From Candidatus Pantoea edessiphila (lineage in GTDB: Bacteria; Pseudomonadota; Gammaproteobacteria; Enterobacterales; Enterobacteriaceae): 64,000 nt of DNA. The stretch is taken from positions 1-64,000 of the forward strand of contig NZ_PDKT01000002.1 in NCBI RefSeq assembly GCF_002933315.1, in the 5' to 3' direction. This document shows, piece after piece, positions 1-64,000 of the stretch (its first letter is position 1; every line of letters begins with the position of its first letter). The translations under genes and the position numbers were made by a program. The notes under the pieces were generated by a model that ran no database searches, was not told the origin of the DNA, and saw nothing but the letters and a program-made list of their open reading frames with translations.

Positions 1-69
<69 letters not shown>

Positions 70-173
70 TATTTATAAAATACTTTTCTACGTAGTATCT
101 ACATAAATTGTCTGATAATATGTTATTGTTTGTTTAGATGTTTTGACTTATTATAATAATGATTTGTTTAAGT

Positions 174-250
174 GGAGCGGTAGTTCAGTTGGTTAGAATA
201 CCTGCCTGTCACGCAGGGGGTCGCGGGTTCAAGTCCCGTCCGTTCCGCCA
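174..250 (+). tRNA. tRNA-Asp (GUC)
   Basis: A 77-nt cloverleaf with acceptor GGAGCGG pairing with CCGTTCC, anticodon GTC at 208-210, a T-loop TTCAAGT and an encoded CCA at 248-250. In E. coli a tRNA-Asp follows the 5S gene of rrnC and rrnH. Here it follows 16S directly, as if 23S and 5S had been removed or moved. It is probably cotranscribed with the 16S. Confidence 0.97.
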
Positions 251-304
251 ACATTCGGTTTATTTTAGTATTCCCTATATTTATTTTTAAACTATAAGTG
301 TTTT

Positions 305-1210
305 ATGCCAATTAACGTCCCTCATTGTTTACCAGCTGTAAAATTATTACGTAGTGAAAATATTTTTGTAATAACTTCATCATATGTAAGGATAGAAGAA
401 ATTCGTCCATTGAAATTATTGATACTTAATTTAATGCCAAGAAAAATTGATACTGAGAATCAGTTACTACGTTTGATATCCAATTTTCCACTACAAACTG
501 ATATTAAGTTAATACGCGTTAATAGTCATAAATCTAAAAATACGTCGAAAGATCATATTAACAATTTTTACTGTGAATTAGATCATATTTATAATGATTA
601 TTTTGATGGTTTAATAATAACTGGAGCACCTTTAGGATTAATTGATTTTCATGATGTTTCATATTGGCCACAAATCAGGAAAATATTATTTTGGGCAAAA
701 GAACATGTTACGTCAACTCTATTGATATGTTGGGCAGTACAAGCTGCATTAAATATTTTATATGGCATTCCTAAACAGATAAGAAGTAATAAGTTATTTG
801 GTATTTTTAATCATAAACTTTTAAAGTCTAATTCTTTATTAACACGTGGTTTTGATATCAATTTTTTTGCTCCTCATTCACGTTACGCAGATTTTTCTAT
901 ACAATTAATTCAAAACTACACTGATTTGGAATTACATGCTAAGGTAGAATTATCTTCTGATGCGTATATTATGTCTAGTATAGATAAACGTTTGGTGTTT
1001 GTTACTGGTCATCCCGAATACGATTTACTTACACTTTCTAATGAATATCATCGAGATGTTGATCTTGATATTAATACTCAAGTACCTTATAATTATTATC
1101 CAGAAAACGATCCTACACTGTTACCAACTATTTCTTGGAAAAGTCATGGAAATTTATTGTTTTCTAATTGGCTTAATTACTATGTGTATCAAAAAATACC
1201 GTTTAACTGA
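305..1210 (+). CDS. metA: Homoserine O-succinyltransferase
   Basis: Transfers succinyl from succinyl-CoA to homoserine, the first committed step of methionine synthesis, in the cytoplasm. The 301-aa protein aligns along its length with E. coli MetA (309 aa), beginning [19 protein letters not shown]. Catalytic Cys142 sits in [18 protein letters not shown], and the His/Glu pair is His236 and Glu238 in TGHPEYD. The C-terminus [17 protein letters not shown] is conserved. It follows tRNA-Asp and converges on pgi. Homoserine would come from ThrA at the other end of the window. No start-proximal SD is obvious, but the start matches the family exactly. The ORF looks intact and functional. Confidence 0.96.
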
Positions 1211-1303
1211 CTTTATATAAATACATGAAAATATTTTATTATCTTTATGTTGTAATGTGAATAAAAATTTGCATTAATGATGTTTTTATATTTTGCTATA
1301 TCA

Positions 1304-2953
1304 TTATTTTGTCGATAGCCAAAATTTATATCTATTAATTAAAGAATTAGTAGAACTATCGTATTTTTCAGTTTTATTTTTATTTTTTAATTCTATTAAA
1401 ATATTATTTGCTAATTTTTTTCCTGACTCTACTCCCCATTGGTCGAAACTAAAAATATTTAATATTGAACCTTGACTAAAAATTTTATGTTCATAAAGAG
1501 CTATCAAAGCACCAAGATTAAATGGGTTAATTTTGCGAATTAATATAGAATTGGTAGGACGATTACCTGTGAGTATCTGGAATGGTATGGTTTTATTTTG
1601 AATATTTTCAATTTTATTATTAATTTCTTTTTTTATTTTGTCAATAGATTTACCAAAAGCTAATATTTTAGTCTGTGCAAAAAAATGAGAAAGAAGTTTT
1701 AAATGATGATTTTCTAATGGATGATGATGAATTACTGGTGCAATAAAATCACACGGAATTAATTTAGTACCTTGATGTATTAATTGATAAAATGAATGCT
1801 GACCATCACTACCAGATGATCCCCAAATTATCGATCCTGTTTGATAATGTGTGTTATTCCCTAATCTATCTATTTGTTTTCCATTGGATTCCATACTTAA
1901 TTGTTGACAATAATCAACAAAATAATGCATATTTTGATCATAAGGTAAAATAGCTTCAGTTTCACAACCAAAAAAATTATTATACCAAATTCCAATTAAT
2001 GCCATTAATATAGGTAAATTATGTTCTATGCGTGTTTTTAAAAAATGTTTATCCATTGCATGTGCACCATTTAGCAGTTGTTCAAAATTGCTAAATCCTA
2101 TAGAAAGAACAATTGGTAATCCAATTGATGACCACAATGAATATCTACCTCCAACCCAATCCCAAAATTCAAACATATTATTAACATCAATTCCAAATTC
2201 TTTTACTGCTTGTGAATTACTAGATAAAGCAATAAAATGTTTTGATATATTACCTTTGTTTTTTGTTTTTTTTAGAAACCAATTACGTGCAGTATAAGCA
2301 TTAGTTAAAGTTTCTTGAGTATTAAATGTTTTAGATGCTATCAAAAATAATGTTGTTTCGGGATTTAAATTTTCTAGTATTTTAGTTATATGTGAACCAT
2401 CAATATTAGAGACAAAGTGCATATTTAAATGATTTTTATAGGGACGTAATGCTTCAGTTACCATCAATGGTCCTAAATTTGAACCACCTATTCCAATATT
2501 TACCACATCTTTAATTGTTTTTTCTGTAAAACCTACCCAATAACCATTAATAACTTTATCAGAAAAATATTTCATTTTATTAAGTACTTTATTTATTTTA
2601 GGCATTATATCTTGTCCATCTAATATGATGGGTTGATTAGTACGGTTTCTTAAAGCAATATGTAATACAGCTCTGTTTTCAGTTGCATTTATTTTTTCAC
2701 CAGAAAACATTGAATTAATATTATTTTTAAGATTAGTTTCTATCGCTAGAGCTTTTAATTTATTTATAGTTTCTTGAGTAAGAATATTTTTTGAAAAATC
2801 TATTAAAATTTGATTATCAAAAAGAACAGAAAATTTATTAAATCTATTAGGATCTCTAGCAAATAAATCAGCAATACTTACTGATTTGATTTGTTTAAAA
2901 TGTTCTTTTAATTCCTTCCAAGATATAGTGTTTACTGGATTAATATTATACAT
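1304..2953 (-). CDS. pgi: Glucose-6-phosphate isomerase
   Basis: Interconverts glucose-6-phosphate and fructose-6-phosphate in glycolysis; the product also feeds GlmS/GlmM amino-sugar synthesis. It is 549 aa, the same length as E. coli Pgi. The sugar-phosphate site GIGGSNLGP lies near residue 155. The active-site segment [19 protein letters not shown] carries the catalytic Glu, [14 protein letters not shown] follows, and the C-terminal [14 protein letters not shown] carries the catalytic Lys. It converges with metA and diverges from lysC, an order consistent with E. coli metA-pgi-lysC with intervening genes lost. No sign of decay. Confidence 0.97.
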
Positions 2954-3322
2954 AGATTACTCTTTTGTTTATTGATTAATATTATGATATTGATTCTATT
3001 TTAATTCTAAAAAAATTGAAGATAATTAAATAATATAATTTTTATTATTTTATAAATTTAGTAAAAAAATCTGTGAAATATTACAGAATAAAGAAATAAT
3101 AATTATTCATATGATATTAATTGATATTATTTTTTATCTAGTTTAAAAAATTTTAATTTATATAAAAACATTTATTAATGTACTGATATTTTATATTAAA
3201 AACTTTATGTTATGTTTCTAGTAACATGAAATAAATACAATAATGTTGATTTTTTTATAATTAGTAAATATATATTTTTCTAACTAAAAATATATTTATG
3301 TTCATTTAATGAGGTTATACTG
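2954..3322. other. AT-rich divergent spacer pgi/lysC, no gene
   Basis: 369 bp of almost pure A/T between divergent pgi and lysC. It must hold both promoters, but none is distinctive. A 10-bp hairpin (3270-3279 with 3286-3295, loop CTAACT) lies just upstream of the lysC ribosome-binding site. I looked for the conserved core of the lysine riboswitch that controls lysC in E. coli and did not see it. Confidence 0.6.
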
Positions 3323-4666
3323 ATGACTCAAAAATTGATTGTAGCAAAATTTGGAGGTACTAGTGTTGCAGATTTTAATGCAATGACTCGTAGTGCTAAT
3401 GTAGTCATAAATAACTCTGATACACGTTTAGTTGTATTATCAGCTTCCGCTAGTATAACTAATATATTAATATCTCTTTCTGAAGGTTATAAAGATGAAA
3501 TTCAAAGATCTTTTTTAATTAAAAAAATTAGTAATATTCAAAATTCAATTATCTATCAATTTAAAAAATCTAAAAATTTACATCAATCGATAAATAAAAT
3601 GATAAGAACTATTGATATATTATCCAAAAATACATCTAAAGTAAATTCTAAGGAATTAAAAGATAAAATTGTATGTTACGGTGAATTAATGTCATCGTTA
3701 ATTTTTATTGAAATTTTACGTCAAAAAAAAGCAAATGTTGATTGGTTTGATATACGTAAAGTAATGATCACAGATAGTAATTTTGGTTGTGCTCAACCAA
3801 ATATAAAAATTTTATCGAAGAAAGTTATAAAATATTTAAAACCACTTATTAATCAGAAAATAATAATTACTCAAGGTTTTATAGGTAGTGATAACTATGG
3901 TAGGACTACTACTTTAGGTAGAGGTGGTAGTGATTATACAGCTGCTTTGTTAGGTGAAGCATTACAAGCAACACGTGTAGATATTTGGACTGATGTATCT
4001 GGTATTTATACAACTGATCCACATTTAGTACCAACTGCTAAGAGAATAGATGAAATTACCTTTAAAGAAGCTTCAGAAATGGCAATTTTTGGAGCCAAGG
4101 TATTACATCCTTCTACTTTATTACCTGCTCTTCGCAGTAATATTCCAGTGTATGTCAGTTCAAGTCAAAAACCAGAATCAGGTGGAACATACATTTGTAA
4201 TAAAACTAAAAATTTACCTTTGTTTCGTGCTTTAGTTCTACGCAAAAAACAAATTTTATTAACTTTAGTAAATTTAAATAAATATAATAAATCAATTTTT
4301 TTATCTAAAATATTTGATATATTACTACATTACAATATATCTGTAGATATTTTAATTAGTTCTGAATCTAGCATAGTACTTACAGTTAATAACTGTTCTC
4401 AATTAAATGTTGTTAGTAGTAGTTTACTGTTTAAGTTTTCCTCTTTTTGTAAAATTAATTTAGAAAAAAATTTATCGCTTATCACTATTATTGGTAATAA
4501 CTTATCTAAATCTTATGGTACAAGCAAGATAATATTTGGGATGTTAGAACCATTTAATATACGTATGATTTGTTATGGTGCTAGTAAAAATAACGTATGT
4601 TTTGTAGTTCCCAATATTGATTCAGAAAATATTATACGTATTTTACACAGTAATCTATTTGAATAA
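3323..4666 (+). CDS. lysC: Aspartokinase III (lysine-sensitive type)
   Basis: Phosphorylates aspartate to aspartyl-4-phosphate, entering the lysine, threonine and methionine pathways. It is 447 aa (E. coli LysC 449) and starts MTQKLIVAKFGGTSVADF after the SD GAGGT. All catalytic motifs are present: KFGGTS (residues 9-14), YGELMSS with Glu121, LGRGGSDYTA with Arg200 and Asp204, and FGAKVLHPST (257-265). Two C-terminal ACT domains remain, including ILISSESSIVLTV and MICYGASKNNVCFVVP, so lysine feedback may persist. The aspartokinase half of ThrA in this window has lost these residues, so LysC is probably the only working aspartokinase visible here. Confidence 0.97.
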   Translation: MTQKLIVAKFGGTSVADFNAMTRSANVVINNSDTRLVVLSASASITNILISLSEGYKDEIQRSFLIKKISNIQNSIIYQFKKSKNLHQSINKMIRTIDILSKNTSKVNSKELKDKIVCYGELMSSLIFIEILRQKKANVDWFDIRKVMITDSNFGCAQPNIKILSKKVIKYLKPLINQKIIITQGFIGSDNYGRTTTLGRGGSDYTAALLGEALQATRVDIWTDVSGIYTTDPHLVPTAKRIDEITFKEASEMAIFGAKVLHPSTLLPALRSNIPVYVSSSQKPESGGTYICNKTKNLPLFRALVLRKKQILLTLVNLNKYNKSIFLSKIFDILLHYNISVDILISSESSIVLTVNNCSQLNVVSSSLLFKFSSFCKINLEKNLSLITIIGNNLSKSYGTSKIIFGMLEPFNIRMICYGASKNNVCFVVPNIDSENIIRILHSNLFE

Positions 4667-4802
4667 AAATTTGATCTTATCTCTGATACTATTATATGAA
4701 TAATAGAATTTTTAAATAGGAAATTACAATAATCATTTTATAATATGGTTATTTATTAAATAATTTTCTTAAAGAAAAAATAAAATATAAAAATTTGTTA
4801 TA

Positions 4803-4853
4803 ATTTTATATCTTTTTTAATTACTAAAAGAACAATTAAAAAAGATATAAAAT
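4803..4853. repeat. Perfect 20-bp inverted repeat in spacer
   Basis: Bases 4803-4822 are the exact reverse complement of 4834-4853, with an 11-base loop (ACTAAAAGAAC). The arms are nearly pure A/T with one C/G pair. There is no T-run of terminator type on either side beyond general AT richness. It lies about 135 bp after the lysC stop. It could be a weak lysC terminator or an mRNA-end stabiliser. Confidence 0.7.
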
Positions 4854-5099
4854 GGACATATTACTTTTATAAGTAAAATTGATTGCATATTAATTATGAT
4901 CATGTTAGTTGACTTTAGCTAAATCGTACAATATTTTATAATAAACAAAAAATAAGTAATATTATGATATATTATTAATTGTATAAAACAAATATCTTTT
5001 AATTATATTATCTTAAAACTTCATATTTAGTTGAAATTTTTTATTATTTTACATAATTATTAATTATGAGTACAATTTTAATTGCTCAGTATCAATGTT

Positions 5100-5172
5100 G
5101 AACAAATAAATTTTTTATTAAAAATTTATTTTTATTTAAATAACTTAAACAATAATTATTTGTTCTTTTTTT
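5100..5172 (+). terminator. Terminator-like hairpin with T-run
   Basis: GAACAAATAA (5100-5109) pairs with TTATTTGTTC (5156-5165), with further internal A/T pairing in the loop, followed at once by seven Ts (5166-5172). The form suits a Rho-independent terminator reading rightward. It has no clear gene just upstream, so it may be a relic of a deleted gene. Confidence 0.4.
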
Positions 5173-5421
5173 ATATTTTCTGGTTATTATTCAAAATAAT
5201 TTTTCTAATTTTAATTTATTTTTATATAAATTAAAAATATTTTTAATAATTTAATCAATATCTTGAAAATTAATATATACAATACTCAGTAATGCATGAA
5301 ATTATCAACTACAATTAACTGTAAATATATACAATTAATACTTTAAATGCCGATTATTTTATATAGAATAGTGTTAATATATAAGATAAAGTTAAACCTG
5401 AAGTTGATTTGGAGGTTTAAA

Positions 5422-5658
5422 ATGAATAAAGACAAAATCAGCGGTAATTGGAAACAGTTTAAAGGTAGAATAAAAGAAAAATGGGGAAAATTAACAGACG
5501 ATGATTGTCAGTGTATTCAAGGCAAAAGAGATCAACTAATAGGAAAAATTCAAGAACGTTACGGTTGTGCTAAAGATGAAGCAGAGAAAGAAGTAAGTGC
5601 TTGGGAAAGTCTTAATAAAGACTGTCGTTGGTATAACAATAAAGATTGTCATTGGTAA
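5422..5658 (+). CDS. yjbJ: CsbD-family stress protein YjbJ, cysteine-enriched
   Basis: A small soluble CsbD-like protein of unknown biochemical role; E. coli YjbJ is abundant under general stress. It is 78 aa against 69 in E. coli. The start at 5422 is fixed by a strong SD (GGAGG at 5411) and by the family N-terminus MNKDKISGNWKQFKGR; the longer open frame from 5347 is not supported. The core GNWKQFKG, KWGKLTDDD and GKRDQLIGKIQERYG is intact. Unusually it has five cysteines (29, 31, 49, 68, 76), whereas E. coli YjbJ as I recall it has none, and a C-terminal extension built on a repeated NKDC[R/H]W unit. A strong terminator follows. Confidence 0.93.
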   Translation: MNKDKISGNWKQFKGRIKEKWGKLTDDDCQCIQGKRDQLIGKIQERYGCAKDEAEKEVSAWESLNKDCRWYNNKDCHW

Positions 5659-5682
5659 TTAATAATATAACTTTTAAAAGTT

Positions 5683-5712
5683 GGCACAAGGATGTGCCTT
5701 TTTGTTTTTTTT
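5683..5712 (+). terminator. Rho-independent terminator of yjbJ
   Basis: GGCACA (5683-5688) and TGTGCC (5693-5698) form a GC-containing stem around the loop AGGA, followed by a T-rich tract to 5712. It lies 25 bases after the yjbJ stop and separates yjbJ from dusA. Confidence 0.88.
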
Positions 5713-5731
5713 AAAGAAATTCTATATAAAT

Positions 5732-6703
5732 ATGAATGATTATCATCATCGTTTTTCTGTAGCACCTATGCTGGGTTGGACTGACCGCCATTGTCGTTAT
5801 TTTTATCGACAATTAAGTAAATATACGCTATTATATACAGAAATGATAAACACAAAAAAAATTATCAATAATGAAAATAGTTGTTTAGATTTTAATGAAG
5901 ATAAACATCTAGTTGCATTACAATTAAGTGGTAGTAATTCATCTGAATTAGCTTACTGCGCTAGATTAGCTCAACATCATGGCTATAAAGAAATAAATCT
6001 TAATATCGGTTGTCCATCATATCGAGCACAAAAAGGATATTTTGGGGCATGTCTAATGACTAATGCAAATTTAGTAGGAGATAATATTAAGGCAATATAT
6101 GATGTTGTAGATATTCCAGTAACTATTAAAACTCGTATTGGTGTAGATGAAAAAGATAGCTATACATTTTTAAGTGATTTTATAGGTAATGTATCAAAAA
6201 TTAGTGGTTGTCGTAATTTTATTTTCCATGCAAGAAAAGCAATACTTTCAAAGTATAATCCAAAGAAAAACCGTAAGATACCCATTTTAAAATATTCTTA
6301 TGTATATAATATTAAAAGAGATTTTCCTTCTTTTACAATAATAATAAATGGAGGAATCGAGACATTAGAAGAAGCCCAAATACACCTACAGTATCTTGAT
6401 GGTGTTATGATTGGACGTGCTATTTATAGTAATCCTAGGATATTATCTGAAGTTGATAGTAAAATTTTTGGTTGTAAAAAACAAGTACATCCTATTTTAT
6501 TAGTTAGGAATATGTACCCTTATATTAACAATGAATTAAAAAATGATATTAAGATTAATAAAATATTACGACATATGTTATATTTATTTAAAGGTATTCC
6601 AGGATCTAGTAAATGGCGTCGTTATCTTAGTAACAATATTCATAAATCTGATACAGGTATTTGGATGATTGAAGAAGCGTTAAAAACAATAAAATTTGAT
6701 TAA
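5732..6703 (+). CDS. dusA: tRNA-dihydrouridine synthase A
   Basis: FMN-dependent enzyme reducing uridines 20/20a in the tRNA D-loop. It is 323 aa. The start ATG at 5732 lies after the yjbJ terminator; the open frame reaching back to 5681 runs through the terminator and is rejected. The TIM-barrel N-terminus RFSVAPMLGWTDRHCRYF contacts FMN. INLNIGCPSYRAQKGYFGACLM carries the catalytic cysteine (the GACLM Cys) and the GCPS loop (Cys94). INGGIETLEEA and GVMIGRAIY form the phosphate-binding end. E. coli has APMLDW where this has APMLGW, a mild change. No good SD is visible. In E. coli dusA also lies between yjbJ and dnaB. Confidence 0.95.
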   Translation: MNDYHHRFSVAPMLGWTDRHCRYFYRQLSKYTLLYTEMINTKKIINNENSCLDFNEDKHLVALQLSGSNSSELAYCARLAQHHGYKEINLNIGCPSYRAQKGYFGACLMTNANLVGDNIKAIYDVVDIPVTIKTRIGVDEKDSYTFLSDFIGNVSKISGCRNFIFHARKAILSKYNPKKNRKIPILKYSYVYNIKRDFPSFTIIINGGIETLEEAQIHLQYLDGVMIGRAIYSNPRILSEVDSKIFGCKKQVHPILLVRNMYPYINNELKNDIKINKILRHMLYLFKGIPGSSKWRRYLSNNIHKSDTGIWMIEEALKTIKFD

Positions 6704-7087
6704 TAAGATTTTTATAAAGATCTTATCAAAATATTGATATTATTAAATGTCTTAATTGAATAAAATAGTAAGATATAGAATTTTTTCTAAATTTATATAG
6801 AGTTAATTTATAAAATATTTTCGTCATAATTTTTTAGTAAAATCACTTATTATAATACTTTTATTAATTTTTGATTTAACAAAAATACTAATACGTAGTT
6901 TTTTATCATAAATTTTCAGTTAACATTTAAAATTTAATCAATTATTATTAAATTTTAAATGAAATATTTAATGAATTGATTTTTGTTAGTTATTTGTAAT
7001 TATTTTAATTAACGAGGCAAAGTATTAGTTATATTAAAAGCACAATTTTTATCTTTCCTCTCAATAACGATAGGTAATATACTTATT
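6704..7087. other. 384-bp AT-rich spacer dusA to dnaB
   Basis: No gene is seen. It contains a perfect 15-bp AT-only hairpin (6924-6938 with 6947-6961, listed separately) and the dnaB promoter, which is not distinctive. E. coli pspG and qor, which sit here, are absent. Confidence 0.6.
6924..6961. repeat. Perfect 15-bp inverted repeat
   Basis: CATTTAAAATTTAAT (6924-6938) is the exact reverse complement of 6947-6961, with the loop CAATTATT. It is essentially AT only and lies midway between dusA and dnaB. Function unknown; one of several such hairpins in the spacers. Confidence 0.6.
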
Positions 7088-8491
7088 ATGTTAGGAAAAA
7101 AAACAACTAATAATCACAACAAAAAGAAAGATTATCAGCTAGAAGACATAAAAATACCTCCCCATTCTATAGAAGCAGAGCAATCTATTCTAGGTGGATT
7201 AATGTTAGACAATGAATGTTGGTTTAATATTTCTCACTATGTTATTGCTGATGATTTTTTTAATTTTGCTCACAAGATTATTTTCTTAGAAATGCAGTAT
7301 CTATTAGAAAATAATAAACCAATTGATTTAATTACGTTATCAGAATCTTTAGAAATCAATGGTAAACTTGAAATAGTTGGTGGTTTTGCATATTTAGCTG
7401 AAATATCTAAAAATACACCAAGTGTTGCCAATATTTCTGCTTATGCCGACATAGTAAGAGAACGTGCAATATTACGCGAAATAATATTAGTAGCAAATAA
7501 AATTGCCAATGCTAGCTATAATCCACAAGGACGTAAGATAGAAGAATTACTTGATTTTGTAGAATCAAATATATTTAAAATTGCAGAGACAAGATTTAAT
7601 AAAAATGATGGTCCTAAAAATATAAGCCAGATCCTTGAAACTGCAGTTTCAAGGATTGAATCTTTAATTAATAAACCTCAAGACGGTATTACTGGTATAA
7701 ATACTGGATATCAAGATTTAAATAATAAAACAGCCGGACTGCAACGTTCCGATCTTATTATTGTTGCAGCACGTCCATCTATGGGTAAAACTACTTTCGC
7801 TATGAATATTTGCGAAAATATTGCGATGCTATATGATAAACCAATTTTAATTTTTAGTTTGGAAATGCCTAGTGAACAAATAATATTGCGTATGTTAGCA
7901 TCTTTATCACGTGTTGATCAAACACGTATTCGTACAGGGCAACTTGATAACGAAGATTGGACAAGAATTTCTAGTACAATAAGTATTCTTTTAAAAAAGA
8001 AAAATATTTATATAGATGATTCTTCTAGTTTAACACCTACTGAAATTAGGGCAAGAGCTCGTCGTATTTATCGAGAAAATGATGGACTAAATATAATAAT
8101 GATAGACTATTTACAGCTTATGCGTATACCTTCTTTATCTGATAATCGTAATTTAGAAATAGCTGAAATTTCTCGCTCATTAAAATCACTTGCTAAAGAA
8201 CTTAATGTCCCAGTAATTGCATTATCACAACTTAATCGTTCTCTTGAACAACGTGCCAATAAAAGACCTATGAATTCAGATTTACGTGAATCAGGTTCAA
8301 TTGAACAGGATGCTGATTTGATAATGTTTATTTATCGTGATGAAATATATCATGACAATAGTGATCTAAAAGGTGTTGCAGAAATTATTTTAGGTAAACA
8401 AAGAAACGGCCCAATTGGTACTATATATTTAACATTTAATGGTAAATGGTCACGTTTTGATAATTATGTAGGTACTTATTACGATATTTAA
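7088..8491 (+). CDS. dnaB: Replicative DNA helicase DnaB
   Basis: Hexameric 5'-3' helicase that unwinds DNA at the fork and recruits primase and the polymerase clamp loader. It is 467 aa (E. coli 471). The N-terminal domain (about 20-170) begins after the conserved PPHSIEAEQSILGGLMLDN. The RecA-like domain has Walker A ARPSMGKTT (228-236), Walker B NIIMIDYLQLM, and the late motifs GSIEQDADLIMFIYRDE and LGKQRNGPIGT. It is complete, with no intein. E. coli has alr, tyrB and uvrA between dnaB and ssb; these are gone. Confidence 0.98.
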   Translation: MLGKKTTNNHNKKKDYQLEDIKIPPHSIEAEQSILGGLMLDNECWFNISHYVIADDFFNFAHKIIFLEMQYLLENNKPIDLITLSESLEINGKLEIVGGFAYLAEISKNTPSVANISAYADIVRERAILREIILVANKIANASYNPQGRKIEELLDFVESNIFKIAETRFNKNDGPKNISQILETAVSRIESLINKPQDGITGINTGYQDLNNKTAGLQRSDLIIVAARPSMGKTTFAMNICENIAMLYDKPILIFSLEMPSEQIILRMLASLSRVDQTRIRTGQLDNEDWTRISSTISILLKKKNIYIDDSSSLTPTEIRARARRIYRENDGLNIIMIDYLQLMRIPSLSDNRNLEIAEISRSLKSLAKELNVPVIALSQLNRSLEQRANKRPMNSDLRESGSIEQDADLIMFIYRDEIYHDNSDLKGVAEIILGKQRNGPIGTIYLTFNGKWSRFDNYVGTYYDI

Positions 8492-8845
8492 TTTTATACA
8501 TTTTTTAAAAAATTAATATAAAAATACATTATTACGCATTAAAAAATGTTTATTGATAATTAAATATTCGAATTGTTTTATCTATGTTTTATTAAATTAA
8601 AAATTGATTATGTTCATAATTTGTATTTATGAATGTTTATATTTTTAATATTTAGTGATCTTCTGAATTAACTATATATCTAAATTTAGATAAATTAATT
8701 GGTATCATATTTTATGATACTATCATGATGATATTGATATTTAATTTTTTTATATTACAATGAAGTTTTTAAAATATAAAAAATATTTTTTAAAATATGT
8801 TCTTATTATATAATAAAAATTACCTTTTAAACAAGAGATAAAAAT
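8492..8845. other. 354-bp AT-rich spacer dnaB to ssb
   Basis: No gene. It contains an 8-bp hairpin GTATCATA/TATGATAC (8702-8720) that could end dnaB transcription or mark an operator-like palindrome. No uvrA remnant is recognisable, although uvrA is divergent from ssb in E. coli. Confidence 0.55.
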
Positions 8846-9358
8846 ATGGCTAGAGGTATTAATAAAGTAATCTTAATAGGTAACTTAGGCCAAGATCCAG
8901 AAGTACGTTATATGCCAAATGGTCATGCTGTAGCTAACATTACATTAGCTACTTCAGAAAGTTGGCGTGATAAAAACACATCTGAAGTTAAAGAAATTAC
9001 TGAATGGCATCGTGTGGTTATTTTTGGCAAATTAGCAGAAGTAGCAAGCGAATACTTGCGCAAAGGTTCCCAGGTATATATAGAAGGTCAGTTACGTACT
9101 AGAAAGTGGCAAGATCAAAATGCTCAAGAACGTTATACTACAGAAATAGTTGTAAATATAGGTGGAACTATGCAGATGTTGGGGAATCGTCAGCATAATC
9201 TTACTACCAGTTCAGCAGCAAATAAAAGTAATAATTGGAATCAGTCTCCGCAAGTAAATAGCAATACGATGAATAATGAATCTTGCTTACAGAAAAACAA
9301 CCAAGAAACTAAAACTGATACACAAATGATAAATTTTGATGATGATATTCCATTTTAA
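8846..9358 (+). CDS. ssb: Single-stranded DNA-binding protein
   Basis: Tetrameric ssDNA-binding protein that protects replication intermediates and recruits partner enzymes. It is 170 aa (E. coli 178). The OB fold, from [22 protein letters not shown] to about residue 113, is highly conserved, including [20 protein letters not shown] and [18 protein letters not shown] low-complexity Asn/Gln/Ser linker follows. The acidic tip ends DDDIPF, the docking site for Exo I, PriA, the HolC chi subunit and others. HolC is also encoded in this window, so the chi-SSB contact can be kept. Confidence 0.98.
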
Positions 9359-9750
9359 TATAGATTTAATATGCTAGATATTAAGTTTTAACTATTATCT
9401 TTGCTATATTTAAGTACTAATATATATTTTAATGTTTTTGCAGTTTATAGTTAATTTATTTTTGATAATTTTCAATTAAGAAATTACCAATTACATTAAA
9501 CTTATTTTTATAAAATAAAAATAATTTTTACATGATTTTGGTAAAAATAGCTTTAATAGAACAATCAATAATTTATTAATTTTTTATATTGATATTGTAG
9601 TAGTGATAGATAATACTTTTTTATTAATGTATTGTTTTTAAAAAAATTATTTTTTAACTTTAGTATTGTAATTTTTATAAATTATTTATCTATGACTCTA
9701 ACAAATATTAATTTTATCAATAATCAACCGTTATTTTAAGGAATAAAATT
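9359..9750. other. 392-bp AT-rich spacer ssb to yfaZ-like
   Basis: No gene seen. A 9-bp AT hairpin (9502-9510 with 9516-9524) followed by five Ts may act as a weak terminator for ssb. The rest must carry the promoter of the outer-membrane protein gene. Confidence 0.5.
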
Positions 9751-10332
9751 ATGTTAAAGAGATTTATTACAGGAAGTACTTTAAGTTTAATTATATTCAG
9801 CAGCTTAACTCAGACAGTACATGCAAGCGAAATTGGTGTTAATATACACAGAGACAGTGGTGTGTTATCACTAGAAACTGGAATAAATACACCAGGAATA
9901 TTTTTAAATAGTAACTTTGCATATAATCCTGCTAACATTACTACTGGTATGTTAGATATTGGTGTTGGTTATAACTTAGATATTGATTCGCTTCGCATAT
10001 CTCCATCAGTTAAAACTGTTATGGGTCTACATACACAATCATCAAATAAGTATTTAATATTTTTAGGTTTAGGCGGCAAAGCAAGTTATGCGCTTAGCTC
10101 ACATTGGAGCATATATGGTCAATGTCACTATGCATTACAAGTTTTTAAAGCAAAAACAATCAATCCATATTATGAAATGGATGGGGGTATAAAATATTCT
10201 CCTAATTCTACTGTAAGTTTAGATATAGGGTATAGACATGTAGTATTAAACAACGAAATTCCGTCTAATGTCTATGTACCAACTGAGTATTTAGCTCATA
10301 ATCCGTATTTAGGCATTTCGATATCATTTTAA
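9751..10332 (+). CDS. yfaZ: YfaZ-family outer membrane beta-barrel protein
   Basis: Predicted small outer-membrane porin-like protein. It is 193 aa with an SD AAGGA upstream. A Sec signal peptide (residues 1-25: KR, hydrophobic LSLIIFSSL, cleavage at VHA/SEIG) precedes alternating hydrophobic/polar strands, and the chain ends in the BamA-type terminal Phe (LGISISF). Resemblance to E. coli YfaZ is seen in GVGYNLDIDSLRISPSVK, the glycine-rich middle (LGLGGKASYALSSHWSIYGQ), VSLDIGYRH and the C-terminal strand. In E. coli yfaZ maps near 50 min, so it has been relocated next to ssb or derives from a different ancestor. The real transport role is unknown. Confidence 0.72.
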   Translation: MLKRFITGSTLSLIIFSSLTQTVHASEIGVNIHRDSGVLSLETGINTPGIFLNSNFAYNPANITTGMLDIGVGYNLDIDSLRISPSVKTVMGLHTQSSNKYLIFLGLGGKASYALSSHWSIYGQCHYALQVFKAKTINPYYEMDGGIKYSPNSTVSLDIGYRHVVLNNEIPSNVYVPTEYLAHNPYLGISISF

Positions 10333-10574
10333 TTATCAAATAAAATATTAATTTTATTTGATTTCACTGGTTAAAGCTCAATATCATGTGTTTTTAAAAA
10401 ATCTTGAAACCATTTTTTTAATAAGTTGATTTTTTATAAAATCATTTGTTATTCGAGCTTACCTGTGAAAGAATAAATTGTAAAAAAGAGATACTAATTT
10501 TGTTTATAATTAATTTTTTATACCTTTTCATTTTTTACCAGTATTGTCAGTTAGATCTAGTTGTAATATTTATA

Positions 10575-10647
10575 TGCCCAGAGGCGGAATTGAACCACCG
10601 ACACAGGGATTTTCAGTCCCCTGCTCTACCTACTGAGCTATCTGGGC
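10575..10647 (-). tRNA. tRNA-Phe (GAA)
   Basis: A 73-nt cloverleaf on the minus strand with acceptor GCCCAGA paired with TCTGGGC, anticodon loop CTGAAAA (anticodon at 10612-10614) and T-loop TTCAATT. No CCA is encoded, so it needs CCA addition. It sits beside cutA, as pheU does in E. coli. Confidence 0.96.
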
Positions 10648-10762
10648 AATAAATATATAGCTTATTAGAACTTAAAGATTAAAATTAGTCAACTTTTATT
10701 TAAAATTATAACAATACTATTTTTTAATGCATTTCCCTATTAATGATAGGATTTCTGCTTTT

Positions 10763-11083
10763 TTATTTAATTTTAGTTAAACATTCTTTTAACCAAACAT
10801 TATATTTTTCATCTGCATATTGAATAGGGATAACTAATAATTCCGGCAATTCATATGGATGAATTTCTCTTAATAAATTTAATAACCGTTCTTGATTAAT
10901 TTGATCAGATTTAATTAACATTTGAAATTCATTGGTTTTTTGTAATTTGTTATCCCAAAAATAGTAAGAAATTACTCCTGGTATTAGAGTAATACAAGCT
11001 GCTAATCTAGATTCTAATAATTTTTTAGCTATTCTATCAGCCTGTTGTTTTGGTATAGTAGAAATAACAATAATTACACTCAT
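10763..11083 (-). CDS. cutA: Divalent-cation tolerance protein CutA
   Basis: Small trimeric PII-like cytoplasmic protein, linked in E. coli to copper tolerance; its true role is unclear. I use the ATG at 11083 (106 aa), because the alternative upstream start at 11095 is TTG and neither has a clear SD. Family motifs are present: LAACITLIPGVISYYFWDNKL, NEFQMLIKS and HPYELPELLVIPIQYADEKYNVWL. E. coli CutA has 112 aa. The pheU-cutA-fxsA neighbourhood is as in E. coli, with dsbD, dcuA and aspA missing. Confidence 0.92.
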   Translation of the reverse strand: MSVIIVISTIPKQQADRIAKKLLESRLAACITLIPGVISYYFWDNKLQKTNEFQMLIKSDQINQERLLNLLREIHPYELPELLVIPIQYADEKYNVWLKECLTKIK

Positions 11084-11407
11084 TTTTAGTTTCAATTTTT
11101 TATTACTAAATTAATATAACTATTTTCAAAATATATTTTTGTTAAATAAATGTCAAAAACGATATTAATCTGTTCTAGCATTTATTTATTGTAACATGTA
11201 ATTTGCAATTTTTTAAATATTGATTAATATAATTATGACATTAATTAATGTATACTTTCATTATATTAATAATCATTAAAATATAACTTCTGATTAATTA
11301 TAATCAGCTTATTAATATAAGCAGATGTAACCCAAGAAATATATTTTTATGTATTTTATAAAGATTTTTGTATCTTTACATAAAAATATACATTGCAGGA
11401 GAATTTA
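11084..11407. other. Divergent spacer cutA/fxsA with hairpins
   Basis: 324 bp with no gene. In E. coli dcuA and aspA lie here. CTGATTA/TAATCAG (11290-11307) overlaps a competing GCTTAT/ATAAGC hairpin, and a 13-bp hairpin sits just ahead of the fxsA ribosome-binding site (listed separately). Confidence 0.5.
11341..11389 (+). promoter_or_regulatory. 5'-UTR hairpin upstream of fxsA
   Basis: ATATTTTTATGTA (11341-11353) pairs perfectly with 11377-11389. Inside it AAGAT/ATCTT (11361-11365 with 11372-11376) makes a second stem. The structure ends 6 bases before the fxsA SD (GCAGGAGA). It could modulate fxsA translation or be a promoter-region palindrome. This is structural inference only. Confidence 0.4.
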
Positions 11408-11860
11408 GTGCGTTGGCTATTCTTAATTACATTTTTTATACTTTTGTGGATTGAAATTGCTTTATTTATTAGTTTATCTAAAATATTTGGTATTGCATTA
11501 ACTATTTTATTAGTATTATTTACTTCATGTATTGGTATATTAATTGTTAAAAATCAAAGTATAAAAAATTTCATATTAATTAAAAAAAAATTAATATATA
11601 ATGAAGTGCCAACAAAAGAAATAGTAAAAATTATTGCTTTGATAATTAGTGGTTTTTTGTTATTATTACCAGGATTTCTTACTGACTTATTTGGCTTATT
11701 GTTATTAATACCACCTATACAAAATTTTATAATTATAAAAATTATGAAAAGGTTAATCATTTGTGGTACTTTTAACAATAACAGATTTACTATAGATGGA
11801 GAGTTTGAAAGGAAAAACGACAAATATATCAATCAATGTGATGATTTTAAAAAACATTAA
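11408..11860 (+). CDS. fxsA: Membrane protein FxsA
   Basis: Small inner-membrane protein; E. coli FxsA binds phage T7 PifA and relieves F-plasmid exclusion, and its native role is unknown. The start is GTG at 11408, 6 bases after GGAGA, giving VRWLFLITFFILLWIEIALF to match E. coli MRWLPFIAIFLYVYIEISIF; the upstream TTG overlaps the SD. It is 150 aa (E. coli 158). Three to four hydrophobic segments are evident (about 3-22, 25-46, 75-100), with the conserved LLLLPGFLTDLFGLLLLIPP. Gene order fxsA-groES is as in E. coli. Retention in such a reduced genome is notable. Confidence 0.92.
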   Translation: MRWLFLITFFILLWIEIALFISLSKIFGIALTILLVLFTSCIGILIVKNQSIKNFILIKKKLIYNEVPTKEIVKIIALIISGFLLLLPGFLTDLFGLLLLIPPIQNFIIIKIMKRLIICGTFNNNRFTIDGEFERKNDKYINQCDDFKKH

Positions 11861-11979
11861 TTTATCTTATAATAGATATCATAATTTTTTATTATCACGA
11901 ATTTATGCAGATTGAAATTAAATTATTCATTAAAACAATATGTTATTTTGTTTTTATAAAAATTTTATTGTTGTTTCCC

Positions 11980-12009
11980 CTTGAAAGGATTGGTGCATGT
12001 CCCTATTTA
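11980..12009 (+). promoter_or_regulatory. Sigma-32 heat-shock promoter of groES-groEL
   Basis: A -35 element CTTGAAA (11980-11986) and a -10 element CCCTATTTA (12001-12009), spaced by 14 bases, match the sigma-32 consensus (CTTGAAA - 13-17 - CCCCATNT). They lie in a patch noticeably richer in G/C than its surroundings, about 85 bp before groES. The E. coli groE promoter has the same layout. Confidence 0.85.
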
Positions 12010-12092
12010 TTTTATCAGTAAGGCTCTAAGCCATTTAGTCGGTATTCACAAAATAAAATGATTAGGTTTCTTACATAAAGGAGAACTATCAA

Positions 12093-12389
12093 ATGAAAAT
12101 TCGTCCATTACACGATCGTGTTATCGTCAAACGTGAAGAAGTCGAGGCTAAATCAGCTGGTGGTATTATGCTAACTGGTTCCGCGGCGTCTAAATCCACT
12201 CGTGGTAAAGTACTGGCTGTTGGTAGGGGTCGTATTCTTGAGAGTGGTCAAGTAAAACCTTTGGACGTAAAGGTTGGTGATATAGTAATATTCAATGAAA
12301 GTTATGGTGCTAAAACTGAAAAAATTAATGAAGAAGAAGTATTAATTATCACTGAAAGTGATATTTTAGCAATTGTTGAAAATTGTTAA
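12093..12389 (+). CDS. groS: Co-chaperonin GroES
   Basis: Heptameric lid of the GroEL chaperonin. It is 98 aa (E. coli 97) with the SD AAGGAGA. It begins [29 protein letters not shown]; the mobile loop [11 protein letters not shown] that docks on GroEL is intact, and so is the roof region [10 protein letters not shown]. It is first gene of the groESL operon behind the sigma-32 promoter. Its base composition is closer to E. coli than its neighbours, as usual for this strongly constrained gene. Confidence 0.98.
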
Positions 12390-12441
12390 AAAATTAAACC
12401 TTAATTTTTATGCATAGTTCACTGAATATAACGAAGTTTGA

Positions 12442-14115
<1,674 letters not shown>

Positions 14116-14171
14116 CTATTTTTTTGACTGTGTATTGTCATTTAAATAAATTGAAGTATTCTATCTTTCCC

Positions 14172-14201
14172 CCCTCTAATCAAAAAAAATTGATTAGAGG
14201 G
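14172..14201. terminator. Hairpin between convergent groL and epmB
   Basis: CCCTCTAATCAA (14172-14183) pairs perfectly over 12 bp with TTGATTAGAGGG (14190-14201), with an A6 loop. The right arm ends 5 bases past the epmB stop. It probably terminates both convergent transcripts, although the flanking T-runs are weak. Confidence 0.75.
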
Positions 14202-14206
14202 AGTTA

Positions 14207-15229
14207 TTATTTAATATGTAAGTTATTTAATACTTTTTTGAATTTATGATTATCATTAACTAATTTTGGTATCATGTATCCAGATAATTGTAAAGGTAAA
14301 TCATTAATTAATTGTAATATATTTTCTTTTTTTACTGAAAAATGTGCAGTACCTTGCACTTTATCTAGTATGTGTAAATAATAAGGTAATATACCTACAT
14401 CAAATAAAGTATTATTAAGCCTAACCAACGTTTCTACACTATCATTTATCCCCTTTAATAAAACACTTTGATTGAGTAAAGTAACACCTGCTTTTTTTAG
14501 CTTATATACTATGGTAAATACTTCATCATTGATTTCTTGAGCATGGTTAATATGTGTCACTAATAATATGTTAAACTTAGTTTTTTTGAAAATTTTACAT
14601 AATTGGTCGGTTACACGAGCAGGAATTACTACTGGAAAACGAGTATGAATTCGTAATTGTTTTATATGAGATATAGTTTCTAATTGTTTTATAATCCATT
14701 CTATTTCATGGTCTTTTGCGATCAAAGGGTCTCCACCCGAAAAAATAACCTCATTTATTTCAGTATGCAAATTAATATAATTTAATGCTATTTGCCAATT
14801 TCTTTTATTACCTTGATTTTTATAATAAGGAAAATAACGACGAAAACAATATCTACAGTTTATAGCACAACTATTTTTTAATAATAACACAATTCTATTT
14901 TTATATTTATGCAATAAACCAGGTATTGTACTGCTTTGTTCATTTAAAGGATCTTGACTATAACCTCTTGTATTAATTAATTCTTTATGATTAATTAAAA
15001 CTTGCATAAGCAATGGATCTTTTATTGTATTTTTTTTCATTCGGTTAACAAATGATTTTGGTACTCTTAAAGGAAACACTGTTCTTAATTTATTAAGTTT
15101 TTCTATTTTATATTTGTTATCTAATTCTAAAATATTTAATAATTTTTCAGGTTTAGTAATAACATTAGCTAATTGTTGTAACCAATCTTCTTTTTTGGAT
15201 AATTGGTTTATATTTATATTATTTCCCAT
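14207..15229 (-). CDS. epmB: EF-P lysine 2,3-aminomutase
   Basis: Radical SAM/PLP enzyme that converts (S)-alpha-lysine to (R)-beta-lysine for EpmA to attach to EF-P. Start at 15229 (340 aa): MGNNININQLSKKEDWL aligns with the E. coli start and has GGAG ten bases upstream, whereas the ATG at 15238 is only 2 bases from that SD. The radical SAM cluster motif is CAINCRYCFRR. EVIFSGGDPLIAKDHE and LLNQSVLLKGIND are also conserved, and YYLHILDKVQGTAHF lies near the PLP site. E. coli EpmB has 342 aa. Divergent from efp, with epmA beyond it. Confidence 0.95.
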   Translation of the reverse strand: MGNNININQLSKKEDWLQQLANVITKPEKLLNILELDNKYKIEKLNKLRTVFPLRVPKSFVNRMKKNTIKDPLLMQVLINHKELINTRGYSQDPLNEQSSTIPGLLHKYKNRIVLLLKNSCAINCRYCFRRYFPYYKNQGNKRNWQIALNYINLHTEINEVIFSGGDPLIAKDHEIEWIIKQLETISHIKQLRIHTRFPVVIPARVTDQLCKIFKKTKFNILLVTHINHAQEINDEVFTIVYKLKKAGVTLLNQSVLLKGINDSVETLVRLNNTLFDVGILPYYLHILDKVQGTAHFSVKKENILQLINDLPLQLSGYMIPKLVNDNHKFKKVLNNLHIK

Positions 15230-15271
15230 TTTCAACATTCTCCAGTGTTAATTTAATAATAGAGGACTGAA

Positions 15272-15838
15272 ATGTTAACTTATTTTAGTAATGATTTTCG
15301 TATTGGATTAAAAATTATCTTTGAAAATGAACCATATGCTATAGAATCCAGTGAATTTGTTAAACCTGGCAAAGGCCAAGCATTTGTACGTGTTAAAATG
15401 CGTCGTTTATTAACAGGAGCTCGCATTGAAAAAACTTTTAAATCCACGGATTCACTTCAATGTGCAGATGTAAAAGATATCAACTTAATATATTTATATA
15501 ATGACAATGATTTTTTTTATTTTATGCATCCTAAAAATTTTGAACATTTTCAAATTAATAAAAAAAATATGGGTGAATCCATTAAATGGATGCAGACAAA
15601 TCTAGAATGCACTGTTACACTATGGAATAATACTCCTATTATCGTGCAACCACCTAAATTCATTGAAATAAAGATTATTAATACTGATCCAGGTTTAAAA
15701 GGAGATACAGTTGTTAGTGGTGGCAAATTAGCCACTTTAATCACTGGTGCAGTAATTAAAGTACCTTTATTCATAAAAACTGGAGAAATAATTAAAGTTA
15801 ATACACGTTCAGGAGAATATGTTTCTCGTATTAAATAA
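15272..15838 (+). CDS. efp: Elongation factor P
   Basis: Binds stalled ribosomes near the E site and promotes Pro-Pro peptide bond formation. It is 188 aa, exactly the E. coli length. The modified lysine is Lys34 in [10 protein letters not shown]. Domains II and III are complete, ending [12 protein letters not shown]. Both modifying enzymes (EpmB divergent, EpmA 90 bp downstream) flank it. EpmC, the hydroxylase, is not in this window. Confidence 0.97.
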
Positions 15839-15928
15839 TAAAATTTTAGTTAAATTAGTTACATAAAAATCTTAATTATAATAACTTGAAAGAATTAGTT
15901 TGTTCTTTTTTAAAATGAGATATGCAAT

Positions 15929-16903
15929 ATGAATAAGCAATCAAATTGGCAACCTAGTATATCGATAGATAATTTACTTAAAAGAGCAAAGATTCTGTCT
16001 AAAATAAGACGTTTTTTTTCAATTAATGGTGTATTAGAAGTTGAAACACCTATTATAAGTAGAAAAACAACTACCGATATTCATCTTGTACCATTCAGTA
16101 CGAAATTTATTGATAATTCCTTAAATGAAGAAGAATTTTGGTTAATAACTAGTCCTGAATACCATATGAAAAGATTATTAGCATTAGGTAGTGGACCCAT
16201 TTATCAAATAGGACATAGTTTTCGTAACAAAGAGATTGGACGTTATCATAATCCAGAATTTACTATGCTAGAATGGTACCGTCCTAAATGCGATATGTTT
16301 TGTTTAATGGATGAAGTAGATAATTTATTACAATTTATTTTAGGTTGTAATGGTGCAGATTTTATTTCTTACCAAAATATATTTATTGATCATCTGAATT
16401 TAGATCCACTTTCCACTAATAAAAATCAACTTCTTGAAGCTGCAAGTAAATTAGGTAATAGCCATTTAATAACTCCTGAAAAAGATATTGACAGTATATT
16501 GATGATATTATTTATGATTGGTATAGAACCAAATATTGGACAAAAAAAACCTTGTTTTGTTTATAATTTTCCAGCAAATCAGGCAATATTATCAGAAATC
16601 AATAGTGCAGATAGTCGTATATCAGAAAGATTCGAAGTATACTATAAAGGTATAGAATTAGCAAATGGTTGTCTTGAATTAACTGATTTTCAAGAACATA
16701 TTAATCGTTTCGAAGAAGATAATCGTAAACGAATCAATAGTGAATTACCGATATATCCAATTAATGATATGCTACTTGATGCCATTAAACATGGCATGCC
16801 TGTATGTTCTGGAGTTGCATTGGGTATTGATAGATTAGTAATGTTATCATTAAATGCAAATTCAATACATGAAGTTATAACTTTTCCTATAGATCGTTGT
16901 TAA
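15929..16903 (+). CDS. epmA: EF-P beta-lysine ligase
   Basis: Class II lysyl-tRNA-synthetase-like enzyme (PoxA/GenX) without an anticodon domain; it ligates beta-lysine to EF-P Lys34. It is 324 aa (E. coli 325). Motif 1 is in [11 protein letters not shown]. Motif 2 spans [21 protein letters not shown]. Motif 3 is [12 protein letters not shown] near the C-terminus. Its position downstream of efp differs slightly from E. coli, where the frd operon intervenes. SD weak. Confidence 0.95.
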
Positions 16904-17072
16904 TAATTATTTTAATATACCAATTTTTTAGCATATAGCAAATAATTTATTTATATACCTAAATTTATATTAAAAATTTGTTATTTAAAATTGAATAGTT
17001 AGAAATAATTTTTATTTAAATTATTCAAGCGGATACATATTTATATATATCCGCTAAATTGAATATCAAAAT
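16904..17072. other. Spacer epmA/degQ: junction between distant map regions
   Basis: 169 bp of AT-rich DNA between convergent epmA (E. coli 94 min) and degQ (E. coli 73 min). This is one end of the rearranged block. AAGCGGATACATATTTATATATATCCGCT (17028-17056) contains the inverted repeat AGCGGATA/TATCCGCT, an 8-bp GC-containing stem that probably terminates both genes. Confidence 0.6.
17028..17056. terminator. Hairpin between convergent epmA and degQ
   Basis: AGCGGATA pairs with TATCCGCT around an AT-only loop. It lies about 17 bp past the degQ stop on the minus strand. It likely ends one or both converging transcripts. Confidence 0.6.
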
Positions 17073-18440
17073 TTATCTCAATAATAAATATATACTCTCA
17101 TATTCTCTTATTATATTAAACATTAACATAGGAGGTCTACGTTCTATTATCTTGATAATATCATGAATTGTACGAGTACGTCTACGATTGATATTTATAA
17201 TAACATCATTCTTTCTTAATCCTAATTTATAGGCCATTGTATCTTTTTCTATATTTTTAATTTTTATACCTTTATCGCCACTTTTTGTTGTTCCATTAAC
17301 AAGAAGTACACCTTGTAATAATGGAATTGTACTTTTGATAATTGGTTTTGATTTTTTATTTTGAATAATAACCTTTATTTCTAAAGGTTTGCCATTACGC
17401 ATTATTATTATATTGATACTTTTCCCAGGTTCTGTAATTTCAATAGCGATACGTAATTCACTACAATGATTTATAGATTTACCATTTATTGATACTATTA
17501 CATCACCAACCTTAATACCTGCTTTTTGTGCAGCTGAATTTGGTAATATCTCTGAAACCAATACACCAAATTGATTTTTTAAATTAAAGGAATTCATCAT
17601 ATCAGAAGTTATTTCATTACATTTAACTCCTAATTGACCTCTTTTGATTTTACCGTATTTTATTAATTGTTTGGCAAAACTTATTGCCATATTACTTGGT
17701 ATCGCAAAACCAATTCCTATATTTCCACCATTTGATGCTAATATAGCAGTATTTATACCAATTAGTTCACCATTTAAATTAATTAATGCACCTCCAGAAC
17801 TGCCTCTATTAATTGAAGCATCTGTCTGAATAAAATTTTCTATCCCTTCTATATTAAGACCATTTCTACCTATTGCTGAAATAATACCGGCAGTAGCTGT
17901 TTGGCCTAATCCAAAAGGACTACCAACAGCTACAACAAAATCTCCTACGTTAATAGTATCAGAATTTGCTATTTTTATTTGAGCAAGATTTTTTGGTCCA
18001 TTGATTTTAATCAGTGCTATATCGGTTGTTTGGTCACATCCAATTAATTGAGCAGTATATTCCCTGTCATCTCTTAATTTAATGTAAATTTTATGTGCTC
18101 CATTTATAACATGATTATTGGTTAATATATATCCTTTAGTTGAATTTATAATAACTCCAGATCCCAATCCTTCAAATGATTGAATATGATTATTAGTCTT
18201 TATTATGTTTGTAACTATTTTTGATGATTCAAATATATCTTTTCCCTGTGAAGAAATATCATTTCCTTCAACATAAACACTTACTACTGCAGATAATGTT
18301 TTTTCTAACATTGGAGCCAAACTAGGTGTGATATTACTTTGTTTTGTTATTGGCAAAGCAGCTATTGCGTTTAAAACAATAATAAGATTAAACCAGATAG
18401 TTAAAAACAATAAATTAAACAATCGCGTTTGCTTTTTCAT
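17073..18440 (-). CDS. degQ: Periplasmic serine endoprotease DegQ
   Basis: HtrA-family protease/chaperone degrading misfolded periplasmic proteins. It is 455 aa, identical in length to E. coli DegQ, and starts MKKQTRLFNLL. A signal peptide covers about 1-28. The trypsin-like domain has His110 (LTNNHVING), Asp140 (TTDIALIKI) and Ser215 (RGSSGGAL; E. coli has GNSGG). Two PDZ domains follow (about 255-345 and 365-455), ending ESIYLLLR. DegQ rather than DegP is favoured by length, the short LA loop and context: in E. coli degQ is two genes from zapE, and yhcB is lost here. Confidence 0.93.
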   Translation of the reverse strand: MKKQTRLFNLLFLTIWFNLIIVLNAIAALPITKQSNITPSLAPMLEKTLSAVVSVYVEGNDISSQGKDIFESSKIVTNIIKTNNHIQSFEGLGSGVIINSTKGYILTNNHVINGAHKIYIKLRDDREYTAQLIGCDQTTDIALIKINGPKNLAQIKIANSDTINVGDFVVAVGSPFGLGQTATAGIISAIGRNGLNIEGIENFIQTDASINRGSSGGALINLNGELIGINTAILASNGGNIGIGFAIPSNMAISFAKQLIKYGKIKRGQLGVKCNEITSDMMNSFNLKNQFGVLVSEILPNSAAQKAGIKVGDVIVSINGKSINHCSELRIAIEITEPGKSINIIIMRNGKPLEIKVIIQNKKSKPIIKSTIPLLQGVLLVNGTTKSGDKGIKIKNIEKDTMAYKLGLRKNDVIININRRRTRTIHDIIKIIERRPPMLMFNIIREYESIYLLLR

Positions 18441-18914
18441 TTCTACAACGCTCTCTTGCTGTAACGTAAAGTGGAAGACAAAATTTAATTTTTTAAATTA
18501 GATTGCTATATATAAAAGTTTAGATAACTAGCTTTGATATTCAAAATATCAGTAATATATATAATCACTTTTTATTTAAAAATATTTATTACTTAATTTT
18601 ATTAAGAAGGAAAATGATCTTACTATACTTAACATTTAGTAATAAATTATTTCGATAAATATCTGTTAGTAAAATTTATTTCAATTATTATTTAATAAAT
18701 TAATAATTTTATATCTTAATAATTATTCATTTTTAATGATATAATGTTTTATTTCTTATTATTTACATTTTTATATTATTAATAATATATCAATATAAAA
18801 TTTATAAAAATTAAGAAACAAATTAGATTTACTGTTTAGTAAAATTATTTTTTAATTTATTAGTTTTATAAAAAATATTTCTAACAAAACATTTTAAAAA
18901 TTTTTAGGAAAAAA
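18441..18914. other. 474-bp AT-rich divergent spacer degQ/zapE
   Basis: Holds the divergent promoters of degQ and zapE. E. coli yhcB, which lies here, is not recognisable. The DNA is extremely A/T rich with no hairpin stronger than background and no ORF that I can support. Confidence 0.55.
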
Positions 18915-20045
18915 ATGCAACTTTCACCTCTAATTATTCTATACAAAAAAGAAATATTAAAAAATAATTTCAAATTTGATAATATTCAATATAAAACAAT
19001 AAAATTATTAAACAAACTATATAAAAATTTATCGAATTATCAAAAAAATAAAAACTCTATTTTAAAAAATCTATTAAAATTTTTACCAAAATTCATGTTA
19101 CATGATGTATCTAAAAAAAAAATAAGAGGAATTTATCTATGGGGTAATCCAGGATGTGGAAAAACTTGGATAATAAATTTATTTTTTCAGTCTATTCCTA
19201 AAAATCGTAAACTACGTTTTCATATACATGCTTTTCTAATATATGTTCATAAAAAATTAAAGATATTACAAGGCCAGGACAATCCGTTATTAATAATAGC
19301 TAATCAATTTAAATTGAATACAGATATTTTATTTTTAGACGAATTATATATATTAGACATTAGTGATGCTGTATTAATTAGCACATTAATTATGAAATTT
19401 TTTGAGAATGATATCATATTAATAATCACATCTAATGTACCTCCAAATGAATTATATCATAAAATGTTAAACAATAATTTTTTAGTAGTAATCAAAAAAA
19501 TTAAAGAAAAATGTGATGTAATACACATGAATTCTGGAATAGACTATAGAAATATTCATTTTAATTCTATTTGTTTATGGAAATTTCCCTTGAATAATGA
19601 AACATACAATTATATGCATAGTATGTTTTATATTTTATCCGGTAATAAACTTAAAAAAAGTTCAATTTTAAGAATCAATTATCGTAATATAGAAATACTT
19701 GGTTCTAATAATGGAGTGTTATCAATCGATTTTCAATCTATTTGTGCTACTGAAAGAAATCAAAATGATTATGCTAAATTATCTCGTCTTTTTCACAGTA
19801 TACTGGTTCATAACATTCCAATTATGATGTATAATAATGAGAATGAAGCAAGAAGATTTTTATCACTAGTTGATGAATTATACGAGAACAATATCAAATT
19901 GTTAGTATCTGCAGAAACTAACAAGCACCAAATTTATCAGGGCACAAAATTGAAATTTGAATATAAAAGATGTTTATCTCGTTTGCAAGAAATGCAAAGC
20001 GAAAAATATTTTAAATCACAAAAATTTGGTTTTACTGAAAAATAA
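18915..20045 (+). CDS. zapE: Cell division protein ZapE (AFG1-like ATPase)
   Basis: AFG1-family P-loop ATPase that in E. coli associates with the Z-ring. It is 376 aa (E. coli 375). Walker A is GNPGCGKTW near residues 77-85. Walker B is ILFLDELYILDISDA, with the Asp-Glu pair kept. A sensor-like LIITSNVPPNELY follows. The sequence is much more divergent and Lys/Ile/Asn-rich than neighbours, suggesting relaxed selection. It precedes rplM, as in E. coli. Confidence 0.9.
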   Translation: MQLSPLIILYKKEILKNNFKFDNIQYKTIKLLNKLYKNLSNYQKNKNSILKNLLKFLPKFMLHDVSKKKIRGIYLWGNPGCGKTWIINLFFQSIPKNRKLRFHIHAFLIYVHKKLKILQGQDNPLLIIANQFKLNTDILFLDELYILDISDAVLISTLIMKFFENDIILIITSNVPPNELYHKMLNNNFLVVIKKIKEKCDVIHMNSGIDYRNIHFNSICLWKFPLNNETYNYMHSMFYILSGNKLKKSSILRINYRNIEILGSNNGVLSIDFQSICATERNQNDYAKLSRLFHSILVHNIPIMMYNNENEARRFLSLVDELYENNIKLLVSAETNKHQIYQGTKLKFEYKRCLSRLQEMQSEKYFKSQKFGFTEK

Positions 20046-20216
20046 AATTCGATTTTTATGTATTAATTCTTTATAATTACATGTTAATCAATTATCAACT
20101 ATTATAGTACTGATATATTGAAGTAATATAATAACTACTCAACGTGAAGCCTAATATTTTATATAAATAATTAGCGTCTTACAAATATCTAATCTATATT
20201 TTAGGTAAGTTTTTTA

Positions 20217-20645
20217 ATGAAAACTTTTATAGCTAAGCAAAAAACTATTAAACATGATAGTTATTTTATTGATGCATCTGGAAAAATTTTAGGTCGCTTA
20301 GCAACTGAAATAGCTTGTCGTCTAAAGGGAAAACATAAAGTAGAATATACTCCACATGTTGACAACGGGGATTGTATTATTGTTTTAAATGCTGACAAAA
20401 TTTTAATAACTGGTAATAAACGTTCTAGTAAAATTTACTATCGTCATACTGGTTACGTAGGTGGTATTAAGCAGGCTACTTTTGAAGAAATGATGACTCG
20501 TTATCCTGAGCGTGTAATTAAAATAGCAGTTAAGGGAATGCTTCCAAAAAATAAGCTAGGAAGCATTATGTACCGTAGATTAAAAGTTTACAAAGGTAAT
20601 AAACATAAACACTTAGCACAAAAACCGCAATTCCTTGATATTTAA
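20217..20645 (+). CDS. rplM: 50S ribosomal protein L13
   Basis: Early-assembly protein of the large ribosomal subunit. It is 142 aa, the E. coli length: [33 protein letters not shown], with the family signature around [20 protein letters not shown]. It lies 23 bp upstream of rpsI, the conserved L13-S9 operon. The E. coli rplM leader is autoregulated; I see no clear equivalent structure in the 170-bp spacer. Confidence 0.98.
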
Positions 20646-20668
20646 ATATAATAATTAGAGATAAGGCA

Positions 20669-21067
20669 ATGACTGAAGTTCAACAGTATAGTTATGGAAC
20701 TGGTCGGCGAAAGAGTTCATCTGCACGTGTATTTATTAAGCCAGGTAATGGTAATATTTTAATTAATAAACGTTCCTTAGAAGAATATTTTGGTCGTAAA
20801 AGTGCTTACATGGTTGTATTACAACCTTTAAATTTAGTTAATTTAACTAACAAATTGGATTTATACATTACCGTTAAAGGCGGCGGTGTTTCGGGTCAAG
20901 CAGGAGCTATTCGTCACGGAATAAGTCGTGCTTTAGTAAAATATGATAAAATTTTACATAGTGAACTTCGTACAGCAGGTTTTATTACTCGTGATGCTCG
21001 TCAAGTTGAACGTAAGAAGGTGGGTTTACGTAAAGCAAGACGTAGTCCACAATTTTCTAAACGTTAG
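20669..21067 (+). CDS. rpsI: 30S ribosomal protein S9
   Basis: Small-subunit head protein whose C-terminal tail reaches the P-site tRNA. It is 132 aa (E. coli 130). It carries [39 protein letters not shown] and the basic tail [17 protein letters not shown]. It has an SD-like GAGATAAGG, is second gene of the rplM operon and is followed by a textbook terminator. Confidence 0.98.
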
Positions 21068-21104
21068 TTAATATGTTCTTCTAAAAAAAGAGCATCAAAA
21101 CATA

Positions 21105-21129
21105 AAAAAACCTGCTCTGCAGGTTTTTT
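21105..21129 (+). terminator. Rho-independent terminator of rplM-rpsI
   Basis: AAAAAACCTGC (21105-21115) pairs with GCAGGTTTTTT (21119-21129) around a TCT loop, with more T-rich sequence after. It separates the ribosomal operon from sspA. Confidence 0.93.
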
Positions 21130-21281
21130 ATTTTTAAAATAAAATTTAATAAAAAATACATATAATTATTTTGAATAAAAATATATGATTTTTATAGAAA
21201 CTATTTAGAACTAAAAATTATATAAGTAATTTTTAGTTTTTGATAAATTATCATAGTTTATTGATAATCATGGAGGTTTTA

Positions 21282-21917
21282 ATGGCAGTAGCTGCTAATA
21301 AACGTTCTGTAATGACGTTGTTTTCTGGTCCTACTGATGTTTTTAGCCATCAAGTAAGAATTGTATTAGCTGAAAAAGGTGTAAATGTAGATATTGAACA
21401 AGTTAATATGGATGATCCACCTATAGATCTTATTAAATTAAATCCATATGGTACTGTTCCAACGCTTATAGATCGTGAATTAACTTTGTATGAATCACGT
21501 ATTATAATGGAATATTTAGATGAAAGGTTTCCGCATCCACCATTAATGCCAGTATATCCAATAGCACGTGGAGAAAGCCGTCTGATGATGCATCGTATTG
21601 ATCGTGATTGGTATAGCATTATGAATGCTATAGGAAATAACAACAATTATGAATCTCAAATAGCATCCAATAGATTACGTAAAGAAATACTAGAAATTGC
21701 TCCCTTATTCACTCGTACATCGTTTTTTATGAGTGAAGAATTTAGTTTAGTAGATTGCTATTTAGCTCCATTATTATGGCGTTTACCCTTAGTAGGTATT
21801 AATGTTAACGAAATATACTCGATACAAGAATACATGCAAAGAATTTTCAATCGTGATTCTTTTATTGCGTCTTTAACTGAAGTTGAACGTGAAATGTGTT
21901 CACAAATTAGGATTTAA
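21282..21917 (+). CDS. sspA: Stringent starvation protein A
   Basis: Glutathione-S-transferase-fold protein that binds RNA polymerase and helps acid and stationary-phase tolerance in E. coli. The start at 21282 is set by GGAGG (21271) and the family N-terminus MAVAANKRSVMTLFSGPTD; the longer frame is not used. It is 211 aa (E. coli 212). Conserved segments are SHQVRIVLAEKGV, ELTLYESRIIMEYLDERFPHPP, the surface patch PHPPLMPVYP, and SLVDCYLAPLLWRLP. sspB follows after 3 bases. Retaining this global regulator is unusual for a genome this reduced. Confidence 0.97.
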   Translation: MAVAANKRSVMTLFSGPTDVFSHQVRIVLAEKGVNVDIEQVNMDDPPIDLIKLNPYGTVPTLIDRELTLYESRIIMEYLDERFPHPPLMPVYPIARGESRLMMHRIDRDWYSIMNAIGNNNNYESQIASNRLRKEILEIAPLFTRTSFFMSEEFSLVDCYLAPLLWRLPLVGINVNEIYSIQEYMQRIFNRDSFIASLTEVEREMCSQIRI

Positions 21918-21920
21918 ATT

Positions 21921-22412
21921 ATGGACAATTCAGCAATCACTACTATTCGTCCTTATTTAATACGTGCTTTCTATAATTGGTTGTTAGATAATCAATTAAC
22001 ACCTTATTTATTAGTTGATACAAATGTACCGAAAATTGAAGTACCGCTTGTACATACTACTAATGGACAAATTATATTAAATATTGAACCGAATGCTATA
22101 AAAAATTTACATTTAGGTAATAAGTATGTTTCCTTTAATGCACGTTTTAATGGTGTTGTACATTATATTAATGTACCTGTAACGGCAGTATTGGCAATAT
22201 ATGCTAGTGAAAATGGAATAGGTACTATATTCGACTCGCATGATGAATTGTTATCTGAAAAAAATTTAAATGTTCAGAAAGATATTAAAATGTCATTAAT
22301 AGATAATGAATACCATGTAAATGGAAATAAAGATACTAAAAAAATCAGCGAAGATAAAGTTAATAAAAAATTTGGTAATAAAACACATCCTAACTTACGT
22401 ATTATAAAATAA
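21921..22412 (+). CDS. sspB: ClpXP adaptor SspB
   Basis: Delivers ssrA-tagged proteins to ClpXP. It is 163 aa (E. coli 165). The substrate-binding domain (about 1-110) is conserved: RPYLIRAFYNWLLDNQLTPYLLVD and VSFNARFNGVVHYINVPVTAVLAIYA. A divergent polar linker follows, and the C-terminal ClpX-docking module ends LRIIK (LRVVK in E. coli). It is probably translationally coupled to sspA. Its presence implies ClpXP and tmRNA remain elsewhere. Confidence 0.96.
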   Translation: MDNSAITTIRPYLIRAFYNWLLDNQLTPYLLVDTNVPKIEVPLVHTTNGQIILNIEPNAIKNLHLGNKYVSFNARFNGVVHYINVPVTAVLAIYASENGIGTIFDSHDELLSEKNLNVQKDIKMSLIDNEYHVNGNKDTKKISEDKVNKKFGNKTHPNLRIIK

Positions 22413-22620
22413 ATTTTTAAATTAAAGTAAGTAATAAATGTTATCGATTGGAGTAGTAAAACATTCATATTAAATAATTAATAAAACAGTTATTATACAG
22501 GATTACTCAAATAAAAAATAATATTCTGATATTTTGATTAGTATATGCTAAGAATGTACTGTTCTCCTCCGGTACAATAAAAGTAATATATTCTCAATAT
22601 TCATTTAAAAGAATATGATT

Positions 22621-23286
22621 TTATGATCTAATATTATTATCGATACGACCCGCTTTAATTGTATAAGTTCGTTTGCAAAATTCTAAAGTATCATTAAAAT
22701 TATTATCAGTAATTAATATTCCTATTCCCATATTAATTGCACAATTGAGAATTTTTTTTACATGATTTGCAGAATTTATATCAATATTGGCGAATGGTTC
22801 ATCGATTACAATAAATTTAGGATTTGAAGCTAATGCACGAGCAATTTCAACAATTCTCCTGTTACTACCTATTAATTCATGCCCCATCTTTTTACTTAAA
22901 AAATCTATCTTAAATTTTTTGATTAATTTAGCAGCATAATTCTTATGTTCTCCTTCTTTAATATCTTCACGAATTTGAAGTATAGACATTATATTATCAT
23001 AAACACTTAATTGACGGAAAATTGATGGGTTTTTCGGCAAATAACCCATTCCTAGTCTTGTCCGATTATATAAAGACGACTCACCTATATCATGATTATC
23101 AATGGTAATTTTACCTTTATCAATAGTAGTGATTCCCATCAACATATAGCATACAGTAGTTTTTCCCGAACCATGAGAACCTAATAATCTAACTATTTCA
23201 CCTGATCGTATATTTAAACTGATATTATCTATTATGTTAAGGCCTTGATATGTTTTAGTTAAATTTTCAGCTTTTAATATTGCCAT
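22621..23286 (-). CDS. lptB: LptB-like ABC ATPase, motif-degenerate
   Basis: LptB powers LPS extraction by LptFG and passage along LptCA. Start taken at 23286 (221 aa) to match MATLTAKNL of E. coli; E. coli LptB has 241 aa. Walker A (GSHGSGKT, 36-43) and Walker B with Glu163 survive. Other ATPase motifs do not: the Q-loop Gln85 is Lys, the signature LSGGE (138-142) is LIGSN, the switch His195 is Asn, and the last 20 or so residues are missing. The adjacent lptA and lptC of E. coli are absent. It is probably inactive for LPS transport, or repurposed; the frame is still open. Confidence 0.85.
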   Translation of the reverse strand: MAILKAENLTKTYQGLNIIDNISLNIRSGEIVRLLGSHGSGKTTVCYMLMGITTIDKGKITIDNHDIGESSLYNRTRLGMGYLPKNPSIFRQLSVYDNIMSILQIREDIKEGEHKNYAAKLIKKFKIDFLSKKMGHELIGSNRRIVEIARALASNPKFIVIDEPFANIDINSANHVKKILNCAINMGIGILITDNNFNDTLEFCKRTYTIKAGRIDNNIRS

Positions 23287-23349
23287 AATTTGCATTAATA
23301 TATTTTTATTAATCAAAATACGAATAAATATTACTATTTATTAAATTAA

Positions 23350-23898
23350 TTATAAAGCAAATTTTTTTTGCGATATTAAAATTAAATCGCACAGTTCACG
23401 TACAGCACCAAGTCCACCAGTATTCTTTGTAATATAATGTGCATAAGACAGTAGTAATGGATGTGCATCTGGCACAGCTACACTTAATCCCACATCAATC
23501 ATTACTGGTAAATCAATAACATCGTCTCCAATATAAGATACTTGGTAACTTAAAAGTGATAATTTATCTAATAAATCACGATAAGCTATCATTTTATCAG
23601 ATTGACCATGGTAAACATGACTAATTCCTAGAGTTTTACAACGTTCTTTTACTAATTTACAATTACGTCCAGTAATAACTGCAACTTCTAAACCAGCAGT
23701 TAAAAGGCAACAAATACCGTAACCATCACGAACGTTAAATGCTTTCAGTTCTTCTCCTTTATTTCCTAAATATATTTTACCATCTGACATAACACCATCT
23801 ACATCACATATTAATAATTTTACTTTACTTGCCCTATTCATAGTGTTTATATCTATAGGTCCATAACATGTTTCTATATTAGTGTAATTTAATTTCAT
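23350..23898 (-). CDS. kdsC: 3-deoxy-D-manno-octulosonate 8-phosphate phosphatase
   Basis: HAD-family phosphatase releasing KDO for lipid A/LPS core. The start at 23898 (182 aa) aligns MKLNYTNIETCYGPI with the E. coli start; open frame continues to 23937. HAD motifs are intact: CDVDGVMSDG (nucleophile and general acid), ITGR, the Lys in HGQSDKM and the metal site YIGDDVIDLPVM. So KDO synthesis seems kept although lptB next to it is decayed. kdsD, yrbG and the mla genes upstream in E. coli are lost. Confidence 0.93.
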   Translation of the reverse strand: MKLNYTNIETCYGPIDINTMNRASKVKLLICDVDGVMSDGKIYLGNKGEELKAFNVRDGYGICCLLTAGLEVAVITGRNCKLVKERCKTLGISHVYHGQSDKMIAYRDLLDKLSLLSYQVSYIGDDVIDLPVMIDVGLSVAVPDAHPLLLSYAHYITKNTGGLGAVRELCDLILISQKKFAL

Positions 23899-24475
23899 TT
23901 TTTCCATATTATTAAAATAGCCAAATAAGCAATACATTAAGTTTTTTATACTATAGAATAATTACTACATTAATAATGTTATTATTATTTTTATTGTAAG
24001 AAGTGAAAAATTTTGTAAAAACTCATATTTATTACAAATAACAATAAAAAACTAATTATTAATAAAAATATCAACACTCTAGTTGATAAAATATAACCTG
24101 ATATTATTCTTACATTTAGATCGTCATTGTAAATATTTTAATATGTTAAATAAAATTTATATAATATAAATATATAATCTGTAACAATCAGTGATCTTAT
24201 ATTATTGTTTTTAAAATTTCAACAAGAAATATTATATTAATATTTCTTGAAATTTTTTACATGAATTTGTAAAAGTAAATTCATGTATAAAATATACTAT
24301 ATTATTTATTAATGATATTAATAAATAATCAAATACTAACTAAATTTATGAGAGATTAATAAATATTGCATATTGACAAAAATATACAATATTGTTTAGA
24401 TATAATTAGTATTTTATTAATTATAAATCATTAAAAATTCATTTTTATTTGAAAAAACCAAGTGAAATTAAAACA
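23899..24475. other. 577-bp AT-rich spacer kdsC/ibaG, remnant of mla-kdsD region
   Basis: E. coli has kdsD, yrbG and mlaFEDCB here; no recognisable remnant survives. Two adjacent perfect hairpins occur. CAAGAAATATT/AATATTTCTTG (24223-24249) is followed by a T-run. ACATGAATTT/AAATTCATGT (24259-24286) lies right after it. They could be a relic terminator and a leader element of ibaG-murA. Confidence 0.55.
24223..24257 (+). terminator. Hairpin with T-run upstream of ibaG
   Basis: An 11-bp perfect stem (24223-24233 with 24239-24249, loop ATATT) is followed by AAATTTTTT. It is terminator-like for rightward transcription, but no rightward gene lies upstream, so it is probably a remnant of a lost gene or a leader element. 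Confidence 0.35.
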
Positions 24476-24733
24476 ATGAAAGCCAGTGATATTGAGACAT
24501 TACTAATAAAATCTGTACCTTTGGAAAAGGTGCGTGTAGAAATCGATAATAGCAAATACTTTAAAATAATAGCTGTTGGCAAAATTTTTAATAAACTTAA
24601 TTATATTCAAAAGCAACAATTAATTTATAAACCATTAGCTAAATATATTTTAGATAATACGATCCATGCCGTTTCTATAAAAACTTATACTCCAGAAGAA
24701 TGGCGACATAATAAAGAACTAAATAATTTTTAA
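24476..24733 (+). CDS. ibaG: BolA-family protein IbaG
   Basis: BolA-like protein that works with monothiol glutaredoxin in iron-sulfur handling. The start at 24476 aligns MKASDIETLLIKSV with E. coli MENNEIQSVLMNAL; the frame further upstream begins at TTG. It is 85 aa (E. coli 84). Family features: the FKIIAVGKIF core (E. coli HFQVIAVGELF), the conserved His in HAVSIKTYTPEEW, and the end KELNNF. The SD is poor. It lies 55 bp upstream of murA, as in E. coli. Confidence 0.93.
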   Translation: MKASDIETLLIKSVPLEKVRVEIDNSKYFKIIAVGKIFNKLNYIQKQQLIYKPLAKYILDNTIHAVSIKTYTPEEWRHNKELNNF

Positions 24734-24758
24734 TTTATACTAGCAAGTACTATTATAA

Positions 24759-26042
<1,284 letters not shown>

Positions 26043-26081
26043 TTGTTTACATTTATCATCTTGATTAAATACAATTAAATT

Positions 26082-27053
26082 TTATTGATATCTTTTTAAT
26101 GAAAGATTTGCAATTGACTGCAAAGCGACATTCCATGGATTATTAGGTAGTATTTTTATTGCATTAATTGCTTTTTTTATTTCTTTTTCTGCTCTTTTGA
26201 GAGTCCACTCTAGTGAACCATGTTGTTTCATTATTTCTAAAATTGGTTTCATTAGATGAAGATTATTACCATGTTTAATTGCATCGTATATGATTTTTTT
26301 TTGTTCTAAAGAACTATACGTAATTGCATGCAACAGAGGTAATGTAATTTTACCTTCCTTTAAATCATTACCTGTGTTTTTTCCTAGTTCTTGATCGTTT
26401 GAGTTATAATCTAAAATATCATCAATTAACTGAAAGGCAATGCCCAAATGAAGCCCATAATTTTTTAGGGCTTTTTCTTGTACTGGATTAGCATTTGCAA
26501 TAATAGCAGAAGTTTGTGCTGTAACTTCAAATAAACAACCTGTTTTTTTATAAATGATGTTTATATAGTCTTCTTCAGAAATGTCTATATTTCTACAATT
26601 AATTAATTGTAGAACTTCTCCTTCAATTATTAGATTTATTGCTTTAGATATTAAAGATATGATCTCTATTGAACCTATACTAGCCATCATTTGAAAAGCT
26701 TTAGTATAAATAAAATCTCCCACTAATACGCTAAATGAATTACCAAATTCTATATTAGCTGTAACTTTTCCACGACGCATATACGATTCATCAACTACAT
26801 CATCATGAAGTAACGTAGCTGTATGAATAAATTCTATCAATGATGCATTAGTTATATGTAATTTACCTTTATATCCAATAGAACGTGCTGATAGTACTGC
26901 TATCATAGGACGTATACGTTTACCTCCACTATTAATTATATAAGATCCCAATTGATTTATAAGCGAAATATTTGATGTTAATTGATTAGTAATAATTTTA
27001 TTAACATCAATCATATCTTTTTCAATAAGTTTGTTAATTTGTTTTAAATTCAT
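26082..27053 (-). CDS. ispB: Octaprenyl diphosphate synthase
   Basis: Trans-prenyltransferase making the C40 side chain of quinones. The start MNLKQINKLIEKDM at 27053 gives 323 aa, the E. coli length; upstream in-frame ATG (27062) and TTG (27065) are possible but less likely. The two Asp-rich motifs are LLHDDVVDE and LIDDILDY; GGKRIRPM binds the diphosphate. It is convergent with murA and divergent from rplU, as in E. coli. Implies a quinone-based respiratory chain is retained. Confidence 0.95.
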   Translation of the reverse strand: MNLKQINKLIEKDMIDVNKIITNQLTSNISLINQLGSYIINSGGKRIRPMIAVLSARSIGYKGKLHITNASLIEFIHTATLLHDDVVDESYMRRGKVTANIEFGNSFSVLVGDFIYTKAFQMMASIGSIEIISLISKAINLIIEGEVLQLINCRNIDISEEDYINIIYKKTGCLFEVTAQTSAIIANANPVQEKALKNYGLHLGIAFQLIDDILDYNSNDQELGKNTGNDLKEGKITLPLLHAITYSSLEQKKIIYDAIKHGNNLHLMKPILEIMKQHGSLEWTLKRAEKEIKKAINAIKILPNNPWNVALQSIANLSLKRYQ

Positions 27054-27245
27054 TTTTCTCATCAATTAAATGTTATGCAAATAATATGGTATACCAAAAT
27101 TATTGTTAATATTATGTTTAATTTATTTTTTAAAGATTGTTTAATTATAATATTGTTTTAATCTGATTGTTTGTGTAAAATTTAATTTTTTATCGAACAT
27201 CAATATTCTAAGTTATCTGATTAAATAATTAAAGGTGAAATTTAT

Positions 27246-27557
27246 ATGTATGCTGTTTTTCAAAGTGGTGGTAAACAATACAAAGCAATTGAAGGTAAAA
27301 TCATTCGATTGGAAAAGTTAGATCTTGAAACTGGAAATTTTATTCAATTTAATGATATTTTAATGATTTCAAAAGGTGAATACTTAAAAATTGGTACACC
27401 ATTTATCTTAAACAGCAATATTAAAGGAGAAATTATTGCTCATGGACGGGATAAAAAAATTAAAATAATTAAATTTCATCGTCGTAAACATTATAGAAGA
27501 AAACAAGGACATCGTCAGTGGTTTACCGATGTGAAAATTATAAATATTAATATTTAA
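27246..27557 (+). CDS. rplU: 50S ribosomal protein L21
   Basis: Large-subunit protein. It is 103 aa, the E. coli length, starting [26 protein letters not shown] and containing [19 protein letters not shown]. It is first gene of the rplU-rpmA-obgE group, and its promoter lies in the 192-bp spacer shared with divergent ispB. Confidence 0.98.
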
Positions 27558-27569
27558 AGGATATAAAAA

Positions 27570-27827
27570 TTGGCACATAAAAAAGCTGGCGGATCATCCA
27601 GAAATGGACGGGATTCGCATTCAAAAAGATTAGGGATTAAACGTTTTGGTGGAGAATTTGTTTTAGCAGGTAATATAATTATCAGACAACGAGGAACTAA
27701 ATTTCATGCTGGTAACAACGTAGGGTGTGGTCGAGATCATACCTTATTTGCTTTGGTAAATGGAGTTATTAAATTTGAAGATAAAGGCGCAAAAAATCGC
27801 AAATACGTTAGCGTTATTAATCAATAA
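27570..27827 (+). CDS. rpmA: 50S ribosomal protein L27 (TTG start)
   Basis: Its N-terminus reaches the peptidyl transferase centre. It is 85 aa, the E. coli length: [16 protein letters not shown], then [17 protein letters not shown]. The only start in register is TTG at 27570, preceded by AAAGG at suitable spacing; E. coli uses ATG as far as I recall. It begins 12 bp after rplU. Confidence 0.97.
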
Positions 27828-27912
27828 AATATTTATATTCAATTAATTAAATTTACTTTTTTATTGGTTTTAGTTATACGCTATCTAAAAATAGAAAATA
27901 GTTACATGGTAG

Positions 27913-28932
<1,020 letters not shown>

Positions 28933-29575
28933 AAGGATCTAAAAAACTAAATAAATTATAACTTATATTATTTGAATATTGAACAATATTTTTATTTGTG
29001 CATTTTATATTACTTTAATTAATATAAAATTAAAATATATTAACTTTATCTCTACACCACTAGTATCTATTTAGTGGTAAATAGCTTACGATCATATCAT
29101 ATTAAAAATAAATTTGAAAACATTTTAACTTAATAAATCAATATGTTCTGAATTTATTTAATGATTTCAAAATAATTTAACAATATCATCTTCTGATTAA
29201 TAGTTCTTTTTTGGTAGTGCGATCTTTGACTATACGATATATAATAATAAGAATAATTTTAGTGTATAATGCTAAATTAAAGATTAATTAAAAAACAATA
29301 CTTATACTTATAATATTCAACTTTTACAAAATATCAATGTAATTTTAAATATCATAAATTCTAAAAATTATATTACTTTTTTTAAAATATTTTTTCAATT
29401 TATTTTAAAGAAATCATTTTTTAATTAACATGATTTATAATTGTTCTAGAAAATGATTTTTTGTTATTTATAACGCTCAATTTAAAGGAGACGTAATATG
29501 CTCTTAAAAATTACTTCAATAACTACTGATCAGGAGAAATAATTGATATAGATGAAAAGATGGGGAAATTATTAA
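28933..29575. other. 643-bp AT-rich spacer obgE to greA
   Basis: E. coli dacB is divergent here; no remnant is recognisable. The spacer holds a 7-bp GC-containing hairpin ACCACTA/TAGTGGT (29056-29078), perhaps the obgE terminator. AAATCATTTT/AAAATGATTT forms a long-loop stem around 29411-29459. A 14-codon ORF with a strong SD lies just before greA (listed separately). Confidence 0.55.
29498..29542 (+). CDS. Possible 14-codon leader ORF before greA
   Basis: ATG at 29498 is preceded by AAAGGAGACGTAAT, a better SD than that of greA itself. The ORF encodes MLLKITSITTDQEK and stops 33 bases before the greA ATG. I recognise no homologue. It may be a leader peptide, a remnant of a deleted gene's start, or chance. 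Confidence 0.25.
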   Translation: MLLKITSITTDQEK

Positions 29576-30052
29576 ATGAATCAAATTCCAATGACTTTAA
29601 ACGGTGTTGAAAAATTAAGAGAAGAATTGAATAAACTTAAAACAATAAAACGTCCACGAATAATCGCTTCTATCGCTGAAGCACGTGAGTACGGAGATTT
29701 AAAAGAAAATGCGGAATATCATGCTGCTCGTGAGGAGCAAGAATTTTGTGAAAGTCGTATTAAAGAAATTCAAATAAAATTATCTAATGCTCAGGTAATT
29801 GATATAACACAATTACCAAAAACTGGACGTGTTATTTTCGGTGCAACAGTAAGTGTACTGAATCTTAGTACAGATGAAAAATTTACATATAAGATTGTAG
29901 GTGATGATGAAGCTGATTTCAAAAAAAACTTAATATCTATAAATTCACCTATGGCACGTGGTTTAATTAGCAAAAAATCTAATGAAACTACAATGATTAA
30001 AACTCCAGGTGGTGATGTAAAATATAAAATTTTAGATGTTGAATATCTTTAA
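29576..30052 (+). CDS. greA: Transcription elongation factor GreA
   Basis: Enters the RNA polymerase secondary channel and stimulates cleavage of backtracked RNA. It is 158 aa, the E. coli length. The N-terminal coiled coil ends with the acidic tip in [20 protein letters not shown]. The FKBP-like C-terminal domain contains [26 protein letters not shown] strong terminator follows. Confidence 0.98.
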
Positions 30053-30096
30053 ACATTAATTTTTTAAAAAAAATGAAAATTAATGTAAGACATTAC

Positions 30097-30124
30097 AAAA
30101 AGGCTGCAATAATGCAGCCTTTTT
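30097..30124 (+). terminator. Rho-independent terminator of greA
   Basis: AAAAAGGCTGCA (30097-30108) pairs with TGCAGCCTTTTT (30113-30124) around ATAA. Strong and canonical; because of the A-run on the left it could work both ways. Confidence 0.93.
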
Positions 30125-30910
30125 GAATAATTAATTTATTCTTTTGTTTTTCTAAGTAAGATACTTTAAATAAGTAAAATTATGTGATTTTTTTAATATT
30201 AATAGATTATAAAATGTATTTTATTTATTTTAATTTACAATTATTTAATAAAATTTATTATAAATGTACTTAAAAATTTAAATTAGTTTTAATTTTTTCT
30301 ACATAAGGGATTGAAAATGTATGGTTCTATCGCCATTTCGATTTTATGATCTTAATAAAAAATTGGTAGTTGAAATAAATTAATAATCTTAAAATTTTTA
30401 TACTATATTAAATAGTTCAGTATTTAAATAGTTTAATAAAACTAAATTTTTATAAAAATTAAATGTAAAAACTGTACATAAAACTTAATTTTTTATCTAT
30501 CATGGTAGTAACTGTGATAAACAGCACTATTTAAAAAAAATTTGATAATTTATATAATAAATTTTTATTATGATTACTACTAATAAAACAAGTATATTTT
30601 TTTATTGAAGATTATTTTATTAATATTTAATTTTAGGATTATTTAAGTAAAAACAGTTTAATAATAAGAAAAATTATTTAAAAATATTATGCTAACTGAA
30701 AACTATAAATATAGCTCATTTGCTTAATTTGAAAAAAGTTAATATAAAGAATCAAAACATATTAAGATGTATATCAATTACATTTTAATTAGTTAAGCAA
30801 AAATATAAATTTATGCATAAGTAGGTAATATCAACTGCGATTCTATAGGTATAAAAGGATATGATAACCTACTATATCTGTTAACATTGTTGTAATATGA
30901 GGTTAATCCT
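30125..30910. other. 786-bp AT-rich spacer greA to ftsH
   Basis: E. coli yhbY (divergent from rlmE) and rlmE occupy this interval; neither is recognisable. It contains the ftsH promoter and leader. A weak GTAGGT/ACCTAC pairing (about 30821-30873) lies near the ftsH start. Nothing else can be supported. Confidence 0.55.
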
Positions 30911-32791
30911 TTGAGTGATATGGTGAAAAACCTAGTTCTTTGGTTAGTCATCGCGATCGTGTTGATGTCTGTATTTCAAAGTTATGGGCCAAATGATTTA
31001 ACGGGTCATAAAATCGATTATTCAACTTTCTTATCGGAAGTTAATCAAAACCAAGTCCGTGAAGTTCACATCAATGGGCGTGAAATTAATATTGTTAAAA
31101 AAAATCATAAGAAATATGTAACATATATCCCTGTTAATGATTCTAGATTACTTGATAATTTACTTACCAAGAATATTAAAGTTTCAGGTTCTCCTCCAGA
31201 AGAACCAAGCTTATTAGCTTCGATATTTATATCTTGGTTTCCAATGATACTACTAATAGGAGTTTGGGTTTTTTTCATGCGCCAAATACAAGGTGGTGGT
31301 AGAGGTGCAATGTCATTTGGTAAAAGTAAAGCACGTATGTTAACCGAAGATCAGGTAAAAACTACTTTTGATGATGTTGCCGGTTGTGATGAAGCAAAAG
31401 AAGAAGTTAGTGAATTAGTTGACTATTTACGTGAACCAGGACGTTTTCAGAAATTAGGTGGTAAAATTCCAAAAGGTATACTTATGGTTGGTCCTCCTGG
31501 TACTGGTAAAACCTTATTAGCCAAAGCAATTGCTGGTGAAGCAAAAGTACCTTTTTTTGCGATTTCAGGTTCTGATTTTGTAGAAATGTTTGTAGGAGTA
31601 GGGGCTTCTCGTGTTCGAGATATGTTTGAACAAGCAAAAAAAACAGCGCCTTGCATCATTTTTATTGACGAAATTGATGCAGTAGGTCGTCAAAGAGGTG
31701 CAGGTTTAGGTGGAGGTCACGATGAACGTGAACAAACATTAAATCAAATGTTAGTTGAGATGGATGGTTTTGAAGGAAATGAAGGTATTATAGTTATTGC
31801 AGCAACAAATCGTCCTGATGTTCTTGATCCCGCATTACTTCGTCCTGGTAGATTTGATCGGCAAGTTGTAGTAGGATTACCTGATGTACGCGGTAGAGAA
31901 CAAATTTTAAAAGTTCATATGCGTCGTATACCACTTTCATCTGATGTAGATCCTACTATAATAGCACGTGGTACTCCAGGATTTTCTGGTGCAGATTTAG
32001 CTAATCTTGTTAATGAATCAGCTCTTTTTGCTGCAAGATTAAATCAGAGAGTTGTATCTATGTCTGAATTTGAAAAAGCTAAAGATAAAATCATGATGGG
32101 TGCAGAACGTAGATCATTAGTCATGACTGAATCTCAAAAAGAATCAACTGCATATCATGAAGCAGGACATGCTATTATTGGTCGTTTAGTACCAGATCAT
32201 GATCCAGTACATAAAGTCACTATAATTCCTCGTGGTCGTGCTCTTGGTGTAACTTTTTTCCTTCCAAAAGGAGATGAAATTAGTATAAGTAGAAAAAAAT
32301 TAGAAAGTCAAATATCTACACTTTATGGTGGTAGGTTAGCTGAAGAAGTAATATATGGTATGGAATATGTTTCTACAGGTGCATCAAATGATATTAAAAT
32401 AGCTACTAATTTAGCTAGAAATATGGTAACTCAATGGGGATTTTCTGAAAAATTAGGTCCTTTATTATATGCAGACGAAGAAGGTGAAATATTTTTAGGG
32501 CGTTCAGTAGCTAAGGCTAAACAAATGTCTGATGAAACCGCTCGTATTATAGACCAGGAAATTAAATATTTAATAGATAGCAATTATAAACGTGCTAGAT
32601 ATATCCTACGTGAAAATATAGACATATTACATGCAATGAAAGATGCTCTAATGAAATATGAAACTATTGATGCATTGCAGATAGATGACTTAATGGCAAG
32701 ACGTGAAGTACGTCCACCAGCTAGTTGGAAAAAATCAAATGATATAAAATTCCAAAATACAAGGAATATAGAAAATAGGATAAATGATTAA
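30911..32791 (+). CDS. ftsH: ATP-dependent zinc metalloprotease FtsH
   Basis: Hexameric inner-membrane AAA+ protease (substrates include sigma-32, LpxC and orphan membrane proteins). Start TTG at 30911: GAGG lies 8 bases upstream, whereas the in-frame ATG (30920) is too far. It is 626 aa; E. coli is about 644-647 with a longer tail. TM segments lie at about 5-24 and 100-122. Walker A is GPPGTGKT (194-201), Walker B is [12 protein letters not shown], the second region of homology follows, and the zinc site is HEAGH (416-420). Only the disordered C-terminus is shortened. In a small operon with folP and glmM. Confidence 0.97.
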
Positions 32792-32886
32792 AGAATGATA
32801 AATAATATTTTTTGTTTGAAATAAATTAATATATTTTAAGAGTTAATTAGCTATTGAAAATTTATTTATACTAAGGTTTTATTATT

Positions 32887-33720
32887 GTGCAATTGTTTTC
32901 TAAAGATTGTTGTCTAGATTTATCTTATACTAATATTATGGGTATTTTAAATATTACACCTGATTCTTTTTCAGATGGAGGTAAGTATAATTTATTATGT
33001 AATGCTTTGGTTCATGTTGAAAATATGATTAATGCTGGAGCTAATATTATTGATGTAGGTGGAGAATCAACTAGACCTGGTGCTAATAATGTTGATGTCG
33101 GAGAAGAACTAGATCGTGTAATTCCTGTAATTGAAGCTATCAAAAAAAATTTTGATGTATGGATTTCAGTAGATACATCTAAACCTGAAGTAATGTATGA
33201 ATCTTTAAAAATAGGTATTCATATAATTAATGATATTCGTTCATTACATACAGATAGAGCACTTAAGGTAGCTGCTTTAGCCAATATTCCAGTTTGTCTC
33301 GTACATCAGCCAATTGCGTTATTATGTTATAATCAATATAATTTTGGAGATATTATTGATGAAGTGGATGTTTATTTTTCTAATCAAATTAGTCGTTATG
33401 AACAAGCAGGAATCAAAAAAAATAATATAATTCTTGATCCTGGATTTGGTTTCGGGAAAAATATTAATCAAAATTATCAATTATTAGCTAATATAAACAA
33501 ATTTCGTCATTTTGATTTACCATTATTAGTAGGAATATCACGCAAATCAATGATTGGTAATTTATTGAAAATCAATCCATCAGATTGCTTAATAGGAAGT
33601 ATATCTTGTGCAGTTGTTTCTGCACTACAAGGTATTCAAATTATTCGAGTACATGATGTTAAAGAAACTGCAGAAGCAATGACTATAGTAAAGATTGTAC
33701 AAAACTATAAAGGAATGTAA
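32887..33720 (+). CDS. folP: Dihydropteroate synthase, variant substrate loop
   Basis: Condenses p-aminobenzoate with dihydropterin pyrophosphate in folate synthesis. The start GTG at 32887 (277 aa; E. coli 282) aligns [19 protein letters not shown] with the E. coli start. Intact are [14 protein letters not shown] (Asn22), [17 protein letters not shown] (Asp96), [24 protein letters not shown] and IRVHDV. The usual HMQGxPxxMQ loop is replaced by [11 protein letters not shown] (140-150), losing conserved Met, Gly and Pro. It lies 2 bases upstream of glmM. Confidence 0.94.
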
Positions 33721-33722
33721 TT

Positions 33723-35057
33723 ATGGGTAATCTCAAATATTTCGGTACCGATGGGATACGCGGTAAAGTGGGAGAATTGCCAATTACCCCTGATTTTGTT
33801 TTAAAGTTAGGTTGGGCAGCAGGAAAAGTACTTACAAGACATGGATCAAAAAAAATAATTATAGGTAAAGATACACGTATTTCCGGTTATATGTTGGAAT
33901 CAGCACTAGAATCTGGTTTATCTGCTGCCGGTTTATCCGCAGCTTTTACTGGTCCAATGCCAACACCAGCCATTGCTTATTTAACTCGTACATTTAGAGC
34001 AGAAGCCGGTATTGTTATTTCTGCATCACATAATCCTTATAATGATAATGGTATTAAGTTTTTTTCTTCAAAAGGTACTAAATTACCTGATTATGTAGAA
34101 GAATCTATTGAATTAGAGATGGAAAAACCAATAACATGTGTTGAATCATCACAGTTAGGTAAAGCAAGTCGTATTGTTGATGCAGCTGGTCGCTATATTG
34201 AATTTTGTAAGGGAACATTCCCAAGCAATTTAAATCTTAATGGATTAAAAATTGTTGTTGATTGTGCAAATGGGTCTACTTATCATATTGCACCTAATGT
34301 GTTAAGTGAATTAGGCGCTGAGATTATTCCTATCGCTGTAAAACCAAATGGTGTAAATATAAATCAAGATTGTGGTACATCTAATGTTTATATGTTGCAA
34401 CGCGTTCTTTCAGAAAAAGCTGATATAGGTTTATCTTATGATGGTGATGGTGATCGTATTACAATGATTGATCACTTAGGATGTAAAGTAGATGGTGATC
34501 AAATTCTTTATATAATCGCACGTGAGGGTTTAAGACAAGGTAATCTACGTGGTGGAGTAGTAGGTACTTTAATGAGTAATATGGGATTAGAAATTGCACT
34601 GAAGCAATTAGGAATTTCATTTGAACGTGCAAAAGTAGGTGATCGCTATGTTATTGAAAAAATGAATACAAAAGGATGGAGGCTAGGTGCTGAAAATTCT
34701 GGTCATGTAATTTTACTAGATAAAACAACTACTTGTGATGGAATTGTTGCTAGTTTGCAGGTACTTACTGCCATGATTCGTAATCAAATGAGCTTACACG
34801 ATTTATGTAGTGGAATAGACATGTTTCCTCAGGTTTTAATAAACGTTCATATACCTAGTAATAATGATGTTCTAGAAAAAAATGATATAAAAAATTTAAC
34901 TAGGGATACAGAAAAAGAGTTATCTGGATGTGGTCGCGTATTATTAAGAAAATCAGGCACTGAACCGCTTATTCGCGTTATGGTAGAAGGTAGAGATAAA
35001 AAACAGATCACTGAATTAGCTAATCGTCTTGTAGATCAAATCAAATTAAATATTTAA
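33723..35057 (+). CDS. glmM: Phosphoglucosamine mutase
   Basis: Converts glucosamine-6-P to glucosamine-1-P for UDP-GlcNAc, feeding MurA and LPS. It is 444 aa (E. coli 445). Phospho-serine Ser102 lies in [17 protein letters not shown], the metal loop is SYDGDGDR, the sugar loop is GAENSGHV, and the phosphate loop is [15 protein letters not shown]. Start ATG at 33723 is next to the folP stop. Intact. Confidence 0.97.
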
Positions 35058-35190
35058 TTTGATACAATTAAAATTACTTTATTATATATCATCTTTTCTA
35101 AATAAATATTGCAGAAAAATAGTATGTTTGTTAGAATTATTTTCATAAATTTATGAAGACTGTATAATTATTTCTGGATATTATTTAGTT

Positions 35191-35508
35191 ATGTACTTAT
35201 CTCTTTTAATATTTTTCTTCACTATATCTATTACTTTTATATCTTTAGTGATGTTTCAGCAAAGTAAAGGTGCTGGGATAGAAACTTCTTTTAACTCAAG
35301 TACATCAGATATAATTTTTAATTCGATTACTTCTAATAGTTCATTGAATAAAGTTATCTCTATTTTAGCTGCTTTATTTTTTTTAATCAGTTTAATCTTA
35401 AGCAATTGGAATAGTAATAATATTTTAAGTAAAAATGAATGGGAGAACTTATCCGCACCTGTAAAATCACAGAATATAAAAATACATCATTCTTCTATTA
35501 AAAAATAA
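35191..35508 (+). CDS. secG: Protein translocase subunit SecG
   Basis: Auxiliary subunit of the SecYEG channel. It is 105 aa (E. coli 110). TM1 spans about 2-20 (LSLLIFFFTISITFISLVMF), followed by the conserved QQSKGAG segment, then TM2 about 51-68 (VISILAALFFLISLILSNW) and the conserved NEWENLSAPVK tail. It lies upstream of tRNA-Leu(GAG), as in E. coli. Confidence 0.95.
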   Translation: MYLSLLIFFFTISITFISLVMFQQSKGAGIETSFNSSTSDIIFNSITSNSSLNKVISILAALFFLISLILSNWNSNNILSKNEWENLSAPVKSQNIKIHHSSIKK

Positions 35509-35578
35509 TTGACTTAGTATTATACTATAATTGTTTATCTTACTTGAAAAAATATGTTAATTTTACGTAAAAAGCAAT

Positions 35579-35665
35579 ACCGAGGTGGTGGAATTGGTAG
35601 ACACGCTACTTTGAGGTGGTAGTGCCTGTTTTGGTTTGCGGGTTCAAATCCCGTCCTCGGTACCA
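35579..35665 (+). tRNA. tRNA-Leu (GAG)
   Basis: An 87-nt type II tRNA with anticodon GAG at 35613-35615 (loop TTGAGGT), a long variable arm, T-loop TTCAAAT and encoded CCA at 35663-35665. It corresponds to E. coli leuU between secG and rimP. The acceptor starts ACCGAGG, making A1-U72, where E. coli leuU has G1. Confidence 0.95.
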
Positions 35666-35771
35666 ATATATATTTAATATTATGTTATAATTTTTAATTT
35701 ATAAAATATATTTTGTAAATATTAGGTCTTTATTTTTATATAATGTATTTAATTTTAGTAAAGGAGGTTAT

Positions 35772-35807
35772 TTGTTATTTTGGAGCATTTATCATTTAGT
35801 GAACTAA
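35772..35807 (+). CDS. Possible 11-codon leader ORF before the rimP-nusA hairpin
   Basis: AAGGAGGT (35761-35768), a full anti-SD match, precedes TTG at 35772. The frame reads MLFWSIYHLVN and stops at 35805-35807, inside the left arm of the 32-bp hairpin. A translating ribosome here would disturb the hairpin. It may be an attenuation-type leader or chance; no homologue is known to me. Confidence 0.25.
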   Translation: MLFWSIYHLVN

Positions 35808-35860
35808 TAACAAAAAACCCCTGCTGATGGGGTTTTTTGTTATTAGTTCACTAAATGATA
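35790..35860. terminator. 32-bp perfect palindrome enclosing a terminator core
   Basis: 35790-35821 is the exact reverse complement of 35829-35860, with the 7-base loop TGCTGAT. The core A6C4...G4T6 (35812-35838) is a classical Rho-independent terminator for the upstream tRNA-Leu. Another 21 perfectly paired bases extend it outward. It ends 40 bases before the rimP TTG. The symmetry makes it able to act on both strands. Confidence 0.85.
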
Positions 35861-35899
35861 TCGAAAATAACCCTTTTATTTATGTCTTGGGGGATAATT

Positions 35900-36364
35900 T
35901 TGTCCAAATTAAGAAATAACTTAATAAAGTTGGTATCAGAAATAATAGAAAATCTTGGATATCAATTCATTGGTATTCAATTTATCAAAAATCATGTATC
36001 AATTTTCCGTATTTATATTGATAAAGAAAATGGTGTTAATATAAACGATTGTGCAAATACTAGCTACCAAATAAGTAAAATAATAGACACAAAGAATCTA
36101 ATTAGTACACCTTATAATCTCGAAATATCATCACCTGGACTAAATCGTCCTTTATTTACTGTAGAACAGTATTTAAAATTTTTAGGTAAAAAAGTAAGTT
36201 TATTATTATATGTAGCTATTCAAAACCGTCGCAAATGGAAGGGAATTATCAAATCTGTTAAAGGAGATATTATTACGGTAAATGTTAAGGGGCATGATAA
36301 AGTATTTGCTTTTAATAATATCCAAAAAGCAAACTTAGTTCCCTGCTTCCAAAATCCGGATTGA
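35900..36364 (+). CDS. rimP: Ribosome maturation factor RimP
   Basis: Assists 30S assembly. Start TTG at 35900, after GGGGG (35889-35893): [22 protein letters not shown] aligns with the E. coli start region. In-frame ATGs at 35855 and 35882 lie in the hairpin or before the SD. It is 154 aa (E. coli 150). Conserved: [45 protein letters not shown] and NIQKANLVP. First gene of the nusA-infB operon; the tRNA-fMet gene metY that precedes it in E. coli is missing. Confidence 0.94.
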
Positions 36365-36374
36365 GAAAACCAAA

Positions 36375-37862
36375 ATGAACAAAGAGATATTAGCTGTTGT
36401 AGAAGCCGTTTCTAACGAAAAAGCTTTACCGCGTGAAAAAATCTTTGAAGCACTCGAGCGTGCATTAGCTACTGCAACTAAAAAAAAATATGAACAAGAA
36501 ATAGATGTACGAGTTAGTATTGATCGTAAAAGTGGTGATTTTGATACTTTCCGTAGATGGGAAATAGTACAAGAAGTATTACAACCAACGCGTGAAATAA
36601 CACTTGAAGCAGCTCAATTTGAAAATAAAAAATTTAATTTAGGTGAATATATCGAAGATCAAATAGAATCTGTCACTTTTGACCGTATTACTACTCAAAC
36701 TGCTAAACAAGTTATTGTACAAAAAGTACGAGAAGCAGAACGTGCTATGGTAATTGATAAGTTTCGTGCACAAAAAGGTGAAATGATTACATGTACAGTA
36801 AAGAAAATTAATCGTGATAGTATTTCTCTGGATTTGGGAAATAATGCTGAAGCTATAATTTTACGTGAAGATATTTTACCACGTGAAAATTTTAGGCCGG
36901 GAGATCGTATTCGTGGAGTATTATATTCTATCCGTCCTGAAGCAAGAGGTGCTCAACTTTTTATTACTCGTTCTAAACCAGAAATGTTAATTGAACTTTT
37001 TCGTATTGAAGTACCTGAAATTAATGAAGAAATTATTGAAATTAAAGCTGCTACTCGTGATCCAGGTTCTAGAGCCAAAATTGCAGTTAAAACAAATGAT
37101 AAACGCATTGATCCTATAGGTGCTTGTGTTGGTATGCGTGGTGCACGTGTTCAAGCAGTTTCTAATGAACTAGGTGGAGAGAGAATTGATATCGTATTAT
37201 GGGATGATAATCCAGCACAGTTTGTTATTAATGCCATGGCACCAGCAGATGTAACATCAATTATAGTTGATGAAGATAAACACACTATGGATATTGCTGT
37301 TGAAACAAATCATCTTGCACAAGCAATTGGCCGTAATGGTCAAAATGTTAGGTTAGCTTCTCAATTGAGTGGTTGGGAATTAAATGTAATGACTATTGAA
37401 GATTTACAGGCAAAACATCAAGCTGAAACACATGAAGCAATTGATATATTTACTAAACATCTTGATATCAATAGGGATTTTGCAATCACTTTAGTCGAAA
37501 AAGGTTTTTCTTCTTTAGAAGAATTAGCATATGTACCTGTTAATGAAATATTAGAAATTGGGGGATTAACTGAAGAAATTATCAAAAATTTACGTAAACA
37601 AGCTAAAAATGCATTAATTACCTTGGCACTAGCTAAACAAGAAAGCATTGGTATTCATACGCCAAACCAAGATCTTTTAAATTTACAGGGCCTAAATCGT
37701 ACTATAGCATTTCGTTTAGCATTAAAAGGTATTTCAACATTAGAAGCTTTAGCTGAGCAAAGTATTGATGATTTAATTGATATTGAAGAACTCAGTAAAA
37801 CACAAGCTGGTGCATTAATTATGGCTGCACGTGATATATGTTGGTTTAGTAATAAAGCGTAA
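36375..37862 (+). CDS. nusA: Transcription factor NusA
   Basis: RNA polymerase-binding factor in pausing, termination and antitermination. It is 495 aa, the E. coli length. It has an N-terminal RNAP-binding domain (1-130), S1 domain (about 135-200), two KH domains ([26 protein letters not shown] and [25 protein letters not shown]) and two acidic C-terminal repeats (from about residue 365). It starts 10 bp after the rimP stop, inside the rimP-nusA-infB operon. Confidence 0.98.
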
Positions 37863-37879
37863 TAACGGGAAGGAATATA

Positions 37880-40525
37880 ATGACAGATGTAACCGTACAA
37901 TCGCTGGCTTCAGAAATTCAGATTTCAGTAGATCGGTTAATTAAACAATTCGCTAATGCAGGAATCTCTAAATCTGAAAATGATGTAGTAACTCAGCATG
38001 AGAAAGAAATTTTATTATCTTATCTAAATTATAAACATGGAAATCAAAATAATTCTGATACACTAACTTTACAACGTAAGATACGCAGTACATTAAGTAT
38101 ACCAAGTGTTGGAGGAAAACACAAATCAGTAAAAATAGAAATTCGTAAAAAACGTACTTACAATAAAAATAGTGTAGATATTGAAAAAATTGATAAAACA
38201 AAAAATAAATTTCCTGAAGAAAATGATATTAAATTAAAAAAGATAATTTCAATTAAAGACAAAATTAATAATTTACCAATAAATAAAAATAAACATACAA
38301 CAAATAAAAACAAAACAAATAATAAAACAAAAAATAATCGAATTACTGAAGAAATGATAAAAAATCTGCAAAAGAAAAAAGAGCGTTTTGCAGTTGATGC
38401 TACTGAATTAAAACGTAAATCTGAGGAGACAGCACGTCGTAGAATTGAAAAAGAAGCACGTATTGCAGTAGAAAATGCTCGCATTTTAGCTGAAGACAAA
38501 GCAGAAGAGTGGAAAAAAAACGAAGAAAATGACCAAAAAATAAATAATTATAAATATACTATGCAAGCTGAAGATGACCATCAAATTGAATCTGAGCATC
38601 AGTATATGCGTAATAATAAAATATTACGTTCTATAAAAAAAGGTAATAAACGTACAGAGCAAAAAAACGACAATGAAGAACTAAGAAATGTTGTTCGTAT
38701 TAAAGGCAGTAAAAATCGCAATAAACAGAACACAATACAACAAATTTTTAACAAGCCAATTCAAGCAGTTATGCGTAACGTAATAATTGGAGAAACTATT
38801 ACCGTTTCTGAATTAGCAAACAAAATGGCTGTGAAAGGTTCTGTAGTAATAAAAACAATGATAAAAATGGGAGCAATGGCGACAATTAATCAAGTGCTCG
38901 ATCAAGAAACTGCGCAACTTGTTGTTGAGGAAATGGGACATAAAGTAATCTTACGTCGCGAAAATGAAATAGAGGAATCATTAATAAAAAAACGTGATAT
39001 TAATGCTATTGAAGAAAATCGTGCACCAATTGTTACTATTATGGGTCATGTAGATCATGGAAAAACTTCTTTACTAGACTATATTCGTTCTACGAAAATA
39101 GCACCTGGTGAAGCAGGTGGTATTACTCAACATATCGGTGCTTATCATGTAGAAACAAACAATGGTATGATAACTTTCCTTGATACTCCAGGACATGCAG
39201 CATTTACTGCAATGCGTGCACGTGGCGCGCAAATAACTGATATAGTGATTTTAGTTGTAGCTGTAGATGATGGAGTAATGCCACAAACTATTGAAGCCAT
39301 ACAACATGCAAAAGCAGCTAAAGTACCAGTTATAGTAGCTATTAATAAAATTGATAAAGAAGGAGCTGATCCAGAACGAATTAAAAATGAACTAACTCAA
39401 CATGGTATTGTTCCAGAAGAATGGGGTGGGGAAAATATATTTGTTAATGTTTCAGCTAAAAATGGAATTGGTATAGATAATTTACTAAATGCAATTTTAT
39501 TGCAATCTGAAATATTAGAGCTAAAAGCTGTACATACAGGTATGGCAACAGGAGTAGTAATAGAATCATTTTTAGATAAAGGTAGAGGTCCAGTTGCTAC
39601 TGTATTAATAAGAGAAGGACAACTTAATCAACACGACATTGTTCTTTGTGGTTTTGAATACGGTCGTGTTCGTGCAATACGTGATGAGATGGGTTATAAA
39701 GTAACAAAAGCAAATCCTTCAATTCCAGTTGAAATTCTAGGTTTATCTGGAGTTCCAGCTGCAGGTGATGAAATGACAGTTGTTAGAAATGAAAAAAAAG
39801 CACGTGAAGTTGCTCTTTATCGTCAAGGCAAATTTCGAGAAATCAAATTAGCACGTCAACAAAAATCTAAGTTAGAAAATGTATTTTCTAACTTAGATAA
39901 AGATACAATATCTGAATTAAATATTGTACTAAAAGCAGATGTTCAAGGTTCTGTTGAAGCAATTTGTGATGCATTAATAAAACTTTCTACTAATGCAATA
40001 AAAGTCAATATTATTTATTGTGGTGTAGGAGGTATTACTGAAACCGATGCTACTTTAGCATCAGCATCTAGCGCTATTATAATAGGATTTAATGTAAGAG
40101 CTGATTCATCTGCTCGTGCTGTAATTGATAATGAAGGTTTAAATTTAAATTATTATTCTGTAATATATGATTTAATTGATGAAGTAAAAGCAGCTATGCT
40201 TGGTATGTTAACACCAGAATATAAACAAAACATTATTGCTTTAGCTAAAGTACGTAATATATTTAAATCAGTAAAATTTGGTGCTATTGCAGGTTGCATG
40301 GTAACGGAAGGTAATATAAAACGCCATAATTCTATTAGAATTTTAAGAAATAATATAGTAATTTATGAAGGTGAAATTGAATCTTTAAGACGTTTCAAAG
40401 ATGATGTTGGTGAAGTACGTAGTGGTATGGAGTGTGGTATAGGAGTAAAAAATTATAATGATATACATGTTGATGATGTAATTGAAGTATTTGAAACTAT
40501 AGAAGTAAAACGTACAATTGATTAA
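37880..40525 (+). CDS. infB: Translation initiation factor IF-2
   Basis: GTPase that places fMet-tRNA on the 30S and joins the 50S. It is 881 aa (E. coli 890). The IF2-N domain is at the start ([26 protein letters not shown]). A Lys/Asn/Glu-rich, poorly conserved linker (about 55-290) has drifted to AT-rich codons. The G domain begins near residue 388 with GHVDHGKTS, then DTPGHAAF and NKIDK. C-terminal domains include [13 protein letters not shown] and [21 protein letters not shown]. Full length. Confidence 0.98.
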
Positions 40526-40539
40526 CAACAAAATATGAA

Positions 40540-40570
40540 ATTCGATAGGTTTTATATATACCTATCGAAT
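40540..40570 (+). promoter_or_regulatory. 11-bp hairpin between infB and rbfA
   Basis: ATTCGATAGGT (40540-40550) pairs perfectly with ACCTATCGAAT (40560-40570) around a 9-base AT loop, and GATAGG recurs just after. No T-run follows, so it is more likely an RNA processing or stability element inside the operon than a terminator. Confidence 0.55.
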
Positions 40571-40588
40571 AGATAGGATAAGATAATT

Positions 40589-40951
40589 ATGATAAGAGAA
40601 TGTAATCGTTCACTTCGTATATCACAAGAGATTCAAAAAGAGATAACAATCATATTACAACGAAAAATAAATGATCCTCGTTTAAATATGATGATTACTG
40701 TATCTAGCGTTGAAGTTTCTCGTGATTTATCTTATGCAAAAGTATTTGTTACTTTTTTTAAAGAAAAACAAAATTTACATACTATAGAAAATGGTTTAAA
40801 GGCACTGAAATCATCTTGTGGGTATATTCGTTCTTTATTAAGTAAAAACATGAAGTTACGTATAATTCCTTTATTGAATTTTTTTTATGATAGTTCTATT
40901 AAAAATGGTGAATATATTTGCAATCTTATTGACAAAACAAAATTAACATAA
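40589..40951 (+). CDS. rbfA: 30S ribosome-binding factor RbfA
   Basis: KH-like factor that matures the 16S 5' end. It is 120 aa (E. coli 133; the C-terminal tail is shorter). Conserved segments are RISQEIQKEITIILQRKINDPRLNMMITVSSVEVSRDLSYAKVFVTF (residues 10-56), then LKSSCGYIRSLLSKNMKLRIIPLLNFFYD. It lies between infB and truB, as in E. coli. Confidence 0.95.
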   Translation: MIRECNRSLRISQEIQKEITIILQRKINDPRLNMMITVSSVEVSRDLSYAKVFVTFFKEKQNLHTIENGLKALKSSCGYIRSLLSKNMKLRIIPLLNFFYDSSIKNGEYICNLIDKTKLT

Positions 40952-41001
40952 ATTAATATACTATACATAACTATAATAATAAGGAACAATAAGGAATATT
41001 C

Positions 41002-41931
41002 ATGTACTTTAGTTGTCCCAATGTCAATGGTGTTTTATTATTGGATAAATCAAAAGGTGTTTCCTCTAATTATGCATTACAAGAGGTAAGACGTATATTT
41101 AATTTTAGTAAAGCAGGATATACTGGCACTCTTGATCCATTAGCAACTGGTATGTTGCCAATTTGTTTCGGATCATCAACTAAATTTTCAAGATATTTAT
41201 TAGATTCAGATAAACGTTATCTAGTTACAGCTAAATTAGGTAAACGTACTGATACTTCTGATTGTTATGGTAAAATATTAAAAGAAAGCCCCATTTTATT
41301 TAATAGAGAACAGCTAAATAATGTATTAAAAAACTTTAGAGGTAATATTTCACAAGTTCCATCTATGTTTTCAGCCTTAAAACATCAGGGTATTCCGTTA
41401 TATAAATACGCTCGTAAAGGTATAATAATTCAACGTAAAGAACGTTTAATTAATGTATATAAATTAAAAGTTATCAAATGGGATAATGATGAACTAGAAT
41501 TAGATATTAGTTGCTCTAAAGGCACATATATTCGTACACTTATTGAGGATATAGGCGAGCAATTAGGTTGTAGTGCTTATGTTATTGCATTGCGTAGATT
41601 ACAAGTTGCAAAGTGTTCTTTATATAAGATGCTGACATTAGATCAATTAAATAAATTGTTTTCGATTTTTATTAAAACAGGTATTTCCTTAAAAGAACTT
41701 ATTGATCAGTTAATATTGCCAATCGATAGTCAACTATCTCATTTGCCTGTGGTAAATTTATTACCTTTGTCAGCACGTAGATTCAAACAGGGACAATTAA
41801 TATTCATCAATAAATTAACATTAAATGGTTTAGTGCGTGTGACAGAAGGAACATTGCATAAATTTATTGGTATCGCTAAAATTGCTCATAATGGTTATAT
41901 AGCTCCACAATGTCTGTTAAATAATGACTAA
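41002..41931 (+). CDS. truB: tRNA pseudouridine-55 synthase
   Basis: Makes pseudouridine 55 in the T-loop of tRNAs and acts as an RNA chaperone. It is 309 aa (E. coli 314). Catalytic Asp45 lies in AGYTGTLDPLATGMLPICFG. Other motifs are RYLVTAKLGKRTDTSD, SMFSALKHQGIPLYKYAR and CSKGTYIRTLIEDIG. The C-terminal PUA-like segment ends GLVRVTEGTLHKFIGIAKI. The N-terminus is a little shorter than in E. coli. SD AAGGAA is present. Confidence 0.96.
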   Translation: MYFSCPNVNGVLLLDKSKGVSSNYALQEVRRIFNFSKAGYTGTLDPLATGMLPICFGSSTKFSRYLLDSDKRYLVTAKLGKRTDTSDCYGKILKESPILFNREQLNNVLKNFRGNISQVPSMFSALKHQGIPLYKYARKGIIIQRKERLINVYKLKVIKWDNDELELDISCSKGTYIRTLIEDIGEQLGCSAYVIALRRLQVAKCSLYKMLTLDQLNKLFSIFIKTGISLKELIDQLILPIDSQLSHLPVVNLLPLSARRFKQGQLIFINKLTLNGLVRVTEGTLHKFIGIAKIAHNGYIAPQCLLNND

Positions 41932-42028
41932 AACATTATTTTTAGCAATTTAATAAATAAAAATATATTTTAAAATAAATCAACATCAATATACAATGTG
42001 TTTATATTCACTTAATATGGAGTATATC

Positions 42029-42298
42029 ATGTCCCTTGATATAAAATTTAAAGAAAAAATTATTTCTAAATACGGAAAAAATTCTAATGATAATGGTACA
42101 CCTGAAGTGCAAATTGCTTTATTAACTACTCGTATTAATCATCTTCAAGAACATTTTGCTAAACATAAAAAAGACTACCATGGTCGTATGGGATTATTAC
42201 GTATAGTTTCTCAACGTCGCAAATTATTAGACTACTTAAAGAACAAAAACCTTATAAGATATACAAAATTAATTGAAAATCTTAATATACGTCGTTAA
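42029..42298 (+). CDS. rpsO: 30S ribosomal protein S15
   Basis: Primary 16S-binding protein. The start [16 protein letters not shown] at 42029 follows GGAG and gives 89 aa, the E. coli length; the open frame to 41996 is not used. [34 protein letters not shown] is the conserved RNA-binding core. It is followed by pnp as in E. coli. E. coli rpsO is autoregulated by a pseudoknot at its start; I could not confirm one. Confidence 0.97.
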
Positions 42299-42498
42299 AT
42301 TTAATTAATATTTAAGGAAATAATATGAGTAAATGTTAAATAATTTTTATATACTTATGGAATGGAGTAGTATTTTATATTACTAAATTAATTAGCAACA
42401 ATTTTAAATGCAATATTTATTGTTGTTTGTTGTGATCTTTATTTTCAAAAATTAAAATTTTATGTTAATTTTTTTAATAACAAAGATCAGTAATCAAT

Positions 42499-42539
42499 GG
42501 CACGCTAAAATAGCGTTGCCTTCAAAGTTGAGGACTTTG
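42499..42539 (+). promoter_or_regulatory. Paired hairpins in the pnp leader, SD in second loop
   Basis: GGCACGCT (42499-42506) pairs with AGCGTTGCC (42512-42520, one bulged T); CAAAGT (42523-42528) pairs with ACTTTG (42534-42539). The second loop TGAGG contains the SD of the TTG start at 42543. The GC content stands out. E. coli pnp is autoregulated through RNase III cleavage of a leader hairpin; this may be the retained counterpart. Confidence 0.55.
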
Positions 42540-42542
42540 ATT

Positions 42543-44648
42543 TTGTTGAACCCGATATTACGAAAATTTCAATACGGTCAACATACTATTACTTTAGAAA
42601 CTGGTATGATAGCAAGACAAGCTACTTCAGCCGTAATGGTAAGTATGGATGATACTGCAGTATTTGTAACTGTTGTAGGTCAAAAAAACACTAAATGTGA
42701 AAAAGATTTTTTTTCTCTTAATATAAATTATCAAGAACGTAGTTATGCCGCTGGTCGTATTCCAGGAGGATTTTTTCGTCGTGAAGGTCGTCCCAGTGAA
42801 AGCGAAATTTTAATTGCTCGCCTAATTGATCGTCCTATTAGACCTTTATTTCCAGAGAATTTTAATGACGAAGTTCAAGTAATAGCAACTGTACTTTCTG
42901 TCAATCCTCAAATTCATCCAGATATAGTAGCAATGATTGGAGCTTCAACAGCACTATCTTTATCAGGTCTACCGTTTCATGGTCCTATTGGTGCTGCACG
43001 TGTTGGTTATATTAATAATCAATATATATTGAATCCAACTGTTAATGAACTTAAACAGTCACATTTAGATTTAATAGTTGCTAGTAGTAAAAATGCTGTT
43101 TTAATGGTTGAATCAGAAGCTAAAATTTTAACTGAAGAACAAATGTTAGAAGCTATAATTTTTGGTCACAATCAGCAACAAATAGTAATAGACAATATAA
43201 ATGCATTAGTTAATGAAACTGGTAAATCCTATTGGGATTGGGAACCAGAAATAATTAATGAAAAATTAACATTACGTATTGAACTATTATCTAAAGATAA
43301 ATTGAGTAATGCTTATCGTATAATAGAAAAACAAAAACGCCATGAAGAAATTAATTTCATCAAGAATGATGTTATTGCTACTATACAAGGTGAAGTTGAA
43401 GAAGATGAAGTTTTATCAGATATTCAAATAAATAAAATATTACATTCTATAGAAAAAAATATTGTAAGAAACAGTATAATAAGTGGTAATTTACGAATTG
43501 ATGGTCGTGAAAAAGACATGATTCGTAGTTTAGATATTAGAACTGGTGTATTGCCTCGTACTCATGGTTCAGCATTATTTACTCGAGGAGAAACTCAGGC
43601 GTTAGTTACTACAACATTAGGAACTACTAGAGATGCTCAAAATTTAGATGAATTAATGGGAGAACGTACAGATAATTTCTTATTTCACTATAATTTTCCC
43701 CCATACTCTGTAGGCGAAATAGCGGCTATAGGGTCGCCTAAACGTCGTGAAATCGGCCATGGAAGATTAGCAAAACGTGGAATATTAGCTGTAATGCCTA
43801 GCGAAGAAGATTTTCCTTATACTATTCGTGTAGTGTCTGAAATTACTGAATCTAATGGTTCATCTTCTATGGCTTCTGTATGTGGAGCTTCTTTAGCTCT
43901 TATGGATGCTGGTGTTCCAATTAAATCTGCTGTTGCAGGTATTGCAATGGGTTTAGTAAAAGAAGATGAAAATTTTGTTATTTTATCTGATATTTTAGGT
44001 GATGAAGATCATCTTGGAGACATGGATTTTAAAGTAGCTGGTAGTAAAGAAGGTATTACCGCACTACAAATGGATATTAAAATAGAAGGTATTACTCGTG
44101 AAATTATGAAAATTGCCTTAAATCAAGCAAAAGGTGCTAGATTACATATCTTAAATGTTATGGAACAAGCTATTAGTGCTCCCAGACATGAAATTTCTGA
44201 GTTTGCCCCACGTATTTATACTATTTATGTAAGCCCAAGTAAAATAAAAGATATAATTGGTAAAGGAGGTTCAGTAATTCGTACTCTTACAGAAGAGACA
44301 TCTACTAATATTGAACTGAAAGATAATGGCACAATAAAAATTGCAGCTACTGATAGTTTGAAAGCTAAAGAAGCAATTAGAAGAATTAAAGAAATCACTT
44401 CAGAAATAGAAATTAATCGTACTTATAATGGTAAAGTAACTCGTATTGCTGATTTTGGTGCTTTTGTTAATATTCATGGTACAAAAGAAGGTTTAGTTCA
44501 TATCTCTCAAATAGTCAATAAGCGTATTGATAAAGTAACTGATTATTTAAAAATAGGACAAGAAGTATTAGTTAAAGTAATAGAAATTGATCGTCAAGGT
44601 CGCATTAGATTGAGCATAAAAGATGCTATAGAATTATCAAATCAATAG
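42543..44648 (+). CDS. pnp: Polyribonucleotide nucleotidyltransferase
   Basis: 3'-5' phosphorolytic exoribonuclease and degradosome component. Start TTG at 42543, 8 bases after [27 protein letters not shown] matches E. coli; the longer frame is rejected. It is 701 aa (E. coli 711). Two RNase PH cores (the second with [22 protein letters not shown] and [22 protein letters not shown]), KH domain ([19 protein letters not shown]) and S1 domain ([26 protein letters not shown]) are complete. The extreme C-terminus is trimmed. Confidence 0.98.
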
Positions 44649-45181
44649 AAAAATATCGTCTTTTTAGTAGGATGATGTTACTTTAAACAACTTAAAATAA
44701 CGTTTAATAAAATTAAGTAAAAATATTATATATTTTTGTAGGTGATATGTTTATTACATATAATTTGTGTGATTATCTGTACTTAGTTATTAATATCAAT
44801 TTTATAATTCTCTCTACAGTAAATGATACATTTCAGAGACTGTATCCTAATAATATAAAACAAAACAAGCTATAATATAAAGCACAATCTAATTTAAATC
44901 TTATAACAATAAAGGAAGGTGAATATATCTAAAATTTTATGTGATTTATCTAATTACCTTAACTAATGTAATTTTAATTAAAAAATATTATAACTTTATA
45001 ATTGAATTAATTAAAACTACTACCAATATAATGCAATTTAATACATTAAAAAAATCATCATCTATGATGATGTACTTTTTTTTGCTAACATTTTTCTATT
45101 TAAGTCAATCTATTAGGATATTAATACATTTATGAACAAATTATACAAATTAGTTTCGAAATTTAAAGGAACATACATTGC
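44649..45181. other. 533-bp spacer pnp to deaD (nlpI lost)
   Basis: E. coli nlpI lies here and is not recognisable. The short open frame at 44941-45135 has no homologue and runs across a terminator, so it is not called. The spacer ends with a terminator-like hairpin (listed separately) about 100 bp before deaD; E. coli deaD also has a long leader. Confidence 0.6.
45050..45084 (+). terminator. Terminator-like hairpin upstream of deaD
   Basis: CATCATC (45057-45063) pairs with GATGATG (45067-45073) around TAT, preceded by an A-run and followed by TAC and eight Ts. It probably ends pnp-operon transcription, or attenuates the deaD leader. Confidence 0.7.
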
Positions 45182-46960
45182 ATGACTGATATTAAAAAAA
45201 AATTTAATGATTTTGGTTTAAAACCTGAAATAGTTAAGTCATTAAAACATATGGGCTATATACAGCCTTCACCAATTCAAATTGGTTGCATTCCTTATTT
45301 ATTATCTGGTAATGATGTACTAGGCATGGCACAAACTGGAAGCGGTAAAACTGCTGCCTTTGCTTTACCTCTATTAAATAATATTAATTCTAATATAAAA
45401 ATACCGCAAGTATTAGTATTATCAATCACTAGAGAATTAGCTATTCAAGTTGCAGAGGCTATCACTAAGTTTTCTCAATATATAAAAGGATTAAATACAG
45501 TTGCTCTTTATGGTGGTCAACGTTACGATATTCAACTAAGAGCACTACGTAAGGGACCACAAATCATAGTAGGTACTCCAGGACGTCTTTTGGATCATCT
45601 AAAGCGTGGTACTTTAGACTTGTCAAAGTTGAAAGGATTAGTTATAGATGAAGCAGATGAGATGCTACGTATGGGTTTTATTGAAGATGTAGAAAATATT
45701 ATAGAAAGTATTCCTGCAAGTCGTCAAACTGCTCTATTTTCTGCAACAATGCCAAATGAAATTCGTCGTATAACTAAACGTTTTATGAAAAACCCTAAAG
45801 AGATAAGTATTAAATCAAATATACAAACACAACCGGATATTAATCAAAGTTATTGGACAGCATGTGGTCGTAAGATTGATGCATTAATTCGTTTTTTAGA
45901 AACAGAAGATTTTGATGCAGCAATTATTTTTGTAAGAACTAAAAGTGCTACTTTAGAAGTAGCTAATGTTTTAGAAAAACATGGTTATAATAGCGCTGCA
46001 TTAAATAGTGATATTAATCAATCAGTACGTGAACAAACTTTAGAAAGACTTAAAGATTGTAGAATTGATATATTAATTGCAACTGATGTTGCTGCACGTG
46101 GTTTAGACGTAGAGCGTGTTAGTTTAGTTATTAATTATGATATTCCATTAGATGTAGAATCTTATGTTCACCGTATTGGCAGAACCGGTCGTGCTGGTCG
46201 TACTGGTCGTGCTCTCTTATTTGTTGAAAATCGTGAACGTCGATTACTACGTAATATTGAACGAAGCATTAATACAACAATAACTGAAGTTAAATTACCT
46301 AATGCTGAGATGCTTGGTCAACGTCGCCTAGCTAAATTTACTGAAAAAGTACGAAAACAACTTCAAAATAATGATCTTGATCAGTATAGAAGATTACTTT
46401 CTAAAATGCATCCAGAAAAAAACTTAGATATGGAGACCTTAGCTGCTGTATTATTAAAAATAGCTCAAGGAGAACGCCCGTTAGTATTACCCAAAGATAA
46501 TCCATGTAATTTTAATCGTAACAAATTCTATAATCGTAATGAAAATCGTTATACACGAGATTTAAGTCATTCTCGTAATAAAATAGAAAAACATAACTAT
46601 CAAAACGCTCATTTGAATATTAAAATGAATGAAATGCAACTATATCGTATTGAAGTAGGACGAAATGATGGTGTCGAAGTTCGACATATTGTAGGTGCTA
46701 TTGCAAATGAAGGTTCCATTAGTAGTCGTTGTATAGGCAATATTAAATTATTTAATACGCATTCAACTATAGAATTATCAAGAAACATTAAATGTAATGT
46801 TATGCAGTGTTTTAATAGAACACGTATTTTAAATAAACCAATTAATATGCAATTAATAAGTGATACACAATTAAATAAAGGAAATATAAATAGACAATCT
46901 AATAAACATAATAGAAGTTTTAACTCTATTGAACGTCGTAGCGTTTGTGAGAAATCATAA
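45182..46960 (+). CDS. deaD: DEAD-box RNA helicase DeaD/CsdA
   Basis: ATP-dependent RNA helicase for cold-stage ribosome assembly and mRNA decay. It is 592 aa (E. coli 629). Motifs in order: Q motif ([10 protein letters not shown]), I AQTGSGKT, Ia ITRELAIQ, Ib [51 protein letters not shown]. An RNA-binding domain of DbpA type follows (about 483-550: [27 protein letters not shown]). The C-terminal tail is short and Asn-rich. SD AAAGGAA. A terminator follows. Confidence 0.97.
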
Positions 46961-47044
46961 ACTAATTTGATTATGATTCTATAATCATCTTAATTATAAC
47001 TTAACAAATATATGGTTATAGATAAACAATGTTCATTTTGATGA

Positions 47045-47086
47045 AAAAAGGAACTTCATGTTTTAGTTCCTTTTTATCTTTTTTAA
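47045..47086 (+). terminator. Rho-independent terminator of deaD
   Basis: AAAAAGGAACT (47045-47055) pairs with AGTTCCTTTTT (47065-47075) over 11 bp around a 9-base loop, then ATCTTTTTT. Lies 85 bp past the deaD stop. Confidence 0.9.
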
Positions 47087-47180
47087 CTAAATTAATAACA
47101 TTTATTTTTTTATTATGTTAATAATTATAATTTTTTATTAAAAAATTATTTGTGATTTTAAGCATTTTAAGGACATAAAA

Positions 47181-47612
47181 ATGTATAAATGTTCTTATAT
47201 TATAGATTTTTTAAAAAAACAATACATACTTTCGTTATGTTGTGTTAATAATGATAATTTGTGGTGTGCTAACTGTTTTTATAAATTCAATGAAAAAAAT
47301 ATGTCCTTGTGGCTCATGACTAAATTAGATACAAAACATGGATTATATATATCGCAAAATTCTAATGTATCTGGAACAATTAATAACCATGAAAAAAATA
47401 TATTTTTGATCAAAGGAATACAGTATAAAGGTTTTATTTCAATATTAAGCGGAATGACAAAAAAAAAGGCACTATTTGATTATTATAAACGTTACCCGAT
47501 ATCCCGTATATTTAACTCACCAATATGGTCAATTAGATTAGATGAAATAAAGATGACTGATAATACAATTTCATTCGGGAGAAAAATTCTATGGTATAGA
47601 AATAAAATTTAA
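47181..47612 (+). CDS. yhbP: UPF0306 family protein YhbP
   Basis: Uncharacterised protein with a predicted flavin-reductase-like split barrel fold. It is 143 aa (E. coli YhbP 147). Recognisable segments are NLWCANCFYKFN (E. coli ELWCANAFYLF), KHGLYISQNSNVSGTINNHEKNI, IKGIQYKGFI, and the C-terminus SPIWSIRLDEIKMTDNTISFGRKILWYR, which matches the family closely. In E. coli yhbP lies a few genes from deaD; ubiT/ubiU/ubiV-type neighbours are lost. SD AAGGA is present. Retention of an unknown-function gene in a reduced genome is interesting. Confidence 0.88.
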   Translation: MYKCSYIIDFLKKQYILSLCCVNNDNLWCANCFYKFNEKNMSLWLMTKLDTKHGLYISQNSNVSGTINNHEKNIFLIKGIQYKGFISILSGMTKKKALFDYYKRYPISRIFNSPIWSIRLDEIKMTDNTISFGRKILWYRNKI

Positions 47613-47635
47613 TTAAGGGGTTTTTCATCCTTAAT
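47612..47635 (+). terminator. Weak hairpin after yhbP
   Basis: ATTAAGG (47612-47618) pairs with CCTTAAT (47629-47635) around GGTTTTTCAT, immediately at the yhbP stop. It has no strong T-run after the stem and may act as the terminator for convergent yhbP/ridA. Confidence 0.45.
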
Positions 47636-47724
47636 ATAAAAAATGTTTATTATTTATAATAATTTTAATCAGAAACAGTCATAAAAAGGTAAAATTATTA
47701 TGGAAGATATTGAAGAACATAAAA

Positions 47725-48114
47725 TTAATACCGTACAGCAAAAGCTTCTATTTCGATCTTTACATCTTTTGGAAGTCTAGATACTTCGATACAAGAACGT
47801 GCTGGAAAATTAGCTTGATTTTCTGTAAAAAACAACTTATAAGCAGAATTTACTAAATCGATTTCATCAATATTTTTCAAAAAAACTGTAGTTTTAACTA
47901 TATTTTTTACATCTAAACCTACTGATTTAACTATAGCTTTTATATTTTCTAGTGATTGTTTTGTTTGTTTATATATTTGGTCATCAATAATTTTACCTGT
48001 AACTGGATTTATTGGTATCTGACCGGAGATTATAACAATATCTCCTAAATCTATACCTTGAATATACGGTCCAACGGGAATTGGAGCATTTTTTGTATTT
48101 ATTATGCTAAACAT
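47725..48114 (-). CDS. ridA: 2-iminobutanoate/2-iminopropanoate deaminase RidA
   Basis: Hydrolyses reactive enamine/imine intermediates from PLP enzymes such as threonine dehydratase, protecting branched-chain synthesis. It is 129 aa (E. coli 128). Conserved: GPYIQGIDLGDIVIISGQIPINP, the active-site Arg in FPARSCIEVSRLPKDVKIEIEAFAV. The SD AGGA lies before the ATG. pyrI and pyrB, which follow in E. coli, are absent. It starts the return to the 96-min region. Confidence 0.95.
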   Translation of the reverse strand: MFSIINTKNAPIPVGPYIQGIDLGDIVIISGQIPINPVTGKIIDDQIYKQTKQSLENIKAIVKSVGLDVKNIVKTTVFLKNIDEIDLVNSAYKLFFTENQANFPARSCIEVSRLPKDVKIEIEAFAVRY

Positions 48115-48567
48115 TTTTATTCCTATATATTTTATCTATTCTAAAATTAAATATGTAAATATTCTTTAATGAAGTATACGTATTTTATAGAATATGTTAA
48201 TTAATTATGATTAATATAATTTTTATTTAGGCATGCAATAGTATTTTTAATAATTGCTAGCAAAAATAAGAGTTATTATTAATAATTATATAATAGATTT
48301 ACTATTTATAACTTAAATATAATAATCTTATAATTATAAAGTTCAGTTACAAAAAATTAAGTAACTTTTGAATAAATTAATTATAATATAGTTATATTTT
48401 GAATTATTTATTATAAATATATTTAAATTTAATTGTCATATCAATCTTAAATAAATTTACATATTGTTTTTTAATAATTTTGGTTATAGTTGTACCTTTA
48501 ATTGGTTTATATTAAAATAAATTAATACATTTAAGTTTCAAAATATTAATTTATTTTAATATATTAA
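48115..48567. other. 453-bp AT-rich spacer ridA to argI
   Basis: E. coli pyrLBI and several other genes lie between ridA and argI; none is recognisable. The spacer contains the ridA promoter on its left and a perfect 20-bp hairpin next to the argI stop (listed separately). Confidence 0.55.
48508..48563 (-). terminator. Perfect 20-bp AT-only inverted repeat after argI
   Basis: 48508-48527 is the exact reverse complement of 48544-48563, with a 16-base loop. On the minus strand it begins 5 bases after the argI stop. A 3'-end stabilising or terminating hairpin is the likeliest reading, although no T-run follows it and the stem has no G-C pair. Confidence 0.5.
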
Positions 48568-49575
48568 TTATATTTTAGTAAGAGTTGCTACCATAATTGC
48601 TTTAATAGTATGTAATCGATTTTCTGCTTGATCGAAAACAATACTATGGCTTGATTCAAAAACTTCATTACTAACTTCAATTCCATTTTGAAAGTTATAT
48701 TTTTTTGATAAATCAAGACCTAATACAGTATTTTTGTCATGTAATGAAGGTAAACAATGTAAAAATTTGACTTGAGGATTATTAGTGAGTTTCAGCATAT
48801 TGCTATCAACTTGATAACTTCTTAATAATTTAATACGGTTGTCCCAAATTTCTTTTGATTCTCCCATAGATACCCATACATCAGTATAAATAAAATCCAC
48901 ATTTTCTACTCCTTCTTTGATATTATCCGTAAAAATTATTCTACCACCATTTTTTTTAGATATCTGAATACAATGATGAATAAATCTATTTTTTGGCCAA
49001 AAATTTTTGTCAGTAAGAATTCTTAATTGTAATCCAGTTAAAGCAGCTACTTCTAGTATACTATTTCCAATGTTATTTCTTGCATCACCTACATAAACTA
49101 ATTTTATTTCATTTAATTTTTTTTCTGGTATATGTTCTTGTATAGTTAATAAATCAGCAAGTAATTGAGTAGGATGAAATTCATTTGTTAAACCATTCCA
49201 AACTGGAATACTAGAATATTTAGCAATTTCCTCTATTAATTCTTGATTAAATCCACGGTATTGAATTCCATCATATATTCTACCTAATACACGAGCTGTA
49301 TCTTTTATTGATTCCTTATAACCAATTTGGCTAGTATTTTGATTTAGATAAGTAATATTAGCACCTTGATCATAAGCAGCTACTTCAAAAGAACACCTGG
49401 TTCTAGTAGATTCTTTTTCAAATAATAATACAATATTTTTACCTTTTAGATGCTGAACTTCATTTAAATTTTTTTTTGCTTGCTTCAATTCGGAAGATAA
49501 TTTAATTAAATACTGTATTTCCTCTAAAGAAAAATCTAATAACCTTAAAAAATGACGTAAATATAAATTACACAT
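48568..49575 (-). CDS. argI: Ornithine carbamoyltransferase
   Basis: Makes citrulline from ornithine and carbamoyl phosphate in arginine synthesis. The start at 49575 is set by GAGGA five bases upstream and by alignment of [16 protein letters not shown] with E. coli ArgI; the frame from 49611 is too long. It is 335 aa (E. coli 334). Carbamoyl-phosphate site ESTRTRCSF (about 55-63), [11 protein letters not shown], the ornithine loop DVWVSMGE and HCLPSLHD are intact. Next to valS, as in E. coli. No ARG box could be identified. Confidence 0.96.
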
Positions 49576-49644
49576 AATATCCTCATATTCAACAAAATAT
49601 TGTTTTTTCATAAAATGAAATTTTTATGAAACAAACTAATTAAT

Positions 49645-52500
49645 TCACAGATTTTTAATTTTGATTTTTTGATACATTAATCTTTCTATAAATTGTTCTA
49701 ATTGTTTTAATTTATTATGTTCTTGCATTACAATAGATTTTGGAGCACGAGACATAAAATTATTGTTATCTAATTTACATCTTATTTTTCTTATTTCTAA
49801 ATCTAATTGAATTATATCTTGATTTAATCGATTTAATTCAACATTTTTATCTATCGTATTTATTGTAGGTATAATTATTTCAGCGTCTTTTATAGTTTTA
49901 GTTATTGACATTAAAATTTGATCTTTATCAACTAAAATAGTCAATTTATTTAAATATCCCAATTTTACTAATAAATTATAATTAACTTTTACAATCATAA
50001 TAACAAATGGAGAACAATTAGCTAAAAATACATCTATATGTTTATTTAATTTTATATTCATTTTTCTGCGGATATTACGCATTTCAGTAATAAATTGTCT
50101 TATCCAATCAAAATGTTCTTCTGATTCCTTATCTTCTTTTGCTTTTTCATAAATTGGAAATGCTTGATACATTATTGTATTATCTTTGACTTTTTTGATA
50201 ATTTTAATTTTTTGCCAGATAGCCTCAGTAATAAATGGTATAATGGGATGTGCTAAACGCAGTAATGATTCTAATACAAACAATAAAGTATTTTGTGAGT
50301 TTTTAATTGCAATATTATTTTCGTTTTTTAATATTATTTTGACAATTTCTAAATACCAATCGCAAAATTCATTCCAAGTAAAATCATACAATATATTTGC
50401 TGCAATATCAAAACGATATGAATCAAGTGCTTCTCGATAAATTTTCACAATACTATTAAATTTAGATAAAATCCAACGATCTGAAATTGATAATGTATTA
50501 GCTTGATAATTTTTATGATACTCATAATGTGATAAATTCATTAATACAAAACGGCTAGCATTCCATAATTTATTACAAAAATTACGATAGCCTTCTAAAC
50601 GTTTCATATCCCAATTAATATCACGACCAGTAGATGTTAAAGCGGCTAGTGTAAACCTCATAGCATCCGCACCTGATGGTTTTATTCCATTTGGAAATTC
50701 TTTTTTTGTAATTTCGCAAATTTTTTTAGATAATTGCGGTAATAACATGTTACTAGTACGTTTTATCAATAGTTGTTTTAATGAAATTCCATCTATTATG
50801 TCAATTGGATCAACAACATTACCTTTAGATTTTGACATTTTTTGACCTTGATCGTCTCGAATTAATCCAGTCATATAAACTGTTTTAAAAGGAATTTGAG
50901 ATTTACCATGTTTATCTTTAATGAAATACATAGTTAACATAATCATACGAGCAATCCAGAAAAAAATAATATCAAATCCACTTACTACAACATTAGTAGG
51001 ATGAAAAGTTTGAAGTAATTTATTATTTTCAGGCCATCCTAAGGCAGCAAAAGTCCATAAGCTAGATGAAAACCAAGTATCTAATACATCATTATCTTGC
51101 CATAAAATAATATTGGTACCTAAATTATTTTTATCTCTTATTTTTTTTTCGGAATAATCAACATATATTTTACCATCATTTGAATACCAAGCAGGAATAC
51201 GATGTCCCCACCATAACTGACGTGAAATACACCAATCTTGAATATTAGACATCCATGAAAAATACATGTTTTCATATTGTTTTGGTATAAATTTAATATA
51301 TCCTTTCTTCACTGCTTCAATTGCCATTACAGCTAACGGTTTCATATGAATATACCATTGTTTAGTTAACATTGGTTCAATAATTGCTCCACTACGATCA
51401 CCATAAGGAACAGTTAAATTATGAGTTTTAATTTGTTCCAATAAACCAAGTTTACTAAGCATTTGCACAATGTTTTTTCTTGCAATAAATCTGTCAATTT
51501 TTCTAAACGGCTTAGGAATTTCATTATTATATATATTAATTTTTATACCTTTTGTATCATAAATTTGAGAATATTCACGAATACAACCATCCAATGTAAA
51601 AATATTAATCATGGGTAAATTATGACGAAGACCTACTTCATAATCAACAAAATCATGTGCTGGGGTAATTTTTACGCATCCAGTACCTTTATTTATGTCT
51701 ACAAATTTATCACCGATAATAGGAATTATACGTTCTAGTATTGGTAATACAACTGATTTTCCAATAAGATCTTTATAACGATTATCATTTGGATGAACTG
51801 CAACTCCAGTATCACCTAATAACGTTTCTGGACGTGTAGTAGCAATTGTTAAATAATTTTTGCCTTCAATTGTTTTTGTTCCATTAAAAAGTGGATATCT
51901 AATATACCAAATATTAGCTTGAATATCTCTATTGTTTATTTCTAAATCAGAAATTGCAGTACATAATTTAGGATCCCAATTGACTAATCTTATACCACGG
52001 TAAATTAGCTTTTCATTATATAAATGAATAAATGCTTTTTTTACTGCTTTAGAAAAGCTATCATCCATGGTAAAGCGTTCATTTTCCCAATCTACCGAAT
52101 TACCAAGACGACGCATTTGATTATTAATAGTATTACCTAATTTTTTTTTCCAACACCAAATTTTTTGGATAAATTCATCACGTCTATAATCTTGACGTAT
52201 TTTACCTTCTTCTAATTTAATTTTATTTTCAATAATAATTTGTGTAGCAATGCCAGCGTGATCCGTACCAGTCTGCCACAATGTATTCTTGCCTTGCATT
52301 CTATGATAACGAATTATGATATCCATTATTGTTTGTTGAAAAGCATGACCCATATGTAAATTACCGGTAACGTTTGGTGGTGGTAGCATTATACAAAAAC
52401 TTTCTCTATTCAAATCTCCATTTGGTTTAAAATAACCATTTTTTTCCCAATATTCATAAATAGTTTTTTCAAAATTTCTTGGATCAAATTTTTTTTCCAT
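49645..52500 (-). CDS. valS: Valyl-tRNA synthetase
   Basis: Class I synthetase charging tRNA-Val, with an editing domain. It is 951 aa, identical in length to E. coli. The HIGH motif is HMGHA ([17 protein letters not shown]). The CP1 editing domain includes [17 protein letters not shown] and [24 protein letters not shown] is in [17 protein letters not shown]. The anticodon-binding helices and a C-terminal coiled coil (about 885-950) complete it. First 24 bp after holC. Confidence 0.98.
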
Positions 52501-52523
52501 GTTTCGTTTATTATCTTAATTTT

Positions 52524-52967
52524 CTATAATATTATTGTATTTAGTTTAAAACCTAATTTACTATATTCTTTATAACGAATACGAGCTAATTTTTTAAAAT
52601 ATTCTTCATAAGGTACAAAATCTATTATTTCTTTGAAATTAGTAAATGATTCTGTAACATTTATTAATAAATTAATCAAAATATCATATGACAGCAAATT
52701 AGTTTTATTTTCCAGCCATGTTATTTCTATAGGTGCTCCGCTTACAGGTCCTCCTCCAATAAAATTATGAGGTAAAAAAGAATCCAGTGGTTTTTTCCAT
52801 AAAATTTCATCAATACGTGTTGCCTGTTGCTGGTTTTCACAACAAATCAACACTTTTTTACATCGATACCAATTTTTTTTTACAATATAACATAATAATT
52901 CTTCAATATTATTTAAACCATTATCACATATATCGGCACTAATAACATAAAATGTAACTTTTTTCAT
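52524..52967 (-). CDS. holC: DNA polymerase III chi subunit
   Basis: Links the clamp loader to SSB. It is 147 aa, the E. coli length: KKVTFYVISADI near the N-terminus, then RCKKVLICCENQQQATRIDEILWKKPLDSFLPHNFIGGG and APIEITW. Its partner psi (HolD) and its ligand SSB are both in this window. Between pepA and valS, as in E. coli. Confidence 0.95.
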   Translation of the reverse strand: MKKVTFYVISADICDNGLNNIEELLCYIVKKNWYRCKKVLICCENQQQATRIDEILWKKPLDSFLPHNFIGGGPVSGAPIEITWLENKTNLLSYDILINLLINVTESFTNFKEIIDFVPYEEYFKKLARIRYKEYSKLGFKLNTIIL

Positions 52968-52994
52968 AGAAATAAAATTGATAATATTAATATA

Positions 52995-54500
52995 TTAATC
53001 ATCTACATTAAATCCTGCTCGATTTAATAAATACTGTGATATCATAGCTATAGGTCTTCCTGTACAACATTTATTTTTACCTGATTTCCAAGCAGTACCA
53101 GCAATATCTATATGAGCCCAATTATATTTGCGTGTAAATTTTGAAAGAAAACATGCTGCAGTTATTACTCCCGCAGAACGATCACCAATATTTGCAATAT
53201 CTGCGAAGTTAGACTCTAACTGTTCATGATATTCGTCAGTCATAGGTAAACGCCATGCACGATCACCTGATTGTTCAGAAGCATTAATAAGATCATATGC
53301 TAATGGGTTATGGTTGGATATTAAACCACTTATATGATGACCTAAAGCAATTACACAAGCACCTGTTAGGGTAGCAATATCAATAACAATTTCTGGTTCA
53401 AATCTTTCAACATAAGTTAATACGTCGCATAATATTAAACGTCCTTCAGCATCTGTGTTTAAAACTTCAACTGTCTGTCCTGACATTGTTGTTACTACGT
53501 CTCCTGGACGAATAGAATTACTATCAGGCATATTTTCGCAATTAGCCATAATACCAACTACATTAATTGGTAACTTTAACCTTGCCACTACGTGCATAAT
53601 ACCGTATATTGCTGCAGCTCCACACATATCATATTTCATTTCATCTAAGCCAGAAGATGGTTTTATAGAAATACCACCAGAATCAAATGTTACTCCTTTA
53701 CCAATTAATATAATAGGCTTGGATGTTGAACTATCAGTTTTATAATCAATGATTGACATCAATGGTTTATTGTTAGAACCTTTGCTAACTGCTAAATAAG
53801 CGTTCATTCCTAATTTTTTCATTTGATGTTCTTCAATAATGGTAGTATTGATATTTTCAAATGTTTCTGCAAGTTTACGTGATTGTAGTGTAAGATATTC
53901 AGAATTACATATATTTGGAGGCATATTACCTAGATCTTTTGCAATCTTAATGCCAGTTGCAATTGCTATTCCATGTTGAATCGCTTTTTCTCCAATATTT
54001 AGTTCTCTTCTAGCAGATAAATTGAATACTAATTTACGTAAAGGTCTTCTTAATTCTATTTTATTAGTTTTTAATTGATTAAAATCATAAAGTGCTTCTA
54101 TGGAAGATTCAACTGCTTGTCGTACTTTCCAATAAGTATTGCGTCCTTTGACATGTAGTTCAGTTAAAAAACAAACTGATTCCATAGATCCAGTATTATT
54201 TAAGGTATTAATAATTTTTTGAATTATATGTTTATACTGACGTTCATTAAGTTCGCGTTCTTTACCGCACCCGATAAGTAAAACACGTTCCGATAAGATG
54301 TTTGGTACGTGATGCAGTAGAAGCACCTGACCTACTTTCCCTTCTAATTCACCACGTCTTAGCAGAGCACTAATGTATCCTTCGCTAATTTTATCTAATT
54401 GTTCTGCAATGATAGATAAACGACGTGGTTCAAAAATGCCAGCTATAATGCAAGCACTGCGTTGTTTTTCTGGGCTTCCACTTTTTACACTAAAATCCAT
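52995..54500 (-). CDS. pepA: Cytosol aminopeptidase PepA (leucyl aminopeptidase)
   Basis: Hexameric two-metal aminopeptidase; in E. coli it also binds DNA in Xer recombination at cer and in carAB repression. It is 501 aa (E. coli 503). Metal and active-site motifs: [62 protein letters not shown] lies seven bases before the ATG. First gene of pepA-holC-valS on the minus strand. The divergent lptF/lptG of E. coli are absent upstream, which fits the degenerate LptB. Confidence 0.97.
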
Positions 54501-55385
54501 GCGAACTCCTAATTTTAAAAGAATTTTTTATAAAACTATAATTAAAGATATTACTATATACATAAAATAAATAATAATATTAACTATGATTTTGGAAAAA
54601 ATAAAATTTTATTTTGGTGATTAATGTAATAAATATAAAAAATAATTTCCTATAAATATTTACTTTAAAATCAATGATAATATCAAAATATTAATAACGT
54701 TTTATTGTTAATAATTTCACTAAATATTTTTTGAAATAGTAATATAATACAAACAAAGTTTTTAATTTTATTTCATTAAATTAATTAAAATATACTAAAC
54801 ATAAAATATTACATATATTATTTTATTTGAGTACAATATGTGGTAATAGTGTTATTTGCTTAGTCAGTTAAAATGTTTTTTTAAATAAAACACTTTAGAC
54901 TTTTCTAAAAAAACGTTAAAATTTATTTTTTATGCGATAATTTTGTTTACGATGATAAAATATAAAACTTTGAATAACATGAAACAGGTATTTAATATAT
55001 TACTTTTACCTAAATATAATATTATACATATTTGTTTTCCACTATCTATAGAAAATTAAATACATATTTTGAAAGCGATTAACACATAATAAAATAAAAA
55101 ATTTATTGTTAATAATTTTTTATTTAAATTAAGAAAATCAAGAAAGAGTTAATTATTAAGTTATATTTTTTAATATTATATAAATATTATAGGTGAAATA
55201 ATGATATGTAATAAATAAATTATTGATTTAATATCATCTTATATCATAATTTTTGCAAAAAATATATAAAATAACATCTTTATTTTTAAAGAGAATTTGA
55301 ATAATATGATGACTTATCATTATAATTATTATATTATTAATCTAGTAATTTGACTTTTTTATATTTTTAAATAAATTTTTAATAT
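54501..55385. other. 885-bp AT-rich gene desert pepA to tRNA-Leu
   Basis: The longest geneless stretch in the window. E. coli lptF and lptG start here, divergent from pepA; I see no remnant. The base composition is extremely A/T rich, with no frame of useful length and no strong hairpin. It should hold the pepA promoter at its left end and the tRNA promoter at its right end. Confidence 0.6.
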
Positions 55386-55470
55386 GCCGAAGTGGCGAAA
55401 TAGGTATACGCAGCTGATTCAAAATCAGCCGTACTTAATGTACATGCCGGTTCAATTCCGGCCTTCGGCA
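55386..55470 (+). tRNA. tRNA-Leu (CAA)
   Basis: An 85-nt type II tRNA: acceptor GCCGAAG/CTTCGGC, anticodon loop TTCAAAA with CAA at 55420-55422, variable-arm stem GTAC/GTAC, T-loop TTCAATT. CCA is not encoded (AAATAA follows the acceptor). Counterpart of E. coli leuX. Confidence 0.96.
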
Positions 55471-55599
55471 AATAATTACAAATATAAAAATTAATTTTCG
55501 TATAATTCTATCTATTTTATTCAATGATTTTTATCTAAAGTTAGTTAATTATATTTGAATGATTTTTATAAATTATAAAAAATTGCAAACTATACATAA

Positions 55600-55682
55600 T
55601 GCGAAGAGAGGGATTTGAACCCTCATGTCTAGAAGACACTAGCATCTGAAGCTAGCGCGTCTACCAATTTCGCCATCTTCGC
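55600..55682 (-). tRNA. tRNA-Leu (CAG)
   Basis: An 83-nt type II tRNA on the minus strand: acceptor GCGAAGA/TCTTCGC, anticodon loop TTCAGAT (CAG at 55646-55648), variable stem TGTCT/AGACA, T-loop TTCAAAT. No CCA is encoded. Counterpart of the E. coli leuQPV cluster, reduced to one copy. Confidence 0.96.
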
Positions 55683-55908
55683 ATTTATTATAATACTAAT
55701 AATAATCAATAAATTTAAATAAAAAAATAATTTATTTAAATTTATTGATTATCTAAATATCTACATTATTTTAAATGAATTTAATTTAAATGAATTTAAT
55801 ATGATATTATTTTTTATTAAATCACTAAAAAATTATTGATTATTCTTTTTTAAGAAAAATTTTATAAGTTATTATTAATATATTACAGTTAGCCAGTAGG
55901 GTTTAAAT

Positions 55909-56328
55909 TTGATAAAAATTATAAATTACATTACTAATCATAAAATAGATTGGTTTTTATATAAATTAGGTGTTAATCAATATAAATTGTATAGACCACA
56001 TTTATTAAAAGGAGTATTTAATTTAGATATTTTATCCTATATAAAATTAATTATAGTTACTAAAGAAATACCTAATCTATGTACATCTTTTATAAAAGAT
56101 GTATTGTATGCTTTGAATATACAATCTTCTCAAGTAATGATAATTCAACCAGAACAATTGAAAATGTTTTTAGGTAGATTACACTGTATTTTTTGGTTAA
56201 TCGGTATAGAAAATAATCCTGTATTTAAAGGAAAATTTTTATATACTTGTTCTTTATTGTATTTAATTAATAATAGTGATGAAAAACGTTCTTTATGGAA
56301 ACAAATATATAATTTAAATAATTTTTAA
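55909..56328 (+). CDS. holD: DNA polymerase III psi subunit
   Basis: Joins chi to the clamp loader. It is 139 aa (E. coli 137) and very diverged, but KIDWFLYKLGVNQYKLYRPHLLKG aligns with the E. coli RRDWQLQQLGITQWSLRRPGALQGE region, and the C-terminus (KRSLWKQIYNLNNF) resembles RAALWQQICTYEHDFF. The start is TTG at 55909 after AGGG; there is no ATG in frame upstream of the homology. Position after leuQPV-type tRNA matches E. coli, where rsmC and rimI flank it (both lost). Confidence 0.82.
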   Translation: MIKIINYITNHKIDWFLYKLGVNQYKLYRPHLLKGVFNLDILSYIKLIIVTKEIPNLCTSFIKDVLYALNIQSSQVMIIQPEQLKMFLGRLHCIFWLIGIENNPVFKGKFLYTCSLLYLINNSDEKRSLWKQIYNLNNF

Positions 56329-56443
56329 AAAAACCAATTAAAAAGATGTAATTTTGTAAAAAATACTTAAAGTAATGATCGATATATTATTTAAATAAGA
56401 AAATAAAATAATCATTGATTATTAAATTAAGAAGGAATATTAA

Positions 56444-57423
56444 ATGTTGAATTGCATAAATTGGTGTGATCTATCTGATGATATTTCATTATGGTCAAAT
56501 TTTCCATTTTTTTGCAATGATCAAAAAAACAATTGTATTCCCATAAGCAAAATTGGATTTTATATGGCAAAGAACTAAATAAAACATTATTCATGAAATA
56601 TCAACAACAAATTAATGTTCACTTAATTATCATTAATTGTTGGATTGTAGATGAATATAAAGTAATTTGCATACAAGGCATGCTGACAGCATCTGCTATC
56701 AATTTAGCATATACATTAAGATTAGATATAGCAAAATTAATTAATATTCCATCCTTAAAAAAACTAGGATTATTATTAATGGACATGGACTCAACTGCTA
56801 TTGAAATTGAATGTATAAATGAAATTGCTAAATTAATAGGTATTGGAAATGAAATGGATAAGATTACTAAATGTGCAATGTTAGGAGAAATTAGTTTAGT
56901 CAGAAGTTTATATAAACGTTTAGCTATGTTAAAAGGTGTAGATATAAATATTCTTAAATATGTACTTGATAAGTTACCATTAACACCAGGTTTAATTCAA
57001 TTGGTAAAAAAACTGCAAAAATTAAATTGGCATGTTGCTATTATTTCCAGTGGATTTAAATACTATGCATCTTATTTAGGAAATAAACTTAATTTAACAG
57101 ATGTAATTGCCAATGAATTAGAAATTCATAACGGTAAATTAACTGGTAAAATAATTGGTCCAATAGTTGATGATCTATATAAATTAAATAGTTTAAAAAA
57201 AATTTCTCAGAGATTAAATATTCCTTTAGAACAGACTGTAGCTGTAGGTAATGGTGCTAATGATTTGTTAATGATTAAATCTGCGGGTTTAGGTATTACT
57301 TATAGAGCAAATTATAAAGTAAATAATCAAGTAAGTATAAAGATCGTTAATTCTGATTTAATGGGTATATTTTGCATTCTCAATAGCACTATAATATTAG
57401 CTATATTTGATATTAAAAAATAA
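56444..57423 (+). pseudogene. serB: Phosphoserine phosphatase, frameshifted at an A7 tract
   Basis: SerB dephosphorylates phosphoserine to serine. Translation from ATG 56444 (SD AAGGA) gives MLNCINWCDLSDDISLW, matching the E. coli N-terminus, but stops near 56578. Homology continues from YSHKQNWILYGKEL in another frame, open from 56521 to 57423. One extra base in the A7 tract (56523-56529) would join them into 326 aa (E. coli 322). The HAD domain has DMDSTAIEIE and ISSGF, but GDGAND is GNGAND, replacing a metal-binding Asp. Either a young pseudogene, or rescued by polymerase slippage on the A-tract. Confidence 0.88.
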
Positions 57424-57857
57424 TATATGATAAATAATCATTTAATTAAATATCAATAATTTATATTTTGTTATAATATAAATATATTAATTAGAAATAA
57501 CTTATATTAAAATAGTTTTTTTGTATTTACATGTTAATTAAATTCGTTTATTCAAATTATAAGATTTCCAATATGTATATTATTTAAAACAAGAAATTGA
57601 TATACGACAAAATATTTTTATTATTTTAATAATTAAATTAATACATTATTTATAATAATATATTATAATGTCTTAAAAGTTGCTTAATAAAATATTTTAG
57701 CTATAAAACTTTTAACAATTAAATTGCATAGTATATACATTTGTTATATTAAATTTATTAGTTTAATTATGTTTTTAATTAATAACATAATAAAAATAAT
57801 TTTTATGATAGATTTTTACTATTCATAATAGTATATAAAAAAAGGAAAATATGGCAA
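57424..57857. other. 434-bp AT-rich spacer serB to slt
   Basis: E. coli radA, nadR and ettA lie here; none is recognisable. It holds the slt promoter. A mini-ORF ATG at 57851 (7 codons, MASEKFM) with SD AAAGGA overlaps the slt start; see findings. Confidence 0.55.
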
Positions 57858-59834
57858 GTGAAAAATTTATGTAAATATTTAATTTTGTTTTACTTTACTA
57901 CTGTAACTAATATTTTGTATGCCGATTCCATTAGTCAGCAACGTGACGATTATAAACAAATAAAAATAGCTTTAAAAAATTACAATAAAAATCTACCAGT
58001 TATAAATAAACTACTACATAAATTAAAGGATTATTCACTTTATCCTTACCTTCAATACGATATTTTAATGGAAAAAATCAAAAATGAAAAGAATTTGACT
58101 TTAATGCAAAAACCTGTAATTAATTTTATAAAAGAACACAGTGATTTAAAAGTTTCACATTTATTAAGTTATTATTTTACAGAGTTATTAGTTACAAAAC
58201 ATCGCTGGAAAGATCTAATGTATTTCAGTCCGAAAGCACCAAAAACAGCAAAATGTGTATGTGATTGGTATTACGCTAAATGGTCAATTGAAAAAAAACC
58301 AATACATTTTGAAGATTTAATTAAGAATTTATTAAATAGTAACCTTGTTTCCAAGAAGAATTTATTAAACAATAAAAAGAACTCAAATAATTGTGATAAG
58401 TTGTTTCTGATTCCACATAAATATATTGCAACACCTCCATCTGTGATAATCGAATATATTCGATTAGCTATGAAAAAAAATAATCATACATTAATAAATT
58501 ATTTAATTAAACTTTTACCTTCAGACTATAAAAATACTGCAAATACAGTCTTAAAAATTAAAAACAATCCACTATTTATTACTGACTTTGTCAAAACAGC
58601 AAAATCTACTCCATTTAATCTTCAATTAATTAATTACTCTATTGTAAATTTATCGCCCAAACATGCTGATTTAGCAATCGAAAAAATTCCAATAATATTA
58701 AGTCATTACAAGATGGAAAATTCTGATATTCAATCGTTAAAAGAAATCGTAGCAAATAATATGATGGATAGAGAATTTACTTCGAAACAAAAAATATGGC
58801 GTGATTCAGTTATAATAAATAGTAAATCTGTTTCATTAATTGAAAAACGTATTCGTTTATCCTTAAAACAAAATAATATTAAAGATCTAAAAATTTTTAT
58901 TGAGCATTTGCCGTATAACATGCAAGCAAAAGAAGAATGGCAATATTGGAAATCTTATGTATTATTAGTTTTAAACAATAATAAAATTGAATCTGATAAA
59001 ATTTTATATAATTTGATGAAAAAAAATAGTTTTTATTCATTAATTGCTGCTCAAAAATTAGGTATAAGTTATCAATTTAAACAAAGTAAGACAATAGAAC
59101 CTGATCCTAGTATATCGAAAATTAAAAAAATAATTAGAATAAATGAATTAATGTATTGGAACAAATATTGTTTTGCAAAGTTTGAATGGAATAAATTACT
59201 TACTAATAAATCTAATAGATTTCAGACAATGTTAGCTAGCTACGCTAATAAACAACAATGGTGGCATTTGAGTGTAGAAACCACTATTCAAGCCAAAATT
59301 TGGAATAATCTTAAGGAAAGATTTCCATTAGCTTGGAATGAATTATATAAAAAATATACTAAAGGTAAGAACATTACAAAAAATTATGCTATGGCTATTT
59401 CAAGACAAGAAAGTGGATGGGATCCTTACGTAAAATCAGCAAATAATGCTGTTGGACTTATGCAAATTAAGAATATTGCTTTTACAGATACAATGCAAAT
59501 ATGTCATATTAAACAATCTTTAACTATGCAAAAATTATTTAATCCTGAAAATAATATTTGGGTTGGAACAAATTATTTAGAACATATTTTCAAATTGGTT
59601 GGAAAAAATAGAGTTCTAGCTTCAGCAGCATATAATGCTGGTTTATCAAAAATAAATCAGTGGAGACGTGTAACAGCAGGTAAATTAGATGTAGTAGCGT
59701 TTATAGAATCTATTCCATTTAAAGAAACACGACAATATGTAAAGAACGTTTTATTATACAATGCATATTATAATTATTTAACGGGAAAACCTGAAAATAT
59801 TTTAACTCCTCTTGAATGGAATCATAGTTATTAA
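57858..59834 (+). CDS. slt: Soluble lytic murein transglycosylase Slt70
   Basis: Periplasmic enzyme cleaving peptidoglycan with 1,6-anhydro-MurNAc formation. It is 658 aa (E. coli 645). Start GTG at 57858 gives a signal peptide MKNLCKYLILFYFTTVTNILYA, with cleavage before DSISQQRDDY. The alpha-helical U and L domains are diverged but alignable (DYSLYPYLQYDIL, YYAKWSIEK). The catalytic domain has AISRQESGWDPYVKSANNAVGLMQI with catalytic Glu518, LASAAYNAGLSKI and FVESIPF-like FIESIPFKETRQYVKNVLLY. Fits the retained MurA/GlmM wall pathway. Confidence 0.94.
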   Translation: MKNLCKYLILFYFTTVTNILYADSISQQRDDYKQIKIALKNYNKNLPVINKLLHKLKDYSLYPYLQYDILMEKIKNEKNLTLMQKPVINFIKEHSDLKVSHLLSYYFTELLVTKHRWKDLMYFSPKAPKTAKCVCDWYYAKWSIEKKPIHFEDLIKNLLNSNLVSKKNLLNNKKNSNNCDKLFLIPHKYIATPPSVIIEYIRLAMKKNNHTLINYLIKLLPSDYKNTANTVLKIKNNPLFITDFVKTAKSTPFNLQLINYSIVNLSPKHADLAIEKIPIILSHYKMENSDIQSLKEIVANNMMDREFTSKQKIWRDSVIINSKSVSLIEKRIRLSLKQNNIKDLKIFIEHLPYNMQAKEEWQYWKSYVLLVLNNNKIESDKILYNLMKKNSFYSLIAAQKLGISYQFKQSKTIEPDPSISKIKKIIRINELMYWNKYCFAKFEWNKLLTNKSNRFQTMLASYANKQQWWHLSVETTIQAKIWNNLKERFPLAWNELYKKYTKGKNITKNYAMAISRQESGWDPYVKSANNAVGLMQIKNIAFTDTMQICHIKQSLTMQKLFNPENNIWVGTNYLEHIFKLVGKNRVLASAAYNAGLSKINQWRRVTAGKLDVVAFIESIPFKETRQYVKNVLLYNAYYNYLTGKPENILTPLEWNHSY

Positions 59835-60400
59835 TTAAAATAAATTAATATATTATATGGTATTGATTATATATGGTATTAATTATATATCAATACTTAT
59901 AACTAAAGATATATTAATAATATTATATTTAAATATTGATATTTTTTAGATATATTGGTAAAGATGCTAAAAAATACTTTATAAAATTTTTCTATATTAT
60001 ATTCCTAAAAAATAAATTATTTTATTTATATTTTTTTATATAATTCCATCCATTATGCATTCACTAATGTAGTTGTATTACAGTTATTTCATTTATATTA
60101 ATTAAATAAATTATATACTTAAACGACTAATTTATATTTGATATATTAAAAACTGTATGCAATGATTACTAGTTTATTGTTAATTAAAATAAACTAGTAA
60201 TCATTTAATATATTTATTTATCTGTTATCAATACTAATTTCTATAGTTCAAAATAGTGAAAAATTATTAAATTTAAATACCTTAATTATTAGTATCTATG
60301 TAAGTTAAATAATAATAAGCTGATATATAAAAGAATAAAATCACTTTAAAAAAGAAATATTTCTTAACTTTATTTGTTAAGATTAGGGAGAGTTTACACC
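59835..60400. other. 566-bp AT-rich spacer slt to thrA
   Basis: E. coli trpR, rob, creABCD, arcA and thrL lie between slt and thrA; all are missing. Contents: an imperfect 14-16-bp tandem repeat of ATTATATATGGTATT type (59852-59890), and a perfect 18-bp hairpin (60161-60205). I looked for a thr leader peptide rich in Thr/Ile codons and found none. Confidence 0.6.
60161..60205. repeat. Perfect 18-bp inverted repeat before thrA
   Basis: 60161-60178 is the exact reverse complement of 60188-60205, with the loop GTTAATTAA. It lies 195 bp before thrA and 327 bp after slt. The stem contains three G/C pairs and no strong T-run follows. It could be a transcription end or leader element. Confidence 0.6.
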
Positions 60401-62875
60401 ATGCGAGTGCTGAAATTTGGTGGAACATCAATGGGTGATGCGAAACTTTTAATTCGTGCAGCCGAAATTTTGGAAGATAATGCAAAAAATGGCCAAGTCA
60501 TTACTGTATTGTCTTCACCAACTAAAATTACAACTTATTTAACAGAAGTTATTAAAAATAATCTTACTAATAAAAATATTTTATTAAATATAAAGCATGC
60601 AGAGTATATTTTTTCTAGTTTACTGTTAGATTTAGTTGATATTCAACCAAAATTAAATTTTGGTTATCTAAAAAGCTTTATAGGATTGGAACTTAATAAA
60701 ATAAAGAAAATACTATATGGGATAAGATTGTTAAAACAATGTCCAGACAACATATATGCTTCTGTTGTTTGCGTTGGAGGGAAAATTGCTGTTGTGATTA
60801 TGGAAGAAATATTAAAAGTACGTCATAATCATACAAGCATAATTAATCCAGTGACAAAATTATTTGCATTTGGGAGCTATTTAAATTCTACAATTGATAT
60901 TATTGAATCTATTCGTCGAATCAAACTGGATATAATTCCTAATAATAACATTATTCTTATGGCTGGTTCAATAGCCGGTAATGAAAATGGTGAAATAGTA
61001 TTATTAGGAAATAATGGTTCAAATTATTCAGCAGCAGTTTTAGCGGCATGTTTTAATGCAGATATATGCGAAATATGGACTGATGTAGATGGTATACACA
61101 ATTGTGATATAAATCAAGTGCCTAATGCAAAAACAATAAAATCAATGTGTTATCAAGAAGCTATTGAACTTTCATATTTTAATACTCAAATCTTAGATTT
61201 AAGAATAATTGAAGTTCTTGTTGATTTTAATATTAATTACTTAATTAGAAACATTATTAATGTTAAATCACCTGGAACTTTTATTAGCAATAGCAATGAT
61301 AATAATCATAACAATTCAATTAAAGGTATTTTTAGTTTAAAAGATATAGTAATGTTGAATTTTTCTATACCTATTTTACAGAATTTAATTGTTGTAGAAT
61401 CTCGTATAGTTTATTCTGTTTCAAAACATACTGTTTTATTATTCCTATCAATAAAAAAAAATCATCTAGAATATATTATTAATTTTTACATAGCAGAAAA
61501 TAGCTTAGAAAATGTAATGCAAGTATTACAAAAAGAGTTTAAATGTGATTTCAAAAATAAATTAATTACTTCTGTAGAAGTAATTAAAAACTTAGGAATG
61601 ATTTCAATTGTAGGTGATGGTATATATAATAGTAAAGGTTTATACAAAAAAATTTTTTCATTGATATCTGATAATGTTAATATTACAAATATATTAACAA
61701 ATCATTCTAAAAATTCACTTTCGATTGTTTTAAATAATCATGAAGTTATAAATGCTGTTAAATTAATATATAATTCATTATTTGTTAATTATAATTCACT
61801 ATTCATTAATTATAAAACAATTGAAATATTTATAATTGGAATTGGTGGAGTAGGAAATGCATTGTTAAATCAGATACATCGACAACAAAAATACTTAAGA
61901 AACCAAAAGCAAATAAAACTATCTATTTGTGGAATTGCAAATTCACAGCGATCATTAATAAATCCAGAAGAAATTAATCTCAGTAATTGGAAATTAGATT
62001 TCAATAAAACTAAAAGAATATTTAACATTAGTGAATGGGTGTCTTTAATAAAGCAAAATCACATGCCAAATCCAGTAATTGTAGATTGCACTGCTAGTCA
62101 AGAAATTGCTAATCAATATGCTGAGTTATTATCTAATGGTTTTAGTATAGTAACATCAAACAAAAAAGCTAATACTTCTTGTTGGAGTTATTATCAAAAA
62201 ATACGAAATATTGCTAACACTTCAAATCGCAAATTTTTATATGAAACGAATGTTGGAGCTGGTTTGCCAGTAATTGCAAATTTAAAAAATTTATTAAATG
62301 TAGGTGATAAACTTATAAATTTTTCTGGCATTTTATCGGGTTCACTTTCCTTTATTTTTGGTAAGTTAGATGAAGGATTATCTCTATCAGAAGCAACAAA
62401 TATGGCACGTGAAATGGGTTTTACGGAACCAGATCCTCGTGAAGATCTTAGTGGTATGGATGTAGCACGTAAATTATTAATTCTAGCAAGAGAAGTCGGA
62501 TATAAATTAGAATTAAAAGATATAATTATTGAACCATTATTACCAAACGATCTTAAAAAGATTAAAGATGTTAATGATTTTATGGAATATTTATCAAAAT
62601 TTGATGATTTATTTCAAGATAGGGTATCGAGAGCACGAAATCATGGTAAAGTGCTAAGATTTGTTGGTACTATTGATCAAGGTGGAATATGTAAAGTAAA
62701 AATCAATGAAGTAGAAGAAAATAATCCACTTCATAAAATTAAAAATGGTGAAAACGCATTAGCATTTTACAGTCGTTATTATCAACCCATTCCATTAGTT
62801 TTAAGGGGATATGGTGCAGGTAATGATGTAACAGCAGCTGGTGTATTTGCCGATTTACTGCATACTGTATCTTAA
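60401..62875 (+). CDS. thrA: ThrA: homoserine dehydrogenase with degenerate aspartokinase domain
   Basis: Bifunctional aspartokinase I/homoserine dehydrogenase I in E. coli (820 aa); here 824 aa, start 60401 after GGGAGAG. The aspartokinase half keeps KFGGTS, but catalytic residues are replaced: Glu in RGEK is Gly127, LGRNGSDYSA is LGNNGSNYSA (Arg to Asn204, Asp to Asn208), and GAKVLHP is NTQILDL (261-267). The ACT motif QGSSERSIS is also lost. The dehydrogenase half is intact: GIGGVGNALL, SNKKANT, YETNVGAGLPVI, PDPREDLSGMDVARKLLILARE. A 21-bp tandem duplication (YNSLFVN/YNSLFIN) sits at the domain linker. It probably works only as homoserine dehydrogenase. Confidence 0.95.
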   Translation: MRVLKFGGTSMGDAKLLIRAAEILEDNAKNGQVITVLSSPTKITTYLTEVIKNNLTNKNILLNIKHAEYIFSSLLLDLVDIQPKLNFGYLKSFIGLELNKIKKILYGIRLLKQCPDNIYASVVCVGGKIAVVIMEEILKVRHNHTSIINPVTKLFAFGSYLNSTIDIIESIRRIKLDIIPNNNIILMAGSIAGNENGEIVLLGNNGSNYSAAVLAACFNADICEIWTDVDGIHNCDINQVPNAKTIKSMCYQEAIELSYFNTQILDLRIIEVLVDFNINYLIRNIINVKSPGTFISNSNDNNHNNSIKGIFSLKDIVMLNFSIPILQNLIVVESRIVYSVSKHTVLLFLSIKKNHLEYIINFYIAENSLENVMQVLQKEFKCDFKNKLITSVEVIKNLGMISIVGDGIYNSKGLYKKIFSLISDNVNITNILTNHSKNSLSIVLNNHEVINAVKLIYNSLFVNYNSLFINYKTIEIFIIGIGGVGNALLNQIHRQQKYLRNQKQIKLSICGIANSQRSLINPEEINLSNWKLDFNKTKRIFNISEWVSLIKQNHMPNPVIVDCTASQEIANQYAELLSNGFSIVTSNKKANTSCWSYYQKIRNIANTSNRKFLYETNVGAGLPVIANLKNLLNVGDKLINFSGILSGSLSFIFGKLDEGLSLSEATNMAREMGFTEPDPREDLSGMDVARKLLILAREVGYKLELKDIIIEPLLPNDLKKIKDVNDFMEYLSKFDDLFQDRVSRARNHGKVLRFVGTIDQGGICKVKINEVEENNPLHKIKNGENALAFYSRYYQPIPLVLRGYGAGNDVTAAGVFADLLHTVS

Positions 62876-62893
62876 TTGGGAGTTTATATTATA

Positions 62894-63823
62894 ATGGTGA
62901 AAATCTATGCACCAGCATCAATTGGTAATGCTAATGTCGGTTTCGATGTATTAGGTGCGGCAATTGCTCCAATAGATGGTTCTTTTCTAGGTGATTTTGT
63001 TACAATCCAATCCTCAGAAAATTTTAAATTAGTTAATACTGGTATTTTTGCAAATAAACTACCCACTACCACGCAGGATAACATTATTTATCAATGTTGG
63101 AAAAAATTTTGTGAAAAAATTAATAATATTCTACCAGTAGAAATTATTTTAGAAAAAAATATGCCAATAGGATCAGGTTTAGGATCTAGTGCTTGTTCAA
63201 TAGTAGCTAGTTTAGTAGCAATAAATGAATTTTGTGATAATCCTCTTAATAAAAATGAATTATTAACACTAATGGGTAACTTAGAAGGATATATTTCTAA
63301 TAGTATACATTATGATAATGTAGCACCATGTTTTTTAGGAGGTATGCAACTAATTTTAGAAGAAAATAATATTATAAGTCAAAAAATACCTATTTTTAAG
63401 GAATGGTTGTGGGTAATTTCATATCCAGGTATAGAGATATCTACTGCTCAAGCTCGTTCAATTTTACCATTACAATACTGTAAAAAAGATTGTATTAAAC
63501 ATAGTCAGTTACTAGCTGGATTTATTCACGCTTGTTATACAAATCAGCCATATTTAGCTTCTAAACTAATGCAAGATACAATAGCAGAACCTTATCGTGC
63601 TAAATTATTAACTGGATTTATAGAAGTTAAAAAAAAATTGCAACAAATGGGTGCAATAGCATCTGGAATTTCTGGATCAGGTCCAACTATTTTTACTATT
63701 TGTGATAAAATGAACATAGCAAATCAAGCAGCAAATTGGTTAAAGTATAACTATTTAAAAAATAATGATGGTTTTGTTCATATTTGTCGCATTGATACTT
63801 TTGGTGCACGCAAATTAGGATAA
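62894..63823 (+). CDS. thrB: Homoserine kinase
   Basis: GHMP kinase making O-phosphohomoserine for threonine. The start [21 protein letters not shown] at 62894 gives 309 aa (E. coli 310); GGGAG lies upstream, and the frame from 62876 starts at TTG inside the SD region. The ATP-binding motif is [29 protein letters not shown] and GISGSGPT are also conserved. It follows thrA by 18 bp and precedes thrC by 3 bp. Intact. Confidence 0.96.
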
Positions 63824-63826
63824 AAC

Positions 63827-64000
63827 ATGAAACTATATAATATTAAAGATCGAAATGAACAAGTTAATTTTATTCAAGCTACCAAGCAAGGTCTAGGATC
63901 AAAACAAGGACTGTTTTTTCCAGTTGATCTTCCTGAATTTAATTCAGATAAAATCAATAATATACTAAAAATGAATTTTATAGATAGAAGTTATGAAATT
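63827..64000 (+). CDS. thrC: Threonine synthase (partial, runs off window)
   Basis: PLP enzyme converting O-phosphohomoserine to threonine. The first 58 codons are visible: MKLYNIKDRNEQVNFIQAT, then QGLGSKQGLFFPVDLPEF, closely matching the E. coli ThrC N-terminus. The ATG is 3 bases after the thrB stop, so thrABC order is kept. The frame is open to the window end. Confidence 0.95.
   Translation, partial: MKLYNIKDRNEQVNFIQATKQGLGSKQGLFFPVDLPEFNSDKINNILKMNFIDRSYEI

Follow-up and report, generated by a model that had tools for sequence, protein, structure and literature searches.

A frameshifted serB in Candidatus Pantoea edessiphila, very probably a young pseudogene of a serine pathway being lost

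When a gene in an AT-rich symbiont genome is broken by a single base at a homopolymer, is it dying, or is it still expressed through some form of recoding? The serB gene of Candidatus Pantoea edessiphila raises this question. It lies in a stretch of 64,000 nucleotides (hereafter the window) with a GC content of 26.7%, taken from a draft genome of 850,393 bases in 12 contigs that is 99.95% complete (G000). Flanked by holD (55909-56328) and slt (57858-59834), serB is split over two reading frames. The first-pass annotation, made from the sequence alone, left two explanations standing: a young pseudogene, or a gene expressed through slippage of RNA polymerase. The two have fared differently. Three findings favor the pseudogene reading: SerB has lost an active-site Asp, serA of G000 is dead as well, and neither gene is detected in two congeners. 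The serB gene here is very probably a young pseudogene, belonging to a serine pathway in the course of being lost. The slippage reading gained nothing comparable; what speaks for it comes down to the homopolymer itself and a normal overall rate of change in SerB.

Two frames and one missing base

On the plus strand, the gene begins at an ATG at 56444, preceded by AAGGA, in a frame of 44 codons that ends at a TAA at 56576-56578. This N-terminal fragment (56444-56578) is SerB-like to about codon 28 and from there runs out of frame to its stop. The rest of the gene, including the HAD phosphatase domain, lies in a shifted frame on the same strand (56521-57423), which opens past a TGA at 56518-56520 and remains open for 300 codons. 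The start and the HAD domain thus occupy different frames, as the first-pass annotation had said. It also proved right that the A7 tract at 56523-56529 (plus strand) is the only long homopolymer where the frames overlap: within 56521-56578 it is the sole run of at least seven, and the other A or T runs of at least four are one A4 and one T4.

Reading one extra A at the A7 tract had been proposed to fuse the two SerB homologies, and alignment bears this out. The result is a continuous protein that aligns over its full length with the intact SerB of three congeners (G003, G001, and G005). The N-terminal homology is real (WCDLSDDISLWSNFPFF in the window versus LCDLPENISHWSNFPIL in G003), though the 44-codon piece by itself matches no NCBIfam model. 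The HAD frame scores 234.5 bits on the TIGR00338 serB model (cut-off 144.15), compared to 246.2 for G003 and 243.0 for G001. On NF008350, with its cut-off of 413, the HAD frame alone reaches 366.3 bits, and the intact proteins of G003 and G001 also fall below (389.3 and 399.1). Because the full-length alignment, the N-terminal homology, and the HAD profile score all agree, the break is a true one-base frameshift relative to the congeners and not a chance overlap of reading frames. The A7 tract is the most likely site of the lost base. A functional SerB would be read in one continuous frame, which serB in the window does not offer, and functional enzyme is probably absent.

Two further features of this junction go beyond the first-pass annotation. 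The last six bases of the A7 tract and the C that follows it make up a zero-frame A AAA AAC (56524-56530), in the register used for –1 ribosomal frameshifting. Within the HAD frame, the first ATG is at 56593-56595 on the plus strand (the codon at 56533 is TTG), 14 nt past the stop of the N-terminal frame; it is a possible start for reinitiation, with a product of 276 residues. The reading of serB as a broken gene had also been said to fail if a close relative had a SerB that begins at YSHKQN. No such relative was found: the N-terminal part is aligned in 24/24 outgroup rows and in 3/3 congeners.

Serine synthesis genes across the genus

SerA makes the first intermediate of the serine pathway, and SerC, another of its enzymes, also acts in vitamin B6 synthesis with PdxB, PdxA, and PdxJ. 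The state of these genes was compared in six genomes of the genus, G000 and the congeners G001 to G005. In G001, G003, and G005, serB is a single frame of 333, 326, and 327 codons, with identities of 66, 68, and 65%, and the A7 tract is absent from the site in all three (G001 has two A6 runs nearby). Since serB is intact in these three congeners, the break in the window is a lineage-specific loss of one base. In G002 and G004, serB has no match. In the window, the interval from holD to slt contains serB and measures 1.5 kb. The corresponding gaps measure about 1 kb (G004) and about 0.2 kb (G002), and neither holds any significant similarity to SerB.

The serA gene of G000 (G000:C8:61609-62826, minus strand, locus L072) is more heavily damaged, with an in-frame TAA and two shifts of frame, one at a T8 tract and one at an A7 tract. 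It also encodes Tyr at the position of His292 of E. coli SerA, which is His in the three intact congeners; His292 is described as the active-site histidine of the E. coli enzyme, PGDH (PMC6300728). The PF02826 profile matches serA in two pieces in G000 and as open frames of about 410 to 420 codons in G001, G003, and G005. In G002 and G004, a search with PF02826 only gave pdxB alone (in G002) or weak matches below the cut-off. The states of serA and serB therefore agree in 6/6 genomes: both are intact in three, both broken in G000, and both undetected in two.

The neighboring pathway is better kept. Three genes, serC, glyA, and pdxJ, are open in 6/6 genomes, and G000 has pdxB, pdxA, and pdxJ all open. 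Matches to pdxB occur in 5/6 genomes (none in G004, two pieces in G002), and matches to pdxA in 6/6 (split in G003, two contig pieces in G002). The sparing of serC is probably explained by the second role of SerC in the synthesis of vitamin B6 (PLP). The genus thus provides a small series of states on the way to losing serine synthesis, from an intact gene through a freshly broken one to its absence, either with a spacer of 1 kb left in place or with the gap closed; serC is spared in every genome.

Is the break in the window an early stage of the same loss that emptied G004 and G002? In a five-genome tree built on 42 window genes, G003 and G004 form a pair (support 96) to which neither the window genome nor G001 with G005 belongs. 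When G002 is added, with 16 genes, G004 pairs with G002 and then with G003 (supports 89 and 87), and the branch of G002 is long. Under any rooting, the contrast between a nearly whole serB in the window and its absence from G004 and G002 is most simply explained if the window gene broke separately and at a later time. Of 16 relatives with genomes of at most 1.2 Mb (G000 excluded), three (G001, G003, and G005) have an open serB, in G018 the match contains two stops, and the other 12 give no serB match. One genome-contig scan yielded five distant relatives.

Some observations from the same genomes stand apart from serB in the window. The match in G018 (G018:C1:13382-14239, locus L025), interrupted by an internal TAG and a TAA, belongs to a reduced 1.1 Mb genome of the same family and another genus. 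In G004, pdxB, serA, and serB were not found and serC, pdxA, and pdxJ are open, which leaves SerC without an obvious upstream partner in either pathway. In G005, contig C5 is syntenic to 14207-16903 and 5681-6703 of the window, and there epmA, epmB, and dusA match short fragments only. The corresponding stretch of G004 yielded neither epmA nor epmB, whereas efp persists in G004 and G005 alike. No urease alpha gene turned up in any of the six genomes of the genus, which argues against an assignment to Blochmannia, for which urease genes are described (PMC3017870). A contig of about 150 kb occurs at this place in G000, G001, G003, G004, and G005, and one of about 85 kb in four of them, as if the drafts broke at the same repeats.

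Constraint on the encoded protein

The protein that would result from read-through keeps much of what defines a SerB. Motif I of the HAD family (DxDST) is retained with its nucleophile Asp, as MDMDSTA. The Mg2+-ligand motif GDGxND, however, has become GNGAND. This motif reads GDGxND in 3/3 congeners and GDGAND in 24/24 outgroup rows, and the change is due to a codon AAT at 57250-57252 (plus strand), D270N in read-through numbering, where Asp is found in every one of those rows and congeners. The position aligns with an Asp of the SerB structure 3n28, and its archaeal equivalent, identified by motif, is Asp167, given as a Mg2+ ligand in PMC6321591. How severe such a change can be is suggested by SerB2 of Mycobacterium tuberculosis, for which PMC4270767 gives the equivalent D341N variant a kcat/Km of 0.0016 compared to 0.0187 for the wild type, or about 9%, and describes it as retaining residual activity. 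Among the PDB chains matched, 5it4 has the same Asn at this site, which, judging by its sister entries, would be an engineered variant. A second Asp, in the motif IECIDEIA, is likewise replaced by Asn (codon AAT at 56818-56820, plus strand; D126N in read-through numbering) and is Asp in 24/24 outgroup rows and 3/3 congeners.

Are such changes unusual for this protein? The comparison rests on 24 of 26 fetched outgroup loci, two (L014 and L025) having been dropped for stops in their matches; serB matches occur in 41 outgroup genomes, 15 of which are outside the alignment. Read-through positions from 33 on were used, with the earlier columns excluded. Window SerB has 23 changes of its own, and 8/23 hit positions with the same residue in at least 95% of the outgroup rows, compared to 4/49 for the three congeners pooled (Fisher p = 0.014); this is a contrast of 8 and 4 events in one gene, with D270N already seen beforehand and without a control-gene counterpart. 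The eight are P108L, D126N, A132I, V138M, D151S, V160L, D270N, and A286T. Under strict invariance the counts are 5/23 and 2/49 (p = 0.030), and at a 90% threshold 8/23 and 5/49 (p = 0.020).

The overall rate gives a different impression. The SerB branch of G000 is not accelerated (ratio 0.378, rank 18 of 44 genes), and the unique changes of SerB do not stand out from those of the other 43 genes (p = 0.51). Six of 50 rows had been excluded from this test: a csbD-like gene without a congener match, kdsC with a match in G003 only, dusA with no match in G003 and a fragment in G005, epmA and epmB with fragments in G005, and lptB, which is short in G005. A long-dead serB was considered and rejected, as a faster SerB branch would be expected of a dead gene. 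Whether the rest of SerB is under full constraint thus has a mixed answer, with eight invariant-site changes, D270N among them, on one side and a normal overall rate and a profile score near that of the congeners on the other. Since the rate is normal, the HAD score close to that of the congeners, and the HAD frame open, the loss of serB must be recent.

Rescue, error, and decay

Could serB still be expressed? In the slippage reading, RNA polymerase would slip on the A7 tract and add one A in some of the transcripts, and full-length SerB would be made. It is true that only one indel, located at an A tract, separates two frames that are otherwise open, that the SerB branch shows no overall acceleration, and that such rescue is documented at long poly(A) runs in Buchnera and Blochmannia, with 12 to 50% of transcripts corrected (PMC5009743; also PMC3017870). 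However, those runs are about 9 or more in length (runs of at least 9 are the ones termed long in PMC3017870), so A7 is short by comparison, and insertions in Buchnera are reported to grow exponentially with run length, in a study that observed no transcription error bringing back a reading frame (PMC5574713). In the window, an A7 tract is ordinary: 49 intact ORFs contain 70 coding-strand A tracts of at least seven (35 A7, 23 A8, 11 A9, and 1 A10). The tract at serB is absent from the three intact congeners, and the frameshift is not kept across relatives, three of the five congeners having an intact gene and two having no match. A rescued SerB would still carry D270N, and it would be short of substrate because SerA is dead upstream by a stop codon, which slippage on poly(A) cannot mend. 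Slippage is therefore quite improbable. Production of SerB by ribosomes that shift –1 on A AAA AAC (56524-56530, zero-frame CAA AAA AAC) is less probable again. The heptamer is in register and of a kind known to support –1 shifting, and the shift would go in the right direction, but the same source describes it as much less shift-prone in E. coli than A AAA AAG (PMC5009743). Ten zero-frame copies of it occur in the 49 intact ORFs of the window, and it is absent from the three intact congeners. The downstream RNA is no better folded than its shuffles (z = 1.21; 181/200 shuffles fold at least as well), no SD-like element is seen by eye just upstream, and the product would have the same impaired active site in a dead pathway.

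Neither does translation of the HAD domain alone offer an easy way out. Reinitiation at the ATG at 56593 would give an N-truncated enzyme of 276 residues, and the 14 nt between stop and start fits translational coupling. There are SerB enzymes that do without the N-terminal part, such as 1f5s with 211 residues, and M. tuberculosis SerB2 is reported to retain some activity when reduced to its PSP domain (PMC4270767). No clear SD precedes 56593, though, and the N-terminal part has been kept in the three intact congeners and all 24 outgroup rows; the product would have D270N and no substrate supply, so that reinitiation is a distinctly poor candidate, about as weak as the –1 shift. A sequencing or assembly error, with one more A in the true genome and serB in frame, has the least probability of all. 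Homopolymers are common sites of error, but the 49 open ORFs of the window contain 88 homopolymers of at least seven, with the reservation that these ORFs were chosen for being open, and 48/49 match at least one congener ORF. A screen from the congener side, with non-overlapping ORFs of at least 90 codons (53 from G003, 55 from G001, and 53 from G005), flagged no split gene in the window, although breaks near gene ends could escape it, and serB itself did so owing to its short N-terminal piece. Poor coverage was seen for 3/53, 5/55, and 2/53 of these ORFs, respectively, some of which lie beyond the thrB end of the window; the stretches 4798-7224 and 49429-49923 of G001 and 48751-49254 of G005 have no match in the window. 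(An earlier version of the congener-ORF screen was swamped by antisense ORFs and discarded.) In addition, serA of G000 has an in-frame stop besides its two homopolymer frame changes, and the substitutions in SerB are no homopolymer errors.

A young pseudogene is thus left as the best explanation. In the lineage of G000, the serine pathway probably came under relaxed selection. The serA gene gained its stop codon, its frameshifts in the T8 and A7 tracts, and the change of its catalytic His to Tyr; serB lost one base, most simply by replication slippage in the A tract, and acquired the active-site change of Asp to Asn, with serC probably kept for PLP. The order of these steps may have been different. 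Some facts sit less comfortably with a pseudogene. Even at so low a GC content, 300 codons of the HAD frame are without a stop, its profile score falls short of two intact congeners by only about 10 bits, and the mycobacterial D341N enzyme is described as impaired rather than dead (PMC4270767). There is a slim chance that a little SerB is made, whether through reinitiation at 56593 or through a –1 shift or slippage on A AAA AAC, and that the D270N protein, after the loss of SerA, is kept for some role outside serine synthesis, for instance as the phosphatase of a different metabolite.

The pseudogene reading has parallels in known systems. Gene erosion begun by homopolymer indels is described for the reduced genome of the insect symbiont Blochmannia (PMC3017870). 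As there, serB has a one-base indel in an A tract of an AT-rich genome and is still recognizable, and its congeners have the gene intact or gone; unlike the cases given in that source, the decay extends to serA, and SerB has lost an active-site residue. The likeness to the rescued genes of Buchnera and Blochmannia (PMC5009743) lies in the single indel in a poly(A) tract, whereas, compared to the cases described there, the tract in serB is shorter, is not found in congeners, and comes with an active-site substitution and a dead upstream enzyme. Measured against phosphoserine phosphatase itself (TIGR00338; PDB 3n28), serB of the window has the DMDST motif and a HAD frame above the TIGR00338 cut-off and differs in its two frames and its GNGAND. 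Serine is predicted to be host-supplied in Ishikawaella, the symbiont of a plataspid stinkbug, whose genome is likewise reduced and reported to be without serine synthesis of its own (PMC9561257). The host of Pantoea edessiphila may supply serine in the same way.

In sum, serB in the window is most likely an instance of ordinary, recent gene decay rather than a cleverly rescued gene. It is also a caution that a homopolymer frameshift in an AT-rich symbiont is not automatically rescued by slippage, and what can decide between pseudogene and rescue is whether the active site and the rest of the pathway's enzymes are still in order. Another split gene is found in G003, where pdxA (G003:C6:84154-85106, locus L094) is divided over two frames shortly past an A9 tract and otherwise well conserved, in a genome with serA, serB, serC, pdxB, and pdxJ all open. 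By the length of its tract and by its context, this pdxA looks like a better candidate for slippage rescue than serB in the window.
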